DNA of 64,000 nt from Marinitoga sp. 1197 (GTDB lineage Bacteria > Thermotogota > Thermotogae > Petrotogales > Petrotogaceae): assembly GCF_001021165.1 (NCBI RefSeq), contig NZ_AZAY01000016.1, positions 1-64,000 on the forward strand, read 5' to 3'. Every line of letters begins with the position of its first letter. Position 1 is the first letter of the stretch. Shown here piece after piece: positions 1 through 64,000 of the stretch. The notes beneath the pieces are model-generated. The model was not told the DNA's origin and searched no databases. It saw only the letters and a program-made list of their open reading frames with translations. The translations under genes were made by a program, and so were the position numbers.

Positions 1-1174
1 TGTCTACTTTTTTGCTTAATTCCATTAATGGTTTTGATATTTTTCTGGCAAATATTATTGATATTATTATCGATATTATTAATATTATTATTGAGGTTAT
101 TATCAACACTATTTTTATCTTTTCTGATGCTAAAAATGCTTCTTTTGTCGATACTTCTGATATAAATGCCCATTTTATTTCTTTGTATTTAAATGGCGCA
201 TATGCCACTATTACTTTTTCACCTTTGTAATTTCTCCCTATTTCCCATCCTGTTTCTCCTGATAATGCCTTTTCTACATAATCTGTTTCTACTTTTTGTT
301 TTAATATCGTTTCTTCTCCTGGTAGATTGTTTTTCATTATTTTATCTTCACTTACTATATATGTCTTTCCTGTTTCTCCCATTCCACTTTTGTCAAGAAA
401 TATATTTTCAAATGTTTCATCTAAAATTCTGACTATTAAATACCCTACATTTTCACCATCATATAATACTCTTTTTCCGGCAAAAAAACCGTGTTCTTCT
501 TCACCAATATTATATGATTCTATATCCGAAAAATGAACATTATCATCATTAGACTGTTTTAGAATATTATATAACCTTCCTAAAACAGTATCTTTATATT
601 TACCATTTTCTATATTTGTTCCAAAATCTTCGTTTTTTTTCACAGAATACAATATATAACCATCAGGCGTTATATAATAAATATCATAATATATTTCTTT
701 TATATTTATTAATTTTCTTAATAATGGGTTTATCTGCTCATGTATGGAATTATATTGATATATTTCATCCAATATATCTGGTGATATTTTATTTTGATCA
801 AAATTATCATCATAGAAAAAATTATCTAATTTTTCTCTATTTTTATATGGGTTTTTTTCATAATATACTATCTGTAAGTCTTTTAAATATTTATCAAATC
901 CACCTAAACTTTTTGAAAAATCTTCTTCACCATAAAAACCATTTAAATTTTCTATTATAACTGGCATTTCTGTGAAATAAACTAAATCGTTTTTTACCTC
1001 AGATAATGTTTTTTCTAAAAATACTTTTTTTGAATCTCTTGCAACTATGAGCTTATCAACAAAACTTTGTTGAAGTGAATTTTGTGAATTGGTAAGACTT
1101 ATATAAAAGAATATCGAAAAGGATATGAAAAGCAAAGAAAACACCAGTATGAGAATTTTAGAATTTATTTTCAT
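1..1174 (-). CDS. Cache-domain membrane sensor, probably a methyl-accepting chemotaxis protein (5' part only)
   Basis: The reading frame is open from an ATG at 1174 to the window edge (about 391 codons) and is preceded by an AGGGAGGG ribosome site at 1181-1188. The product starts with a membrane helix (residues about 2-25) and has a long extracytoplasmic region (about 30-350). That region ends in a Cache-like stretch with the pattern VAYAPFKYKEIKWAFISEV. A second, very isoleucine-rich helix follows (about 353-375), then the start of a HAMP domain (ARKISKPLMELSKKVD) where the window ends. The architecture fits a ligand-sensing chemoreceptor. The missing C-terminus could instead be a histidine kinase or cyclase, so the output is not proven. 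It lies 24 bp behind the hydrolase gene and may be cotranscribed with it. Confidence 0.75.
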   Translation of the reverse strand, partial: MKINSKILILVFSLLFISFSIFFYISLTNSQNSLQQSFVDKLIVARDSKKVFLEKTLSEVKNDLVYFTEMPVIIENLNGFYGEEDFSKSLGGFDKYLKDLQIVYYEKNPYKNREKLDNFFYDDNFDQNKISPDILDEIYQYNSIHEQINPLLRKLINIKEIYYDIYYITPDGYILYSVKKNEDFGTNIENGKYKDTVLGRLYNILKQSNDDNVHFSDIESYNIGEEEHGFFAGKRVLYDGENVGYLIVRILDETFENIFLDKSGMGETGKTYIVSEDKIMKNNLPGEETILKQKVETDYVEKALSGETGWEIGRNYKGEKVIVAYAPFKYKEIKWAFISEVSTKEAFLASEKIKIVLIITSIIILIISIIISIIFARKISKPLMELSKKVD

Positions 1175-1198
1175 ATTTTTCCCTCCCTGAAATAATAA

Positions 1199-1942
1199 TT
1201 AATTTATAAACTCTAAAATATTAGAAATATATTTATCTTTATATCGTGGTTCATTAAAAATCTCATGCTTGGCATATTTATGTTTTTGTATGACCAATGT
1301 TTTGAATTTTTTTGCTAATTCATTACAACTATCAACTTTAATTATTTTATCGGATTCTCCATATTGTAATAATACGGGTATATCAACATTTTCCGCTTCT
1401 TCTAAAGCTTTTTCGGCTTCTGAAAAAAGTTGTTTTGCAGTTTTAAAGGCTATTTTATTATGAACAAGAGGATCATCTAAATACTCTTTAATTGCCTTTT
1501 CATCATGACATAAATCTTTTGGGTCTATACCATTGTTTATTGATATTTTTCCCATCCATCCTATTGTTGATAATAAAATTTTATGAAATGCTGTATATAA
1601 TTTTCCAACTGCTGGAGAAGATAATATCAATTTTTCCGGTTTTTTATTAGAATATTCTGTATATCTTAATGCAATTAGGCCGCCCATACTATGACCAAAT
1701 AATATAAATTTTTCTGGTGTTATTTCTTCTATAAATTTGTATATTTTATAAAAACTTTTTATATAACCTTTTGGTCCTTCACTTACTCCATGCCCTGGAA
1801 GATCAAAAGTAATCACCTGATAGTCTATATCAAGAAGTATATCTATTAAAAATTTGTATCTTCCAGAATGCTCGCCTAACCCGTGAATAATTACAAATGT
1901 TTTTTTCGAATTTTCAGTACTTTTATATCTTTTCAAAAACAT
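1199..1942 (-). CDS. Alpha/beta hydrolase, monoacylglycerol lipase-like
   Basis: The 247-residue protein has a complete serine-hydrolase triad: nucleophile elbow GHSMGG with Ser85, Asp198 in YGESDK, and His226 in KHEIF. The oxyanion-hole motif HGLGEHSGRY (residues 20-29) and the DLPGHGVSEGPKG stretch are characteristic of the monoacylglycerol lipase/lysophospholipase branch (Hydrolase_4). It lacks a signal peptide, so it probably acts in the cytoplasm on monoglycerides or other carboxyl esters. The real substrate cannot be read from sequence. It follows rho on the same strand, with the palindromic repeat in between. Confidence 0.85.
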   Translation of the reverse strand: MFLKRYKSTENSKKTFVIIHGLGEHSGRYKFLIDILLDIDYQVITFDLPGHGVSEGPKGYIKSFYKIYKFIEEITPEKFILFGHSMGGLIALRYTEYSNKKPEKLILSSPAVGKLYTAFHKILLSTIGWMGKISINNGIDPKDLCHDEKAIKEYLDDPLVHNKIAFKTAKQLFSEAEKALEEAENVDIPVLLQYGESDKIIKVDSCNELAKKFKTLVIQKHKYAKHEIFNEPRYKDKYISNILEFIN

Positions 1943-1979
1943 TTTATCACCTTAATTTTTTTTATTTTTTCTTAATTTA

Positions 1980-2176
1980 GTCTGTCTAAAAAGTCTCAAA
2001 TGAAACGAAGACTCGAAGATTGCCCTTAAAATTATGAATGTAAGCCGTCAAAAAAACAGGATGTTTTTTTGAGTGAAGCTTTTTTATGGATAAAAAATCT
2101 GAACGACGGCTGAGAATGAATAATTTTAAGGATTAGCAATCGAGCTGTCTGAGTGAATTTGACTTTTTGGACAGTC
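1980..2176. repeat. Palindromic dispersed repeat, copy 1 (~197 bp)
   Basis: The element has imperfect 16-bp terminal inverted repeats (GTCTGTCTAAAAAGTC at 1980-1995 and GACTTTTTGGACAGTC at 2161-2176). Internal arms also pair: CTCGA with TCGAG, CCTTAAAATTAT with ATAATTTTAAGG, and AGCCGTC with GACGGCT. The whole element can fold into one long branched hairpin. A second copy lies at 31999-32204. It has no coding potential and fills the gap between rho and the hydrolase gene. It resembles a MITE or a large REP-type element. No transposase is visible nearby. Confidence 0.85.
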
Positions 2177-2194
2177 TTTTTTAATTTATATTTT

Positions 2195-3508
2195 TTAATT
2201 CATAAATTTTTGTTTTTCTATTTCTTTAAATAATTTTTTATTATTGTCATATTTTCTCATTAATCTGAAAATCTCCATTATTGCTTCTTCTTTTGACAAA
2301 TCATGTAACCAATTTCTTAAAATCCATGAATATCTAAGTTCTTCTTTTGTAAATAATAATTCTTCTTTTCTTGTTCCAGAAAGTTTTATATCTATTGATG
2401 GGAATATTCTTTTATTTGCTAATTCTCTTGATAATACCAATTCCATATTTCCCGTTCCTTTAAATTCTTCAAATATTACTTCATCCATCTTTGAACCAGT
2501 TTCAACAAGCGCTGTCGCCAATATAGTTAAACTTCCTCCCTCTCTAATTCGTCTTGCGGCACCAAAAAATTTTTTCGGAAATGTTAATGCAGAAGGATCT
2601 ACACCTCCACTTAATAATTTACCACTTGGCGGAACATAAAGGTTATATGCTCTTGCAAGCCTTGTCAATGAATCCATTAATATAATAACATCATGACCAA
2701 ATTCAACCAATCTTTTTGCCATATTTAAAGTCATTTCAGCAACTTTTATCTGATTTTTTGGGTCCATATCAAAAGGCGCTGCTATTACTTCCGCATCAAC
2801 TGTTTCTCTTATATCTGTAACCTCTTCAGGTCTTTCATCTATTAATAATACTATTCTTTTGGTCTCTGGATTATTTTTTGCTATAGAATTTGCCATGTCT
2901 TTTAATAATGTTGTTTTACCAGCTTTTGGTGGTGCAACTATAAGACCTCTTTGCCCTTTACCAATAGGTGAAAATATGTCTATAATTCTTGAACTAACTG
3001 GGGAAGATTCAGATTCCAGTTGAAGCCTTTCATTTGGATAGACTGGTGTAAGATTTTCAAAAGAAATTCTATCTCTTGCATGCTCAGGTGCCTGATAATT
3101 TACAGCTTCAACACGCAATAATGCAAAAAATTTTTCTCCTTCTTTGGGAGGACGTACCTGCCCTGCAACTGTATCACCTGTTGCTAAATTAAACCTTCTG
3201 ATTTGTGATTGAGATACATATACATCATCATTTCCGTTTAATAAAGAATTGTGTGTATTCCTTAAAAAACCATATCCATCTGGTAATATTTCAAGAACTC
3301 CTTCATGAAAAAAATATCCAAATGATTCAGTTTGTTTGCTGAGTATTTTAAATTTTAATTCATGATCAGTCAATACAGAGTAATTTTCTATTCCATATTT
3401 TCGTGCAAGATTATATAATTGTCTTCTGGACATTTGATTTAATTTTCCCATATCTATTTCTACAGGAATTATTTCATCTTTTTTTACATCTTTATTATTT
3501 TCATTCAC
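2195..3508 (-). CDS. rho: Transcription termination factor Rho
   Basis: This 437-residue hexameric RNA helicase loads on nascent RNA and releases RNA polymerase using ATP. Visible domains are the N-terminal Rho_N helical domain (about 20-60), an OB-fold RNA-binding domain (about 65-140), and a RecA-like motor with Walker A APPKAGKT at 192-199 and Walker B around VIILMDSLTR. Length and motifs are normal, without the long insertion found in some Thermotogales and actinobacterial Rho proteins. It lies downstream of rplQ but is separated from it by a terminator and has its own promoter motif at 3671-3679. Confidence 0.97.
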   Translation of the reverse strand: MNENNKDVKKDEIIPVEIDMGKLNQMSRRQLYNLARKYGIENYSVLTDHELKFKILSKQTESFGYFFHEGVLEILPDGYGFLRNTHNSLLNGNDDVYVSQSQIRRFNLATGDTVAGQVRPPKEGEKFFALLRVEAVNYQAPEHARDRISFENLTPVYPNERLQLESESSPVSSRIIDIFSPIGKGQRGLIVAPPKAGKTTLLKDMANSIAKNNPETKRIVLLIDERPEEVTDIRETVDAEVIAAPFDMDPKNQIKVAEMTLNMAKRLVEFGHDVIILMDSLTRLARAYNLYVPPSGKLLSGGVDPSALTFPKKFFGAARRIREGGSLTILATALVETGSKMDEVIFEEFKGTGNMELVLSRELANKRIFPSIDIKLSGTRKEELLFTKEELRYSWILRNWLHDLSKEEAIMEIFRLMRKYDNNKKLFKEIEKQKFMN

Positions 3509-3670
3509 GATTTCACCTCATTGAATTTATTTGTAATTGAATCTATTATATTCATTGATTATTTTTTCGTAATTTTACTTCATATGTGTTATCAATAATA
3601 AGTCCAATTGATATTAGCAGAATGTTAGAAGTTTATGAAGAATTATTTTTGTGGATGCTTTTTATTGTAT

Positions 3671-3679
3671 ATTATACCA
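3671..3679 (-). promoter_or_regulatory. Extended -10 promoter for rho
   Basis: The minus strand reads TGGTATAAT, a full extended -10 element (TGn plus TATAAT). No good -35 box sits 17 bp upstream, as is common for extended -10 promoters. It lies about 165 bp upstream of the rho start, in the gap after the ribosomal-operon terminator. The same nonamer occurs before the MFS gene and the cobalamin adenosyltransferase gene. Confidence 0.55.
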
Positions 3680-3738
3680 CATTTTTTATTATATAAAAAA
3701 CTATCAACAACTGTATAAAAAAGTTTTATTTACAATCT

Positions 3739-3775
3739 AAATAATAAAATGCCCCATTGGGGCATTTTATTATTT
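3739..3775 (-). terminator. Intrinsic terminator of the ribosomal superoperon
   Basis: A near-perfect inverted repeat with arms 3739-3756 and 3758-3775 has a GCCCCA/TGGGGC core flanked by AT-rich arms that supply the U-rich tail. The stop codon of rplQ (3770-3772) lies inside the stem, so translation and terminator folding compete. It closes the operon that starts at rpsL. Confidence 0.85.
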
Positions 3776-4180
3776 TTCTTCTTCGTTTTCCTTTTTCTCT
3801 ATATTTTCAACTAATTGTAATAAAGATAATTCTGCAGCATCTCCTCTTCTAAACCCTATTTTTAATATTCTTGTATATCCACTGTTTCTATTTTCAAATA
3901 CTGGTGCAATTTCATCTACTACTTTATTCGTAAATTTTCTATCATTAAAATATCTATTTATCTGTCTTCTTAAAGCAATACTTCTATCTTTATTGTCTGT
4001 TGTTTTTGCTTCTTTAGCCTTTGTCAAGATTTTTTCAACTAATGGCCTTACTGCTTTAGCTTTTGCTGTTGTTGTTATTATGCTCCCATGCTCAAACACT
4101 TCTCTTGCTAAATTTTTTAATAATGCCTTCCTATGTGAAGCATATCTGCTTAATTTGTTTGTTTTTACTCTATGTCTCAT
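3770..4180 (-). CDS. rplQ: 50S ribosomal protein L17
   Basis: The 136-residue L17 is recognised by its N-terminus ([20 protein letters not shown]) and the [13 protein letters not shown]-like region. It sits near the peptide exit tunnel. It has a short acidic C-terminal tail ([12 protein letters not shown]) beyond the conserved core. It is the last gene of the superoperon, directly after rpoA as in most bacteria, and its stop codon is embedded in the terminator stem. Confidence 0.97.
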
Positions 4181-4185
4181 AGTAA

Positions 4186-5235
4186 TCAGGCTCCTCCCTT
4201 CTGGATCTCATCATAATCCAATTGGAATTTTTCTTTTAATTCCTTTCGGATCTCATCTAAGGATTTCTTTCCAAAGTTTTTGATTTTCATTAATTCATCA
4301 GGATCCTTTTTTAGAATATCTCTAACTGTATGTATTTTTTCTCTTTTTAAACAATTTTTTGCTCTTTTGCTTAAATCTAATTCATCAATTTTTGTCTCTA
4401 ATATTTCAATATTAATAGTTTTAAATTCATCTTCTACTTCTTGAGTTGCAGATTCATCTACAATATTTTCACCTATTTCAATAATAGGTTGTTCTTCTTC
4501 TTTTTCTTCTATAATCTCTTTCCATGATGCATATATAATGTTAAAATGTTCAATTAGTATCTTGGTTGCTTTTACTAAAGCATCTTTGGGATCCACTGAT
4601 TTTTTCGTCCATACTTCCAGGATTAATTTGTCATAATCAGTTCTTTTACCAACACGAACATTCTCTGTTAAATAATTTACTCTAATAACAGGGCTGTAAA
4701 CTCCATCTATATATATATATTCTATATCTTTTGATAAATCCATTTCTGCCGTTGAAACAAATCCTTTCCCAATAGTTGCATATAATTCCATTTCGAATTT
4801 TCTATTTGTATTCATAGTTGCAATTTTAAATTCCGGATTTGCTATTTCAATTCCAGCAGGGGTTATTATATCTCCAGCTTTTATTTCAGCTGGACCCATT
4901 TTGTCTATTCTTAAAATTATTGGTTCTTTTAAATTAGTTATATTATCAAAATCTGTTACTTTTAGTTCCACTTTCTTTAAATTAACTGTGATTTCTAAAA
5001 TATCCTCTTGAACGCCTTCTATTACATCAAATTCATGTAATTTTCCTGGAATTCTGATGCTGGTAATTGCCAATCCAGGAATTGAGGATAACAATACTCT
5101 TCTCAATGCGTTACCTATTGTAACTGCATATCCTCTTTCTAAAGGCGACAAGACAAACCTGCCATATTTGTATTCTAATTCTTCTGATTCTTCTAAAGTT
5201 TCTAATATCATTTTCTCCGGTTTGATAAATTCCAT
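4186..5235 (-). CDS. rpoA: RNA polymerase subunit alpha
   Basis: The 349-residue subunit has the N-terminal assembly domain (about 1-235, with [27 protein letters not shown]) and a C-terminal domain (about 280-340) with the helix-hairpin-helix stretch [16 protein letters not shown]. The C-terminal domain binds UP elements and activators. The linker between domains is long and acidic ([19 protein letters not shown]). It lies between rpsD and rplQ as in the classical alpha operon. A perfect 9-bp stem-loop (5245-5267) sits right at its ribosome-binding region. Confidence 0.98.
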
Positions 5236-5244
5236 TCATTACCC

Positions 5245-5267
5245 CCAATTTAGCTTTTCTAAATTGG
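5245..5267 (-). promoter_or_regulatory. Stem-loop at the rpoA ribosome-binding site
   Basis: On the minus strand CCAATTTAG and CTAAATTGG form a perfect 9-bp stem around a 5-nt loop. The 3' arm runs directly into GGGGGT, the Shine-Dalgarno candidate for rpoA. A second GGGGGT precedes the 5' arm. It has no U-tract, so it is not a terminator. Translational control or RNA processing between rpsD and rpoA is the likeliest role, but this is inferred from position only. Confidence 0.5.
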
Positions 5268-5321
5268 AGTGCACCCCCTTTCTTTTTGTTAGGCGCGTTT
5301 TTGCGATAATCAATGTAATTA

Positions 5322-5951
5322 TTATTTTGAATAAAGCTCGATGATAGCCTGTAAGTCTACTGGTACTTCCATCTCATCTAATGTTGGTAATCTTAAAAAT
5401 GTACCTTTGAATGCATTATAATCTACTTCTATCCAATCTAATTTTTTGTTTGCTTTTTGAGTTAATTCGATTCCCTGTTTAATAGGTAATATTGATCTAC
5501 TCTTTTCTTTCACTTCAATAACATCTCCTGGTTTTACTCTATATGATGGAATATCCACTTTTTTACCGTTCACAAGGAAATGTCCATGTCTTACTAATTG
5601 TCTTGCTGTTCTTCTGTTTACTGCATACCCCATTTGATATACAACATTGTCCAATCTTGTTTCAAGAATTCTCATTAAGTTTTCTCCTGTATTTCCTTCT
5701 TTTCTTGAAGCTTCATCAAAGTATCTTCTAAACTGTCTTTCTAATACACCATAAATTCTTTTTAATGCTTGTTTTGATCTTAATTGTAATCCATATTGTG
5801 TTGGTTTTTTTGTTTGTTTTCCGTGTTGCCCTGGTGCATATGGTCTTCTTGCAAGAGCACATTTGTCTGTATAACATCTTTCACCTTTTAAATATAATTT
5901 AAATCCTTCTCTTCTACAAAGTTTACAAAGAGATCCTATATATCTTGCCAT
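5322..5951 (-). CDS. rpsD: 30S ribosomal protein S4
   Basis: The 209-residue S4 is a primary 16S rRNA binder. In Escherichia coli it is also the translational repressor of the alpha operon. The N-terminus keeps four cysteines (C9, C12, C26, C31), so this is the zinc-binding form. The S4 RNA-binding domain is visible around residues 95-160 ([20 protein letters not shown]). A structured gap separates it from rpoA. Confidence 0.97.
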
Positions 5952-5972
5952 TACATTCCCTCCTCTTAGGCC

Positions 5973-6356
5973 TTACATTCCTTTTCTTTTCTTTGGTCTA
6001 CAACCATTATGAGGTATTGGAGTTTTATCTTTAATATTTTCAATTACCAACCCTGCAGCTTGCATTGTTCTTATTGCTGATTCTCTTCCAGCACCTGGTC
6101 CTTTTACATATACATCTAATCTCTTTACTCCATATTTCAAAGCTTCTTTTGCAACTTTGTCTGCTGCTAACTGTGAAGCATATGGAGTTCCTTTTTTTGT
6201 TCCTGAAAAACCAGCTGTTCCTCCACTTGCCCAATATAATGTATTTCCTGCTGGATCTGTTAATGTTATTATCGTATTGTTAAAAGTTGATTGGATATGT
6301 ACAACTGCTTTTTCAAGAGATATTTTCTTTTTCTTTTGAGTTGTTCTCCTAGCCAT
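5973..6356 (-). CDS. rpsK: 30S ribosomal protein S11
   Basis: The 127-residue S11 lines the mRNA exit channel on the platform of the small subunit. The conserved core [20 protein letters not shown] and the C-terminal [15 protein letters not shown] are intact. It sits between rpsM and rpsD with short gaps, typical of the alpha-operon order. Confidence 0.97.
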
Positions 6357-6371
6357 AAATAAACCTCCTTA

Positions 6372-6740
6372 TTACTTTTTCTTGCCGATTTTTGAAGGTC
6401 TTGGACCCTTTCTTGTTCTTGCGTTTGAATGTGTTTTTTGTCCTCTAACAGGTAATCCATTTTTATGCCTGTAACCTCTGTATGAACCGATTTCAATTAA
6501 TCTCGCTATACTTTTTTGAATTTCCTGTCTTAATTCTCCTTCAACGAGGTAATGTTCGTTAATATAATGTGTTATTTTACTAATTTCATCATCTGTTAAT
6601 TCTTTTGCCCTTTTGTCAGGATCTATCCCTGTTGATTCTAATATTTCCATTGCTCTATGTTTGCCTATTCCATATATATATGTAAGAGCAATGAACAACT
6701 TCTTGTTGTTTGGTACTTCAACACCCAAAATACGTGGCAT
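6372..6740 (-). CDS. rpsM: 30S ribosomal protein S13
   Basis: The 122-residue S13 of the subunit head contacts the P-site tRNA and the 50S subunit. The N-terminal helix-turn pattern ([20 protein letters not shown]) and the basic C-terminus ([15 protein letters not shown]) are diagnostic. The reading frame is intact and ribosome site CTCC/GGAGG precedes it. Confidence 0.97.
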
Positions 6741-6762
6741 TCAAATTTCCCTCCTTTAAAAT

Positions 6763-6879
6763 TTATCCCTGTCTTTGGTTATGCTTAGGATTTTTGGAAC
6801 AAACTACCCATACTCTGCCTTTTCTTCTTATAACTCTACAATGTTCACATCTTTTCTTTACTGAGGCTCTTACTTTCAT
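6763..6879 (-). CDS. rpmJ: 50S ribosomal protein L36
   Basis: A 38-residue reading frame, [20 protein letters not shown]..., ends with KHNQRQG. It has the CxxC...C...H ligand set (C11, C14, C27, H32), so it is the zinc-binding L36. ATG at 6879 is preceded by GAGGAGGAATGAGCAA. It fits exactly between infA and rpsM, its standard place. Confidence 0.96.
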
Positions 6880-6883
6880 TTGC

Positions 6884-7135
6884 TCATTCCTCCTCACTAC
6901 TTGGATTTCTCTTAATTCTCTCTCTTCTTATTATTCTTCCTCTATTTAAATCATAGATAGATACTTCTACTATCACTCTATCTCCTGGTACTAATCTTAT
7001 AAAATTTTTCCTCATTTTACCGGAAATATGAGCGAGAATCATATGACCATTATCCAATTTTACTCTAAATGTAGCATTTGGTAACGATTCTACAATATGA
7101 CCTTCCATTACAATAACATCATCTTTTTTTGCCAC
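6884..7135 (-). CDS. infA: Translation initiation factor IF-1
   Basis: The 83-residue S1-domain protein blocks the A site during initiation. The core ([20 protein letters not shown] ... [10 protein letters not shown]) is typical. I chose the GTG at 7135 because the ribosome site GAGAGGTGA (7141-7149) lies 5 nt upstream. An in-frame GTG at 7144 is itself part of that site. A GTG start is also found for IF-1 in other bacteria. Confidence 0.93.
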
Positions 7136-7152
7136 GATAATCACCTCTCGGG

Positions 7153-7905
7153 CTAATCTAATATGGTTAATATCTCTGGACCATTTTTGGTGATAACCAG
7201 AGTATTTTCATAGTGAGCTGCATACGATCTATCTGCTGTAATAGCAGTCCAACCATCTTCCAACACTTCAACCTTATGTGTTCCTATAGATACCATTGGT
7301 TCTATTGCAAAAGTCATTCTTTCTCTAATTAGAGGACCTTTTCCTTTTGACCCATAATTTGGAATTTGCGGATCTTCATGTAATTTTCTTCCAACTCCAT
7401 GCCCAACATAATCTTTAATTATTGAAAATCCAAATGACTCAACATATGTTTGAATAGCATTGCCGATATCTCCTATTTTGTTTCCTGGAATAGCCTGTTC
7501 TATACCTATCCAGAATGATTTTTCCGTTACTTCGACTAATTTTTTTATTTCTTCAGAAACTTCACCTATAATGAATGTCCTTGCGGCGTCCGCTATATAT
7601 CCGTCTAATGTTAACCCCATATCTATTGATACTATATCCCCATTTTTGAATATTTTTTCCTTTAGTGGAAATCCATGCACAATTTCTTCGTTTACCGATA
7701 TACATGTAGCATACGGAAATCCACCATAACCTTTGAATGTAGGAATAAAACCTTTCGCTTTCATATAACTATTAACAAATTTTTCTACTTCATATGCATT
7801 CGAACCTTCTACTACTAAATCCTTTATTTTCTCAAAGAGGATAGCGAGCTGTCTTCCAGCTCGCTTCATTTTATCAACTTCGGATTGCGTCTTAACTAAA
7901 ATCAT
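7153..7905 (-). CDS. map: Methionine aminopeptidase type I
   Basis: The 250-residue enzyme removes the N-terminal Met from nascent proteins. The five metal ligands are visible: two Asp in [19 protein letters not shown], His in [12 protein letters not shown], and two Glu in FAIEPM and YENTLV. There is no N-terminal extension, hence type Ia. Its start overlaps the adk stop by 4 nt, indicating translational coupling. Confidence 0.97.
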
Positions 7906-8561
7906 ATTATCCCTTCCAATATATTAAACACTTCTTTTGTAACTATTTCAACCGTTCCACTACCGTCTAATGTAAAGAATTGGTTATACTTTCTATAAAA
8001 TTCTATTACGGGGTATGTTTTTTCCATATATACTTTGTATCTATCCCTTACTACTTCTTCTTTATCATCATCTCTTTGAATCAATTCTTCACCACATATA
8101 TCACATTTATTTTCTATTTTTGGTTTTAATGTTATTACATTATATATTTTTCCACATTTTGGACATATTCTTCGTGAGGTTATTCTTTTTACAACTGTTT
8201 TCTCATCAACTTCAAGGTATATTATTCCCGTTATAGGATTTTTTATATCCTTTAATAAAGTTTCTAATGCTTCAGCTTGTGGTAAAGTTCTTGGAAATCC
8301 ATCTAATATAAAGCCTTTTTCAACATCATTTTGATTTAATCTGTTTTTTATTACTTCCAACATTATTTCGTCTGATACAAGTTGTCCACTATCTAATACT
8401 GATTTTATTTTTTTTCCTAATTCACTTCCTGAAGCTACAGCTTCTCTTAACATATCACCTGTAGAAATATGAGGTATATTATATTTTTTAGAAACTTCTT
8501 TAGCTATAGTTCCTTTTCCTGCTCCAGGAGGACCAAAAAACAATAAGTTAAGCTTTTTCAT
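7902..8561 (-). CDS. adk: Adenylate kinase
   Basis: The 219-residue enzyme interconverts ATP + AMP with 2 ADP. P-loop GPPGAGKGT is at 10-18, and the AMP-binding stretch ISTGDMLREA follows. The lid carries a four-cysteine zinc site (CPKCGKIYN and CDICGEEL), as in Gram-positive and thermophile long-form enzymes. It lies between secY and map, the usual spc-operon position. Confidence 0.97.
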   Translation of the reverse strand: MKKLNLLFFGPPGAGKGTIAKEVSKKYNIPHISTGDMLREAVASGSELGKKIKSVLDSGQLVSDEIMLEVIKNRLNQNDVEKGFILDGFPRTLPQAEALETLLKDIKNPITGIIYLEVDEKTVVKRITSRRICPKCGKIYNVITLKPKIENKCDICGEELIQRDDDKEEVVRDRYKVYMEKTYPVIEFYRKYNQFFTLDGSGTVEIVTKEVFNILEGII

Positions 8562-8563
8562 TA

Positions 8564-9841
8564 TTATCTCCTCCCACGGAGTTTGCCTTTTTTCATAAAA
8601 CCTTCATATTGCCTTGTTATCATATGAGCTTCAATTTGTTGCATTATATCTAATGAAACACCTACTGCAATAAGTGCTGAAGTTCCACCTATCCATATAT
8701 TAACCCCAGATGCACTTCTAATAATGTAAGGTAATAAAGAAATCACCACAAGGAATACTGCTCCAATAAATGTTACTCTCATCATTGTTTTGGTTATATA
8801 ATCTGATGTTGGTTTTCCAGGTCTTATACCTGGTATAAAACCGCCATATTTCTTTATATTTTCTGATATATCATTTGGATCAATAACAACTGAATTATAA
8901 AAATATGCAAAGAAGAATATAAGTAATGCATATATTATTAAATAAATTGGTGTGCCATAACCAAACCATCTACTTACCCATTGAGCTCCTGTTGCGGTTG
9001 CAAGCATTGAGGGTAATGTCATAATCGCTGATGCGAAAATTATTGGTAATACACCACCACCGTTTACTTTTATTGGAATGTATGTAGAAGCTCCTCCATA
9101 TATTTTATTTCCAACAACTCTTTTTGCATATTGAACATTTATTCTTCTTTCTGATGTTTGTAAATAAACTGTTCCCACAACTACTGCAATTGCTACTATA
9201 ATTAATATTATCCATTCAAAAATGCTTAATCTTCCAACTAAACCACTTGCTACATATTGCGGAAATCTTGATACTATACCTGCAAAAATCAATACTGATA
9301 TTCCATTACCTATACCTTTTTCTGTTATCATTTCACCTAACCATAATAAGAACATGGTTCCTGCAACTATTGATGTTGTTGATATCAATATAAATAATAA
9401 ATAATTCAAATTAGGAGCTCTATATCCAGCTACTCCTAATGACAAGAAAAATCCTTGAAGCAATGCAAGACCTAACGTAACCTGTCTCGTCAATCTTCCA
9501 AATTTTTTTCTACCCTCTTCCCCTTCTTTTAACATTTCTTTCAAACTTGGAATTACTGATGCTAATAATTGTAAAATAATTGATGCGTTAATATAAGGTG
9601 TTACACTTAAAACAAAAATTGAAAACTGTTTTAAAGATCCTCCTGTAAATACATCAAAAAAACTAATTAATCCTTGTGAAGCTCCTCCTAATCCTGCTAT
9701 AAAACCTTCCCATCTTACTAAATCTATACCTGGAATAGGTATATATATTCCTATTCTAAAAGCTATTAAAGCTATTAATGTAAATATAATACGATCCCGG
9801 AGTTCCGGGATCTTCCACATATTTTTAAATGCTTCTTTCAT
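8564..9841 (-). CDS. secY: Protein translocase subunit SecY
   Basis: The 425-residue channel subunit of the Sec translocon has ten predicted membrane helices. Typical landmarks are the plug region (IPIPGID), GIGNGISVLIFAGIV in the TM4-5 region, and the cytoplasmic C5 loop ISENIKKYGGFIPGIRPGKP. It overlaps the rplO stop by one base. Confidence 0.97.
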   Translation of the reverse strand: MKEAFKNMWKIPELRDRIIFTLIALIAFRIGIYIPIPGIDLVRWEGFIAGLGGASQGLISFFDVFTGGSLKQFSIFVLSVTPYINASIILQLLASVIPSLKEMLKEGEEGRKKFGRLTRQVTLGLALLQGFFLSLGVAGYRAPNLNYLLFILISTTSIVAGTMFLLWLGEMITEKGIGNGISVLIFAGIVSRFPQYVASGLVGRLSIFEWIILIIVAIAVVVGTVYLQTSERRINVQYAKRVVGNKIYGGASTYIPIKVNGGGVLPIIFASAIMTLPSMLATATGAQWVSRWFGYGTPIYLIIYALLIFFFAYFYNSVVIDPNDISENIKKYGGFIPGIRPGKPTSDYITKTMMRVTFIGAVFLVVISLLPYIIRSASGVNIWIGGTSALIAVGVSLDIMQQIEAHMITRQYEGFMKKGKLRGRR

Positions 9842-10296
9842 TACTGAATCACCTCGACACTTCCGCCGGCTGATTCTATTTTCTCCTGTGCTTTTTTACT
9901 AAAAGCATGAGCTTTTACTTTTAATGGTTTTGTCAATTCACCATTTCCTAATACTTTTACACCATCTTTTATTTTTTTAAGTATTCTTTTTTCTAAAAGT
10001 TTTTCTGGAGTTATTTCTTCGTTTGCTTCGAATTTACTTTCTAATACAGAAATATTTATTTCTGCATAATTCTTTTTAAATGGTGCATTTGTAAATCCAT
10101 ATTTTGGAATTCTTCTAAATAAAGGTGTTTGACCACCTTCAAAACTTGGTCTAACCTTTCCTTTACCTCTGGATTTTTGACCTTTATGTCCTTTTCCACC
10201 TGTTTTTCCTAACCCAGAACTCCAACCTCTTCCTGTTCTTTTAGCTACTTTTCTTGATCCTTCGGCGGGTTTTAAGTCTGATATTTTAAGAGACAT
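9841..10296 (-). CDS. rplO: 50S ribosomal protein L15
   Basis: The 151-residue L15 starts at ATG 10296 ([16 protein letters not shown]), with GGGGGT as ribosome site 7 nt upstream. A longer in-frame ATG at 10329 would overlap rpmD and add 11 non-conserved residues, so I rejected it. The glycine-rich N-terminal region ([20 protein letters not shown]) is diagnostic. Confidence 0.95.
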
Positions 10297-10309
10297 ATTT
10301 GCTACCCCC

Positions 10310-10495
10310 TCATTCTTCAATTTCTTCAACTTTTATAAGATGTTGTACCTTTGTTATCATACCTCTTATTTCTGGTCTATCTTCTTTTATTACTTCTTGA
10401 TTAGGTTTTCTTAACCCCAAGGCATCTAAGGTGGCGAGTTGTCTATAATTTTTTCCCGCTCTTCCTCTTACAAGTTTTATTTTTAATTTAGCCAT
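10310..10495 (-). CDS. rpmD: 50S ribosomal protein L30
   Basis: The 61-residue bacterial-type L30 has the typical core [26 protein letters not shown]. It has no extension. It sits between rpsE (3 bp gap) and rplO. Confidence 0.95.
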
Positions 10496-10498
10496 TTC

Positions 10499-11032
10499 TT
10501 ATCCCTCCTTATGGGCACCTTGAAATACCTTTTTAACACTCAAGTCTCTAAGTTCTGCATATTCTTTTGGAGATTTTAATTCTTTTAATCCGTTCAATGT
10601 TGCTTTCGATAAATTTATAGCAGTTGTTGAACCCAATGCTTTCGAAAGAATATTATGTACTCCTGCTAATTCTACAACAGCACGAACTGCTGCTGAAGCA
10701 ATAATACCTGTACCTGGTCCGGCAGGCTTTAATAATACCTTTGAAGCATCCTGTTTTCCTAATACTTCATGAGGTATAGTACCATTTTTTACTGGAACTT
10801 CTATCATATTTTTCTTTGCATTTTGAATTGCTTTCCTTATTGCTTGAGGAACTTCTCTTGCATTTCCACTTCCAACTCCAACTTTTCCATTCCTATTTCC
10901 TACAACAGCAACAACTCTAAAAGATATATTTTTTCCTCCTGTTGTAACCTTTGTAACCCTTCTAATTTCTATTATTCTTTCTTCAAATTCTTCAGCAGCT
11001 GCTGAAGCCATTAAATTCTTATCTAAGGTCAT
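10499..11032 (-). CDS. rpsE: 30S ribosomal protein S5
   Basis: The 177-residue S5 is an accuracy-determining protein of the decoding centre. The N-terminal double-stranded RNA-binding domain ([20 protein letters not shown]) and the C-terminal domain ([20 protein letters not shown]) are intact. The N-terminal extension [16 protein letters not shown] is short. Confidence 0.97.
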
Positions 11033-11049
11033 TTTCTGTTTACACCTCC

Positions 11050-11412
11050 TTAAAAGTCAAGACCTGCTTCACGTGCAGCCTCAGCTAATGCTTTTATTTT
11101 CCCATGATATTTGAAGCCGCCTCTATCAAATGATACTTTGGATATTCCTTTTTCTAAAGCTCTCTTAGCAATTAATTTTCCAACTTCTTTAGCAGCTTCA
11201 ATATTCCATGTTTTTTCTAAGTTTAGTCCTTTATCTACAGTAGAAGCAGCTGCTAATGTATGTCCTTTTGTATCATCTATAATTTGAACATATAAATGTT
11301 TATTGCTTTTGAAAACTGCCATTCTTGGCCTTTCAGGAGTTCCAAAAACTTTTCTTCTAACCCTTAAATGTCTTTTTCTTCTTAACTTTTTCTTTTGAAT
11401 GGGTTTAATCAT
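11050..11412 (-). CDS. rplR: 50S ribosomal protein L18
   Basis: The 120-residue 5S rRNA-binding protein has a basic N-terminus ([18 protein letters not shown]) and core [20 protein letters not shown]; the C-terminus [11 protein letters not shown] is typical. Confidence 0.96.
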
Positions 11413-11426
11413 CTGGTCAGCCTCCC

Positions 11427-11981
11427 TTAAACTTTCTTACCTTGTTTTCTGATAATTACCTCACCAACGTATTTTATACCTTTTCCTGAATATACATTTG
11501 GTTTTCTGAATCTCTTAATTTTTGCTGCTACTTCACCAACTAAGTATTTATTAATACCTTTTACGATAACTTTGTTTGGTGCTGGTACTTCTATTGTTAT
11601 TCCTTCAGGTGGAAGGTATTCAATTGGATGAGAATAGCCCAATTGTAAAACTAATTTAGAACCCTGCATTGCAGCTCTATAACCTATACCAACTATTTCT
11701 AATTCTTTTTTAAATCCTTCAGTTACACCTTTAATCATATTTTTTACTAATGATGCATATGTTCCCTGAAACATATTAATTCTTTTTGCATCACTTTTTC
11801 TTTTCATTGATTCCTCATTGCCTTCAACTTTTATTTTATTATCTTCAATTACAAATTTAACATATGGCAAATATTCCTGAGTTAATTCGCCCTTTGGACC
11901 TTTAACTTTTATTATATTATCGTTAATTGTCACTTCTACTCCATTTGGTATATCTATTGGATTTTTTGATATACGTGACAT
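11427..11981 (-). CDS. rplF: 50S ribosomal protein L6
   Basis: The 184-residue L6 near the sarcin-ricin loop consists of two repeated alpha/beta domains. Its C-terminal motif [19 protein letters not shown] matches the family signature. Confidence 0.97.
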
Positions 11982-11995
11982 TTATTCAGCACCTC

Positions 11996-12400
11996 CTACC
12001 AAACGTAACAAATTAATTCTCCACCGACTCCAAGTTCTCTTGCTTCTTTGTCGGTAAGAACACCTTTTGATGTTGAAATTATTGAGATACCCATTCCACC
12101 TTTTACTACAGGTATTTTATCTTTTGATACGTAAACTCTTCTACCTGGTTTTGAAACTCTTATAATACTATGAATTACTTTTTGTTTATTTTTTCTGTCG
12201 CCTTTATATTTTAACTGTATTTTTAATATTCCCTGTTTTCCATCTTCAATAAATTTATAATCTAATATATAACCTTCTCTTTTTAATATTTCCGCTATAT
12301 TCCTTTTTAAATTTGATGCTGGAATTTCTACACTTTCTTTCATAACAAGATTCGCATTTCTTATTCTTGTAAGCATATCTGCTACGGGATCACTCCACAT
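11996..12400 (-). CDS. rpsH: 30S ribosomal protein S8
   Basis: The 134-residue central-domain 16S rRNA binder is the spc-operon repressor in E. coli. The N-terminus [16 protein letters not shown] and the C-terminal signature [20 protein letters not shown] are conserved. Confidence 0.97.
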
Positions 12401-12413
12401 TAAGATTCCCTCC

Positions 12414-12599
12414 TTACCAACTTGCCTTTTTAACGCCTGGTAATTTTCCTTCCAGGGCTAATCTTCTAAAACATACTCTACATAATCCAAATTCTCTATA
12501 TACAGCTCTTGGTCTTCCACATATTATACATCTGGAATATTCTCTTGTTTTATATTTCTTTGGTTTTTTCCATCTTGCAACCATTGATTTTTTTGCCAT
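12414..12599 (-). CDS. rpsN: 30S ribosomal protein S14, zinc-binding type
   Basis: The 61-residue short form (type Z) has two CxxC pairs (CIICGRP and CRVCFRR) that bind zinc, unlike the longer cysteine-free form. It lies between rplE and rpsH as expected. Confidence 0.96.
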
Positions 12600-12613
12600 T
12601 ATTTACCTCCTCC

Positions 12614-13168
12614 TTAATCTCTCTTGAAAGGGAAGCCCATTAATTGAAGGAGTTTTCTTGCTTCCTCATCAGTCTTTGCAGTTGTAACAATGGTAATATC
12701 CATACCCTGAACTCTTTTAACCTGATCTGGTTTTAATTCAGGAAATACTAATTGTTCCGTTAAACCAAATGTGTAATTTCCTCTTCCATCAAAACTATTT
12801 GGATTCATTCCTCTAAAATCCCTTAATTTAGGAAAAATTATGTTGATCAATTTGAATAAGAAATTATACATTTTTACACTTCTCAGTGTAACTTTTGCAC
12901 CTATTGGCATTCCTTCTCTTAATTTAAAATTTGCAACACTTTTCTTTGCTCTTGTAACTACAGCCTTTTGCCCTGTAATTAAAGATAATTCTTGAGCATG
13001 CTTTTCAACAACATCAGCGTTTCTTGCGCCCTCACCTATTCCCATATTAACAACAATTTTAACTATTTTTGGAACTTCATGAACGTTTTTATAGCCAAAT
13101 TCTTTCATGAGGGCTGGAACTACTTCCTTTTCATATTGTTCTTTTAATGGAATGTATTCATATCTCAT
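12614..13168 (-). CDS. rplE: 50S ribosomal protein L5
   Basis: The 184-residue 5S rRNA-binding protein of the central protuberance has the conserved stretches [20 protein letters not shown] and [20 protein letters not shown]. It has normal length and an intact frame. Confidence 0.97.
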
Positions 13169-13185
13169 AATCTATTCCTCCCTCA

Positions 13186-13503
13186 TTAAACCTTATCTAT
13201 AATTTCATTGCATTTTCTACAAATTCTTACCTTTTTACCTTCTTCTAAGAATCTGTATCCAACTCTTGTTGGTTTACCACAACTAGGACATATAATCATT
13301 ACTTTACTTATATGTATTGGAGATGGTTGTTCTATAATTCCACCTTCTCTTAATTGCTGGGTAGGTCTTTGATGCTTTTTTACTATATTTACATTTTCAA
13401 CTACAACTTTATTTAATTTTGGTATTACTCTTAAAATTTTCCCTTCTTTACCTTTATCTTTTCCGGAGATTACTTTTACTAAATCACCCTTTTTTATTTT
13501 CAT
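13186..13503 (-). CDS. rplX: 50S ribosomal protein L24
   Basis: The 105-residue assembly-initiating L24 has an N-terminal KOW motif ([20 protein letters not shown]). The C-terminal segment carries two CxxC pairs (CPSCGKP, CRKCNEI) that could bind zinc. This cysteine form occurs in a number of bacteria. It adds to the zinc-rich set with S4, S14 and L36. Confidence 0.96.
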
Positions 13504-13512
13504 ACTCTCACC

Positions 13513-13881
13513 TCACCATACTTCTTGTGCAAGAGATGCTATTTTTGTATAACCTGCTTCTCTTACTTCCCTAGCAATTGGTCCGAACACACGAGTACCT
13601 ACAGGCATATTGTTTTTATCTATTAAAACTGCTGCATTTTCATCAAATCTTATATGTGAACCATCTTTTCTTTTTATTTCTTTTTTGGTTCTAACAACTA
13701 CAGCTTTTACTACCTGACCCTTTTTTATGTCTGTGTGCGGTATTGCTTCTCTTACTGAACATACTACAACATCTCCAACTGTACCAACCGATTTATGAAA
13801 ACCGCCTAAAACTCTTATAACTCTTAATACCTTTGCTCCTGAATTATCTGCAGCTCTTAAATAACTTTCGGCTTGAATCAT
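13513..13881 (-). CDS. rplN: 50S ribosomal protein L14
   Basis: The 122-residue L14 at the subunit interface has the signature [17 protein letters not shown]; the C-terminus ([16 protein letters not shown]) is typical. Its start codon overlaps the rpsQ stop by one base. Confidence 0.97.
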
Positions 13882-14183
13882 TATGCGTCACCCCCAACTT
13901 CTTCCACTGCTTCGGGTGTTTCATTATTTTTTTCCGCAAAAATATTCTTTTCAACTATTCTGACGACTTTCCATGTTTTTGTTTTTGAATATGGCTTTGT
14001 TTCTTCTATTTCAACAATATCACCTATTTCACATTCATTATTTTCATCATGAGCATGAAATTTCTTTGATTTTTTAACAAACTTTTTATATATTGGATGT
14101 TTTATTTTTCTTTCTACTTTTACAGTAATGGTTTTATCCATTTTATCACTTACAACTTCGCCTATTAACGTTTTTTTAGGCAT
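13881..14183 (-). CDS. rpsQ: 30S ribosomal protein S17
   Basis: The 100-residue S17 has an OB fold, with [19 protein letters not shown] and the hairpin [20 protein letters not shown]. The acidic tail ([17 protein letters not shown]) is longer than in E. coli. Confidence 0.96.
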
Positions 14184-14189
14184 TACTCA

Positions 14190-14396
14190 TTACCTCCTTA
14201 TACCCAATTCCCTTTGTCTGAGAATTGTTTTTATTCTTGCTATGTCTCTTCTCACCATTTTTATGGAAGCAGTATTTTTTATTTGTCCTAATTCGTGTTG
14301 AAATCTCATTTCGAATAATTTTTTCTTGGATTCTTCTAATTTTACTCTTAATTCATCATCTGTTAAATTTATTAATTCAGCTACTTGTTTTTTCAT
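14190..14396 (-). CDS. rpmC: 50S ribosomal protein L29
   Basis: The 68-residue two-helix L29 lies at the tunnel exit. Conserved segments are [17 protein letters not shown] and [15 protein letters not shown]. Its ATG overlaps the rplP stop (ATGA). Confidence 0.95.
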
Positions 14397-14821
14397 TTTG
14401 CTTCCCCCCTTATATGGTACCTGGGTACTATTTTTGTCTTTATAGGTAATTTAGTTGCTGCATATTCTAAAGCTTCTTTTGCTAATTCTTCAGAAGTTCC
14501 GGCAATTTCAAATAAAACTTTTCCTGGTTTTACTACTGCTGTCCAACCTTCAACGTCTCCTTTACCTTTACCCATTCTTGTTCCGATCCCTTTTGAAGTA
14601 ATTGGTTTATCAGGGAATATTTTAATCCATATTTTTCCATTTCTTTTTAATGTTCTAACCATTGCTAATCTACAAGCTTCAATTTGTTGTGAAGTTATTA
14701 AAGCAGGTTCCAAAGCTTTCAAGCCCCATTCGCCAAAGTCTACCAATGTTCCTCCTTTGGCATTACCTTTCATCTTTCCTCTTTGTATTTTTCTATATTT
14801 ATATCTTTTTGGCATTAACAT
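14393..14821 (-). CDS. rplP: 50S ribosomal protein L16
   Basis: The 142-residue L16 lies at the A site and P site entry of the large subunit. Typical segments are [37 protein letters not shown]-like residues 60-75, and [18 protein letters not shown]. Confidence 0.97.
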
Positions 14822-14843
14822 TTACATCACGCCCTCCTTTAGT

Positions 14844-15482
14844 TCATAACTGAGTATCGCCTTTATATACCCAAACCTTTATTCCGATTGTTCCAGACAA
14901 TGTTTGTGCTTCAGCAGTTCCGTAATCAATATCAGATCTTAATGTTTGTAAAGGTAATCTTCCTTCCATATACCATTCAGTTCTTGCGATTTCTGCTCCA
15001 TTTAATCTTCCTGAGACCATAATTTTAATTCCTTTTGCACCTCTTTTTAAAGCTGCTGATATTGCTCTTTTCATGGCTCTTTTATATGAAGCTCTTTTCA
15101 ATATTTGTGCCGAAATATTTTCTGCTATTAATAATGCATTTACTTGAGGATTTCTAATTTCATCAATATTTATTCTAACATTTCTATCATTAACCATTTT
15201 TTCAATTTCTTTTTTTAACGCTTGAATCTCTACACCTTTCCTTCCAATAATTATTCCAACTCTTACTGCTTTTATTGTTATGTTTATTTGTGTTGAAGAT
15301 GGTCTTTCAATTAATATATCTCCTACACCAGCTTCGTAATATTTTCTTTTTATGTAATCTCTAATTTTTAAATCTTCTTTTAAAAATTCTGCATAATTAT
15401 CTTCACTAAACCAATTAGCCTTCCATGGTTTTGAAATTCCTAACCTAAATCCATATGGATGTACTTTTTGACCCACGGACAT
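14844..15482 (-). CDS. rpsC: 30S ribosomal protein S3
   Basis: The 212-residue S3 of the mRNA entry channel has a type II KH domain with the GxxG loop in [19 protein letters not shown] and a C-terminal domain ([20 protein letters not shown]). The N-terminus [16 protein letters not shown] is standard. Confidence 0.97.
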
Positions 15483-15488
15483 TCCACC

Positions 15489-15941
15489 TCACTTCTGAGA
15501 TTTTAACTCTTTTTCTTTTTCCCTATCTCTAACAACAACAGTAATATGTGCTAACCTTTTTTGTAATATGTCAGCTCTTCCTCTTCCTCTCGGCCATAAT
15601 CTTTTCATTCTTGGCCCATCATTTACATATACTTCTGCAACGTATAAATCATCTGCATTTAAACCAAAATTATTTTCAGCGTTTGCTATTGCTGATACTA
15701 ATACTTTATATGTTAACCTTGCAGCTTTTTTAGGACTGAACATTAATACTTGTAATGCTTCATCTACATTTTTGCCCCTAATAGCATTTACAACTGATCT
15801 TGCTTTTTTTGGGGAAATTCTTAAGTATTTTGCAGTAGCTTTTGCTTCGATTTTTGGCTGTGCTGCTTCAGCTTCTTTTCTTATTCTATGAAAAACAGAT
15901 CTTTTCAATTTTTTACCATCTTGAATTCTTGATACAGCCAT
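15489..15941 (-). CDS. rplV: 50S ribosomal protein L22
   Basis: The 150-residue L22 has a tunnel loop and the core [21 protein letters not shown] place the start at ATG 15941 (MAVSRIQD), 8 nt after GGAGGG. The in-frame ATG at 15959 would overlap rpsS and lies upstream of the ribosome site. About 35 residues precede the usual L22 start, an extension common in Thermotogales. Confidence 0.94.
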
Positions 15942-15955
15942 GGTTATGTCCCTCC

Positions 15956-16240
15956 TCATTTCACCTTGCCTTTTTTAGCCTTTTTGTCAGCATGACCACC
16001 AAATCTCCTTGTTGGTGCAAATTCTCCTAATCTATGTCCAATCATATGCTCTGTTATATAAACAGGTATATGTTTCATGCCATTATGTACTGCAATTGTA
16101 TGCCCTATCATTTCGGGTAAAATCATAGATGCTCTACTCCATGTTTTTATTACTTTCTTTTCACCTTTTTCATTTAATTCCCTAATCTTTTTCAACAGAC
16201 TTGGGTGTACATAAGGTCCTTTCTTTAACGATCTACTCAC
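15956..16240 (-). CDS. rpsS: 30S ribosomal protein S19
   Basis: The 94-residue head protein pairs with S13. The N-terminus [19 protein letters not shown] and the motif [22 protein letters not shown] are diagnostic. Confidence 0.97.
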
Positions 16241-16257
16241 TCACAGCACCCCCTAGG

Positions 16258-17082
16258 TTACTTTTTTCTTCTTCTTACTATAAATTTATCTGATTTTCTC
16301 TTTCCACGTCTTGTTTTATATCCTTTTGCAGGTGTTCCCCAAGGACTCCTTGGTATATGACCTTTACTTGCACCTTCACCACCACCCATTGGGTGATCAA
16401 CTGGGTTCATAGCCATACCTCTAACATGTGGTTTCTTACCAAGCCATCTTGTTCTACCTGCTTTACCAAATACTTCGTTAATATGATCTTCATTTCCAAC
16501 CATACCAATTGTAGCCATACATTTTATATGAACTTTTCTCAATTCGCTTGAAGGCATTCTTAATAATGCATATTTACCTTCTTTTGCCATCAATTGTGCA
16601 TATGTTCCTGCCGATCTTGCTATTTTTGCACCTTTTCCAGGTTCGAATTCTATATTATGAATAATTGTACCTACAGGTATATTTTCTAATGGCAATGCAT
16701 TACCAGGCTTTATTTCTGCATTTGGTCCTGATAATATTTCTTCTCCAACTTTTATGCCTTTTGGAGCAAGAATATATCTCTTTTCACCATCTGCATATAC
16801 TAATAATGCTATTCTTGCACTTCTATTAGGATCATATTCTATAGATACAACCTTTGCTGGAACACCAAATTTTTCTCTTTTAAAATCTATTAATCTGTAT
16901 CTTCTTTTATGTCCACCACCTCTATGTCTCATAGTAACTCTACCATATGAGTTTCTACCACCTGTTTTCTTGAGAGGTTTAATTAAGGATTTTTCCGGGG
17001 TGGATTTTGTAATTTCTGAGAAATCTGTGATTATCATAAATCTCCTTGAAGGAGTTGTTGGCTTAAATTTTTTGAGACCCAT
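16258..17082 (-). CDS. rplB: 50S ribosomal protein L2
   Basis: The 274-residue L2 is needed for subunit joining and peptidyl transfer. The C-terminal signature [18 protein letters not shown], containing the functionally important histidine, is intact. Confidence 0.98.
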
Positions 17083-17098
17083 TCTAACTCACCTCTCC

Positions 17099-17398
17099 TT
17101 ATAAATTACCTTGAAGCTCTTTTATAACATAACCTTCAGCTAATTTAACAATTGCTTTTTTCCATGATCGTGTTTTACCTTCAAATCTTCCCAATCTTTT
17201 TGGTTTTGGTTTCACATTCATCACGTGAACTTTCTCTACTTTAACATTAAATATATCCTCAACAGCTTTCTTGATTTCTGGTTTTGTTGCATCTTTTGCA
17301 ACTTCAAAAGTATATTTATTTTCACTCATCAACATATATGTTTTTTCTGTGAGGATCGGCCTGATTATTATATCATAATTAAATTGTTTTCTATCCAT
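17099..17398 (-). CDS. rplW: 50S ribosomal protein L23
   Basis: The 99-residue L23 is the docking site for SRP and trigger factor at the tunnel exit. The pattern IIRPILTEKTYMLMSENKYTFEV is diagnostic. The start codon overlaps the rplD stop by one base. Confidence 0.96.
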   Translation of the reverse strand: MDRKQFNYDIIIRPILTEKTYMLMSENKYTFEVAKDATKPEIKKAVEDIFNVKVEKVHVMNVKPKPKRLGRFEGKTRSWKKAIVKLAEGYVIKELQGNL

Positions 17399-18075
17399 TA
17401 GCCGAGCACCTCCTCGATCTTTGTTACTGTATCCTTTGTAAGGATTACTTTTTCATTGTTTATTATATCAAATACATTCAAACCATCAACATTTGTTTTA
17501 TTTCCATTTTTACCCTGATTTGGATTATCAACGATTATAACTTTTACTCCAGGAATATTTCTTGCAGATAATTTTACATTTATATATTCATCTTTTTTCC
17601 ATGGCAATACTATTAATGTTTTAGTATTTTCAAATCCAAAGTTCTTTAATACTTCTTTCATATCCTTTGTTTTTGGTTTTTCAAATGTCAATTCATCCAC
17701 TACTATTAAATTATTTTCTTTTACTCTAACACTTAATGCAGATCTTAAAGCCAATTTTTTCATTTTTTTAGTTAATTTTTTTGACCAATCTCTTGGTTTT
17801 GGCCCAAATGTAACTCCACCATGTCGCCACAATGGTGATCTGGTAGAACCTGCTCTTGCTCTTCCAGTATGTTTTTGTGCCCACGGTTTTCTTCCGCCGC
17901 CTCTTACTTCAGCTCTTGTCTTTGTTGAAGCTGTTCCTCTTCTTTTATTTGCTAACTGCATATCGACATATCTGTATAAAAGATCCATATTCGGTTCAAT
18001 TGAAAAAATAGAATCTTTTACTTCTATTGTTCCAATTTTTTCACCTTTAATTGAATAAAGGTCTAATTGAGCCAT
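17398..18075 (-). CDS. rplD: 50S ribosomal protein L4
   Basis: The 225-residue L4 lines the exit tunnel. The tunnel loop [20 protein letters not shown] is clear. In E. coli L4 regulates the S10 operon, but no matching leader element is evident before rpsJ here. Confidence 0.97.
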
Positions 18076-18109
18076 TTTTATTTACCTCCTCATTCTTCAT
18101 TTTCGGGGC

Positions 18110-18733
18110 TTACTTTTTTATTGCTTTTCTTATTATTAATAATCCACCCCTCGCACCTGGAACTCCACCTTTAACAGCTATTAAGTTATTTTCTTTATCT
18201 ATTTTTATAACTTCCGAGTTTAATACTGTAACTTTTTCATTTCCATATTGTCCGAACATTTTTTTACCTTTAAATACTTTTGCTGGTTCTGTATGATTAC
18301 CCGTTGAACCCAATGCTCTATGGAATTTTGAACCATGTGTTTTTCTTCCACCACCAAAATTCCATCTTTTCATAACACCTGTATAACCTCTACCTTTTGA
18401 CCAACCAGTTACGTCTATTTTTTCCCCTTCTTCAAATATTGTCACATCAATAACCTGACCAATTTCATAATTATCAACATTTTCAACTTTGAATTCCTTT
18501 AAGAATCTCATAGGTTTTACGCCAGCTTTTTTGAAAATCCCAAGTTTTGGCTTGTTTACTTTATACTCTTTAACTTCTTCAAATCCAACCTGAATAGCTG
18601 TGTATCCATCTTTTTCTTCTGTTTTTTTCTGTACTACTACACATGGCCCAGCCTTTATAACTGTGACCGGGATGGCTTTACCATCTTTATACACTCTTGT
18701 CATTCCTACTTTTCTTCCTAATATACCTTTCAT
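18110..18733 (-). CDS. rplC: 50S ribosomal protein L3
   Basis: The 207-residue L3 reaches toward the peptidyl transferase centre. The N-terminus MKGILGRKVGMTRVYKDGKA and the methylated-loop region FHRALGSTGNHTEPAKVFKG are typical. Confidence 0.97.
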   Translation of the reverse strand: MKGILGRKVGMTRVYKDGKAIPVTVIKAGPCVVVQKKTEEKDGYTAIQVGFEEVKEYKVNKPKLGIFKKAGVKPMRFLKEFKVENVDNYEIGQVIDVTIFEEGEKIDVTGWSKGRGYTGVMKRWNFGGGRKTHGSKFHRALGSTGNHTEPAKVFKGKKMFGQYGNEKVTVLNSEVIKIDKENNLIAVKGGVPGARGGLLIIRKAIKK

Positions 18734-18763
18734 GCTAATTCACCTCCAGAGCCCGATCAAATA

Positions 18764-19072
18764 TTAAGCTTTCATATCTACTGATACACCTGATGGTAAT
18801 TGTATCTTTAATAATTGTGTAACTGTTTCTTGAGTTGCATCATAAATATAAATAACTCTTTTATGTACTCTTTTCTCAAATTGTTCTCTTGAATAATTGT
18901 ATTTGTGAGGAGATCTTATTACTGTATAGATTGTTTTTTCTGTTGGTAATGGTATTGGTCCTGAAACCTTTGCATTACTTTGTTTTACCGCATCAATTAT
19001 TTTCTGCGCAGATTCATCTAACAATCTATGATCATAAGACTTTAATCTTATTTTGATCAATTTCTTTGCCAT
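18764..19072 (-). CDS. rpsJ: 30S ribosomal protein S10
   Basis: The 102-residue S10 (NusE) has a dual role in the subunit head and in NusB-dependent antitermination. The core [20 protein letters not shown] and the [17 protein letters not shown] segment are intact. Confidence 0.97.
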
Positions 19073-19100
19073 ATAAACCCTCCTTTAAGCATTTAGCAAA

Positions 19101-19118
19101 GGGAGCGTGGAAGCTCCC
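19101..19118 (-). other. Intercistronic stem-loop between tuf and rpsJ
   Basis: GGGAGC and GCTCCC form a 6-bp GC-rich stem with a 6-nt loop in the 88-bp gap between tuf and rpsJ. On the minus strand only a short TTT follows, so it would be a weak terminator at best. It may be an RNA-processing or stability hairpin that separates the very abundant tuf mRNA from the S10 part. Confidence 0.45.
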
Positions 19119-19160
19119 CGATTTTATATTTTATAGTAAAAACTTTGCAAAAAGATTTTA

Positions 19161-20360
19161 TTATTCTACTATTTCTGTAACAACTCCAGCACCAACTGTT
19201 CTTCCACCTTCACGAACAGCAAATCTCATGTTCTTTTCTAATGCTACAGGGTAGATTAATTCTACTGTTGTTACAATGTTATCACCAGGCATTACCATTT
19301 CTGCTCCGCCTTCGAATTCTAACAATGTACCTGTAACGTCAGCTGTTCTAATATAGAATTGTGGTCTGTAACCTTTTTTGAATGGTGTATGTCTTCCACC
19401 TTCTTCTTTCTTTAATACATAAATTTGTGCTTTGAATTTTTTATGTGGTGTTATTGAACCTGGTTTTGCTAATACTTGACCTCTCCATACTTCATCTTTA
19501 TCAATACCTCTTAACAAACATCCAACGTTGTCACCAGCAATACCTTCATCTAATAATTTTCTGAACATTTCTACACCAGTAACTACTGTTTTTCTTATTT
19601 CATCTGTCATACCAACGATTTCTACTTCATCACCTGGATGAATTGCTCCTCTTTCAATTCTTCCTGTAACAACTGTTCCTCTACCTGTGATTGAAAATAC
19701 ATCTTCAACAGGCATTAGGAATGGCTGATCTACAGGTCTTTGTGGTTCTGGGAAGTAGCTGTCAACTGCATCCATTAATTCGTAAATCTTTTGTACCCAT
19801 GGATCATCTTGAGAGTCTGCTTCTAATGCTTTTAATGCAGATCCTTTGATAACTGGTATTTCATCTCCTGGGAATTCGTATTGACTTAATAATTCTCTTA
19901 CTTCCATTTCTACTAATTCAATAATTTCTTCGTCATCAACCATATCTGTTTTATTTACAAATACAACAATTGCAGGAACATTAACCTGTCTTGATAATAA
20001 TACGTGTTCTCTTGTTTGTGGCATAACACCATCTGTAGCTGCAACAACCAAGATAGCACCATCCATTTGTGCAGCACCAGTGATCATATTTTTGATATAG
20101 TCTGCGTGACCAGGACAATCAATATGTGCATAGTGTCTGTTGTCTGTTTCATATTCAACGTGTGCAATATTAATTGTGATACCTCTTGCTTTTTCTTCTG
20201 GAGCTTTATCAATTTGTTCAAATGGTGTAAAGTCAGCGTATCCTTTCATTGCTAATGATTTTGTAATAGCTGCTGTTAATGTTGTTTTACCATGGTCAAT
20301 ATGTCCGATAGTACCAATATTCATATGTGGTTTGTTTCTGACAAACTTTTCTTTTGCCAT
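19161..20360 (-). CDS. tuf: Elongation factor Tu
   Basis: The 399-residue GTPase delivers aminoacyl-tRNA. G1 GHIDHGKT is at 19-26, and the switch II region [13 protein letters not shown]4 NKTD and G5 GSALKAL are all canonical. Domains 2 and 3 are complete. It is the fourth gene of the str cluster, after fusA. Confidence 0.98.
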
Positions 20361-20393
20361 TTTTTTCCCTCCTCTATGTTTTGTGATGAATTA

Positions 20394-22472
20394 TTAACCG
20401 TTTATGATTTTCTCCGCTACAGAAGCAGGAACTTCTTCATAATGTGAGAATTGTATTGATTGTGTAGCTCTACCTTGAGATAATGATCTTAACACTGTCG
20501 CATATCCAAATAATTCTGATAATGGAACCAACGAATGAATCAATCTAGTATTTGTATTACCAACATTCTCAAAACCCTCTATTCTTCCTCTTCTTGAATT
20601 TAAATCTGCTATAATATCACCCATATATTCTTCTGGTGTTGTTATGTCAACCTTCATTATAGGTTCTAATAATACCGGATTTGCTTTTCTTGCAGCATCC
20701 TTTAATGCCATAGAACCAGCAATTTTAAATGCCATTTCTGAGGAGTCAACTTCGTGATAGGAACCATCATACAATGTCGCTTTTATACCAACCATCGGGT
20801 ATCCAGCTAATATACCTGATTGCATTGCTTCTTTTATACCAGCTTCAACTGCAGGAATATATTCTTTCGGAATAATTCCTCCTACTATTTTATCTTCAAA
20901 TTCCAATACTTTTGTATTATCTATAGGTTCAATTTTTACTTTAACGTGTCCGTATTGTCCCCTACCACCAGATTGTCTGATATATTTTGTTTCAACATCT
21001 GCTGTTCCTCTGATTGTTTCCCTATAAGCAACCTGTGGCTGTCCTACTTTAACACCAACTTTAAACTCTCTTTTCAACCTATCTACAATTATTTCTAAGT
21101 GCAATTCTCCCATACCAGAAAGAATTGTTTCCCCTGTTTCATGGTCTAATTTTACATTTAAACTTGGATCTTCTTCAATTAAAGCCTGTAAAGCCTTAGA
21201 TAATTTTGCTTCATCATTTTTTGTTTCTGGTTCTATTGATAGTGATATAACTGGTTCTGGGAATTCTAATTTTTCTAATACTATGCTTTCTGATTCTTCT
21301 GTTAATGTATCACCTGTTGTTGTATTTTTTAATCCTATAATAGCTACAATATCACCAGCTCTTATATAATCAACTTCTTCCCTTTGATCCGAATGCATAA
21401 ACATCAGTCGTGAAACTCTTTCTTTTTTCCCTTTGGAGCTATTTTTTACATAACTACCCTTTTGTAATTTTCCAGAATAAACCCTTGCAAATGTTAATTT
21501 ACCAACGAATGGATCTACCATTATTTTGAAAGCCAATGCTACAAATGGACCATTTTCATCTGGAGTCAATTCTTTTACAAACTCTCCTGTTCTTTCATCA
21601 TATGCTTTCACAGGAGGTAAATCCAATGGTGAAGGTAAATAATCAACTATCGCATCTAATACTGGTTGAACACCTTTATTTTTGAATGATGTTCCACATA
21701 TAACAGGAATAAATGCTCCTTCAATAGTTCCTTTTCTAATAGCTGCTTTTATTTTATCTTCTGGAATTTCTTCGCCTTCAAAGAATAATTCCATTATTTC
21801 TTCGTCATATTCTGAAATTGCTGTAATTAAATCTTCTCTATATTGTTCTGCTTTTGAAACCAAATCCTCTGGTATATCTCTATATTCAAATTTTGTTCCG
21901 TCTTCACTAATCCAATAAATAGCTTTCATTTTTACCAAATCAACTACACCTTCAAAATCCGCTTCAGCACCAATTGGTATCTGAATGGGTAATGGATTTG
22001 TTCCCAATTTGTCTATCATTGTTTGAACCGCATTATAGAAATCTGCTCCAAGTTTGTCCATTTTATTCATATATGCAATTCTTGGAACATGATATCTATC
22101 AGCCTGTCTCCAAACTGTTTCTGATTGCGGCTCAACACCTACTTGTGCATCAAAAACCGCTACTGCTCCATCTAATACTCTTAAAGCCCTTTCAACTTCA
22201 ACTGTAAAATCAACGTGTCCGGGTGTATCAATGATGTTAATCCTGTGATCTTTCCAGAAACATGTTGTTGCAGCTGAAGTTATTGTAATACCTCTTTCTT
22301 TTTCCTGTTCCATCCAATCCATTGTAGCAGTTCCATCATCAACAGAACCTAATTTATGCTTTTTTCCAGTATAAAACAGGATTCTTTCTGTAGTAGTTGT
22401 TTTACCTGCATCAATATGTGCAATTATTCCTATATTTCTTGTCTTGTTTAAAGCATATAACCGCTCTTTCAA
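20394..22472 (-). CDS. fusA: Elongation factor G
   Basis: The 692-residue translocase has G1 AHIDAGKT at 18-25, the switch region [16 protein letters not shown]3 DTPGH and G4 NKMD. Domains II-V are complete, with the domain IV stretch [18 protein letters not shown]. This is the housekeeping EF-G; a divergent paralogue lies at 55506-57590. Confidence 0.98.
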
Positions 22473-22492
22473 AATAATCCCTCCTCAATATA

Positions 22493-22960
22493 TTACCAGC
22501 GGTAATGAGCAAAAGCTTTATTTGCTTCAGCCATTTTATGTACGTCATCTCTCTTTTTTACTGCTGCACCAACCCCATTATATGCATCTATTAATTCTTG
22601 AGCCAATTTTTCTTTCATTGGTCTTCCAGATTTTGAACGAGCAGCTTTTACTATCCATCTTAAAGCTAAAGATATTGCCCTTTCTTCTGGCACCTCAAAT
22701 GGAACCTGATATGTCGCTCCTCCAACTCTTCTTGGTCTTACTTCTATTAATGGTCTAACATTTTCTAATGCTTGATGATACACTTCTAAAGGATCTTTTT
22801 CTAATTTTTCTTTTATTATTTCAAATGCTCCATATACTATTGATTGTGCAACAGTTTTTTTACCATCTTTCATTATTCTAACAACTAATTTAGAAACTAA
22901 AACATCATTATATATTGGATCAGGTGTTACTGGTCTTTTTGGCGCTCTTCTTCTTCTCAT
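22493..22960 (-). CDS. rpsG: 30S ribosomal protein S7
   Basis: The 155-residue head-nucleating protein has the characteristic N-terminus ([19 protein letters not shown]) and the helix region [20 protein letters not shown]. It has normal length. Confidence 0.97.
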
Positions 22961-22972
22961 TTACTTACCTCC

Positions 22973-23347
22973 TTACTTCTTAGGTCTTTTTGTTCCATAT
23001 TTACTTCTACTCTGTTTTCTTCCTTCAACACCAGCTGTATCCAATGTTCCTCTAATAATTTTATATCTAACACCTGGTAAGTCTTTTACCCTACCACCTC
23101 TTATTAATACATTTGAGTGTTCTTGAAGGTTATGTCCTTCACCCGGAATATATGCTGTAACTTCTATTCCATTTGAAAGCCTTACCCTCGCAATTTTCCT
23201 TAAAGCTGAGTTTGGCTTTTTAGGTGTCATTGTTGAAACCCTTACACATACTCCTCTTTTTTGCGGATTACTTTGTAAAGCTGGTGATTTTGATTTTTTC
23301 TTGATTTGTTTTCTTCCGTATCTTACAAGTTGATTTATAGTTGGCAT
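22973..23347 (-). CDS. rpsL: 30S ribosomal protein S12
   Basis: The 124-residue decoding-centre protein includes the streptomycin-related segments [15 protein letters not shown] and [21 protein letters not shown] start it at ATG 23347 ([14 protein letters not shown]), behind AAAGGAGGAA. The in-frame ATG at 23389 lies before the ribosome site. The lysine after PKK in this segment is wild type, so no streptomycin-resistance substitution is seen there. It is the first gene of the superoperon. Confidence 0.96.
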
Positions 23348-23631
23348 AGTATTTTCTATTCCTCCTTTCAATATTTTAAAAAATACCAAGTGTATTTTAC
23401 CTCAGGTCTTTTTAATTTTCAATTAAAAAGTTGTGATTTTTTTGTGAAGTTACGTTTGTGTTAATCGAATTTCTATATTCATTTTTATGATTTTTATAAA
23501 TATATGGAATTGATATATCAATCAAATCCTTTATATTAAATATTTTTATTAGAAATATATTTTTTTTATAATTCTACTATATTCCATTCTACACGTTTTA
23601 TAAAAAAATTGCTTTATTAATTTGTTACGAT
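23348..23631 (-). promoter_or_regulatory. Long 5' leader of the ribosomal superoperon
   Basis: About 280 nt of very AT-rich non-coding sequence separate the promoter from rpsL. It contains a perfect 10-bp AT stem-loop (23408-23430, CTTTTTAATT/AATTAAAAAG) and a 14-bp palindrome ATTGATATATCAAT (23509-23522). No known ribosomal leader fold is recognisable. There is no gene in it. Confidence 0.5.
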
Positions 23632-23660
23632 ATAATACACGGCCCCGGGTGTTTTGTTAA
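23632..23660 (-). promoter_or_regulatory. Promoter of the str-S10-spc-alpha superoperon
   Basis: On the minus strand a -35 box TTAACA (23655-23660) and a -10 box TATTAT (23632-23637) are separated by exactly 17 bp. The spacer is unusually GC-rich (CCCGGGGCC) for this genome. The promoter begins 3 bp after the stop codon of the upstream metallopeptidase gene. Confidence 0.65.
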
Positions 23661-23663
23661 ATA

Positions 23664-24851
23664 TCACAAAACTATTACAGAATTTTCCCCATAAATATTT
23701 TCAGCATTACTTTTGAATTCACTATTGTGTTTTTCACTTAAAACGAATAATACTCTTCGTTTAACAATAGGTATATCTGTATAACCATCTGTAAATATTA
23801 TTATACCTTCGGGCCTAACGTTTTCTTCTAAATAATTAATAGCCGGTTCAAAATCTGTATTACCTTTACCTTTAATTTCTATATTTTTCCAATCTCCTTT
23901 TCCGTATTGTAAAACATTTTGTATATTATTATCAATTTGCACTATATATATTTTTGAATTATACATTCTAACTATTTTTTCTATTTCTGAAAAAAAAGCA
24001 TTATACTCTTCTTCAATTATTGAACCACTTGTATCAAGTACTACCGCAATTTTTGGACCAAATTCAGCTCTCCAACCTGGTTGATTATCATATCGCCTAT
24101 TAGGTCTCAATACTGTTCTATATTTTTCTATTATCATCGAACTTCCAAAAAATCTTCTGATTAAATCTTTCCAGTTTTTTCTGGATTTTTTTATTATTAA
24201 AGATATGGGTACTTCTAATCCAGAAGGAATATCCCCTTTTGCTTTTTCATATGTTTCACTAATTACTTCACTTACAAGATCACTCACCACTTCTTCTATG
24301 AGTTCAAAATTTCCAAATTCTTCGTGTGAGTCAACTCTATAATCTTCCAATAATTCCAAATCAATTTTATTAGATTTTTCAAAATAATCGATAATATATT
24401 TATAATATTCTTCAACTGTTTTATTTATGTAATTTATCGGTGGTCCGATAAAAATATTTTCATTATCCGTTCCACAGCCTTCATCAAGCAATACGTTGAG
24501 CGGAATAGAAAATGCATCTAATTCTCTTATTTGTTGATTAACCGCTGCATCCATTGCTAAATTCCAGAGTTTTTTATCTTTTTTATCTTTTGATTTAATA
24601 AATATATGACCATGTATTATATGAAAAATTTCATGTTTTAAAAGAGATTTTGAAAATATTAAACCTTTTGCTCTTAATATTTTTGGATTATATATTATTT
24701 TAAATCTTCCAGATTTAGATATTGAAAGTTTTATTGTTCTTACATTAAAAGATGGTATATTATCAAAATACATTTTTAAATAATTATAAAATATACTTTC
24801 TTTTCCAAGTTCTATCCATGATTTTTCTATTATATCATTTATATCTTCCAT
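23664..24851 (-). CDS. VWA-like protein with putative zinc metallopeptidase domain (DUF2201 type)
   Basis: The 395-residue soluble protein has two parts. The N-terminal part holds a zinc-protease-like motif HEIFHIIHGH (residues 73-82), followed by WNLAMDAAVN, the usual third-ligand region. The C-terminal part is a von Willebrand A-like domain starting with VVLDTSGSI, a MIDAS motif, and continuing to IIFTDGYTD. This pairing is typical of the DUF2201 family, often encoded beside a MoxR-type AAA ATPase. No such ATPase is here. Instead the gene overlaps a CYTH-domain gene by 13 bp. Its biological role is not known. Confidence 0.85.
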   Translation of the reverse strand: MEDINDIIEKSWIELGKESIFYNYLKMYFDNIPSFNVRTIKLSISKSGRFKIIYNPKILRAKGLIFSKSLLKHEIFHIIHGHIFIKSKDKKDKKLWNLAMDAAVNQQIRELDAFSIPLNVLLDEGCGTDNENIFIGPPINYINKTVEEYYKYIIDYFEKSNKIDLELLEDYRVDSHEEFGNFELIEEVVSDLVSEVISETYEKAKGDIPSGLEVPISLIIKKSRKNWKDLIRRFFGSSMIIEKYRTVLRPNRRYDNQPGWRAEFGPKIAVVLDTSGSIIEEEYNAFFSEIEKIVRMYNSKIYIVQIDNNIQNVLQYGKGDWKNIEIKGKGNTDFEPAINYLEENVRPEGIIIFTDGYTDIPIVKRRVLFVLSEKHNSEFKSNAENIYGENSVIVL

Positions 24852-25408
24852 TTCAACACCTCTAATATTTCTAAAAGATTTATATTTCTGGAAATTCTAT
24901 TTGCTATATTGTTATTGTAATATCTATAATCTTCCGTTACATCTTTTAATATTTTTATTTTTTCTTCTCTTAATATTTTAAAAAAATCTTCTGGTGTATA
25001 TTTTTTTATTTCTTTCATTTCAATTTCCAGTAAATATTTTTCTTTTATATTATACTCTAAACCTTCTACATTTATAAATTCATCAAGCACTATTTCTGGA
25101 TTTTCTTTTATTACATGCCTGATTTTTATAACCATTTTTTTATTAAATAACTGTTTAATATCTTTGGGTATATAATTTTCTTCTTTTTCTATTTTCTCGT
25201 GCGGAATTTCAGTATTAGCTTTATATGCAAAATTCCATTTCTTTATTAATTTATTGTTATCTTTTATTATTTGTAATCTAACCCTTTCTATCTCGTCTCT
25301 GGTATTTTTTATATACCATTGTATAATTCCTATTTTCTTTATAGATTTATCTTTTAATTTTATAGCTTCTTTTTCATTAATTGTATATTTTCTCTCAATT
25401 TCTAACAT
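24839..25408 (-). CDS. CYTH-domain protein (triphosphate tunnel enzyme-like)
   Basis: The 189-residue protein begins MLEIERKYTINE, carrying the ExExK motif (E-I-E-R-K) of the CYTH/triphosphate tunnel metalloenzyme superfamily. Later charged strands (RVRLQI, KIRHVIKENPEIVLDEF, LEIEMKEI) fit the barrel walls. Relatives are inorganic triphosphatases, thiamine triphosphatase and class IV adenylate cyclases. Which reaction this one catalyses is unclear. I prefer the second of two adjacent ATGs (25408) because it is 6 nt from GGAGGG. It overlaps both neighbours. Confidence 0.8.
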   Translation of the reverse strand: MLEIERKYTINEKEAIKLKDKSIKKIGIIQWYIKNTRDEIERVRLQIIKDNNKLIKKWNFAYKANTEIPHEKIEKEENYIPKDIKQLFNKKMVIKIRHVIKENPEIVLDEFINVEGLEYNIKEKYLLEIEMKEIKKYTPEDFFKILREEKIKILKDVTEDYRYYNNNIANRISRNINLLEILEVLKWKI

Positions 25409-26750
25409 CATTTCCCTCCGCTTTTGCCCTTCTTTTTTTTGGTTTCAAAATTTTCAAGTATATTGGAAGATTTATTTCTCGTCTTTTAAACAATGTTGGA
25501 TTTGATAATAACCAGCTTTTATATCTTATTGGTTTTTCATATGCTTCAACACTTGTCAGGTGCAATAAGGCATATATTCTCAATAAAAAACCTGCAAATA
25601 AGAGTATTTGAATTCCATGATATTTATCTCCTAATATATAAAAATTTCTTTCTTTTAATACATTACCAAAAAATCCCCCTATATTTGAAGCAATTATCGC
25701 TGAAATTCCAGAGATAAAAGCATATACACCTATATAACTTTCTGCTGGTTCTGAAACAGTTTCAAGCAATAAATTAAAAAACGTCAAATTTATAGCCGAC
25801 CACGCAAATGCAGAAAATATACTATCGAGCAATAATAAACTTTTAAAATTATAATCAGTCATTACAAAATAAAGTAATGGAGCTATCGTAGCCAAGGTTA
25901 TACCTATCATTAATATATTTTTATTTCCATATTTATCGCTCAATTTCCCATAAAACGGATATAATATTATTGTTATTAACCCTGATAATACGCTTAAATT
26001 TCCCAAAAACGTCGTATTAATATGTAATATAGCTAATTGATAGTATGAAAAATATGGCCTGGTTAATTCTATAGAAAACGTCCATATGCCAACAAATACT
26101 AAAAATGTTTGAAATTTTTTATCTTGAAATGGTTTTTTTAAATTTATCTTAAAAGATTGTTCTGTAATTTCCGGAATTTGATGAAATAAAAAAAGAATTA
26201 TTGTAACTATAGAAAAAAGCGCCACTAATGATGATACTATCAGTATTCCTGATTTTTTATCTGAAAAATCTAAAAAATGAGCATACATATATGTCGCTAA
26301 AATTCCTACTGCTGAAGCAAATACATTTCTCATTCCAAAATATTTTCCCCTTTTTTCAAAAGGTACTAATTCCCTCATAGAAGTTGTCCATATGCTGCTA
26401 ATAAATGTTCCAAATAATGAATATACAAGCATTATGCTTACAAAAACCCATGATTTTGTTATATTGAAAAATATTGCAACTGGAAGAAAAACTAAAGAAC
26501 CTCGTCCTATTATAGAAACAATTATTAAACTTTTTTTTCTTCCATTAAAAAGTTTGTACCAAAAAGGAGTAAAGATTTGAAACATCTGTGAAAAAACAGG
26601 AAAAGATGAAACAATGGAAATCTGAAAAGGATTCGCATTGAAATATAATGCTATAGATATTATTATAAATGTTTGAGTCGCCACAAAAAAAGCATTGAAA
26701 AACATTGCTTCAATTATTGACAATTTTAAAGTTTTTGTAAGTTTAATCAT
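25395..26750 (-). CDS. MFS transporter
   Basis: The 451-residue membrane protein has about 12 hydrophobic segments. It contains the loop 2-3-like motif FWYKLFNGRKKSLI and, in the second half, YGKLSDKYGNKNI, the repeated MFS motif A (GxLsDkyG). This fits a major facilitator. The substrate is not recognisable; the arrangement resembles drug/sugar efflux-type MFS proteins. The basic tail (LKPKKRRAKAEGND) is cytoplasmic. It is first of three overlapping minus-strand genes and diverges from the pullulanase gene. Confidence 0.85.
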   Translation of the reverse strand: MIKLTKTLKLSIIEAMFFNAFFVATQTFIIISIALYFNANPFQISIVSSFPVFSQMFQIFTPFWYKLFNGRKKSLIIVSIIGRGSLVFLPVAIFFNITKSWVFVSIMLVYSLFGTFISSIWTTSMRELVPFEKRGKYFGMRNVFASAVGILATYMYAHFLDFSDKKSGILIVSSLVALFSIVTIILFLFHQIPEITEQSFKINLKKPFQDKKFQTFLVFVGIWTFSIELTRPYFSYYQLAILHINTTFLGNLSVLSGLITIILYPFYGKLSDKYGNKNILMIGITLATIAPLLYFVMTDYNFKSLLLLDSIFSAFAWSAINLTFFNLLLETVSEPAESYIGVYAFISGISAIIASNIGGFFGNVLKERNFYILGDKYHGIQILLFAGFLLRIYALLHLTSVEAYEKPIRYKSWLLSNPTLFKRREINLPIYLKILKPKKRRAKAEGNDVRN

Positions 26751-26776
26751 TTTTTTCCTCCTTTTTATACACCATA

Positions 26777-26785
26777 ATTATACCA
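26777..26785 (-). promoter_or_regulatory. Extended -10 promoter for the MFS-CYTH-VWA genes
   Basis: TGGTATAAT on the minus strand lies 27 bp before the MFS start codon and would give a leader of about 20 nt. It is identical to the extended -10 elements upstream of rho and of the cobalamin adenosyltransferase gene. Confidence 0.6.
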
Positions 26786-26889
26786 TATTATATGCTTTAA
26801 TTATTTTATTTGCTTTAATTTTCTTTCATTATATATTTAAACTAATTTGTTATTATTAAAAGGATATTTTAACTTCTTATTGTATTTTA

Positions 26890-26903
26890 TTGATTATAAT
26901 CAA
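26890..26903. promoter_or_regulatory. 14-bp palindrome in the pullulanase upstream region
   Basis: TTGATTATAATCAA is a perfect palindrome centred about 40 bp upstream of the probable pulA -35 box, between two divergent genes. It could be a dimeric regulator site. In so AT-rich a region a chance palindrome is also possible. Confidence 0.35.
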
Positions 26904-26935
26904 ATTATACTATAATTAATTACCGTTTTTTTTAT

Positions 26936-26963
26936 TTGTTTTAATTTTATAAACCGTTATAAT
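26936..26963 (+). promoter_or_regulatory. Promoter for the pullulanase gene
   Basis: TTGTTT (26936-26941) and TATAAT (26958-26963) are spaced by 16 bp, about 50 bp before the start codon. The ribosome site AGGAGGAG follows at 27001-27008. Confidence 0.55.
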
Positions 26964-27013
26964 AATCATGTATAAAAATATTTAATTTTAAATTTTATAT
27001 AGGAGGAGATTCT

Positions 27014-29608
27014 ATGAAAAACAGAATATTATTTTTTGCGTTATTTCTAATTTCTTCTTTAGTTTTAGCTACTTTCCCTATGTATAGTTCTGCTAAAACA
27101 GCTGAAGATTTTGGTGGAAAAACTGTTCTAATAGTTCATTATTACCGTTATGACAACAATTATGATGGTTGGAATTTATGGGTATGGCCTCACAAACCCG
27201 AATCTTTAGAAGGACATGCATATAAATTTACCGAAAAAGATAATTTCGGACCGTATGCCATTATAGTTCTGGATAAGAAATATACTGAATTAGGTTATAT
27301 CATAAGATTAAACGAATGGCAGGCTAAAGACATTGAAAAAGATAGATTTGTCAAAATACCTGAATCAGGTGTAGCCGAAATATGGGTTGTTACAAGTGTT
27401 GAAAAACCTTATTTAAATCCTAATAATATAGATATTAGTCCGAGAATTTTAAATGCTATTATGGATTCTAAAAAAGAAATTAAAGTTATTTTAACCACTC
27501 CATTTGATACAAAAAATTGGGCTGGAAAAATATCTGTTCTTGCTGAAAATAAGGAATTAAAGATTGATAAAGTTGAAAAACTGGATCCAACTGACATTTC
27601 AAAAACTACTAAAATTAAAATAATTTTAGAATCACCATTTAACGATATTGACAAAAACGTAATAATAAAAATCAAAGATTTTGTTGAAAAAAGTGTAATA
27701 ATGAGAAATATATTAAATAATTTTTATTATAATGGAGATGATTTAGGAATTACCTATACTGATAATTATACTATTTTTAAAGTCTGGTCTCCAGTTTCAA
27801 AAAGTGCTGAGGTTTTATTATATAACGATTACAAATCACAAAAAGCTGATAAAACTTATCAAATGAAAAAAGTAAAAAATGGTGTATGGAGTATAAAGAT
27901 ATCTGGCAATTTAAAAGGAAAATTTTATAAATATAGATTCTATTCTTATGGCAAATACAGAGAAACTGTAGATCCTTATTCTATAGCGGTATCCGTAAAT
28001 TCTGAAAAATCTGCTATTATAGATTTAAATGATACTAATCCAAAAAATTGGGATAATGACATTAAACCTCCATTTATTAATCCTGAAGATGCTATTATTT
28101 ATGAAATACATGTTAAAGATTTTACTATAAATAAAAATTCTGGCGTGGATGAAAAATATCGCGGTAAATACTTAGGACTTGTTCAGGAAAATACTCAAAC
28201 TCCAGATGGTATAAAAACAGGATTATCTCATCTGAAAGAGTTAGGTGTAACTCATGTTCATATTATGCCTATACAGGATATTTATTTTATAGATGAAACT
28301 AAATTTAAAGAACAATATGGTTGGGGATATGACCCAAAATTATATAATGTCCCTGATGGATTTTATTCTATAAATCCATTTGACCCAAATTCAAGAATTA
28401 AAGAAGTAAAAGAAATGGTTAAAAAATTACACGAAAATGGAATAAGAGTTATATTAGATGTGGTTTATAATCATACTGCTGTTGTAGGAGAAGGTTCGGC
28501 TTTTGATCAAACTGTTCCATATTATTATTACAGAACAGATGATGCAGGACGTTATACTAACGGTTCAGGTGTAGGGAATGAAATTGCAACTGAAAGACCT
28601 ATGGTAAGAAAATTTATAGTTGATTCTGTAAAATACTGGGTTAAAGAATATCATATTGACGGATTTAGATTTGATTTAATGGGATTAATTGATAAAAAAA
28701 CTATGAATGAAATAAGCACTGAATTACATAAAATTGATCCTTCCATTTTACTATACGGAGAACCGTGGACTGGTGGCGGACCTTTATTATTTGGAAAAGG
28801 CGATCAAAAAAATATGCATATTGCTATGTTTAATGATGATGTAAGAAATGCTATTAGAGGAAGTGTATTCAACGCTAAAATAAAAGGATTCGGTTTGGGC
28901 TCATTAGGTAAAGAATTGAAAATAAAAAGAGGGGTTGTAGGGTCTATTGAATACGACTCTCGTATCAGATTATGGACAGATGACCCTGAAGAAACTATAA
29001 ATTATGTTTCAAATCATGATAATCACACATTATGGGATAAAAACGCTTTAGCCCTTGGATATCAACCATGGAAAGAACCTCTTCCAGAAAAAATTGAAGA
29101 AAAATTAAAGAAAGCTCAAAAATTTTCAAATGCTATAATTTTAACTTCTCAGGGAATACCTTTTTTACACGGTGGAGTTGATTTTGCAAGAACCAAAATG
29201 GGAAATGATAATCCTTATAATAAAGAATTACCGAATATAATAGATTGGTCAAGAAAAGAAAAATATTATGATATTTTTGAATATTATAAAGGATTAATAG
29301 AATTAAGAAAAGCACATCCTGCTTTTAGAATGACAGATAAAAACATGATTAAAAATAATATTAAATTTTTAGAAACTCCTAAAAAAAGAATGGTTGCATT
29401 TTTAATAAAAGATAATGCAAATGGGGATGAATGGAAGAATATTCTTATTATTTACAATGCTAATTCTTCAAAAATAAAATTTAATCTTCCTTCTGGCATA
29501 TGGAATGTTGTTGTAAATGATAAAAAAGCTGGAAACACTGTAATTAAAACTGTTGAAAATTCTATTACATTGCAAGCATTATCTGCTTATGTATTATATC
29601 AAAAATAA
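27014..29608 (+). CDS. pulA: Secreted type I pullulanase (GH13)
   Basis: The 864-residue enzyme hydrolyses alpha-1,6 branches of pullulan and starch. A signal peptide (MKNRILFFALFLISSLVLA) directs it out of the cytoplasm. A CBM41-type pullulanase domain follows (TVLIVHYYRYDNNYDGWNLW, about 35-130), then a spacer, a CBM48 domain (about 250-330) and the GH13 barrel. Catalytic landmarks are YGWGYDPKLYNVP (about 435), DVVYNHT (about 482), nucleophile Asp in GFRFDLMG (about 552), acid/base Glu in GEPWTGG (about 583) and NHDNHTLWD (about 667). The YNWGYDP-type motif marks the type I family. It is a single-gene unit with its own promoter and terminator. Confidence 0.97.
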   Translation: MKNRILFFALFLISSLVLATFPMYSSAKTAEDFGGKTVLIVHYYRYDNNYDGWNLWVWPHKPESLEGHAYKFTEKDNFGPYAIIVLDKKYTELGYIIRLNEWQAKDIEKDRFVKIPESGVAEIWVVTSVEKPYLNPNNIDISPRILNAIMDSKKEIKVILTTPFDTKNWAGKISVLAENKELKIDKVEKLDPTDISKTTKIKIILESPFNDIDKNVIIKIKDFVEKSVIMRNILNNFYYNGDDLGITYTDNYTIFKVWSPVSKSAEVLLYNDYKSQKADKTYQMKKVKNGVWSIKISGNLKGKFYKYRFYSYGKYRETVDPYSIAVSVNSEKSAIIDLNDTNPKNWDNDIKPPFINPEDAIIYEIHVKDFTINKNSGVDEKYRGKYLGLVQENTQTPDGIKTGLSHLKELGVTHVHIMPIQDIYFIDETKFKEQYGWGYDPKLYNVPDGFYSINPFDPNSRIKEVKEMVKKLHENGIRVILDVVYNHTAVVGEGSAFDQTVPYYYYRTDDAGRYTNGSGVGNEIATERPMVRKFIVDSVKYWVKEYHIDGFRFDLMGLIDKKTMNEISTELHKIDPSILLYGEPWTGGGPLLFGKGDQKNMHIAMFNDDVRNAIRGSVFNAKIKGFGLGSLGKELKIKRGVVGSIEYDSRIRLWTDDPEETINYVSNHDNHTLWDKNALALGYQPWKEPLPEKIEEKLKKAQKFSNAIILTSQGIPFLHGGVDFARTKMGNDNPYNKELPNIIDWSRKEKYYDIFEYYKGLIELRKAHPAFRMTDKNMIKNNIKFLETPKKRMVAFLIKDNANGDEWKNILIIYNANSSKIKFNLPSGIWNVVVNDKKAGNTVIKTVENSITLQALSAYVLYQK

Positions 29609-29637
29609 TAAAAAGCCGCATAACGCGGCTTTTTATT
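29607..29637 (+). terminator. Intrinsic terminator of pulA
   Basis: Stem AATAAAAAGCCGC/GCGGCTTTTTATT with loop ATAAC directly follows the stop codon and ends in a T-run. AT flanks on both sides could also stop transcripts from the opposite strand. Confidence 0.9.
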
Positions 29638-29706
29638 AACATTATGTTTCTAGATCAAAGCTTAAAAAGTTGCAATAAACAAAAACTATATTAAAGTCAA
29701 GCCAAT

Positions 29707-29940
29707 TCATTTCTTTATAGGTATTTTTATTTCAAATATTGTCCCTTTACCTTTTTTACTATAAACCTGTAAATCTCCATCCATTTTTTTTATTAAAAAA
29801 GAAACAACTGTCAATCCTATACCTGTTCCTGGTTTTTCTCCTCTAATAAATGGTTCGAAAATTTTATCCTTTATTTCCGGATTTATTCCAATACCTGTAT
29901 CAGCAATTTTTATAATCAAATAAGTTTCATTCTCAAACAT
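29707..29940 (-). pseudogene. Remnant of a histidine kinase (ATPase domain only)
   Basis: The 77-residue frame has the G1 box DTGIGI, F box FEPF and G2 box GTGIGLTVV of a HATPase_c domain, but no N box, phospho-acceptor helix or sensor domain. An in-frame stop lies three codons upstream of the first ATG and no ribosome site is visible. It is best read as the 3' end of a decayed sensor kinase between pulA and tRNA-Gln. Expression as a tiny free ATPase domain is unlikely. Confidence 0.75.
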
Positions 29941-30029
29941 TTTAGGTTATCGACAAAATAGTTCTAAAAAATATAAGTAAAAAAATAAATATTGTTGTTT
30001 CCAAAATACTATAAATTTAACTTAATTTA

Positions 30030-30038
30030 TGATATAAT
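30030..30038 (+). promoter_or_regulatory. Extended -10-like element, plus strand
   Basis: TGATATAAT reads toward the uridine-kinase-like gene, directly before a cluster of TTAAATGCTT repeats. A transcript from here would run antisense across tRNA-Gln before reaching the gene at 30325. A weaker closer promoter (TTGTTT-17-TATTAC near 30267) is also possible. Confidence 0.35.
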
Positions 30039-30091
30039 TTAAATGCTTTATTGATTAAATGCTTTTTATATGCACTTATTATAAGCATTTA
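30039..30091. repeat. Cluster of three TTAAATGCTT-type repeats
   Basis: TTAAATGCTTT occurs at 30039-30049 and 30055-30065, 16 bp apart. The inverted form AAGCATTTA occurs at 30083-30091, so the second and third copies can pair. The spacing and position just after a -10 element suggest a regulator site or a small stem-loop. No gene is present here. Confidence 0.5.
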
Positions 30092-30113
30092 GATTGTATA
30101 ATAGTCACTTTTT

Positions 30114-30141
30114 GATAAAAAAAACCGGCTTACGCCGGTTT
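30114..30141 (-). terminator. Intrinsic terminator of tRNA-Gln
   Basis: On the minus strand AAAACCGGC and GCCGGTTTT form a 9-bp stem right after the tRNA 3' end, followed by a run of eight T. Confidence 0.88.
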
Positions 30142-30216
30142 TGGCTGGGGCGGATGGATTCGAACCACCGAATAACGGAGCCAAAATCCGCCGCCTTACC
30201 ACTTGGCCACGCCCCA
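30142..30216 (-). tRNA. tRNA-Gln (anticodon UUG)
   Basis: The minus strand folds into a complete cloverleaf of 72 nt plus encoded CCA. Acceptor TGGGGCG pairs with CGCCCCA, with discriminator G73. The anticodon stem GCGGA/TCCGT encloses loop TTTTGGC with anticodon TTG, and the T-loop is GTTCGAATC. UUG reads CAA/CAG glutamine codons. A consensus promoter lies just upstream and a terminator just downstream, so it is a single-gene unit. Confidence 0.96.
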
Positions 30217-30228
30217 ATCACAGTATCT

Positions 30229-30256
30229 ATTATATCATATTTTTCATTTTTGTCAA
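30229..30256 (-). promoter_or_regulatory. Promoter of tRNA-Gln
   Basis: TTGACA (30251-30256) and TATAAT (30229-30234) are separated by 16 bp. The -10 is also extended (TGATATAAT). Transcription would start about 7 nt before the mature tRNA 5' end. Confidence 0.85.
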
Positions 30257-30324
30257 TACCTCTTTGTTTCTGTAAGAAAATAAGATTATTACAAAAAAAT
30301 AAAGTCACGAAAGGAGGAATAGTG

Positions 30325-31980
30325 TTGAGGTTTGAATTGAAAATAAATGATAAAATTTTTTATGCAAAAAAAGGTCAAAGATACATTGATATTATCGAAA
30401 ATATCCAGAAGAATCACCCATTCCCTATTTTGGCTGTTAAACACAATAACAATATAAAGGAGTTAAATAAAGAGGTGGAATATTCTGGAAATATTGATTT
30501 ACTTGATACATCCACACTTGACGGTTTTAGAATTTATCAAAGAGGTGTTTTATTTCTTCTATATATGGCTTTAAAAGATTTATATCCAGAAGATAAGCTT
30601 TACGTTCATCACGCCATTGGAAGTGGATTATATTGTGAATTGAGAAACGGGAAACCTTCACAAAAAAAACTTGAAAATTTAAAGAAAAAAATGTTAGAAT
30701 ATGTTGAAAAAGATTTATCTTTTGAAAAAACTACCATCAGCAAATTTAGAGCTATGAAAATTTTTAACAATGTTGATTTAAAAGATAAAGCTTCTTTATT
30801 TAAATACCGAAAAAAAGATAAGGTAAATATATATATATGCGATAAATATTTTAATTATTTTTATGGTTATATGCCTCCTTCAACTAAATATACTGATAAG
30901 TTTGATTTGATAAGTATAGAAGATGGTTTTGTAATAATACATCCAACACCAGATAGCCCTGATAAACTCCCAAAATATAAGCACTATGCAAAATTGTCTT
31001 TTGCTTTCAATGAATATAAAGAATGGCTTAAAATTTTAGACGTTAGCACGGTTGGTGAATTAAACGAGTTAATTACAAAAGGTCCAAACGAAGTTATTGA
31101 ATTAATAAGGGTTTCAGAAGCTTTACATGAAAAGAAATATGCTCAAATTGCTGATGAAATTATAAAGAGAAAAAATATAAAAATTATTTTGATAGCAGGT
31201 CCATCGTCTTCCGGAAAAACTACATCAGCTAAAAGGCTTGCATTGCAACTAAAGGTTAACGGTTTAAAACCAATCCCTATCTCTTTAGATGATTATTTTG
31301 TCGATAGAGAAAAAACTCCTAAAGATGAAAATGGAAATTATGATTTTGAATCAATTTATGCATTAAATTTGGAACTTTTTAATATTCACTTGCAAAAACT
31401 TTTAAAGGGCGAAGAAATAGAACTTCCTAAGTTTGACTTTGTCCACGGAAAAAGTTTAAAAAGTGGAAAAAGAATAAAAATAGATGATAATCAAATTTTA
31501 ATTATAGAAGGAATACATGGGTTAAACGAAACATTAACAGAAAGTATTCCAAAAGAGTTTAAATATAAAATTTATGTTAGTGCTTTAACTCAGATGAATT
31601 TAGATTCTATGAATAGAATTACTACCACAGATACAAGATTAATAAGAAGAATTGTTAGAGATTTTAAATTCCGTGGTCATTCAGCCCTTGCAACTTTAAA
31701 AATGTGGCCTAGTGTACGTCGAGGAGAAGACAGAAATATATTTCCATATCAGGAGGAAGCTGATGTTATGTTCAATTCTAATTTAATATATGAACTTTCT
31801 GTTTTAAAAATATTTGCTGAACCATTATTGCTTTCAGTAGATAACTCTAACAAGGAGTATTCAGAAGCTAAAAGACTTTTGAAATTTTTAGATTATTTCC
31901 TACCAATTACAGAATTGGAAGAGATTCCAAAAAAATCAATTATAAGAGAATTTATAGGAAGAAGCACTTTTAAATATTAA
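30325..31980 (+). CDS. Uridine kinase-like protein with TGS and ThrRS-type domains
   Basis: The protein has about 551 residues. The N-terminus (RFELKINDKIFYAKKGQRYI) resembles a TGS domain. A ThrRS second-additional-domain-like region follows, with YVHHAIGSGLYCEL near residue 95. The C-terminal half is a phosphoribulokinase/uridine kinase fold with P-loop GPSSSGKTT near residue 292 and DDYFVDREKTPKDENG. This composite family is common in Thermotogales and clostridia; its true substrate is unsettled. The start is TTG at 30325, 7 nt after AAGGAGG (30311-30317); GTG at 30322 is the alternative. The frame upstream runs through the tRNA and is not coding. Confidence 0.88.
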   Translation: MRFELKINDKIFYAKKGQRYIDIIENIQKNHPFPILAVKHNNNIKELNKEVEYSGNIDLLDTSTLDGFRIYQRGVLFLLYMALKDLYPEDKLYVHHAIGSGLYCELRNGKPSQKKLENLKKKMLEYVEKDLSFEKTTISKFRAMKIFNNVDLKDKASLFKYRKKDKVNIYICDKYFNYFYGYMPPSTKYTDKFDLISIEDGFVIIHPTPDSPDKLPKYKHYAKLSFAFNEYKEWLKILDVSTVGELNELITKGPNEVIELIRVSEALHEKKYAQIADEIIKRKNIKIILIAGPSSSGKTTSAKRLALQLKVNGLKPIPISLDDYFVDREKTPKDENGNYDFESIYALNLELFNIHLQKLLKGEEIELPKFDFVHGKSLKSGKRIKIDDNQILIIEGIHGLNETLTESIPKEFKYKIYVSALTQMNLDSMNRITTTDTRLIRRIVRDFKFRGHSALATLKMWPSVRRGEDRNIFPYQEEADVMFNSNLIYELSVLKIFAEPLLLSVDNSNKEYSEAKRLLKFLDYFLPITELEEIPKKSIIREFIGRSTFKY

Positions 31981-31998
31981 CTTTATAAATATTAATTA

Positions 31999-32204
31999 GA
32001 TTGTCTAAAAAGTCTAAAAAGTCTAAAATGAAATGAAGGCTCGAAGATTGCCCTTAAAATTATGAATGGAAGCCGTCAAAAAAACAGGACGTTTTTTTGA
32101 GTGAAGCTTTTTTATGAATGAAAAATCGATGCGACGACTGAGAATGAATAATTTTAAGGATAAGTAATCGAGCTGCCTGAGTGAGTTTTACTTTTTAGAC
32201 ACTC
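31999..32204. repeat. Palindromic dispersed repeat, copy 2 (~206 bp)
   Basis: It is homologous to 1980-2176 over its whole length. The terminal repeats (GATTGTCTAAAAAGT and ACTTTTTAGACACTC) match at 14 of 15 positions. It differs from copy 1 by a 9-bp tandem duplication of TAAAAAGTC near the left end and scattered substitutions. ATATTAATT occurs on both flanks and may be a target duplication, though AT-rich sequence makes this weak. It lies between the uridine-kinase-like gene and the S41 protease gene. Confidence 0.85.
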
Positions 32205-32242
32205 TTATATTAATTTAATATGTTATGAAAGGAGAGATTTTT

Positions 32243-33490
32243 TTGAATAGAAGATTTAAAAGTATCGTAGTGGTTTTACTCATTATATTGTCCTTTGTCT
32301 TATTATGGGCAAATACAAATCAACAAAAAGATATTGAAAAATTATATTTAGAAAAATTCCAGAATCCAATTTATACTTTGCTTTATTATATTAACAATAT
32401 TTATTATGAAAAAGATAAAGTTGATTATGATAAGGTGTTAGATTCTACGTTAAAAGGTTTAGTAGATGGATTAAATGATCCATTTGCATGGTATTTAGAT
32501 TCACAACAGGTTACGGAAAGTAAAATAGAAGAATCTGGCGAATACGGTGGTCTCGGTATTCTGGTTAGTTATGATTCTAAACTTGAGGCCATAAGGATTG
32601 TAAGTCCAATGATTGGCACTCCAGCTTACGAAGCTGGATTACAGGCAGATGATTTAATTATAAGTGTTGATGGTTCTCCTGTTTCCGAAATTGGATACAT
32701 TGGAGCTGTAAATAAAATGAGAGGAGCTCCTGGAACAACTGTGCAAATAGAAGTTTTTAGAGAAGGATGGGAAGAAGCTAAGAAAATTACTTTAGTTAGA
32801 GCAAAAATAGAAACTGTTACAGCTAAATATAAGGTATTTGAAGACAATAATTTTAAAATAGGTTATATAAAACTTACAAATTTTGCTGAAAAAAGCGCTT
32901 CTGAAATGCAAAAAGCTTTAAAAGCAATAAAAAGAGAAAATGTGGATGGAATTATTCTTGATTTAAGAAATAACCCTGGTGGTTTTTTAAACGTTGCTAT
33001 AGATATTGCAAGTATGTTTATTAAAGATAAAACTATAGTTACTGTAAGATATTTCGATGGTTCTGAAGAGGTTGTAAAACCAAAAACTTATGAACATTTT
33101 GATTTTCTTGATAAATTACCCATTGTTTTATTGGTAAATAAATCTTCCGCTTCTGCTTCAGAAATTTTAACTGGTGCATTAAAAGATAATAAGATAGCCA
33201 CCATTGTTGGAAAAACAACCTATGGCAAAGCTGCTGTTCAAAGGCCTATACCTCTAGAGAATGGTGGTGAAGTATGGTTGCCAATTGGACATTATTTTAC
33301 TCCTAATGGCAATGATATACATCTAAAAGGTATAAAGCCAGATATTGAAGTGGATAATCCAAAAAAAGAAATCAAAAATGTTGAACAATTAGAAGCTAAA
33401 AACACCACAACATTTGAAGCTGTTATTGATTTAAATAATGATTTACAGTTATTAAAAGCCATTGAAATTTTGAAGGCGGGAGGAAAATAA
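32243..33490 (+). CDS. S41 family C-terminal processing protease
   Basis: About 415 residues, starting at TTG 32243, 6 nt after AAAGGAGAG. The in-frame ATG at 32225 overlaps the ribosome site and is rejected. A membrane-anchor/signal segment (SIVVVLLIILSFVLLWA) is followed by a PDZ domain (GGLGILVSYDS ... AGLQADDLIISVDG). The protease core has Ser in LLVNKSSASASEIL and Lys in GKTTYGKAAVQ, the catalytic pair of CtpA-type enzymes. It should act outside the membrane on envelope proteins. It leads a four-gene unit ending in an RND-type transporter. Confidence 0.93.
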   Translation: MNRRFKSIVVVLLIILSFVLLWANTNQQKDIEKLYLEKFQNPIYTLLYYINNIYYEKDKVDYDKVLDSTLKGLVDGLNDPFAWYLDSQQVTESKIEESGEYGGLGILVSYDSKLEAIRIVSPMIGTPAYEAGLQADDLIISVDGSPVSEIGYIGAVNKMRGAPGTTVQIEVFREGWEEAKKITLVRAKIETVTAKYKVFEDNNFKIGYIKLTNFAEKSASEMQKALKAIKRENVDGIILDLRNNPGGFLNVAIDIASMFIKDKTIVTVRYFDGSEEVVKPKTYEHFDFLDKLPIVLLVNKSSASASEILTGALKDNKIATIVGKTTYGKAAVQRPIPLENGGEVWLPIGHYFTPNGNDIHLKGIKPDIEVDNPKKEIKNVEQLEAKNTTTFEAVIDLNNDLQLLKAIEILKAGGK

Positions 33491-34186
33491 ATGAGAATAT
33501 ATGGGATGGTAATAGTTTTTTCTATTACCATTCTTTTATTAAGCATTATAACGTATTTTTTATTTGGAATGAGTGAAACTAAAATTGTTATAAGAGAAGC
33601 TATTCCAACTTTTTCAGCAAATAATTATCACAACGAAATAAAAGATAATATCATTTCTATGATTAAAGATTCAAAAAATCTTTCAAAGATTTTCTTCATT
33701 ATTAAAGATTTAGGTGTCTTTATAGGAAAAATTCATATTAACTATTCCAATAATCATCTTTTTATAGCTGTGGTTAATAACGAAATATATGATGAATTAA
33801 AAACTACTTTAAAATCCTTTGATTCTTCTTTAATAGAATATAAGGAAAATTTAAGTTTTTATGGACTTCGATTAAATAAGAAAATTTCATATTCAAAAAA
33901 TTTCACTTTAATTAATTACCCAACTATAGCAATATTGGATTTATCAAAATTATCTTTAAAAGAATTGAGTTTTTTAAAGTTAAAATATTTTGTAATGGAT
34001 GAAAATACATATAAACCATATTCTTTTAAAACAGAAATATTAGAAAATTTAAAAAAAGAAAATGGTATTATTTTAGATATTAACATTCTAAATAATCCTG
34101 GTGTAAAACCTTTACTGGATGTATTTGTTGAATTGGGAATAAATGTCATTTATGATATGAAAGTCTATACTGGAGGAATTCACTGA
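33491..34186 (+). CDS. Unknown membrane-anchored protein
   Basis: The 231-residue protein has an N-terminal membrane helix (MVIVFSITILLLSIITYFLF) and an extracytoplasmic alpha/beta-looking domain. I recognise no catalytic motif. In many bacteria an S41 protease gene is followed by a divergent polysaccharide deacetylase (YibQ type). The late stretch NNPGVKPLLDVFVELGINVI is faintly reminiscent of that fold, but the metal-binding motif is missing. The ATG directly follows the protease stop codon, and its own stop overlaps the next ATG, so it is translationally coupled on both sides. Confidence 0.6.
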   Translation: MRIYGMVIVFSITILLLSIITYFLFGMSETKIVIREAIPTFSANNYHNEIKDNIISMIKDSKNLSKIFFIIKDLGVFIGKIHINYSNNHLFIAVVNNEIYDELKTTLKSFDSSLIEYKENLSFYGLRLNKKISYSKNFTLINYPTIAILDLSKLSLKELSFLKLKYFVMDENTYKPYSFKTEILENLKKENGIILDINILNNPGVKPLLDVFVELGINVIYDMKVYTGGIH

Positions 34187-34611
34187 TGTTTAATAATATT
34201 TTTAAAATCATTTTTTCTCCTCATAAAATTAAAACTGTACATTATGATACTATTTTTGTTGGTATTATTATTCTATTTTATTTTTGGTTTTCTCCAATGT
34301 TTAGATATGTTTCCTTATATACTTTTTTCGTAAAAAGTATTTTTCTAATCTTTTTTATATTTATCAATAATGTTTTAAGAGCTTTTTTTTATCCTATAAC
34401 GGATTTCAGAGTAATTTTTCCATATTATATGCTTTCACTTTCACCATTTTTATTACTGGGTTTTTTTTCTTTTTTTAATTATTATTTTTTAATACCATTT
34501 TTATGGATAGAATTATTAAAAGGATATAAAGATTTTAAAAACAAAAATTATATTTCTTTATTCTTTGGCACTATAATAGATACTTTTATTTACATTATAC
34601 TATGGAGATGA
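34186..34611 (+). CDS. Unknown integral membrane protein
   Basis: The 141-residue, very phenylalanine- and isoleucine-rich protein has about four membrane helices. It shows no recognised family motif. A four-helix small membrane protein before a transporter could be an accessory subunit similar in size to Yip1 or MreD-like proteins; this is only a size comparison. It overlaps the preceding gene by one base and lies 4 bp before the transporter gene. Confidence 0.6.
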   Translation: MFNNIFKIIFSPHKIKTVHYDTIFVGIIILFYFWFSPMFRYVSLYTFFVKSIFLIFFIFINNVLRAFFYPITDFRVIFPYYMLSLSPFLLLGFFSFFNYYFLIPFLWIELLKGYKDFKNKNYISLFFGTIIDTFIYIILWR

Positions 34612-34615
34612 AATA

Positions 34616-36976
34616 ATGAAAAAAAGATACTTATTAATTTCAGAATTTTTAACGAAAAATTATAAATGGATTTTATTAATATTCTTTATGTTATCAATTG
34701 GTTTTATTTATAATTTAAAAAACTTAAAAATAAATTCTGATCTTTTAGAATTGCTTCCTAAAGATGATCCCATAGTTATTTCATATAGAAATGAGGTAAA
34801 ATATCAATCTGAATCCGAAGTAATGATTGTTGCATTTTATATAAATAAAAATATAGATTATAAAAAATTAGCTTTAGACTTTTATGATAAAATGAAAAAA
34901 ATACCTGAATTTAAAGATTTAGCTAAAACTGATGTATCTTTATTACTATCTTATGGTTTTCTAAATGTTTCAAATTCAAAATTGATTGATGATTTGATGA
35001 AAAATATTAAAGATACTTTTCATGCTTTTTCGGATATAAATCCTTATGATTTTAAATCTTTTGAATATATAAACAATACTATACATTTGTTAAATAAATT
35101 GGATAAAAATTTTGAAAAATCAAGAGAATCTGATCCAATGCTTGGATATTATACTTTATCTCCTGATAAAAATATAATGGTTATGGGAGTAACATTTAAA
35201 GAACCAACTTCAAACTTGCAATTTGTAAATAAAATAATACCTAAAGTAAAAAAAATTCTTTCTGATATAAATAAAATTTATTCTATAAAAACCGGATTAA
35301 CTGGATCTTATATATATACTTATGAAGCAAATAAAACCGTATCTTTTGATTTTTCAATTACTACTTATTTATCTATTATTTTGATTATTATAATTTTTTA
35401 TATAACTTTTGGTAGTTTAATCACTACAATACTCGTTTTTATTACTTTAGTAATTTCTGTTGGTATAACTTTAGGCTTATCAACACTTATTTTTAAAGAA
35501 CTTAATATCTTGACTTCATTTGTCGCAGCTATAACTCTTGGGTTGGGGATAGATTATGGTATCCATATAACAAGTCGTTTAATTACAGAATTCAAAGAGA
35601 GAAAGAATTACATTGAAGCACTTGCTATTACATATGAAACTGTGTTAATACCTGTAATTTTTGGAGTACTTACTACAATTTTTGTTTTTTTGTCGTTAAT
35701 TTTTATGAAATTACCAGCTTTTACAGAAATGGCTTTAATTAGCAGTATTGGACTATTCATATTTTCTCTGGTAATGGTATTTATTACACCTATTACGTTT
35801 TACCCTTTTAGAAATATTATTCTTAAAACATATAAAGAAAATAAAATCAATATATGGTTTCAAAGACTCGGAATCTGGATACCAAAAAAAAGTCGTTTGA
35901 TTTTACCCATTATAACTGTATTTATTCTATTCTTTTCAGTTTTTGGAATAATTAATTTTGCCAATTTTTCTTATACTCCTCCTGGATTAGCCCCAACAAA
36001 TTCAGAAAGTACAATGGTTTTTAAGGATATAGCCCGTCATTTTGGAACATCCTTATTTAATGAAATGAAATTTATTATTGGAATTGATGAGGATTCAAAA
36101 GAAATAATTGATAAATTAAAAAAATCTCCATATATTTCTAAAGTTGAAAGTTATCTGGATATATTAAAAAAACAACTCGGTGATTTTGAAAAATTAAAAA
36201 TTAAAACCAGAGAAATTTCTGAATTAGTCAATGATCCTTTTTCTGTAGCTGTATTAAAAAAATATAATATATACTCTGAAACATTAAAAATCATTGATTT
36301 AGCTTCAAAATCAAAAAATGAAAAAGATTTTATTTTAGGAATAACTGAGTTAATACCAGAAAATTTAAGAAAAAATATTCTTATCAATGAAAATGGGAAA
36401 GATTATTTTATTATATATATAACCCCTTCTGTTGATTTAAACAAAAATAACGGAATGAAATATTTCTTTGACTCATTAAATAAAAAGTATTTAAATAGAT
36501 TTTTAGGAAATCAAAAAGCTATATATAAATTGATGTATATAATAGAAAGTAGATTTTATTATGTCATTTTATTTTCAATTTTTACAATAGGAATTCTAAC
36601 ATATTTTTCAAGAAAATCTTTTAAAGAAACACTTGTTGCTATTTTTGGTCTGCTTTTTGCTAACCTGACTACCTTTGGAATTATTTACTTTTTTGATATT
36701 AACGCAACATTCTTAACTATAATTTCATTACCTTTAATATTTGGAATAGGTGTCGATGGCTATATACATATTTTTCATGCAATCGATGAAGATAAGGTTC
36801 ATTACTGGCATACATTAAAAGCTACTACATTATCATTTTTAACAACTATTTCATCTTTTATTACCTTTCAGCTTTCAAGAGGAGAATTGCTTAAACAATT
36901 CAGTTTAACTATGGTTTTAGGCATTTTTATTGTATGGATTTTAACTGTTTTATTAATACCTGCATTAAAAAAATGA
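34616..36976 (+). CDS. RND/MMPL family transporter
   Basis: The 786-residue protein has the duplicated RND layout. One helix is followed by a large extracytoplasmic loop (about 40-235) and a six-helix block with GLGIDYGIHITSRLITEF. A second loop follows (about 440-640) and another helix block with GIGVDGYIHIFHAIDED. The GxGxDYGIH-type motifs mark the SSD/MMPL group that exports lipids, hopanoids or hydrophobic compounds. The cargo is unknown. As the last gene of the S41 protease operon it is probably part of an envelope process. Confidence 0.87.
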   Translation: MKKRYLLISEFLTKNYKWILLIFFMLSIGFIYNLKNLKINSDLLELLPKDDPIVISYRNEVKYQSESEVMIVAFYINKNIDYKKLALDFYDKMKKIPEFKDLAKTDVSLLLSYGFLNVSNSKLIDDLMKNIKDTFHAFSDINPYDFKSFEYINNTIHLLNKLDKNFEKSRESDPMLGYYTLSPDKNIMVMGVTFKEPTSNLQFVNKIIPKVKKILSDINKIYSIKTGLTGSYIYTYEANKTVSFDFSITTYLSIILIIIIFYITFGSLITTILVFITLVISVGITLGLSTLIFKELNILTSFVAAITLGLGIDYGIHITSRLITEFKERKNYIEALAITYETVLIPVIFGVLTTIFVFLSLIFMKLPAFTEMALISSIGLFIFSLVMVFITPITFYPFRNIILKTYKENKINIWFQRLGIWIPKKSRLILPIITVFILFFSVFGIINFANFSYTPPGLAPTNSESTMVFKDIARHFGTSLFNEMKFIIGIDEDSKEIIDKLKKSPYISKVESYLDILKKQLGDFEKLKIKTREISELVNDPFSVAVLKKYNIYSETLKIIDLASKSKNEKDFILGITELIPENLRKNILINENGKDYFIIYITPSVDLNKNNGMKYFFDSLNKKYLNRFLGNQKAIYKLMYIIESRFYYVILFSIFTIGILTYFSRKSFKETLVAIFGLLFANLTTFGIIYFFDINATFLTIISLPLIFGIGVDGYIHIFHAIDEDKVHYWHTLKATTLSFLTTISSFITFQLSRGELLKQFSLTMVLGIFIVWILTVLLIPALKK

Positions 36977-37033
36977 AATTTACATTACTCGGCTTTTTGT
37001 TACGTTTGAAAATTCACAATTAATATTTAAGTA

Positions 37034-37062
37034 TTGAAAAGTAACATTTATTTTTGTATACT
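37034..37062 (+). promoter_or_regulatory. Promoter of the candidate small RNA
   Basis: TTGAAA (37034-37039) and TATACT (37057-37062) are spaced by exactly 17 bp. This is one of the best plus-strand sigma-A promoters in the window, and no start codon with a ribosome site follows before the terminator at 37121. Confidence 0.7.
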
Positions 37063-37068
37063 ATTGGT

Positions 37069-37146
37069 GTAAAAAGAAAATCCCCCTATCCCCCCCTGAA
37101 ATAGATGGATAGACATTTAGCGGATCCACTGGATCCGTTTTTTTTA
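37069..37146 (+). ncRNA. Candidate small RNA, C-rich
   Basis: A transcript from the promoter at 37034-37062 would start near 37069 and stop at the terminator at 37121-37146, giving about 78 nt. It contains ATCCCCCTATC followed by seven consecutive C (37090-37096). CTATCC and GGATAG can pair and place the C-run in a loop. Long C-runs are rare in this AT-rich genome. Exposed C-rich loops are typical of trans-acting bacterial small RNAs that pair with G-rich ribosome sites. No open reading frame fits. The neighbouring gene at 37214 has its own -10 element after the terminator, which argues against a simple leader attenuator. Confidence 0.6.
37121..37146 (+). terminator. Intrinsic terminator after the C-rich RNA
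   Basis: CGGATCC and GGATCCG form a 7-bp GC-rich stem with a 3-nt loop (ACT), followed by eight or more T. It is oriented for plus-strand transcription and lies 145 nt after the MMPL stop codon. Confidence 0.85.
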
Positions 37147-37161
37147 TATTATAATTCATTA

Positions 37162-37170
37162 TGATATAAT
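37162..37170 (+). promoter_or_regulatory. Extended -10 promoter for the pseudokinase gene
   Basis: TGATATAAT lies downstream of the terminator and 44 bp before the start codon at 37214, so the gene can be transcribed independently of the C-rich RNA. The ribosome site is GGAG at 37203-37206. Confidence 0.55.
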
Positions 37171-37213
37171 ATAATAAAGGTTTTAATAAAAGTTTTTATG
37201 CTGGAGTGATTTA

Positions 37214-38899
37214 ATGAAAAAATATATTATATTCTTAATACTAAATTTTTTAACTATAATTACTACTTTTATTGTTTTTATATTTTCTATAAAATATAAT
37301 ATTGAAAATTATGTACAAATCAAAGATATTAATTATTTAAAAAATGCTATAATTGCTATTGATAATAATTTAAAAGAAAATATATTCCATTATGTAAAAA
37401 ATAACCATATTTTGCTTAAACCTTTTAAATTAATATTGTATAAAAACAATAAAATTGTTTTTTCCGATTTTGAAAATCCAGATAATAAAGATTTTTATTT
37501 TAATAATGTTGAAATTGGAAATGATTTATATTCTTATGGTTATGATTTATCAGAATATGCAAAATATATCAATAATTTCTTCGATTCTTTAATATTTTTA
37601 GAGTATAACAATAAATTTTATCCAGAGCCTTTACCTAATACCAACTATAAAAAATTGAAACTTAATGATATTTATTTTTACATTATTTTCAATAAGAATT
37701 TTACTACTCTACTTGATCAGGAATTACCCATTTTTATAACTATAAACATTTTATTATTCTCTCTATTATTATTTTTAATATATAAAATTTTTGCTCTGTC
37801 AAATAAAGAACTAAATAATTTATTTTTATTTCTTGAAAATAATGAAAATATAGAATTAAAAACCAAAAAAGGAATTTTTTTAAAAGAAAAAATCAAACAC
37901 ATTATTAATGAATCAAAAAATAAAAAGAAGGAAGTAGAAGAATTAAAGACAGAAATTAAAAAAATTAATATTAATCATAATAATCTAATAAATGAATTCA
38001 TTTTTTATATAAATACACCTCTTCAAACACTTATTAATTCAATTAGTTTAAATTTATCAGAAGATATTGAAAAAAAGATTATTACTAATATTATTTCAGA
38101 AATAAATATTATTATAAACAAATTTAAAACTATATTTTATCATGAATATAATGTTGGCAATCAAAATTTCTTTGAATTTTTTGATATAAATGAGTTTCAT
38201 AGTAATCTAATTTATTTTTTATCCATCTATATAGATAAAAATAATATCACTGTAGAAAAAGAAATAAATATAAAAAATAAATTTGTTTTTACAAATAAAA
38301 ATAAGCTATATAAAGCACTATACGAAATATTACTTTTAATTTTCATGGATAAAAATGGTGGAAGAATAGATATTCTTTATACTTCAACTGATAATTTTTT
38401 AGAAATAAAAATTATAGATAATGATAATATTCACAATGATTATATTTTATTATTAAATAATAAATCATTGTTTGATAAATCAAATATAGAATCATATAAG
38501 ATCGAATCTATATTAAAATATATTGATGATTTAAACGGAAAGATTTTTTTAACTCAAAGTGCTTCTAATTCTATTATTAAAATTGAAATCCCTATTGATA
38601 TTAATGAATTCATAATAAATTTTGATTTCAATGCATTAAAATCTTCGTATTTAGCTAAATTAATTGAGAAAAAGTATACTGTTAATCAGGCAGAAAAATA
38701 CCTATATGAACTTTTATCAATATATGTTGATGTTTTAAAAAATTCTCAGAATGATACTTTGAATGATTTGATTTCTGTTTTAGAAAAAAATGATTTTTAT
38801 TTATTAACAAACTGGTTGAAATTCATATTAAAATATCCCGATAATAAGAATATTGTACAATTCAAAAATTTATTAATAAAAAAATTGGAGAGCTTATAG
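37214..38899 (+). CDS. Membrane pseudo-histidine kinase
   Basis: The 561-residue protein has a membrane helix (about 5-27), an extracytoplasmic domain (about 30-168), a second helix (about 171-195), a lysine-rich coiled coil (about 220-260), and a region shaped like the kinase dimerisation and ATPase domains (about 255-465). The phosphorylation helix reads EFIFYINTPLQTL: the TPL landmark is present but the position of the phospho-acceptor His is Phe264. The ATPase part lacks the N box asparagine (LYKALYEILLLIFMD) and glycine boxes (IDNDNIHNDY in place of DTGxGI). A C-terminal all-helical region of about 90 residues follows. It is probably a catalytically dead sensor or scaffold. It is unusually rich in Asn and Ile. 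Confidence 0.65.
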   Translation: MKKYIIFLILNFLTIITTFIVFIFSIKYNIENYVQIKDINYLKNAIIAIDNNLKENIFHYVKNNHILLKPFKLILYKNNKIVFSDFENPDNKDFYFNNVEIGNDLYSYGYDLSEYAKYINNFFDSLIFLEYNNKFYPEPLPNTNYKKLKLNDIYFYIIFNKNFTTLLDQELPIFITINILLFSLLLFLIYKIFALSNKELNNLFLFLENNENIELKTKKGIFLKEKIKHIINESKNKKKEVEELKTEIKKININHNNLINEFIFYINTPLQTLINSISLNLSEDIEKKIITNIISEINIIINKFKTIFYHEYNVGNQNFFEFFDINEFHSNLIYFLSIYIDKNNITVEKEINIKNKFVFTNKNKLYKALYEILLLIFMDKNGGRIDILYTSTDNFLEIKIIDNDNIHNDYILLLNNKSLFDKSNIESYKIESILKYIDDLNGKIFLTQSASNSIIKIEIPIDINEFIINFDFNALKSSYLAKLIEKKYTVNQAEKYLYELLSIYVDVLKNSQNDTLNDLISVLEKNDFYLLTNWLKFILKYPDNKNIVQFKNLLIKKLESL

Positions 38900-38909
38900 C
38901 TCTCCAATT
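38883..38909. terminator. Bidirectional terminator between convergent genes
   Basis: AATTGGAGAGC and GCTCTCCAATT form an 11-bp stem with a 5-nt loop. T-rich sequence follows on the plus strand and A-rich sequence precedes it, so it can end both the pseudokinase transcript and the rnf operon. Confidence 0.88.
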
Positions 38910-39255
38910 AAAATTTTTCTTTTATTTTATCTGGATCCTCATTTATTTCTTCCCAGATTTTTCTTAATTCATCATCGGACATTTTAGATAATTTGGTTAA
39001 TTTTTCAGGAACTCCCTGCCTTTTTCCTGGCAAACAACCTTCTGGTTTTACATCACCATTTGCAAATCCTTTAGCAAAACCAGAACATCCTGGATAACCA
39101 CATGCACCACAATTTATCCCTGGCAATAAATTTTCCGCAAAAATAACTCTAACATCTTCTTTAACCTCAAATTTTTTTTCAGCAAATGCTAAAAATGTCC
39201 CGGATAAAAAACCAAGTATTGAAAGAAGTATTATAGCATTTATAATTATAGACAT
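38908..39255 (-). CDS. rnfB: RnfB subunit, short form lacking the ferredoxin domain
   Basis: The 115-residue protein begins with the RnfB membrane helix (about 3-24) and the characteristic cluster-binding motif CGACGYPGC...C (C49, C52, C57, C74), which holds a 4Fe-4S cluster. It ends shortly after with a charged helical tail. The C-terminal ferredoxin-like domain with two or more further CxxCxxCxxxC motifs seen in typical RnfB (about 190-300 residues) is absent, and the stop is followed directly by the terminator. Either this is a natural short RnfB or a recent truncation. It is the last gene of rnfC-D-G-E-A-B. Confidence 0.88.
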   Translation of the reverse strand: MSIIINAIILLSILGFLSGTFLAFAEKKFEVKEDVRVIFAENLLPGINCGACGYPGCSGFAKGFANGDVKPEGCLPGKRQGVPEKLTKLSKMSDDELRKIWEEINEDPDKIKEKF

Positions 39256-39268
39256 CGAAATTCCTCCC

Positions 39269-39844
39269 TTATATTTTTATGAGACCAGAAAATCCCATAA
39301 AAGCCATCGATAATAAACCAGCAGTAATAAGAGCTATTGCTGTCCCTTTAAAAGGCTCCGGAATATCATAGTAATCCATTCTTTCACGTATAGCTGAAAA
39401 TATAATTAAAGCCATCGCAAACCCCAAACCTGCACCAAGTGAATTTACAATTGTTTCTATTAATGTGTAACTATTTATAACATTAATCAAGGCTAATCCC
39501 AATATCGCACAATTAGTTGTTATTAATGGAAGATATATACCCAATGCCTCATATAAGTTAGGAGAAACTTTTTTTATATAAAATTCTATAAATTGAACTA
39601 ATGTTGCTATTACGAGAATAAATACAATTGTTGTTAAAAATTCCAACCCCATTTTTACAAGTAATAAATTTAAAAACCATGTTATTACACTAGATATAAC
39701 CATTACAAAGATAACCGCCATTGACATACCAGATGCTGAACTTATCTTTTTTGATACGCCTAAAAAAGGACATATTCCTAAAAATCTTGATAAAACAAAA
39801 TTATTTACTAATATTGCTGATAGAAATATAAAAAATAATTTCAT
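39269..39844 (-). CDS. rnfA: RnfA, ion-translocating oxidoreductase membrane subunit
   Basis: The 191-residue protein has six membrane helices. The motif LSRFLGICPFLGVSKK carries the conserved cysteine, and a second one is in TTNCAILG; RnfA and RnfE together bind a membrane 2Fe-2S cluster in the ion path. Its ATG overlaps the rnfE stop by 4 nt. Confidence 0.95.
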   Translation of the reverse strand: MKLFFIFLSAILVNNFVLSRFLGICPFLGVSKKISSASGMSMAVIFVMVISSVITWFLNLLLVKMGLEFLTTIVFILVIATLVQFIEFYIKKVSPNLYEALGIYLPLITTNCAILGLALINVINSYTLIETIVNSLGAGLGFAMALIIFSAIRERMDYYDIPEPFKGTAIALITAGLLSMAFMGFSGLIKI

Positions 39845-40458
39845 TTCCTTTCACCAGCCTTTGCCTTATTTCTATCATAAATACCTTTTGCGTTAAACAT
39901 TGCCAATAACATACCTAATACTAAAAAAGCTCCTGGTGGAAGAATCATAATATATAATTTCATCGCATCTCCCCAAATTGGAAGACCAAATATTGTACCA
40001 TTTCCTAATAATTCTCTAACAGAACCTAATAAAACTAATGCTCCTGTAAAGCCTAATCCCATGCCCAATGCATCATATATAGAATCTAAAATGCTATTTT
40101 TTGATGCAAATGATTCTGCACGCCCTAAAATTATACAGTTAACAACTATTAAAGGAATAAATAAACCTAACGTTTTCCATAAATCATATGTATACCCATG
40201 CATTAATAAATCAATTATTGTAACAAATGAAGCTATAACAACTATATATATAGGTATTCTTATGTTTTTAGGTACCCATTTTTTTATTGAAGAAACAACT
40301 ATATTTGACATAATCAATACTGCTAATGTTGCTAATCCCATACCTAATGCATTTTCTGCATTTGTTGTTGTTGCAAGAGTTGGACACATCCCTAATACTT
40401 GTACAAATATAGGATTTTGTTGAAATAATCCTACTTTTAAATTTTTTATATTAGCCAT
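39841..40458 (-). CDS. rnfE: RnfE, ion-translocating oxidoreductase membrane subunit
   Basis: The 205-residue six-helix protein is homologous to RnfA but inverted in the membrane. The cysteine motifs are VLGMCPTLATTT and IVVNCIILGRAESFA. It overlaps the rnfG stop by one base. Confidence 0.95.
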   Translation of the reverse strand: MANIKNLKVGLFQQNPIFVQVLGMCPTLATTTNAENALGMGLATLAVLIMSNIVVSSIKKWVPKNIRIPIYIVVIASFVTIIDLLMHGYTYDLWKTLGLFIPLIVVNCIILGRAESFASKNSILDSIYDALGMGLGFTGALVLLGSVRELLGNGTIFGLPIWGDAMKLYIMILPPGAFLVLGMLLAMFNAKGIYDRNKAKAGERK

Positions 40459-41165
40459 TATTGAATCACCCCTTTGGATTTGAGGTATTCAAATCCTGTG
40501 TTTATTGAATCCGCAACAGCCCGTGGAGTAATTGTTGCCCCTGTCATAATGTCACTTGTCTGAACTATTCCTTCTTTTTTTCCATTTTTTATTTGTTCTG
40601 GTGTTGTTAAAAGAACTCCTGCATCTTTATTAACTTTCACCCCATTAACAAGACCTTTGTAATCAATTGGATAAAATCTTTCTTTTACATTATCCTGAGA
40701 AATGTTGGCTCCTAATCCCGGTGTCTCCTGAGAATAAGAAATCACTTCTAAATTATTAAAATATAATTCTTTTTTATCCTTTACAAAGGAAATAACTGAT
40801 ATAACCTCTCCGCCAAAACCTACACCTGAAACTGTTAAAATATATATATCTTTCCCTTCACTACTTGTATATTTATATGCTGGTGAATATACTTTTGTAC
40901 TCGCACCTAAATATAAAACTCCTGTTTCATTAGAATCCCAAATTGAACTATTTAATTGCTTTAAAGTTTTAGGTATTTCATTTTTTGAAATTAATAAATT
41001 TCCTGTTTTTGAATCAATTAAAACTTTTTTTATTGCTTTTAATTTAGCCTGTAATTCAGCATTATCAATTGCTGGTTTTACTGAAACATATACAATTGAA
41101 ACAATAAATCCTGAAATGACTATAAATAACATTAATATAAAACCTGTTTTTATATATTCTTTCAT
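40458..41165 (-). CDS. rnfG: RnfG, FMN-binding subunit
   Basis: The 235-residue protein has one N-terminal membrane helix (about 8-30) and a periplasmic FMN-binding domain. The covalent flavin site is the threonine in SDIMTGATITPRA (SGAT-type motif). The segment SYSQETPGLGANIS is also typical. It overlaps rnfD by 4 nt. Confidence 0.95.
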   Translation of the reverse strand: MKEYIKTGFILMLFIVISGFIVSIVYVSVKPAIDNAELQAKLKAIKKVLIDSKTGNLLISKNEIPKTLKQLNSSIWDSNETGVLYLGASTKVYSPAYKYTSSEGKDIYILTVSGVGFGGEVISVISFVKDKKELYFNNLEVISYSQETPGLGANISQDNVKERFYPIDYKGLVNGVKVNKDAGVLLTTPEQIKNGKKEGIVQTSDIMTGATITPRAVADSINTGFEYLKSKGVIQ

Positions 41166-42145
41166 TTTTTACCACCTCTTACAGTTCCAAAAATACGTGG
41201 TTTAGCATAAATATCAATCAATGGAACAAGAGAATTCATAATTAAAATAGAAAAAGAAACTCCTTCTGGATATCCTCCAAAAAGTCTGATTATCATTGTT
41301 ATAAAACCTAAACCTACACCGAAAATAATATGGCCTTTAACTGTCATTGGACTTGTAACCATATCCGTAGCCATGAATAACGCACCTAACATTAACCCTC
41401 CACTTAATATATGAAATAAAGGAGAAGCATATTTTGAAGGATCTATCATATAAAAAATACCGGAAATAACAAATACTGTAGAAATATATGTGATTGGTAT
41501 CCAGATTTTTATTCTTTTTCTAATCACTAAATATATAAAACCTATTATTAAAGCTATAGCACTTACTTCTCCTATTGATCCCGGTACTGTTCCAATAAAT
41601 AAACTTTTTAAATTAATAGCATAATCTGGATTATTATATAAAGCTTCAACCCCATGTTCTTTTAGTATCGCTAATGGTGTTGCTGTTGTTATTGTATCAT
41701 ATTTAAAATAAAACGGTCTATACCATGTCGTCATAGCAATTGGAAATGAAATTAACATGAATACTCTTCCAACTAAAGCAGGATTAAAAATATTTTTTCC
41801 TAATCCACCATAAACATGTTTTCCTAATCCAATTGCCACTAAAACTCCTATAAATATTTGCCACCAATTTACTGCTAAACTCAAATTCATAGCTAATAAA
41901 AGACCTGTTACAGATGCACTAAAATCCGGTTTGAAATTTTTTTGTTTCCTTAAAACTTTCATTATAAATATTTCCATACCTTCTGCTAAAATCATTGTAT
42001 ATAACATTATCCATACAGCCCTGAATCCAAATACCCATGCTGATACTAAAAATGATGGTATGAGGGCAATTAGCACATCTAACATTATACTTCTAACATT
42101 ATCTTTTGTTCTTAAATGTGGAGCTGCCGCTATGTTCAATTTCAC
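41162..42145 (-). CDS. rnfD: RnfD, membrane flavin subunit
   Basis: The 327-residue protein has about nine membrane helices. The covalent FMN attachment site is the threonine in ATDMVTSPMT. HVYGGLGKNIFNPALVGRVF is another family landmark. It overlaps rnfC by 4 nt, consistent with translational coupling along the operon. Confidence 0.95.
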   Translation of the reverse strand: MKLNIAAAPHLRTKDNVRSIMLDVLIALIPSFLVSAWVFGFRAVWIMLYTMILAEGMEIFIMKVLRKQKNFKPDFSASVTGLLLAMNLSLAVNWWQIFIGVLVAIGLGKHVYGGLGKNIFNPALVGRVFMLISFPIAMTTWYRPFYFKYDTITTATPLAILKEHGVEALYNNPDYAINLKSLFIGTVPGSIGEVSAIALIIGFIYLVIRKRIKIWIPITYISTVFVISGIFYMIDPSKYASPLFHILSGGLMLGALFMATDMVTSPMTVKGHIIFGVGLGFITMIIRLFGGYPEGVSFSILIMNSLVPLIDIYAKPRIFGTVRGGKK

Positions 42146-43470
42146 TTTTTAGCCCTCCCTTTTAAAGCTCTTGCTACTTTTTTCCCGGTTTTAAAGGTTT
42201 TCACCAATTCTATACCTGCAGGACAGGCATATGAACATGAACCACATTCTATACAATCCATCAAACCATATTCCATCGCTTTATCATACTCTCTTTTTTC
42301 GACTTGTAATTTTAATAAATAAGGCATTAAATTTATAGGACAAACCTGTACACATTTTGAACATCTAATACATGGAAAACTTTCTTTTTTAGGCACAATG
42401 TCTTTTGTTAACACTGTTAATGCATTATTCCCTTTAAAAGTTGGTAATTCAATATCAGGAAGAGGAATTCCCATCATTGGACCACCATATAATATTCTAT
42501 CTATTTTTTCTTCTTCAACCAATCCAACATGATCTAATAAATCTTTAACCTTTGTTCCTATCCTATATATAAAGTTGCCAGGATTTTTTACTCCTTCACC
42601 TGTTAATGTTATTCCTCTTTCTACCAACGGTTTTCCATGCTCTACGGCTTCATATATAGCATAAGTTGTTGATACATTAAATACTATCACTCCAACATCT
42701 AAAGGCAATCCACCAGAAGGTACTTCTTTTTTAGTTATTGCATAAATCAATTGTTTTTCAGCACCTTGAGGATATTTTGTCTTTAATACTTTTATCTCTA
42801 TTGGCTCACCTGACACAGCTTCTTTCATTTTTTCAATTGCTTCTGGTTTATTACTTTCAATTCCTATATAAGCCTTTTTTACACCTGTTGCATGCATTAT
42901 TATTTTTATTCCTTTTACAATTTCAGAGGATTTCTCTATCATCATTCTATTGTCTATTGTTATATAAGGTTCACATTCTGCTGCATTAATTATTAAATAC
43001 TCTGCTTTTTTACCTTTTGGAATAGACATTTTTACATGTGAAGGAAACATTGCTCCACCTAACCCAACTATTCCTGCCTCTTTTACTATATTTACTATCT
43101 CTTCAGGAGATTTTTTTGTATAATCACCATGTTCTGGAATTAAATCCCATTCATCATCTCCAGTTCTCTGGATTACGACTACATCGTTTCTTGTTCCAGT
43201 TGCAGCATTTGTCATTTTCACTATTTCTATAACTTCTCCAGTTATAGTTGAATGAATATTTGCGGATATAAATCCATTTGCTTCACCTATTTTCTGACCT
43301 GTTTTTACCTTTTGTCCTGGTTCTACTATAATTTTTGCTGGAGCACCAAGATGGTTAGTTGTATAAATGTATACTTTTTCAGGCAATGGCAGAATTTTAA
43401 TTTGTTTATGTTCTGCCAGCTCTTTTTTTTCTGGCGGATGTACTCCACCTTTAAAAGTTAATAACGCCAT
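42142..43470 (-). CDS. rnfC: RnfC, NADH-interacting subunit
   Basis: The 442-residue peripheral subunit binds FMN/NAD and two 4Fe-4S clusters. The N-terminal barrel (FKGGVHPPEKKELAEHK) is followed by the NuoF-like domain with GLGGAMFPSHVK. Two ferredoxin motifs are present, CIRCSKCVQVCP and CIECGSCSYACP. I start it at ATG 43470 (MALLTFKGG) behind GAAAGGAGGAA. An upstream in-frame ATG at 43587 would overlap the radical SAM gene by 104 bp and adds non-conserved sequence. Rnf couples reduced ferredoxin oxidation by NAD to export of Na+ or H+. Confidence 0.96.
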   Translation of the reverse strand: MALLTFKGGVHPPEKKELAEHKQIKILPLPEKVYIYTTNHLGAPAKIIVEPGQKVKTGQKIGEANGFISANIHSTITGEVIEIVKMTNAATGTRNDVVVIQRTGDDEWDLIPEHGDYTKKSPEEIVNIVKEAGIVGLGGAMFPSHVKMSIPKGKKAEYLIINAAECEPYITIDNRMMIEKSSEIVKGIKIIMHATGVKKAYIGIESNKPEAIEKMKEAVSGEPIEIKVLKTKYPQGAEKQLIYAITKKEVPSGGLPLDVGVIVFNVSTTYAIYEAVEHGKPLVERGITLTGEGVKNPGNFIYRIGTKVKDLLDHVGLVEEEKIDRILYGGPMMGIPLPDIELPTFKGNNALTVLTKDIVPKKESFPCIRCSKCVQVCPINLMPYLLKLQVEKREYDKAMEYGLMDCIECGSCSYACPAGIELVKTFKTGKKVARALKGRAKK

Positions 43471-43483
43471 TTCCTTCCTCCTT

Positions 43484-44368
43484 TCATAAATTCCTTGTTT
43501 GTGGGATATTATACAATATCTTATTTGGTTTTTCATTATAAAATGGTCTTGTACAATAACTACATCCGCTTGTTTTAATTGCTTCATCCTCTGAAATTTT
43601 TATTTCAGGAAATTTAATTAAAGAATTATTCTCAAACATAAAGTCTTCTTTCTTTACATTATTTTTTTCAATGATTTCTCTGGCAATCTGTATTTTTCTA
43701 TATCTTTCTATTGAAGGAGGTTGCTTATTTTCTAATTTTGTTCCCTGAATAGGCGTAAAAGCAAATAATGATACTAATATATTGTATTTTTTCATTTCAA
43801 ACATTAAATCTATTAAATCTTTATCTGTCTCCCCCAATCCAACAATTACATGCGTTGTAATCTTTCCAGGATATTTTTTAGCTGATTGTATTAAAATATT
43901 AAAGAGAGAGTCGAAACTCCCCCCTCTAATCTTTGGAAATAATTCTTTATTTGCTACATCTAAAGAAATCCCCAGATTGTCGATATTATAATTAAATATA
44001 CTTTCAACTTCTTCAAAACTTTTTGGACGAAATGAAATAGCTTTTAAAATATCTATATCATTTATTTCATTTAATAAATCCTTCAAATCATAAAAATAGG
44101 TCTCTGTATTAACAACCTGAATACACAATCTTTTAAATAGATTATTTTCTTTAAGTTTGCTTAAAAATTCTTTTATATCGTATTCTGGCCATTTTATTCT
44201 TGATAGATAATCTTTGTCAGATTCTGCTTCGCGAGCTTGAGCACAAAAACTACAATTATAAACACATTTTTCCCCTAACATTAAATAAGCTGTTGGCATT
44301 TCAAAATTAATTTTTCCTTTTTTTAAACCAAGCAAAACAGCTGTTGCATATGATAACTTTAATTTCAT
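43484..44368 (-). CDS. Radical SAM protein, biotin synthase-like, with C-terminal CxxC
   Basis: The 294-residue enzyme has the radical SAM cluster motif CxxxCxxC at C35, C39 and C42 (CVYNCSFCAQ), as in the BioB/LipA/HydE group. The C-terminus ends with SGCSYCTRPFYNEKP, two more cysteines that could hold an auxiliary cluster. No bio genes surround it. Possible identities are a biotin synthase relative, a LipS-type lipoyl synthase component, or an uncharacterised cofactor enzyme; I cannot choose between them. It directly precedes rnfC by 13 bp and is likely in that operon. Confidence 0.8.
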   Translation of the reverse strand: MKLKLSYATAVLLGLKKGKINFEMPTAYLMLGEKCVYNCSFCAQAREAESDKDYLSRIKWPEYDIKEFLSKLKENNLFKRLCIQVVNTETYFYDLKDLLNEINDIDILKAISFRPKSFEEVESIFNYNIDNLGISLDVANKELFPKIRGGSFDSLFNILIQSAKKYPGKITTHVIVGLGETDKDLIDLMFEMKKYNILVSLFAFTPIQGTKLENKQPPSIERYRKIQIAREIIEKNNVKKEDFMFENNSLIKFPEIKISEDEAIKTSGCSYCTRPFYNEKPNKILYNIPQTRNL

Positions 44369-44369
44369 T

Positions 44370-44633
44370 TTATTCCTCCTGAATTCTAATTCCTTCTATA
44401 CCATTTTCAAAGGTTATTTTTATCAGTGTAGCTGAAGGACTGCCATATATTATTTCAGAACTATATTTTCCCTCACTAAAATAGGTCTCTATATCTGTTA
44501 TTAATTTTAATTCATTTTTAAATATATTTTTTCTATATATAGAATTTTTATATATATAATTTATCATAATTAGATTAAATACAATACCAACAATTATTAA
44601 AGAAATTATTAAAATTAAAGAATAAGTATTCAT
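44370..44633 (-). CDS. Unknown small membrane-anchored protein
   Basis: The 87-residue protein has one N-terminal helix (SLILIISLIIVGIVFNLIMI) and a short domain ending in KITFENGIEGIRIQEE. No family is recognised. The start is ATG 44633, whose A is the last base of the upstream stop codon (TAATG). A longer in-frame ATG at 44651 is inside the previous gene. It is coupled to the unknown gene before it. Confidence 0.6.
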   Translation of the reverse strand: MNTYSLILIISLIIVGIVFNLIMINYIYKNSIYRKNIFKNELKLITDIETYFSEGKYSSEIIYGSPSATLIKITFENGIEGIRIQEE

Positions 44634-45670
44634 TAAAATACACCCAACCATATTCCTAATAATATAGCACCTATTATTAATCCCATAGATAATCCAAAAA
44701 TTATTAGAATATCACTACTTTTTACTTTATTTTCTGGCATATTTGCTTCTCTTTTTAAACCAGCTATAGAATCTTTTAAAATATCTCCTATTATTTTATC
44801 TTCAGGTGGATTAAAATATTCTTCTCTTTTTCTATGCATTTCGGCAATTTTATTAGAATCTACCATCATTTTTAAATTTTTTGAAATAACCGCTTTCCCT
44901 ATTATTCCACCGCCAAGATCCATTTTTATAAAATAGTAATCGGTATCAGGAATTAATTCTTTAGCTATTAATTTTGATTCAATCGGTAAAATATTTTTTC
45001 CGGTTTCGTCAAACTTATCTGGATATTGCTCTTTCAATCTATTCAAATTTGCAGGTTCTATAGGATCTATAATCAGTGAATATATTGGGTCTCCTACATC
45101 AAGATTATTTATTGTCATTCCAGTTAAAGGATCAGACAACGGCAATACCTCTGGAGAAGATTGAACATCTACTCTATTCAAGTATGACTTTTCTTTTTCA
45201 CTAAAACTTCTATGCTGCGTCATCAACCATACAAGATCTTGATACGTTAATTTTTCAGCAACTATTTTTAAATTCACTTCACCTTCCCATTCTTCAAATA
45301 TTTCGGACAATATGGCTTTTACTACTGCTACATCAGAATCTCTTACTCCCAAAAACATTTTGGCATTTATTATTTCTGGACCATATCTTTTTATAGTTGA
45401 CTGGACAAAAGCTAAAAATTGTTTATTTAAATCTAATACTGTAGAATCTTTTATTGCTTTATAATACAATTCTTCCAATTTAGATTTATATTCTATATAA
45501 GATAAATTAATATCTGGCAATTCAAATTTTGGCAATTTGGATTTTGGTATTGATAACACTTTATATTCAGGATTTCCTTTTTGTTTACCAAACATATACC
45601 CTATTATTATTTCGGCTGTTAACGAAGATGTTGCAAAAAATTTTACAGCATAAAAATCCATAAATTTCAC
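44633..45670 (-). CDS. Unknown protein with C-terminal membrane anchor
   Basis: The 345-residue protein has a hydrophilic, charged body and a single C-terminal membrane helix (DILIIFGLSMGLIIGAILLG, about 321-342), so it looks tail-anchored with its body in the cytoplasm. I see no catalytic motif. It follows glgC by 7 bp and is coupled to the small membrane protein after it. The two may form a membrane pair; a link with glycogen metabolism is only positional. Confidence 0.6.
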   Translation of the reverse strand: MKFMDFYAVKFFATSSLTAEIIIGYMFGKQKGNPEYKVLSIPKSKLPKFELPDINLSYIEYKSKLEELYYKAIKDSTVLDLNKQFLAFVQSTIKRYGPEIINAKMFLGVRDSDVAVVKAILSEIFEEWEGEVNLKIVAEKLTYQDLVWLMTQHRSFSEKEKSYLNRVDVQSSPEVLPLSDPLTGMTINNLDVGDPIYSLIIDPIEPANLNRLKEQYPDKFDETGKNILPIESKLIAKELIPDTDYYFIKMDLGGGIIGKAVISKNLKMMVDSNKIAEMHRKREEYFNPPEDKIIGDILKDSIAGLKREANMPENKVKSSDILIIFGLSMGLIIGAILLGIWLGVF

Positions 45671-45677
45671 CTCCTTC

Positions 45678-46922
45678 TTACACTACATAACCGCCAGAAG
45701 GTATGTCTCCTGATATATCTGTTATATAGTTTCCTATTATAACATTTTTACCAATCTTTATATTTGATGGAATGGAGGTATTAAATCCTATTAATGTTAT
45801 ATCTGTATTATAAACTTTTTTATTATACGAACTTTCTTTAAATTCTCCAACTCCAATTTTTACATTTTCTCCAATTTCAGAATTTTCACAAATTATAGAT
45901 TTTTCTATATAAGCACCTTTTCTTATTATTGTTTTATTCATTATAACTGAATCCTTAATTATTGCTCCTTTTTCTACTTTCACTCCTTGAAATAAAACCG
46001 AATTATGAACTTCACCATATATTTCACATCCTTCACTGATTAAAGATCCCGTTAATTTAGCCTCTGAAGATATAAATGCAGGTGGTAATTCTTCTGATTG
46101 AGTATATATTTTCCAGTTAACATCATGTATATTTAGCATAGGCATAGGACCTAACAATTCAAGATTTGACTCCCAATAAGATTGCAATGTCCCAACATCT
46201 CTCCAATATCCTTCATAATTGAATGCATACATTTTCTTTCCTTCTTCAAGCATTTTAGGTATTATATTTTTTCCAAAATCATGCTCTGAATCTGGATCCT
46301 TTGAATCGTCAAGTAATAGTTTTTTTAAAATAGACCACGTATAAACATATATTCCAAGTGATGCCAGATTTCCTCTCGGTTCCTTTGGTTTTTCTTGAAA
46401 TTCTATTATTTTTCCAAATGAATCTGTAACCATAATTCCAAATCTATAAGCTTCGTTTATAGGGACTTCCATACAGGCAATCGTAACATCAGCATTTCTT
46501 TCTATATGATAATCTATCATTTCGTTATAATCCATTTTATATATATGATCTCCAGATAATATAACAACAAAATCCGGATTAAATCCATCTATATATTCAA
46601 TATTTTGATATATTGCATCAGCTGTTCCTTTATACCATGATTGTTCTGTACTGCTAACATATGGAGGTAAAATAGTTAATCCTCCTGATTTTATGTCAAG
46701 GTCCCATGGCCTCCCAATTCCTAAATGCTTATTTAAAACATGTGGTCTATATTGAGTTAATACCCCTACATTATATATTCCAGAATTTACACAATTACTT
46801 AAAGCAAAATCTATAATTCTATATTTTCCACCATATGGAACTGCTGGTTTTGCTAAATATTCTGTTATAACTCCTAATCTGGTTCCCTGACCTCCAGCTA
46901 ATATTAAAGCCACAACATTCAT
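45678..46922 (-). CDS. glgC: Glucose-1-phosphate adenylyltransferase (catalytic subunit)
   Basis: The 414-residue enzyme makes ADP-glucose for glycogen synthesis. The nucleotidyltransferase signature [28 protein letters not shown] at the N-terminus is intact, as are [19 protein letters not shown] and the EFQEKPKEP stretch. A left-handed beta-helix C-terminus follows. The ribosome site is AAGGGGGGAC, a G-run. It is 38 bp behind glgD. No glycogen synthase gene is in the window. Confidence 0.96.
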
Positions 46923-46960
46923 TATTGTCCCCCCTTTTTTCTGACTTGACTTATAGAAAT

Positions 46961-48073
46961 CTATATAATCGTTCCTTTTTCTATTACCATTATTTTATTT
47001 TCGCTTATAATTTTTTTACCTTCTCTTATTTCACAATCTTTATCTATAATAACATTTTTTATAACGCTTCCTTCAGATATTATTGTATCCTGTAATATTA
47101 TTGAATTTTCAACAATTGCACCAGCCTTTATTTTAACTCCACGAGAAATTATCGAATTTCTTACTGTTCCATTTATTATTGTTCCATCTGCAATGAAAAC
47201 ATTATGTATATTAGCATTTATATTTATTTTTGGTGGTGCATAGTCTTTTAATTTCGTATATATTTTATTTGAATAAAATAATTCTTTCCTTACATCATCT
47301 TTTAATATATCCATATTTGTCTCATAATATGTTTTTATTGATTTCTTTATATTTGACCAGTAGCCTCTAAAATCATATGCATACACCCTTAATTTTTTCA
47401 AATTTGGTATAATAATATCATGAACTATATCTTTACCGCCATTAGGTACAGTTGTATACAATAATTCTATTAACAATGCTTTATTTATAAAATAAACTCC
47501 AAGAGATATCCTTTTTGATATTGATTTATCAGGTTTTTCATGAAATTCAAGAATTCTTCCTTCTTCATCTGTAATTATCTGTCCATATGTATTTATAAAT
47601 TCATCATCTTCTATTTCTTTTGATAGTATTGTTATATCAGCCGCATTTGATAAATGATAATGATATAATTGATTAAAATCAAAATTATATATATGATCAC
47701 CCGATCCTATAAGTACAAAATCCTCGTCTCCTCTTCTTAATAATGTCATATTTTGAAATATTGCATCGGCTGTTCCTTTGTATACAGGAATTTCTTCTTT
47801 GTTTTTAAAATATGGTTGCAATATAAACAAACCACCTGTTTTTCTATCTAAATCCCATTCTTTCCCACTACCTAAATGATCCATTAGACTTCGTGGATAA
47901 TATTGGGTCAACACTCCAACTTTTTTGATTTTTGAATTAACAAAATTACTTAATGTAAAATCAATAGCTCTATATTTACCAAAAACAGGTACTGCTGCAC
48001 TGGCTCTTTTCCTGGTTAATTCACCTATTCCACTTTTAGAAGAACCTGCCAGAATTAATCCTAAAACTTTCAT
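46961..48073 (-). CDS. glgD: GlgD, glucose-1-phosphate adenylyltransferase regulatory subunit
   Basis: The 370-residue paralogue of GlgC has the pyrophosphorylase signature degraded to [19 protein letters not shown], losing the GGxGTRL glycine-rich loop and the PAVP lysine. The sugar-site elements GTADAIFQN and [10 protein letters not shown] remain. This matches GlgD, which in Bacillus forms a hetero-tetramer with GlgC and is poorly active alone. The ribosome site AAGGGGGATT is perfectly complementary over 9 nt to the C-rich RNA at 37079-37087. Confidence 0.92.
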
Positions 48074-48077
48074 TTTA

Positions 48078-48728
48078 TCAATCCCCCTTGAGAATTAAAA
48101 AAAATTCTTTTTCAATTTCCAATAGTTCTTTTTTAGTTTTTTCATCCAATCTCGGATATAAATAAGTATAATCTTTTCCTAAAAATTTTAATATTTTTAC
48201 AAGAAAATTCTCTTTAAAATATGGATATTTGAATAATTTCTTTAAATTTTTAAGCATTTTTTTATATGCATATTTATAACTAATTTCTTTTACTCCAAAT
48301 TCAACTTTCAATATTCTATCAAATTCATTTGAAATTTTTTCAATCTCTTTTATTTTCAGAATTTTCCACCATTTGTGTTCTATAAAATGTATTCCAAAAA
48401 TCCTTAATGAAAGTAGTTCATCAAAATTGTATTCGAATTTTGTGTGAGATATTGTTTCAGAATAATATGAATTTATTAATCCATGTAATTTTTCATCCAA
48501 TTCCATATGGGATATAAAACCATAATAAAAACTATCTGGAAAATTTCTAAGAATTGTTTTATAATCTGTGCTTTTTAATTTATGTAATTTGCTTCCAATT
48601 TCAATATATTTTAATTCATTAACATAAAAAAACACATCTGGTCCCTGAGCTCCTAAGTATAATGCCGAACCCCATAAATCCCTCTGAATTTTCGTTGCAT
48701 ATAAAATATGTGCTAATATACTGGGCAT
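48078..48728 (-). CDS. Zinc-dependent phospholipase C-like protein
   Basis: The 216-residue protein has the motifs of the bacterial zinc-dependent PLC-like family (PF00882 type). These are an N-terminal HILYATKI, GAQGPDVFFY (residues about 27-36), and a later HMELDEKLH with an Asp and His that can bind metal. There is no signal peptide, unlike secreted phospholipase C, so a cytoplasmic hydrolase or a binding role is possible. It lies between the methyltransferase and glgD, 4 bp from each. Confidence 0.7.
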   Translation of the reverse strand: MPSILAHILYATKIQRDLWGSALYLGAQGPDVFFYVNELKYIEIGSKLHKLKSTDYKTILRNFPDSFYYGFISHMELDEKLHGLINSYYSETISHTKFEYNFDELLSLRIFGIHFIEHKWWKILKIKEIEKISNEFDRILKVEFGVKEISYKYAYKKMLKNLKKLFKYPYFKENFLVKILKFLGKDYTYLYPRLDEKTKKELLEIEKEFFLILKGD

Positions 48729-48732
48729 ATAA

Positions 48733-49899
48733 TCACCTCAAAATCCTAACCCATAAGCATTTCAAATATAAACTTTCTGGTATCTGTAATATCCATGGAT
48801 GATCATTGGATTGAGTAATAATATCCATATTTTGTAATTTTATCCCCTCTTTTTCAACACTTCTTCTAAGAGACTCAATAAGCAATTTTATATCAGCTTG
48901 ATAAGCGCAGCTACATAAACTTAATATACCAAAATTTTCTAATCTTTGAATACCCAATCTTGAAATTCTTTTGAAAATTTGAACACCTTTAAATCTTTCT
49001 GCTTTTTTCTTAATTAAAGATGGAGGATCCAGCATCATTAAAGTGAATACATTTTCTGTTTTACTCAAAAAATTTTCTACATCGTCAAAAACCACTTCTA
49101 TCTTTTCTGATAAATTATTTATCTTAGCGTTTTCTTTCAATATTTCCAATGCATATTTATCTTTATCAACAGCAATTACTCTTTTCGCTCCATATTTAGC
49201 CATATTTAAAGCAAAACCACCTGTGTATGAATATGCATCGAGTCCTATAGCCCCTGAAGAATATTTTCTAATATAAACTCTATTCTTTCTTTGATCAAAA
49301 AAGAATCCTGTTTTTTGCCCATTTTTTATATCAACAATGTATTTTATTCCTTCTTCTTCGATAATAAAATTATCAGGTGGTTCTTTACCATATAAAACAC
49401 CTGTATTCCTTTTTAAATTTTCTTTGGATGATGTCTCAAAATCACTTCTTTCATATATTCCTTTTATTTCATCATTAAATATCTTTATTAATGCATTTAT
49501 TACTTCATCCTTTTTATTCTCCAACCAAACATTTCTAAACTGGATAACTAAAAAATCTTCATATTTATCTATTATTAAACCAGGGATCCCATCAGCCTCA
49601 GCGTGAAAAAGTCGATATGATTTCCCAAAATTATTTCTTAACTTCAATGCTCTTATGAATTTATGATAAAAAAAGTTTTCATCTATTATTTCATCCTTTA
49701 AAGATAATATTTTCACCATAATATTTGATGAGTTTGAAAATATTCCCTTTCCTATAAATTCAAATTCATTTGAAAAAACATTACAGATTTCTCCATCCTT
49801 TTTTTCGCCTGTTATTTCTTGAATTTCATCTTTAAAAATCCATAAATATCCATTTTTTATTTTATTATCTTTATCTTTTTTTAATTTCACTATAATCAT
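48733..49899 (-). CDS. RlmI-like rRNA methyltransferase
   Basis: The 388-residue SAM-dependent methyltransferase has an N-terminal PUA-type domain (KLKKDKDNKIKNGYLWIFKDE). The Rossmann domain follows, with GQKTGFFFDQRKNR, DAYSYTGGFAL (motif I), VDKDKYAL and MLDPPSL, the NPPS-like catalytic loop. This is the RlmI/RlmK class that methylates cytosine or guanine in 23S rRNA. It overlaps ndk by 4 nt. Confidence 0.88.
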   Translation of the reverse strand: MIIVKLKKDKDNKIKNGYLWIFKDEIQEITGEKKDGEICNVFSNEFEFIGKGIFSNSSNIMVKILSLKDEIIDENFFYHKFIRALKLRNNFGKSYRLFHAEADGIPGLIIDKYEDFLVIQFRNVWLENKKDEVINALIKIFNDEIKGIYERSDFETSSKENLKRNTGVLYGKEPPDNFIIEEEGIKYIVDIKNGQKTGFFFDQRKNRVYIRKYSSGAIGLDAYSYTGGFALNMAKYGAKRVIAVDKDKYALEILKENAKINNLSEKIEVVFDDVENFLSKTENVFTLMMLDPPSLIKKKAERFKGVQIFKRISRLGIQRLENFGILSLCSCAYQADIKLLIESLRRSVEKEGIKLQNMDIITQSNDHPWILQIPESLYLKCLWVRILR

Positions 49900-50339
49900 A
49901 AATCGTGTTGCACATCCAATCTATATTTTAAAATTTCGTCTTCTTTAAAGAATATCTTAATTTCTCGTTCTGCATTTTCCGGCGAATCTGAAGCATGCAC
50001 TATGTTCTTTGTAATGCTCATACCAAATTCTCCACGAATACTTCCCGGAGAAGCTTTTAAAGGGTCTGTATTTCCAATTATATGCCTTACCATTTCAATA
50101 ACTCGCGGTCCTTCTAATACCATAACAACAACTGGCCCTGATAAAACAAATTCTATAAGTTCATTATAGAATGATTTTCCTTCATGTTCTTTGTAAAGTT
50201 CTTTTGCCTGATTTTCTGTTACCCATATCATTTTCATGGCTATTATTTTTATTCCTCTTCTCTCTAATCTGCTTATTACTTCACCTACTAATCCTCTTCT
50301 TACAGTATTTGGTTTTAAAAATAAAAATTCTCTTTCCAT
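49896..50339 (-). CDS. ndk: Nucleoside diphosphate kinase
   Basis: The 147-residue enzyme balances nucleoside triphosphates. The phospho-histidine is His115 in NIVHASDSPENA. The nucleotide-contact residues in KPNTVRRGLVGEV and IRGEFG are intact. The ribosome site is AGGGGGA, another G-run type. Confidence 0.96.
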   Translation of the reverse strand: MEREFLFLKPNTVRRGLVGEVISRLERRGIKIIAMKMIWVTENQAKELYKEHEGKSFYNELIEFVLSGPVVVMVLEGPRVIEMVRHIIGNTDPLKASPGSIRGEFGMSITKNIVHASDSPENAEREIKIFFKEDEILKYRLDVQHDL

Positions 50340-50371
50340 AAAGATTCCCCCTTTTTTAACCTTTTTTCAAA

Positions 50372-50995
50372 CTATTTTTTTATCAACCCATCTTCTAATA
50401 AAATTTTTTTATTACAGTATTCCATTAGTTCTTTTTCATGAGAAACAACTATTACGGTTTTATCAAACTCTATCATTTTTTTAAATAATTCAAAAACTAT
50501 CCTTTTATTTTCAAAGTCCAAACTCCCTGTTGGTTCATCAGCCAGTATAATTTTTACATCACCAACCACAGCCCTTAATATGCTCGCCCTTTGCTTTTCT
50601 CCACCAGAAAGCTCATCAGGATATTTATTCAATAATTTATATATACCCAGAATTTTAGAAAATTTTTCTATTTCTTTTATATTTTCTTTTTTTGTTCTAA
50701 TATATTGGGCTAATTTTGCATTTTCTAAAATTGTTAATTCATTTATTAAATTAAAGAATTGAAATACAAAACCTATTCTTTTTTTTATATTTTTAAAAGA
50801 ATACAATATTTCTCCTGATGTTGGTTTTAAAAGATCTCCTAACAGAAATAATAAAGTACTTTTTCCGCTTCCAGAATATCCATATATGCCATAATAATTG
50901 TTTTTTTGTATTGTTAAATCAATATTTTTTAAAACTTCATTTTTCCCATCATATGAAAATTTTATTTTTTTCATTTCAATTAATTTATTCTCCAT
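50372..50995 (-). CDS. ABC transporter ATPase, LolD/MacB type
   Basis: The 207-residue ATPase has Walker A GYSGSGKST, Q-loop FVFQFF, signature LSGGEKQR, Walker B IILADEPTGSLD and switch His in VVVSHEKE. The short length and motifs match the LolD/FtsE/MacB subfamily of non-classical (type VII) ABC systems. It overlaps the permease gene by 11 bp, so the pair is one transporter. Confidence 0.93.
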   Translation of the reverse strand: MENKLIEMKKIKFSYDGKNEVLKNIDLTIQKNNYYGIYGYSGSGKSTLLFLLGDLLKPTSGEILYSFKNIKKRIGFVFQFFNLINELTILENAKLAQYIRTKKENIKEIEKFSKILGIYKLLNKYPDELSGGEKQRASILRAVVGDVKIILADEPTGSLDFENKRIVFELFKKMIEFDKTVIVVSHEKELMEYCNKKILLEDGLIKK

Positions 50996-52058
50996 GGAGC
51001 ACCTCTATGGGATCAAAAGATAATAATTTTCTTGAGGAAAAATACGAAAAAGAAAATGATAATATTAATATAAACAAAAAACTTACAAATATATCCTGTA
51101 AAGATGTGTAAAATGGTATTTTTTCTATATAAAATACTCCAGATGGCAATTTTAGATTTATTCGTTGTAATATTAATATTGTAGTTAATGAAAAAATAAC
51201 TCCACTAACAAAACCGCTTATCGCTATAATCAAACTTTCAATTATAAATATAATTGAAATTTTAGTTTTATTCATACCCATTGAATATAAGATTCCTATT
51301 TCTTTTTTTCTTACAAATATGGAATACATAACTGAATTAGAAATACTAAATCCACTCATTAAGACAACAAAAAAGGTTATTAGCAATGCAAAATATGAAT
51401 CTATCTCTACAGCTTTGGCAAAATTCTCATTTTGTTCTTCCCATGTCGTTGAAAAATATCCTTTTAAATATCTATCTTTTATATTTTTCGCATTCTTAGG
51501 ATTATTTAAATATATACCAGTGTAATCTAATTTTTCGACATCTTCCTTTTTCACAATAAATGATGAATCTATAATATATATTCCAGAATGAAAAACACCT
51601 GTAATTTTTATGTTTTTTAATTTTATTTTGTTTTCACTATCTGTATATAGTATATTCAACGTATCTCCCGGTTTAATATTCAAATTTTTAGCCATAACAC
51701 TGCCTATTATACTTCCCTGAATATTACCATTAACTATAAGTTTTTTATAAAAATCAAGATTATTAATTTCCCAATATGATACTCCTATTTTTTTTTTATT
51801 TTTATTAAAAAATCCCTGATACATTGAAAAATATATTTTAAACTTTTCGTCTTTTAATTTTACAGAAGTTTTATCATATACTATTATATGAGGATAGAAA
51901 GAAGTCAATGAATCTATTAAAGCTTTATCAAATCCTTTTATTACAGAAATAACAACAATCATTCCCCATACACCAATAAAAATTGAAAGGAATGGAAATA
52001 AAAAGTGCTTTTTGTTCTTTCTTAAAAAACCTTTTATTAATAATATTATATCTTTCAT
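50985..52058 (-). CDS. ABC permease, FtsX/LolC-E type
   Basis: The 357-residue protein has the four-helix MacB/FtsX layout: one N-terminal helix (about 18-40), an extracytoplasmic domain (about 45-225), and three C-terminal helices. It partners the ATPase. In a diderm with an outer sheath it could move lipoproteins (LolCE-like) or work on envelope stress or peptide export (MacB-like). The substrate cannot be read from sequence. Confidence 0.88.
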   Translation of the reverse strand: MKDIILLIKGFLRKNKKHFLFPFLSIFIGVWGMIVVISVIKGFDKALIDSLTSFYPHIIVYDKTSVKLKDEKFKIYFSMYQGFFNKNKKKIGVSYWEINNLDFYKKLIVNGNIQGSIIGSVMAKNLNIKPGDTLNILYTDSENKIKLKNIKITGVFHSGIYIIDSSFIVKKEDVEKLDYTGIYLNNPKNAKNIKDRYLKGYFSTTWEEQNENFAKAVEIDSYFALLITFFVVLMSGFSISNSVMYSIFVRKKEIGILYSMGMNKTKISIIFIIESLIIAISGFVSGVIFSLTTILILQRINLKLPSGVFYIEKIPFYTSLQDIFVSFLFILILSFSFSYFSSRKLLSFDPIEVLHGE

Positions 52059-53239
52059 GAATCATTCCCCACTAACATAATCACATCAGAATTTAACGTA
52101 TTATATGAATTATTACTTAAAAATTTTATAATAGAAAAGTATAATTCAGGATTTTTTTGTATATCTATTATTTCAAAAACTGTTTTACTATATCTCTTTT
52201 TTATTTCATCCATAACTTTTTTTTCATATTTTTCATTTTTTATTATTAAATACGATCTGTTTCTCGATATTCCCTCTATATCTGGCAATATATCAACTAT
52301 TTCAATTAAATATCCATAAGAATTTTTCCATCTATTTCTCATCACAGTATAAAAACTTAACTTAAAATCTGGCATATTGTTAATTAATGTTATCCATACT
52401 TTTTTACTTTCTTCTGGTTCTTCAAATTCTACCAGATATTTTTTCGTAGATATTATTTTATTTGTATCGATTTTGACATAATCACCTATAATTTCAATTG
52501 GAAGAGACAAAAATTTTATTTCAGATTTTTTTGATACAAGAAATAATGAAAATAATTTTTTAAAATCAAATGAATTTACTGTTTTATTTAAAACTTTATC
52601 TATAGAATATAATATCTTAGATAAACCCGAACTTTTAGCCGCATTCATTAATGCAAATAGTACATCTTTCTGTCTTTGAATTCTACCCAAATCACCTAAA
52701 GCATCATATCTAAATCTAGCATAATACAATAATTCTTCACCATTTAAATAATTATATCCTTGTTTGAAATTTATGTGTAAATTTTGGTGAAAATCCTCAT
52801 AATACATATCTTTAGGTACATATATTTTAACCGGAGAATATATATCACCTATTTCTTTAAATAAACCATAATCGAAAATTAAATAATCAGATATTTTTAC
52901 TTTAAAAATATTTTGTATTAATTCCTGTAATTTCTCTACTCCGTATTTCACATATACTGCATTTATTCTCATAGTATTATTATCAATTGTTACTAGTAAA
53001 TCTCTTGGAATGGGTAAAACCAGGACTTTATTTTTCTTTTCACTAACTCCAACCAATAATATCGAGTCTGTTCGAGATATTTTTTTGTTAACATCCATTG
53101 TATCCATACCTAAAACTAAAAAATAATATGGATCTGATAGCTTATCCATTTTTGTATAAGTTTCAACAAAAGGAAAAAACATAGACATTATTACTATAAT
53201 AGAAAAAATAATGCCCAACATATATATTAAAAGTTTCAT
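52055..53239 (-). CDS. LytR-CpsA-Psr (LCP) family protein
   Basis: The 394-residue protein has an N-terminal helix and an LCP domain with FLVLGMDTMDVNKKISRTDS, VLPIPRDLLVTI, MRINAVYVKYG and the later YARFRYDALGDLGRIQRQ. The Arg/Asp residues that bind the polyprenyl pyrophosphate head are conserved. LCP enzymes transfer glycopolymers from lipid carrier to peptidoglycan or protein. It overlaps the ABC permease by 4 nt. A smaller LCP-like protein precedes it. Confidence 0.92.
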   Translation of the reverse strand: MKLLIYMLGIIFSIIVIMSMFFPFVETYTKMDKLSDPYYFLVLGMDTMDVNKKISRTDSILLVGVSEKKNKVLVLPIPRDLLVTIDNNTMRINAVYVKYGVEKLQELIQNIFKVKISDYLIFDYGLFKEIGDIYSPVKIYVPKDMYYEDFHQNLHINFKQGYNYLNGEELLYYARFRYDALGDLGRIQRQKDVLFALMNAAKSSGLSKILYSIDKVLNKTVNSFDFKKLFSLFLVSKKSEIKFLSLPIEIIGDYVKIDTNKIISTKKYLVEFEEPEESKKVWITLINNMPDFKLSFYTVMRNRWKNSYGYLIEIVDILPDIEGISRNRSYLIIKNEKYEKKVMDEIKKRYSKTVFEIIDIQKNPELYFSIIKFLSNNSYNTLNSDVIMLVGNDS

Positions 53240-53243
53240 TTAA

Positions 53244-53981
53244 TCACTCCAGAATAGTTTTTAACGATTCAAGTGAAGTTTTATCAATATAATTTCTTTC
53301 CATTTTCTTTTTTAAATCTGGCAAATTTATCGTCACCGGTTTTGACAATAATGTTTTTATTTCTAATTTATTATAACTTGTTATAGAATATTTTGAAAAT
53401 GCCTGTAATAAAGCAAAGGCTCCATTATAAGATAAATTTGTATTACCATACTTTCTTATTTCTTTTACAATATTATTAGCTATCAACATATCAAATAATC
53501 CAGATTTTCTAGCTTTTAAAAAATTGAATAAATCATCTATTGAGTTTCCCTGACCTTTTAATATAGATAAAAATGGTGAAATGTTTCCACTTTTCAAAAC
53601 AAAATGATATTTGATAGTTGACGGATTTATATCAAACATCTGTTCAAAATTTGTCAATGCTTCTTCGGGTTTTAACGAGTCTATATATAAATTTTTTTCA
53701 GAATAATATATGTTATCCGGACTTTTAACTATGAAAATTTTTCTTGATTGATTTTTTATTCTGATAAAATATAATTCTGTTTTCTGTGGCATTTCATAGG
53801 TAATAAGATAACTCACTGCATCTGCTTTTATTTCAGTGGTGTTTTTTAAATTATTATAAAAGTAAAAAACACCTCCTAACCCAAGAGCTATTATTGCAAT
53901 AAATAAAAATATTAACCATTTATTTGAACTTTTTCTTTTTCCTCCTACCTGAATTCTTGTTGCCAACGCATCCACCTCCAA
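53244..53981 (-). CDS. Membrane-anchored protein, probably a degenerate LCP-like domain
   Basis: The 245-residue protein has one helix (about 23-45) after a basic N-terminus. Its middle (RKIFIVKSPDNIYYSEKN ... ALTNFEQMFDINPSTIKYHFVL) follows the strand-helix rhythm of an LCP domain at the same position where the neighbour has IPRDLL. Here the Arg-Asp pair is replaced by Ser-Pro-Asp-Asn and the later Arg-rich helix is absent. I read it as an LCP fold without catalysis, perhaps a partner of the enzyme encoded 4 bp downstream. The similarity is judged by eye. Confidence 0.5.
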   Translation of the reverse strand: MEVDALATRIQVGGKRKSSNKWLIFLFIAIIALGLGGVFYFYNNLKNTTEIKADAVSYLITYEMPQKTELYFIRIKNQSRKIFIVKSPDNIYYSEKNLYIDSLKPEEALTNFEQMFDINPSTIKYHFVLKSGNISPFLSILKGQGNSIDDLFNFLKARKSGLFDMLIANNIVKEIRKYGNTNLSYNGAFALLQAFSKYSITSYNKLEIKTLLSKPVTINLPDLKKKMERNYIDKTSLESLKTILE

Positions 53982-53988
53982 AATTTAT

Positions 53989-54552
53989 TTAATATTGTAA
54001 TATGTTATTCCATGCTTCAACTGTATTATTCAATAAAAAATGGTTTTTATTTAAAGAATATATAATTTTATTTTTTAATATTTCTTTATATGCCTTATTA
54101 ATATCATGAAAAGCTATTTTTCTAAAATATTCTACCTTATCATAATTTCTTGTCGGTTCTATAGAATCAGAAACAAATAATATTTTACCTATTAATCCAT
54201 AATATTTATAACCACTCGTATGATAATAAATAGCCTCATAAATATCATCTGGTATATTATATTCTCTTTTAAGATATTCTGCAGCAATTTTACCATGTAA
54301 TAATATTGGGTTTTTTTCTTCTTCGAATGAAATTTTTATACCATATACTTTTGCTATTTTTAAAAATTTATACGGTTTAATATCACGAAATAAATCATGA
54401 CCAACAGCTGCCAACTCAGCTCTACTTTCTTCGATATTATATTTATTGGCTAACATTTTAGCTGTATATAATACACCCATAATATGTTTTAATCTATATT
54501 CTGATACTATTTTTTTTAATGTTTTTTTTATTTCATTTATTATTTCCTCCAA
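53989..54552 (-). CDS. yqeK: YqeK-family HD-domain phosphohydrolase
   Basis: The 187-residue HD-domain protein has metal ligands in HIMGVLYTAK, the HD doublet GHDLFRDIK, a later HGKIAAEYLK and YHTSGY. YqeK of Bacillus is a symmetrical diadenosine tetraphosphate hydrolase. In Firmicutes yqeK sits with nadD, an LCP gene and rsfS. Here the LCP association is kept, while nadD and rsfS are absent from the window. Confidence 0.88.
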   Translation of the reverse strand: MEEIINEIKKTLKKIVSEYRLKHIMGVLYTAKMLANKYNIEESRAELAAVGHDLFRDIKPYKFLKIAKVYGIKISFEEEKNPILLHGKIAAEYLKREYNIPDDIYEAIYYHTSGYKYYGLIGKILFVSDSIEPTRNYDKVEYFRKIAFHDINKAYKEILKNKIIYSLNKNHFLLNNTVEAWNNILQY

Positions 54553-54564
54553 ATATCATCACCT

Positions 54565-54846
54565 CTATAATATCTCATATTTTGAATTTATTACCATTAG
54601 ACCGTGTTTATATTCTATTTCTTCTTCTATTTTTTGAAAAAATGTTAATAAAAAATCTTTACTTTTTGAAAGAGTTGTGATTGTGATTTCGAGAATTTTT
54701 TTATTATCATTAAAATCACTCTCTATAACAGCTATATTGTGTTGCTTTCTCAGGTTATTCGTTAATTTTTTTACTATACTTCTTTTTTCTTTTAATGATT
54801 TTACATCTATTAATTCAATTTGATATGTTGCTAAAATTACCCACAC
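54565..54846 (-). CDS. DUF503 family protein
   Basis: The 93-residue protein has the family pattern IELIDVKSLKEKRSIVKKL followed by short alternating strands and helices, giving a ferredoxin-like fold. Its function is unknown; relatives lie near ribosome-maturation genes (rbfA). I choose GTG 54846, 4 nt after the previous stop codon and close to GGTGAT. The ATG at 54870 lies inside the adenosyltransferase gene. Confidence 0.8.
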   Translation of the reverse strand: MWVILATYQIELIDVKSLKEKRSIVKKLTNNLRKQHNIAVIESDFNDNKKILEITITTLSKSKDFLLTFFQKIEEEIEYKHGLMVINSKYEIL

Positions 54847-54850
54847 TATA

Positions 54851-55378
54851 TCACCATTTTTTATATTCAATTTTATTTATTAAAAATTCTTCATATCTTG
54901 CCATTATAAATAACAGATCGGATAATCTATTCATATATATCAATAATTCCTCAGAAACTTTATCTTCATCATTTACACAGATTATCCTTCTTTCTGCTCT
55001 TCGAGCAATAGTTCGACATATATCTAACTTGGCAGATTCTATTGTACTACCTGTAATAACAAACCCATTTAATTTAACTTTTTCCTCGAAGTTTTTTATA
55101 TATTTCGTTAATTTTTCCCCATCTTCTTTGGTTATTGGTTGAATAAAATTCTTATTTTTAGAAGCCAATTCCCCTGCCACTTTAAATAAGTCATTTTGTA
55201 TTTCATTTATTATATTTTTTACTTTATATGATTTTACATAATGTTTTGCTTCTCCTAAATGTGCAGATAATTCATCTATTGTGCCATATGCCTCCACTCT
55301 TAAATCATTTTTAGGAACCCTTTCACCTGACCATAAACTTGTTTTACCTTTATCTCCTCCACCAGTACTTATTGACAT
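54851..55378 (-). CDS. Cob(I)alamin adenosyltransferase, PduO type
   Basis: The 175-residue enzyme forms adenosylcobalamin from ATP and cob(I)alamin. Diagnostic segments are the N-terminal ATP loop STGGGDKGKTSLWSGERV, RVEAYGTIDELSAHLGEA and the C-terminal CRTIARRAERRI. It is the first gene after a promoter-like TGGTATAAT and may start the run down to the LCP genes. Confidence 0.93.
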   Translation of the reverse strand: MSISTGGGDKGKTSLWSGERVPKNDLRVEAYGTIDELSAHLGEAKHYVKSYKVKNIINEIQNDLFKVAGELASKNKNFIQPITKEDGEKLTKYIKNFEEKVKLNGFVITGSTIESAKLDICRTIARRAERRIICVNDEDKVSEELLIYMNRLSDLLFIMARYEEFLINKIEYKKW

Positions 55379-55411
55379 AAGTGTTTCCTCCTTATTTTAT
55401 TATTCAATTTT

Positions 55412-55420
55412 ATTATACCA
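55412..55420 (-). promoter_or_regulatory. Extended -10 promoter for the adenosyltransferase cluster
   Basis: TGGTATAAT on the minus strand, 34 bp before the start codon, between the EF-G paralogue's terminator and the gene. It repeats the nonamer found before rho and the MFS gene. Confidence 0.6.
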
Positions 55421-55450
55421 TTTTATATGTGAAATTTTAAGAACTTTAAT

Positions 55451-55482
55451 AAAAAAAGCGGTCGGTTTCGACCGCTTTTTTT
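55451..55482 (-). terminator. Intrinsic terminator of the EF-G paralogue gene
   Basis: AAAAAAAGCGGTCG and CGACCGCTTTTTTT form a 14-bp stem with loop GTTT (plus-strand reading). A and T tracts on both sides allow termination in either direction. It lies 23 bp after the gene's stop. Confidence 0.9.
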
Positions 55483-55505
55483 ATTATCTTTATTTTAACT
55501 ATTTT

Positions 55506-57590
55506 TTATTCTTGTTCTGCTTTTTCCCTTTCTCTTTCCTGTATTATTTTTTGTTGTATATCAGGAGTTACTTCCTGATAAGTCGAAAATTTCATTGTAA
55601 AGTATCCTTTACCACTTGTAATTGAACTTAACCTTGGAGAAAAATCGAGCATTTCAGCGAGAGGTATTTCTGCATCTATTCTATCCATACCTCTGCCCAT
55701 CGACTGCATTCCCATAGGTCTTCCTCTTTTTGAAGATATTTCTCCCATAACATCTCCTGTATATTCTGTCGGTGCAAATATTTCAACTTTCATTATCGGT
55801 TCCAGAATAACAGGGTTTGCATTTTTCATACCATCTTTAAAGGCCTGCCTTGCAGCTATCTGGAAAGCAATATCAGATGAATCAACATCGTGGTAGGAAC
55901 CATCAAATAAAGTAACCTTTATATCCACTACCGGATATTCAGCTACAACACCCTTTTTCATTGCTTCTTTTATACCCTTATCTACAGATGGTATAAAGTT
56001 TTTAGGAATTACTCCACCAACAATTTTATCAACAAACTCATATCCTTCTCCTCTTGGCAATGGTTCTATTTCTATTTTTACATGCCCATATTGTCCATGC
56101 CCACCCGTTTGTTTTTTATGCTTATACTCTGCAGTTACTTTTCTTCTAATTGTTTCTCTATATGCTATTTTAGGCTTCCCTACTTCAACGTTCACCTTAA
56201 AAGTCTTTTTTAATCTTTCAATCATTATTTCCAAATGAGTTGTACCTAATCCAGACACTATTGTTTCTCCAGTTTCCGGATCAAATTCCCATGAAAATGT
56301 GGGGTCTGACTCTTGCAGTTTAGATAATGCATTATTTACTTTATCTATTTCATTTTTAGATGTTGGTTTTACAGATTTTGAAATCATTGGTTCAGGAAAT
56401 TCTGGTACATTTATTTTAATAAGTCTTGATGAATGTGCAACTGTATCGTTTATTCTACTCTTTTTTAATTTTGGTACAACGATTATGTCTCCCACAGAAG
56501 CTTCTGGTATTTCTTCATTTTTATCAAATCTTGGTATATATATATGTGAAACTTTTTCATTTGATTCTTCCTGTACTTCTACAAATGAATCACCGGATTT
56601 TACTTTACCTGATAATACCCTTATATAAGTTAGTTTTCCAACAAATGGATCAACTGCATTTTTTATTACTAATCCAACAAATGGTTCTTCTTCTTTCCCT
56701 TCTATTTCAAATTCTTTATCCTCAATTTTTCCTTTAAAAATTCTTTCTGATGGATACATTCCAACTAATCTGATCATTTCCATAAATCTATCTAATCCTA
56801 TATTTTTCTCCGCGGAACCAATTACTATAGGTACTATTTCATCATCTTCAAATGCTTGATGAAGAGCTTTAAAAACATTTTCAGGATTTAATACTTCTTC
56901 GCCTTCTTCTAAATATTTTTCCATCATTTCTTCATTTGTTTCTACAACATCTTCGATTAATTCCTGATGATAATCTTCATAATACTTCTTCGCAATTTCT
57001 GGTATTTCATTTAATTTTTTATCTTTTCCGCTTTGATTCAATTCATATTCAAATGCTTCATGTGTAATTAAATTTACCAATCCTTTAAATTCTGATCCTT
57101 CTCCAACTGGAACTTGCAAAGGAACTATTTTTACACCATCTTCAAATACTTCTTTTATTGATGAAACCAATTCCTCAAAATTAACTCCTTCTTTATCCAT
57201 CTGATTTATGAATATAAAAATAGGTTTTTTATTTGCACGTGCTATCTTCCATATTCTTTCGGTAGTTACTTCAACACCCGAATTCGCATTTATTACAAGA
57301 ACAACATTATCAACTGCATTAATTGCAACATCTATATCTCCTAAAAAGTCTGCCATACCCGGAGTATCAACAAAATAAAATCTTGAATCGTTATAGTCTA
57401 CAGAAACAACATGGTTTGAAAATGTTGATCCCTTTTCTTTTTCTATTTCTTCATCATCAAGATATCTTTGACCTATTCTATCTGCACCACTATAATTTTT
57501 TAATATTGCATCCATCAATGTGGTTTTTCCACATCCATGATGCCCAAAAAGTCCCACTATCCTTTTTTTATCTGTTTTAATAATAGCCAT
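55506..57590 (-). CDS. EF-G paralogue (FusA2-like)
   Basis: The 694-residue translational-GTPase has all EF-G domains, including the domain IV stretch KQTGGHGQYGHVKIEIEP and domain V. Its G boxes differ from housekeeping EF-G: G1 is GHHGCGKT (16-23), the switch I region reads EKGSTFSNHVV, and G4 is NQMD instead of NKMD. Such paralogues occur in Thermotogales and other phyla as EF-G2. They retain GTPase activity in studied cases, but their role is debated (ribosome recycling, stress or none). The C-terminus is acidic (REREKAEQE). Confidence 0.9.
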   Translation of the reverse strand: MAIIKTDKKRIVGLFGHHGCGKTTLMDAILKNYSGADRIGQRYLDDEEIEKEKGSTFSNHVVSVDYNDSRFYFVDTPGMADFLGDIDVAINAVDNVVLVINANSGVEVTTERIWKIARANKKPIFIFINQMDKEGVNFEELVSSIKEVFEDGVKIVPLQVPVGEGSEFKGLVNLITHEAFEYELNQSGKDKKLNEIPEIAKKYYEDYHQELIEDVVETNEEMMEKYLEEGEEVLNPENVFKALHQAFEDDEIVPIVIGSAEKNIGLDRFMEMIRLVGMYPSERIFKGKIEDKEFEIEGKEEEPFVGLVIKNAVDPFVGKLTYIRVLSGKVKSGDSFVEVQEESNEKVSHIYIPRFDKNEEIPEASVGDIIVVPKLKKSRINDTVAHSSRLIKINVPEFPEPMISKSVKPTSKNEIDKVNNALSKLQESDPTFSWEFDPETGETIVSGLGTTHLEIMIERLKKTFKVNVEVGKPKIAYRETIRRKVTAEYKHKKQTGGHGQYGHVKIEIEPLPRGEGYEFVDKIVGGVIPKNFIPSVDKGIKEAMKKGVVAEYPVVDIKVTLFDGSYHDVDSSDIAFQIAARQAFKDGMKNANPVILEPIMKVEIFAPTEYTGDVMGEISSKRGRPMGMQSMGRGMDRIDAEIPLAEMLDFSPRLSSITSGKGYFTMKFSTYQEVTPDIQQKIIQEREREKAEQE

Positions 57591-57616
57591 ATACTACACC
57601 CCCACTGTTAGAATAT

Positions 57617-59446
57617 CTATTTTTTCTTAAATACCCCCAAAAAGGCAGGAATTTTATTTCTCCAATTTTCTGATCTGTAATTTAAAATTTTTCCATTATA
57701 ATAAAATATCGAAGAACTTCCCCCATCTAACATCATTGCTTGTTTAATATCTCCTATTTTTTCTAATAATAACTGAGCTTCATCATAATTAATTCCTGGA
57801 TTTGATTCCATATATCCATCTACTACTATAAATAATACCATATTATTATTATCAATTGCAACTATTGTTCTGGGTGTTTTTCGATTAATAATGCTTGATG
57901 AGTAGGCTAATTTCTCTTCTTTTAACGCTTCTTGCATTAAATCATCTGTTACTATTAAAGGACCACCTTCTACCATTTCTTTTATAGATATTTTCTGATT
58001 AATGTCAATATTAAAAACAACTTTATCGCCTTCGGATAAATTTGGTATATATTTAGAATATTTCTTATCAATTAGTAATAATCGTTGATCATTTATAGGT
58101 TTTTCTTTTCCAACCTTAACTATATAACTATTTTCTATTAATAAGAATATGTAATCATCTTCACTTTCTTTAATTCTTCCTTTATATTCACTTGTGTATA
58201 GCTTCACATCACCTTTCCAAGCTGTGTTTATTGCTTTTATCCAGAAAGGTACATCCTTTACATAAATTTTATATTCCATAACTACGTCTTTTATATAAGG
58301 ATTGTTATATCTATCAATTATAAAACACGGTCTTAAATAAGAAGAAATATGCTGAATCTTTCCATCTGTAATTATTTTTCCTATCGGTTCCAATGTTGAA
58401 ACATCAAAATAACCACCATTTATTGCTAATAGTGGGTTTACATTATTTAGAAATGTTTCTGCATCCTCAGATGATCCCAAATTATTAAATAAAACCTTTA
58501 TTTCAAGTTCTTTTGGATTAATTCTTGCAATATGAACTGGTATAATTCTTCCATTTATATCTATCATTTTATTTTCAACTTTTAATAATTCTGTATCAAG
58601 TTTTATTTTTTCATTTTCTGCATTTGTATTATCATCTTTTATATTTCTATTTTGCTGTTTTATTTCATTCAACTTTTTTTCTAGATTTGACTTTAGAGAC
58701 GTTGACGGATTACTAATTTCATTTTTTATTTCTTTTTTGGAATCTGTAGTTGTAGTTTCAGAATTATTGTTTTTTTCAGATTTCTTCTGTATTTTTGTTT
58801 TATCCAGATCGAGGATAATATTTCTTTTTGAAATTAGAATATTATAACTTTCAAAATCTTTGATTATATATTTTACAATATTATCTGAAATAATTTTAAA
58901 GTCTATATCCTTAGGAACAGGATATTCATTCACCGCTGGAAAAACGATAAACCCACCTTTTTCTCTTTTTATCATTTTTTTATTAATTAAATGACTTAAC
59001 GTAAATATAATTTTATTAAATGAATATTCTATTTTTATTACTCTTGGGAGGCTTTTATACAGAAAAATATTATTTTCCCATTCAAATGATTTTAAATTTA
59101 AAAAATCTTTAACGGCATCTATCAAGACGTATAACTTTTTATCTTTCAAAATTACTGAAGATGAATATGACCTATTAATATTAAAATTAATCCTTGTACT
59201 TCCTTTTACTAAATCCAATTCTAATATATCATTATTCTTAGGATTTGATAAGTATATAATATTTTTTGACGGAAATTGCTGCAATTTGAAAAAATCAACA
59301 ATTGCTTTTGTATTTATGAATATTTTATCTGATAATATTATATTTTCAAATTCTGTCGAATCTCTGGTAATATCTATATAATATATATTAGAAAATATAG
59401 TAATAGAAAATACTACAATTAATATAAGAAAAATCTTCTTATACAT
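57617..59446 (-). CDS. Secreted protein with phosphodiester glycosidase (NAGPA) domain
   Basis: The 609-residue protein starts with a signal or anchor helix (IFLILIVVFSITIFSNIYYI). Residues about 20-130 resemble a copper-amine-oxidase-N type domain. A low-complexity linker rich in K, N, S and E follows (about 215-290). The C-terminal NAGPA domain has LLAINGGYFDVSTLEP, VDGYMESNPGINYDEAQLLL and MMLDGGSSSIFYYNGK. Bacterial members such as YomE cleave phosphodiester-linked sugars of cell-surface polymers. Its presence near LCP genes fits envelope glycan turnover. It overlaps the pyrimidine phosphorylase gene by one base. Confidence 0.85.
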   Translation of the reverse strand: MYKKIFLILIVVFSITIFSNIYYIDITRDSTEFENIILSDKIFINTKAIVDFFKLQQFPSKNIIYLSNPKNNDILELDLVKGSTRINFNINRSYSSSVILKDKKLYVLIDAVKDFLNLKSFEWENNIFLYKSLPRVIKIEYSFNKIIFTLSHLINKKMIKREKGGFIVFPAVNEYPVPKDIDFKIISDNIVKYIIKDFESYNILISKRNIILDLDKTKIQKKSEKNNNSETTTTDSKKEIKNEISNPSTSLKSNLEKKLNEIKQQNRNIKDDNTNAENEKIKLDTELLKVENKMIDINGRIIPVHIARINPKELEIKVLFNNLGSSEDAETFLNNVNPLLAINGGYFDVSTLEPIGKIITDGKIQHISSYLRPCFIIDRYNNPYIKDVVMEYKIYVKDVPFWIKAINTAWKGDVKLYTSEYKGRIKESEDDYIFLLIENSYIVKVGKEKPINDQRLLLIDKKYSKYIPNLSEGDKVVFNIDINQKISIKEMVEGGPLIVTDDLMQEALKEEKLAYSSSIINRKTPRTIVAIDNNNMVLFIVVDGYMESNPGINYDEAQLLLEKIGDIKQAMMLDGGSSSIFYYNGKILNYRSENWRNKIPAFLGVFKKK

Positions 59447-60765
59447 TATTTACCTCCTATTATTTTTTCATAAATGAGTTTCATTTTCATTTTTCCCGGA
59501 GGATTTTCTGATATTTCATATGATTCTTTTAATAATCGCATTGCTTCTTCAACATTACTTTTATCAGAAACATATAATTTAGCAATAACATCACCTTTTT
59601 TCACTTTAGAACCTAATTTTTTTAATACTTTAATACCAACAGAAAAATCTATTTCGTCCTCTTTTTTCTTTCTTCCTGCTCCCAATACCATGGACGCAAT
59701 TCCAACTTTTTCTGTATCTATATGTGAAATAAACCCATCTTTTTCTGCTTTAAATTCCATAATTTTATCTGATATTGGCAGTATATTTTCTGGTTCATCA
59801 ACAACCCTATCATCTCCACCTTGAGCTTTTATCCACTTTTTCATAATCTCTAATGCTTTACCATTATCTATATTTTCCTTTAACACCTTTCTGGCTTCTT
59901 CATATGAATATAATCCTGATAAATCTAACATATTTGCACCTAATTCAATACATAATTCTGTAAAGTCTTCAGGACCTTTCCCTTTTAATGTCTCAATAGC
60001 TTCGAGTACTTCCAATGAATTACCAATATTATCCCCTAATGGTTGATCCATATTGGTCACCAATGCTACTATTTTTCTATTATTTAGTTCTGCTATTTCA
60101 ACCATAGATTTCGCCAATTCTACGGCATCTTCTACATTTTTCATAAAAGCACCGCTTCCAGTTTTTACATCTAATACTATTCCGTCTGAACCAACAGCCA
60201 ATTTTTTACTCATAATGCTTGCTGAAATCAAGGATATTTCATCTACTGTTGCTGTTACATCTCTTAATGCATATATTTTTTTATCAGCTGGAGCAATATT
60301 ACCAGTTTGACCAGCTACAACCATCCCAACTTCATTTGCAATTTTAAAAAATTCGTCTTTTGAAATCGCTGTTTTAAATCCAGGAATTGATTCTAATTTA
60401 TCAATTGTTCCACCAGTATGCCCCAAACCTCTTCCAGATAATTTTGATACCTTTAATCCTGCAGATGCAACCAACGGACCTACCGCAAGTGTTGTTTTAT
60501 CTCCAACTCCTCCTGTAGAATGTTTATCTATTTTTATTCCTTTTATTCCTGATAAATCTATTACATCTCCACTATCCCTCATAACCATTGTAAGATAATA
60601 TCTCTCTTCTTTTGTCATTCCTTTAAAATATATTGCCATTAACCATGCTGAAATCTGATAATCTGGTATTTGACCATTCACATATCCATTTATCATAAAT
60701 TCTATTTCTTCTTTTGTATTAACTTCACCATTTCTTTTTTTATGAATTATATCTACTGGCCTCAT
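59446..60765 (-). CDS. pdp: Pyrimidine-nucleoside (thymidine) phosphorylase
   Basis: The 439-residue enzyme splits thymidine, deoxyuridine or uridine with phosphate. The family signature KHSTGGVGDKTTLAVGPLVA and the phosphate-binding SGRGLGHTGGTIDKLESI region are intact, as is VKTGSGAFMK. I prefer the ATG at 60765 (MRPVDIIHKKR), 8 nt after GGAGG; the ATG at 60771 is only 2 nt from it. The gene overlaps the sensor kinase gene by about 26 bp. Confidence 0.94.
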   Translation of the reverse strand: MRPVDIIHKKRNGEVNTKEEIEFMINGYVNGQIPDYQISAWLMAIYFKGMTKEERYYLTMVMRDSGDVIDLSGIKGIKIDKHSTGGVGDKTTLAVGPLVASAGLKVSKLSGRGLGHTGGTIDKLESIPGFKTAISKDEFFKIANEVGMVVAGQTGNIAPADKKIYALRDVTATVDEISLISASIMSKKLAVGSDGIVLDVKTGSGAFMKNVEDAVELAKSMVEIAELNNRKIVALVTNMDQPLGDNIGNSLEVLEAIETLKGKGPEDFTELCIELGANMLDLSGLYSYEEARKVLKENIDNGKALEIMKKWIKAQGGDDRVVDEPENILPISDKIMEFKAEKDGFISHIDTEKVGIASMVLGAGRKKKEDEIDFSVGIKVLKKLGSKVKKGDVIAKLYVSDKSNVEEAMRLLKESYEISENPPGKMKMKLIYEKIIGGK

Positions 60766-62032
60766 TTTCATTTCCTCCTTTAAAAATTATTTTTACAAGT
60801 GTTCCTTGGTTTTCTTCACTATCAACTTCTATATAAGCTCTATGTTTTTCCAAAATTTGTTTCACAATATACAAACCCAATCCTGTTCCTGGAACCTGTC
60901 TTGTTCGTGATTTATCAACCCTATAAAATAAATTAAATATTTTATTTCTCTCTCTTTCTGGGATACCGATACCTGTATCTTCTATTTCCAATATCACTTC
61001 ATCATTTTCACGATATAACCTTATATATACTTCTTTTTTTTCTGAATCTTTTATATGTGTGAATTTTATTGCATTATCTAAAATATTATATATTGCCTGC
61101 ATCAATCTATCTTCATCACCTATAATTGTTAAATCATCTTCTACTTCCAAGAATATATTAATATCCATTTCTTTCGTTAGAGAGTTGAAAATCATATTCA
61201 TCTTTTTTAATAAATTTGAGAGATTTACTTCTTTAAACTGATATTCATAATCTTTTCTTTCTAATCGGCTAATATCCAGCAAATCATTTATAAGTCTTGT
61301 CAACCTTGAAGACTCATCTTCTATTATATTTAAAAATCTTAATGCTTGAGAAGACAATTTTTCATCACTCATTAATAATGTTTCAGAATACCCATGAATT
61401 ACTGTTAAAGGCGTCTTTAATTCATGTGACATTATGGTTAAAAATTCCCTTCTCATTAACTCTATTTCTTTTTCTTTTGTTATGTCTCTTAAAACAACTA
61501 TTCTGTAATTCTGATTGTTTTCAGATTCTAAAAAAATCTTCTTTATTTCACAATGAAAAAAAGATTTTTTAGGGCTATAAACTATAATCTCATCACTTAT
61601 ATTTTTATCCTGCCTATAACTTTTTAATATTATATCAATTAAATTATGATCTTCCAAAATTTCAGATAATGTTTTTCCTAAAAAATCTTCTGTAATAAAT
61701 AAATTTTGAGCACTTTTATTGGCATAATCCAGTATAAGTGTATCTGATACTTCTGAATAAAATACAAGCATAATTGCTTCTGAAATATTGTTTAAAACAG
61801 AATAAATATTTTTTCTTTTCATTTTTTCAAACATTACTTTTTTATTTAAACTATTTATTTTTTCTTCTAATGAATGTATTAAATATTCAGTTGCTGGATC
61901 ATTAGCACTTATTGACAAAACTTTAGACACAGAAGATTTAAGTTTTTCATTTTCTTTTTTTATCACAATATAATTGGAGAAAAATATATATATAAATATA
62001 CTAAATAACAATAAAATTAATATATAAAACAT
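60740..62032 (-). CDS. Sensor histidine kinase, PhoR/WalK-like
   Basis: The 430-residue kinase has a single N-terminal membrane helix (about 3-24), a PAS domain (about 78-185), the phosphorylation helix MSHELKTPLTVIHGYSE with His203, and an ATPase domain with DNAIKFT, EDTGIGIPE and GTGLGLYIV. It lacks an extracytoplasmic sensor loop, so it probably senses inside the cell or at the membrane. It is paired with the response regulator just upstream, though a hairpin terminator separates them. Confidence 0.93.
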   Translation of the reverse strand: MFYILILLLFSIFIYIFFSNYIVIKKENEKLKSSVSKVLSISANDPATEYLIHSLEEKINSLNKKVMFEKMKRKNIYSVLNNISEAIMLVFYSEVSDTLILDYANKSAQNLFITEDFLGKTLSEILEDHNLIDIILKSYRQDKNISDEIIVYSPKKSFFHCEIKKIFLESENNQNYRIVVLRDITKEKEIELMRREFLTIMSHELKTPLTVIHGYSETLLMSDEKLSSQALRFLNIIEDESSRLTRLINDLLDISRLERKDYEYQFKEVNLSNLLKKMNMIFNSLTKEMDINIFLEVEDDLTIIGDEDRLMQAIYNILDNAIKFTHIKDSEKKEVYIRLYRENDEVILEIEDTGIGIPERERNKIFNLFYRVDKSRTRQVPGTGLGLYIVKQILEKHRAYIEVDSEENQGTLVKIIFKGGNENEASRYNS

Positions 62033-62049
62033 TCTATCACCTATTTCAA

Positions 62050-62076
62050 AAAAGCGACAGATAATCTGTCGCTTTT
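62050..62076 (-). terminator. Terminator-like hairpin between response regulator and kinase genes
   Basis: On the minus strand AAAAGCGACAGA and TCTGTCGCTTTT form a 12-bp stem with a 3-nt loop, ending in six T. It lies directly between two genes on the same strand, so it should reduce kinase expression relative to the regulator. The kinase ribosome site (AGGTGAT) follows within 12 nt. Confidence 0.82.
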
Positions 62077-62080
62077 ATTT

Positions 62081-62812
62081 TTAGTAATCTAGCTTTTCTT
62101 TTCCAGGATCTCTAAATTTATAACCTTTTCCTCTAACTGTTATAATGTACTTTGGATTTGATGGATCCTCTTCGATTTTGGTTCTTAATCTTCTAATATG
62201 TACATCTACCGTTCTTGTATCTCCAAAGTAATCATATCCCCATAATTTATCGAGTAATACATCTCTGCTAAATACTTTACCTTCATTTTTTGCAAGGAAT
62301 GTCAATAGCTCAAATTCCAAAGGAGTTAATTCTACTGGATTACCTCTGATTAAAACTTCATATCTCTCAGTATCTATCTCCAGATCCTTTGCTATAATCT
62401 TTTTTGGGCCTTCTTCTTTAATTTGCATTGCTTGCTGTTGTCTTCTAAATATGGACTTTATTCTGGCAATTAATTCTCTTACATTAAATGGTTTAGTTAC
62501 ATAATCATCACTTCCTAATTCTAAACCTGCAACTTTATCAGCTGGATCATCTTTAGCACTTAAAATTAATACTGGAGCACTTTTGAATTTTTCATTGCTC
62601 TTAACAGTTCTAATGAAATCAAATCCATCCATAGAACCTGGTAACATAATATCAACAATAAAGAAATCCACCTCTTTTTCTTCAATCATTTTAACCGCCT
62701 CATCTGCATCAGAAGCCAATACTACATCATAACCTTCTTTTGTTAGGTTAAAATTAAGCATTTCGGAAATAGCTGGATCATCTTCAATGATCATAATAAC
62801 TTTTTTACCCAT
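62081..62812 (-). CDS. OmpR/PhoB-family response regulator
   Basis: The 243-residue regulator has a receiver domain with acidic pocket EDD (10-12), phospho-acceptor Asp54 in FIVDIMLPG, and Lys in YVTKPFNVREL. The winged-helix DNA-binding domain has RTVDVHIRRLRTKIEEDPSN. I start it at ATG 62812 (MGKKVIMIIEDD), behind AAAGGAGGAAC; the ATG at 62839 is upstream of that site. It is paired with the kinase downstream. Confidence 0.95.
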   Translation of the reverse strand: MGKKVIMIIEDDPAISEMLNFNLTKEGYDVVLASDADEAVKMIEEKEVDFFIVDIMLPGSMDGFDFIRTVKSNEKFKSAPVLILSAKDDPADKVAGLELGSDDYVTKPFNVRELIARIKSIFRRQQQAMQIKEEGPKKIIAKDLEIDTERYEVLIRGNPVELTPLEFELLTFLAKNEGKVFSRDVLLDKLWGYDYFGDTRTVDVHIRRLRTKIEEDPSNPKYIITVRGKGYKFRDPGKEKLDY

Positions 62813-62838
62813 TTTTGTTCCTCCTTTCAAAATATACA

Positions 62839-63264
62839 TTAAATTATTTTTGATGATTTCTCATTTGTTCTTCTCTTTAGAGCTATTCTATTTACTATAA
62901 CCTTTTTAAATTCTGCTTCGGCAATCTTTTCCATTTCATCATATACTTCGGCGAAAAATTTGATCTTATTTTCTTTTACATAAATTACTTTTATTTTCAT
63001 AAAAACTTTAAATCCATACGGAGTTGGTGCTATATGATTTATTCTTGCCGAAGATACTACAGCCACATGATTTGGGATATATGGTTCTAATAATTCAGTT
63101 GATGCTCTAAACAATTCCTCAAGTAACGCTGTAGTAGATAATAAATTAAAATCTTTATAATCTTCTTTTTCCGACCATAAAAAACCTTCATCATTAACAC
63201 TAAAAGAATAGTTGAATTCTTTTCCTTCAAGTTCTTTAACTTTCCCCCAGCTCACCTCCATCAT
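62839..63264 (-). CDS. Hotdog-fold thioesterase-like protein
   Basis: The 141-residue single-domain protein has the hotdog layout and a FlK/YbgC-like pattern: LSTTALLEELFRASTELLEPYIP, then VVSSARINHIAPTPYGFKV. Members hydrolyse acyl-CoA or related thioesters. The substrate is not evident. I start it at ATG 63264 (MMEVSWGKV), 6 nt after AAGGAGG; the ATG at 63294 is upstream. It overlaps the end of ftsH by 29 bp. Confidence 0.75.
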   Translation of the reverse strand: MMEVSWGKVKELEGKEFNYSFSVNDEGFLWSEKEDYKDFNLLSTTALLEELFRASTELLEPYIPNHVAVVSSARINHIAPTPYGFKVFMKIKVIYVKENKIKFFAEVYDEMEKIAEAEFKKVIVNRIALKRRTNEKSSKII

Positions 63265-64000
63265 TATTCGCCTCCTTAATTGAGGTATCTTCATTTTTTC
63301 CTAATAATTCATTTAATTCGTCACCACTTAAAGTTTCTTTTTCAAGTAGTACTTTTGCTATTGAATGTAATTTATCAATATTTTCTTCTAATATTCCTTT
63401 GGCTTTTTCATATGATTCAATTATAATTCTTTTTATTTCATTATCAATTTCATTTGCGGTTTCTTCACTATAATTTTTCATTTTAGCTAATTCTTTACCA
63501 AGAAATACTTCTTCCTCTTCTGCACCCCATGCAACTGGTCCTAATCTTTCACTCATACCAAATTTTAGTATCATAATTTTTGCATATTCTGTAGCTTTTT
63601 GTAAATCATTTGCTGCTCCACTTGTTATTTGATTAAATACCAGCTCTTCAGCTGCTCTTCCGCCTAAAATCCCAGTTATTCTATCAAGAATTTCTTCTTT
63701 TGTCATAAGATATTTATCTTCCAGTGGCAATTGAAGTGTAAATCCCAAAGCTTGATGCCCTCTTGGAACTATTGTAACTTTATGTACTGGATCTGCATTT
63801 GGTAATAAAGCCCCTACAATAGCATGTCCCAATTCATGATAAGCAATAATTTTTCTTGTTTTATCAGAAATAACCCTGCTTTTTCTTGCTGGACCGGCAA
63901 TTACCCTGTCTATAGCTTCTTCTAATTCATTCATATCTATAATAGTTTTGCCTTTTCTTGCAGCGAGCAAAGCGGCTTCATTTATTAAATTTTCAAGATC
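63236..64000 (-). CDS. ftsH: ATP-dependent zinc metalloprotease FtsH (3' part)
   Basis: The C-terminal 254 residues are in the window. The frame continues upstream past the edge (DLENLINEAALLAARKG), the last part of the AAA domain. The protease domain carries the zinc motif HELGH (in IAYHELGHAIVGALLP) and the conserved ERLGPVAWG segment. FtsH is a membrane-anchored hexamer that degrades misfolded and short-lived proteins. The tail ends with GELGES. Confidence 0.96.
   Translation of the reverse strand, partial: DLENLINEAALLAARKGKTIIDMNELEEAIDRVIAGPARKSRVISDKTRKIIAYHELGHAIVGALLPNADPVHKVTIVPRGHQALGFTLQLPLEDKYLMTKEEILDRITGILGGRAAEELVFNQITSGAANDLQKATEYAKIMILKFGMSERLGPVAWGAEEEEVFLGKELAKMKNYSEETANEIDNEIKRIIIESYEKAKGILEENIDKLHSIAKVLLEKETLSGDELNELLGKNEDTSIKEANNDGGELGES

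Follow-up and report, generated by a model that had tools for sequence, protein, structure and literature searches.

The RoxS/RsaE family of Firmicutes small RNAs (sRNAs) carries C-rich unpaired seeds and is kept over a wide taxonomic range. In Staphylococcus, the C-rich unpaired regions of another sRNA, IsrR, were shown to act on Shine–Dalgarno (SD) sites (PMC9410917). A passage of the same paper describes FsrA of Bacillus subtilis as binding SD sequences through a C-rich motif. For Thermotogae, a 2022 survey counts a single annotated sRNA (PMC9029176), and a structured-RNA search of 26 genomes included the group, going by the taxon names in its main text (PMC8632094). The main text of an RNA-seq study of T. 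maritima reports 13 unnamed putative intergenic ncRNAs without structure, family or conservation and names the dataset GSE37483 (PMC3636130). One of these 13 could be the sRNA described here.

The window, i.e., the whole 64,000-nt stretch of DNA from the thermophilic marine bacterium Marinitoga that was analysed, almost certainly contains a conserved sRNA gene at 37034–37147, to judge from its signals and homologues (Table 1). A preliminary description had claimed a promoter TTGAAA-17-TATACT, a body of ~78 nt and a terminator with a T-run, and all three were recovered from the sequence and by scanning, as were the C-runs CCCCC (37082–37086) and CCCCCCC (37090–37096). The window scan placed the −35 hexamer TTGAAA at 37034–37039 and the −10 hexamer TATACT at 37057–37062, with a GTAACA box (37041–37046) immediately 3′ of the former. 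The terminator stem (37119–37139) has nine pairs, five of them G–C, and the T-run extends to 37146. The predicted 5′ end is derived from the −10 element and the 3′ end from the terminator. In this AT-rich window, 87 promoter-like sites were found versus 81 expected in shuffles, and the sRNA promoter match, considered alone, is at chance level. Terminators were enriched in the window scan (11 found, 2.3 expected), and the sRNA fold exceeded its shuffles in stability (z = −3.3). What lifts the sRNA signals above chance is their conservation in Marinitoga and other Petrotogaceae, the 17-nt spacer and the compensatory changes in the terminator.

Table 1. Features of the sRNA locus (window coordinates).
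Feature	Position	Strand	Basis
Sigma-70 type promoter, TTGAAA/17-nt spacer/TATACT	37034–37062	+	sequence and motif scan
Small RNA type I (predicted), ~78 nt	37069–37146	+	exact span matched by covariance model R1
Double C-tract core CCCCC-UAU-CCCCCCC-U, presumed seed	37082–37097	+	alignment A2; predicted unpaired
Hairpin CUAUCC (37086–37091)/GGAUAG (37107–37112), second C-run in loop	37086–37112	+	fold; identical in 7 Marinitoga
Intrinsic terminator, stem AGCGGATCC/GGATCCGTT and T-run	37119–37146	+	scan; 9/9 pairs covary, 45 homologues
Separate promoter of downstream gene, TTTATA-16-TATAAT, TG before −10	37143–37170	+	scan

The element was detected in all seven Marinitoga genomes, with 92–97% identity in the six others by BLAST. 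BLAST matches were weaker in most other Petrotogaceae, and BLAST together with the covariance model placed the sRNA in all of them. Of the 103 Thermotogota genomes, 98 were matched by the model (R1, built from 13 homologues) at E ≤ 0.1, and a stricter cut-off of E ≤ 0.001 left 92; the 103 genomes form one class, and class and phylum searches cover identical genomes. The best match among 16 non-Thermotogota control genomes, picked for chance occurrence of the core string, had an E-value of 1.5e-6. We therefore also counted at E ≤ 1e-6, where 80 of 103 genomes and 10 of 11 families were matched (hand count from the result table). Contigs named for other phyla and bearing the core were dismissed as chance occurrences, with one exception. 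This contig (L062, JAMOAB010000007.1), labelled a Bacillota MAG, carries a Petrotogaceae-type sRNA copy (96.5 bits) among Petrotogaceae neighbours and is probably mis-binned and Petrotogaceae in origin.

Searches of Rfam 15 yielded no family at the gathering threshold for the window element, the type I loci or the type II loci described below, and identity with a known Rfam family was rejected on this ground. The best sub-threshold matches were SraG (E = 0.15) and L20_leader (E = 0.21), and the sRNA had no Rfam or ARAGORN match to 6S RNA, tmRNA, SRP or tRNA. Judged by these comparisons, the sRNA belongs to a family that spans the phylum Thermotogota and is undescribed in Rfam 15.

The CCCUAU-CCCC core was invariant in all 42 homologues of alignment A2. 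The usual type I form among them is ACCCCCCUAUCCCCCUUGAGAUACACCCCCCAC followed by the terminator; the third C-run is shortened or absent in most Petrotogaceae, and C-run lengths vary from four to seven. The predicted unpaired probabilities of the two C-tracts were 0.87 and 0.74 at 37 °C, and 0.92 and 0.86 at 65 °C, and the C-runs were predicted to be accessible over 37–80 °C. By these probabilities, the sRNA has the accessible C-rich seed regions of C-rich SD-blocking sRNAs. No conserved strong stem was found in the body among type I homologues. The preliminary description had suggested that a CTATCC/GGATAG stem displays the C-run in a loop: both arms are present and identical in all seven Marinitoga, but the stem is not kept in other type I homologues, which retain only UAUC..GAUA-like remnants. 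The same stem is also found in several type II paralogues.

RNAalifold run on the MAFFT alignment A2 (42 homologues) predicted no structure, because the terminators were misaligned, and a model-fitted alignment (A3) was used instead. Among its 45 homologues, 94% of cells were paired, compared to 19–55% in slid controls, and nine of nine terminator pairs showed compensatory changes, although an alignment fitted to the model leans towards the model's structure. Conservation in relatives with compensatory stem changes, the check originally proposed for this locus, was thus found, in phylum-wide homologues and in the terminator. Together with the Rfam result, this backs the original claim that the locus encodes a small RNA not described before and carries a promoter and terminator of its own. 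Its small size would also suit a gene for a short peptide, or a terminator fragment without function. Both readings seem barely credible to us: the body has indels and no common start codon among the aligned homologues, and a promoter with an invariant non-coding core over the phylum would not be expected of a fragment.

The genes surrounding the sRNA were unrelated between families. We counted at least 15 contexts, with downstream genes on either strand and with neighbours including MMPL, PHP-domain, mnmE-like, radical SAM, phosphate transporter, lysS, flagellar and other genes (named by inspection only, apart from MMPL and PHO4). Since neighbours differ between families, the sRNA is free-standing and probably trans-acting, and a cis-leader is excluded at the level of the whole sRNA family. 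As in trans-acting bacterial sRNAs, there is an own promoter with an intrinsic terminator and no tie to one downstream gene. The contrary reading, in which the element serves the gene at 37214, encoding a degenerate histidine-kinase-like protein, as a 5′ leader or attenuator, is highly improbable. No alternative antiterminator was seen at the locus, a separate promoter follows the sRNA terminator in Marinitoga, and other families have an unrelated gene downstream, in many cases on the other strand. It was these changing neighbours that led us to discard the leader reading, which the preliminary description had named among the outcomes that would undo its proposal. A TATAAT shortly past the sRNA terminator is also present in other Marinitoga.

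The gene itself (37214–38899) encodes a 561-aa protein with a membrane N-terminus and a degenerate histidine-kinase-like C-terminus. A Pfam search with this protein gave no confident domain, and it diverges fast among Marinitoga species (30–50% identity). At Thermotoga loci (L099, L106 and others), the sRNA and a PHO4-family phosphate transporter gene point away from each other. The copy in genome G093 (contig 1, 934662–934740, minus strand) lies beside such a transporter gene. The type II paralogue of family f3 (L326–L328, L333) has a divergent neighbour that seems to encode a ferredoxin-NADP reductase subunit.

Type II paralogues, with the form GCGACCCCCCUAUCCCCCCUUGGAU, were identified in families f2, f3, f8 and f10. 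Pattern hits occurred in 37 of 103 genomes, two of which, in f1 (G007 and G011), were type I copies; the type II loci (L269, L270, L272, L279, L286, L318–L323, L326–L347) mostly represent one copy per genome. In several families, type II sequences form nested stems with outer arms that covary (GAGUGC/GCACUC, CAGC/GCUG, AGUG/CACU); further in, a CUAUCC/GGAUAG stem holds the C-run in its loop. These features were read off the sequences and not counted by a tool. A third paralogue, with CCCCUAUCCUCCUU, is confined to Marinitoga and was found in the genome under study (G000:C48:64097–64170, minus strand) and at L094–L098, L132 and L133. In this form, the second C-run is replaced by CCUCCUU, a perfect anti-SD string. 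The paralogues retain the core while their flanks diverge.

In those homologues from other Petrotogaceae and from family f7 that were inspected by eye, we again saw the 17-nt promoter spacer, together with a [GT]T[AT]ACA box. In many families, type I and type II promoters have a common box, TTGAnA-n-[GT]T[AT]ACA, around −35, which suggests common control of the two types. Some sRNA promoters (Thermotoga, f3, f10) have no good −35, as if they were activator-dependent. No Fur-like inverted repeat was seen in the sRNA promoters on inspection, the recurrent box being TAACA/TTACA. Rex, Fur and Pho were considered as candidates for control of the sRNA promoter and rejected, as half-sites were suggestive and the expected spacing or symmetry was missing by eye.

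We propose that 37034–37147 is a stand-alone gene, presumably transcribed, for a trans-acting sRNA. Its two exposed C-tracts would serve as seeds for pairing with G-rich SD stretches (AGGGGGAU and similar), and pairing would block ribosome entry and make a set of mRNAs more or less stable. A regulator would act next to the −35 element, at the conserved box of the TAACA type. We put the probability of this explanation as a whole at roughly 0.6. Action by base-pairing with ribosome sites, which the predicted fold and the analogy to described sRNAs point to, is on balance the favoured part of it, and G5 ribosome sites are frequent in the AT-rich Marinitoga genome. One point counts against pairing: to pair with plain GGGGG, the sRNA would not need the UAU between the C-tracts to be as invariant as it is.

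The same invariance fits a different reading, in which the C-rich, G-poor, unstructured core CCCUAUCCCC binds or titrates a protein, e.g., Rho, a cold-shock protein or another C-binding protein, and mRNA pairing is minor. The core including the UAU spacer is identical throughout the phylum in types I and II, and we found neither an extended mRNA target nor an enrichment of a matching SD flank. However, no protein partner is known, the variation of the C-runs between four and seven suits pairing, and the hairpin that holds a C-run in Marinitoga and in several type II paralogues is a feature typical of sRNAs that pair. We consider protein binding unlikely, if still worth weighing, as the main role.

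Support for pairing was sought among ribosome sites. The preliminary description had named glgD, glgC and ndk as genes whose sites match the C-runs. The complementarity itself was confirmed: AAUCCCCCU (37079–37087) pairs at nine of nine positions with the glgD site AGGGGGATT, and AGGGGGA is present at ndk. As specific targets, these genes fared poorly, as G5 sites are common, fuller matches are not enriched and conservation of the glg sites stops at Marinitoga and a few relatives. GGGGG before ATG gave 284 pattern matches in this Marinitoga genome versus 76 for the reversed-pattern control, and ~200 genes have G5 ribosome sites. GGGGGAT sites numbered 47 versus nine in the control (~40 genes), but AT after G5 was not enriched among the first 80 listed sites (14 seen, 11.6 expected). 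The extended complement GGGGGATAGGGG was found nowhere besides the sRNA loci, which removes a dedicated long target pairing both C-tracts from consideration, and GGGGGATAGGGG-like sites were not above control except in a repeat-bearing genome. In genome G012, AGGGGGAGAGGGC occurs in dozens of copies as a dispersed repeat.

Conservation of targets was sought across genera. Among the loci read, no gene with a TAGGGGGAT site recurred across genera of the family, and one Petrotoga match (L360) sits inside a histidine kinase coding region. The many G5 sites yielded no recurring gene family across genera among the best-seed genes, and no enriched target. At glgD, AGGGGGAT is kept in six of seven Marinitoga, and most glgC genes keep GGGGGGAT-like sites; with the nine pairs at glgD, this is what a specific regulator of glycogen synthesis (glgD, glgC and also ndk) would predict. 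Beyond Marinitoga, G5 sites at glgD and glgC are only sporadic (some in G007, G010, G016 and two f10 genomes) and absent from most other Petrotogaceae carrying identical C-blocks; Petrotoga glgD and glgC use GAGGTG or GGAGG despite identical C-blocks in the Petrotoga sRNA. Given also the number of genes with G5 and GGGGGAT sites in the same genome, a dedicated glycogen regulator is improbable, and a glycogen role would be a genus-level possibility. The targets first named appear compatible with pairing and are not distinguished from many ordinary G5 ribosome sites.

The 34 genes with GGGGGAT sites examined in this genome have mixed functions. A first impression of enrichment for hydrogenase and Fe–S genes (TM1266-like, a POR subunit, a DUF362 ferredoxin) was not used as evidence, because the G-run at TM1266-hydG belongs to conserved leader hairpins of its own. 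That leader precedes a TM1266-like gene and hydG ([FeFe]-hydrogenase maturation), has the form CCTGACACC-GGGGGAGGGG ... CCCCTCTCCCGG ... GGAGAGGGGG-TTTT and comprises mutually exclusive hairpins, the second of which contains the ribosome site. It was found at L212/L238 (G000:C15, about 59800–59960), in Thermotoga (L246–L252) and at L239–L245, L258, L259 and L265. An Rfam search with the leader gave no match, and it is a candidate for an undescribed attenuator or riboswitch.

Conserved almost throughout the phylum, with several paralogues and a core that hardly varies, this sRNA would be, to our knowledge, the first broadly conserved regulatory sRNA in the deep-branching thermophilic Thermotogota. 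Near 80 °C, only G–C-rich seeds are expected to hold. The sRNA makes RNA-based regulation near this temperature testable. More speculatively, and doubtfully in our view, it may be an ancestral global regulator of Thermotogota in hosts growing at ~40 to 80 °C. Its paralogues, as many as two or three in one genome, would share a promoter control box, and its core would mainly bind or titrate a conserved protein or compete for the whole class of G-rich ribosome sites.

With RoxS/RsaE, the Thermotogota sRNA shares C-rich unpaired seeds and wide taxonomic conservation. It differs in that neither a sequence nor a covariance match to the Rfam family was found, and the Rex operator spacing in its promoter is, by eye, one base short. 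FsrA, as summarized in PMC9410917, also has a C-rich motif, which binds SD sequences, but has an iron-sparing role with Fbp chaperones and belongs to a different phylum and sequence. IsrR differs in its three stem-loops before the terminator and its Fur boxes, and no sequence similarity was detected (no Rfam hit). As no Fur-like box (by eye) or iron target set was recognised, we did not file the Thermotogota sRNA with IsrR or FsrA. It resembles IsrR in being a small trans RNA of an AT-rich genome, with several C-rich runs predicted unpaired and an own promoter and terminator, and IsrR acts on G-rich SD sites (PMC9410917). With both of its C-runs predicted unpaired, the Thermotogota sRNA would fit an SD-blocking sRNA like IsrR or FsrA.
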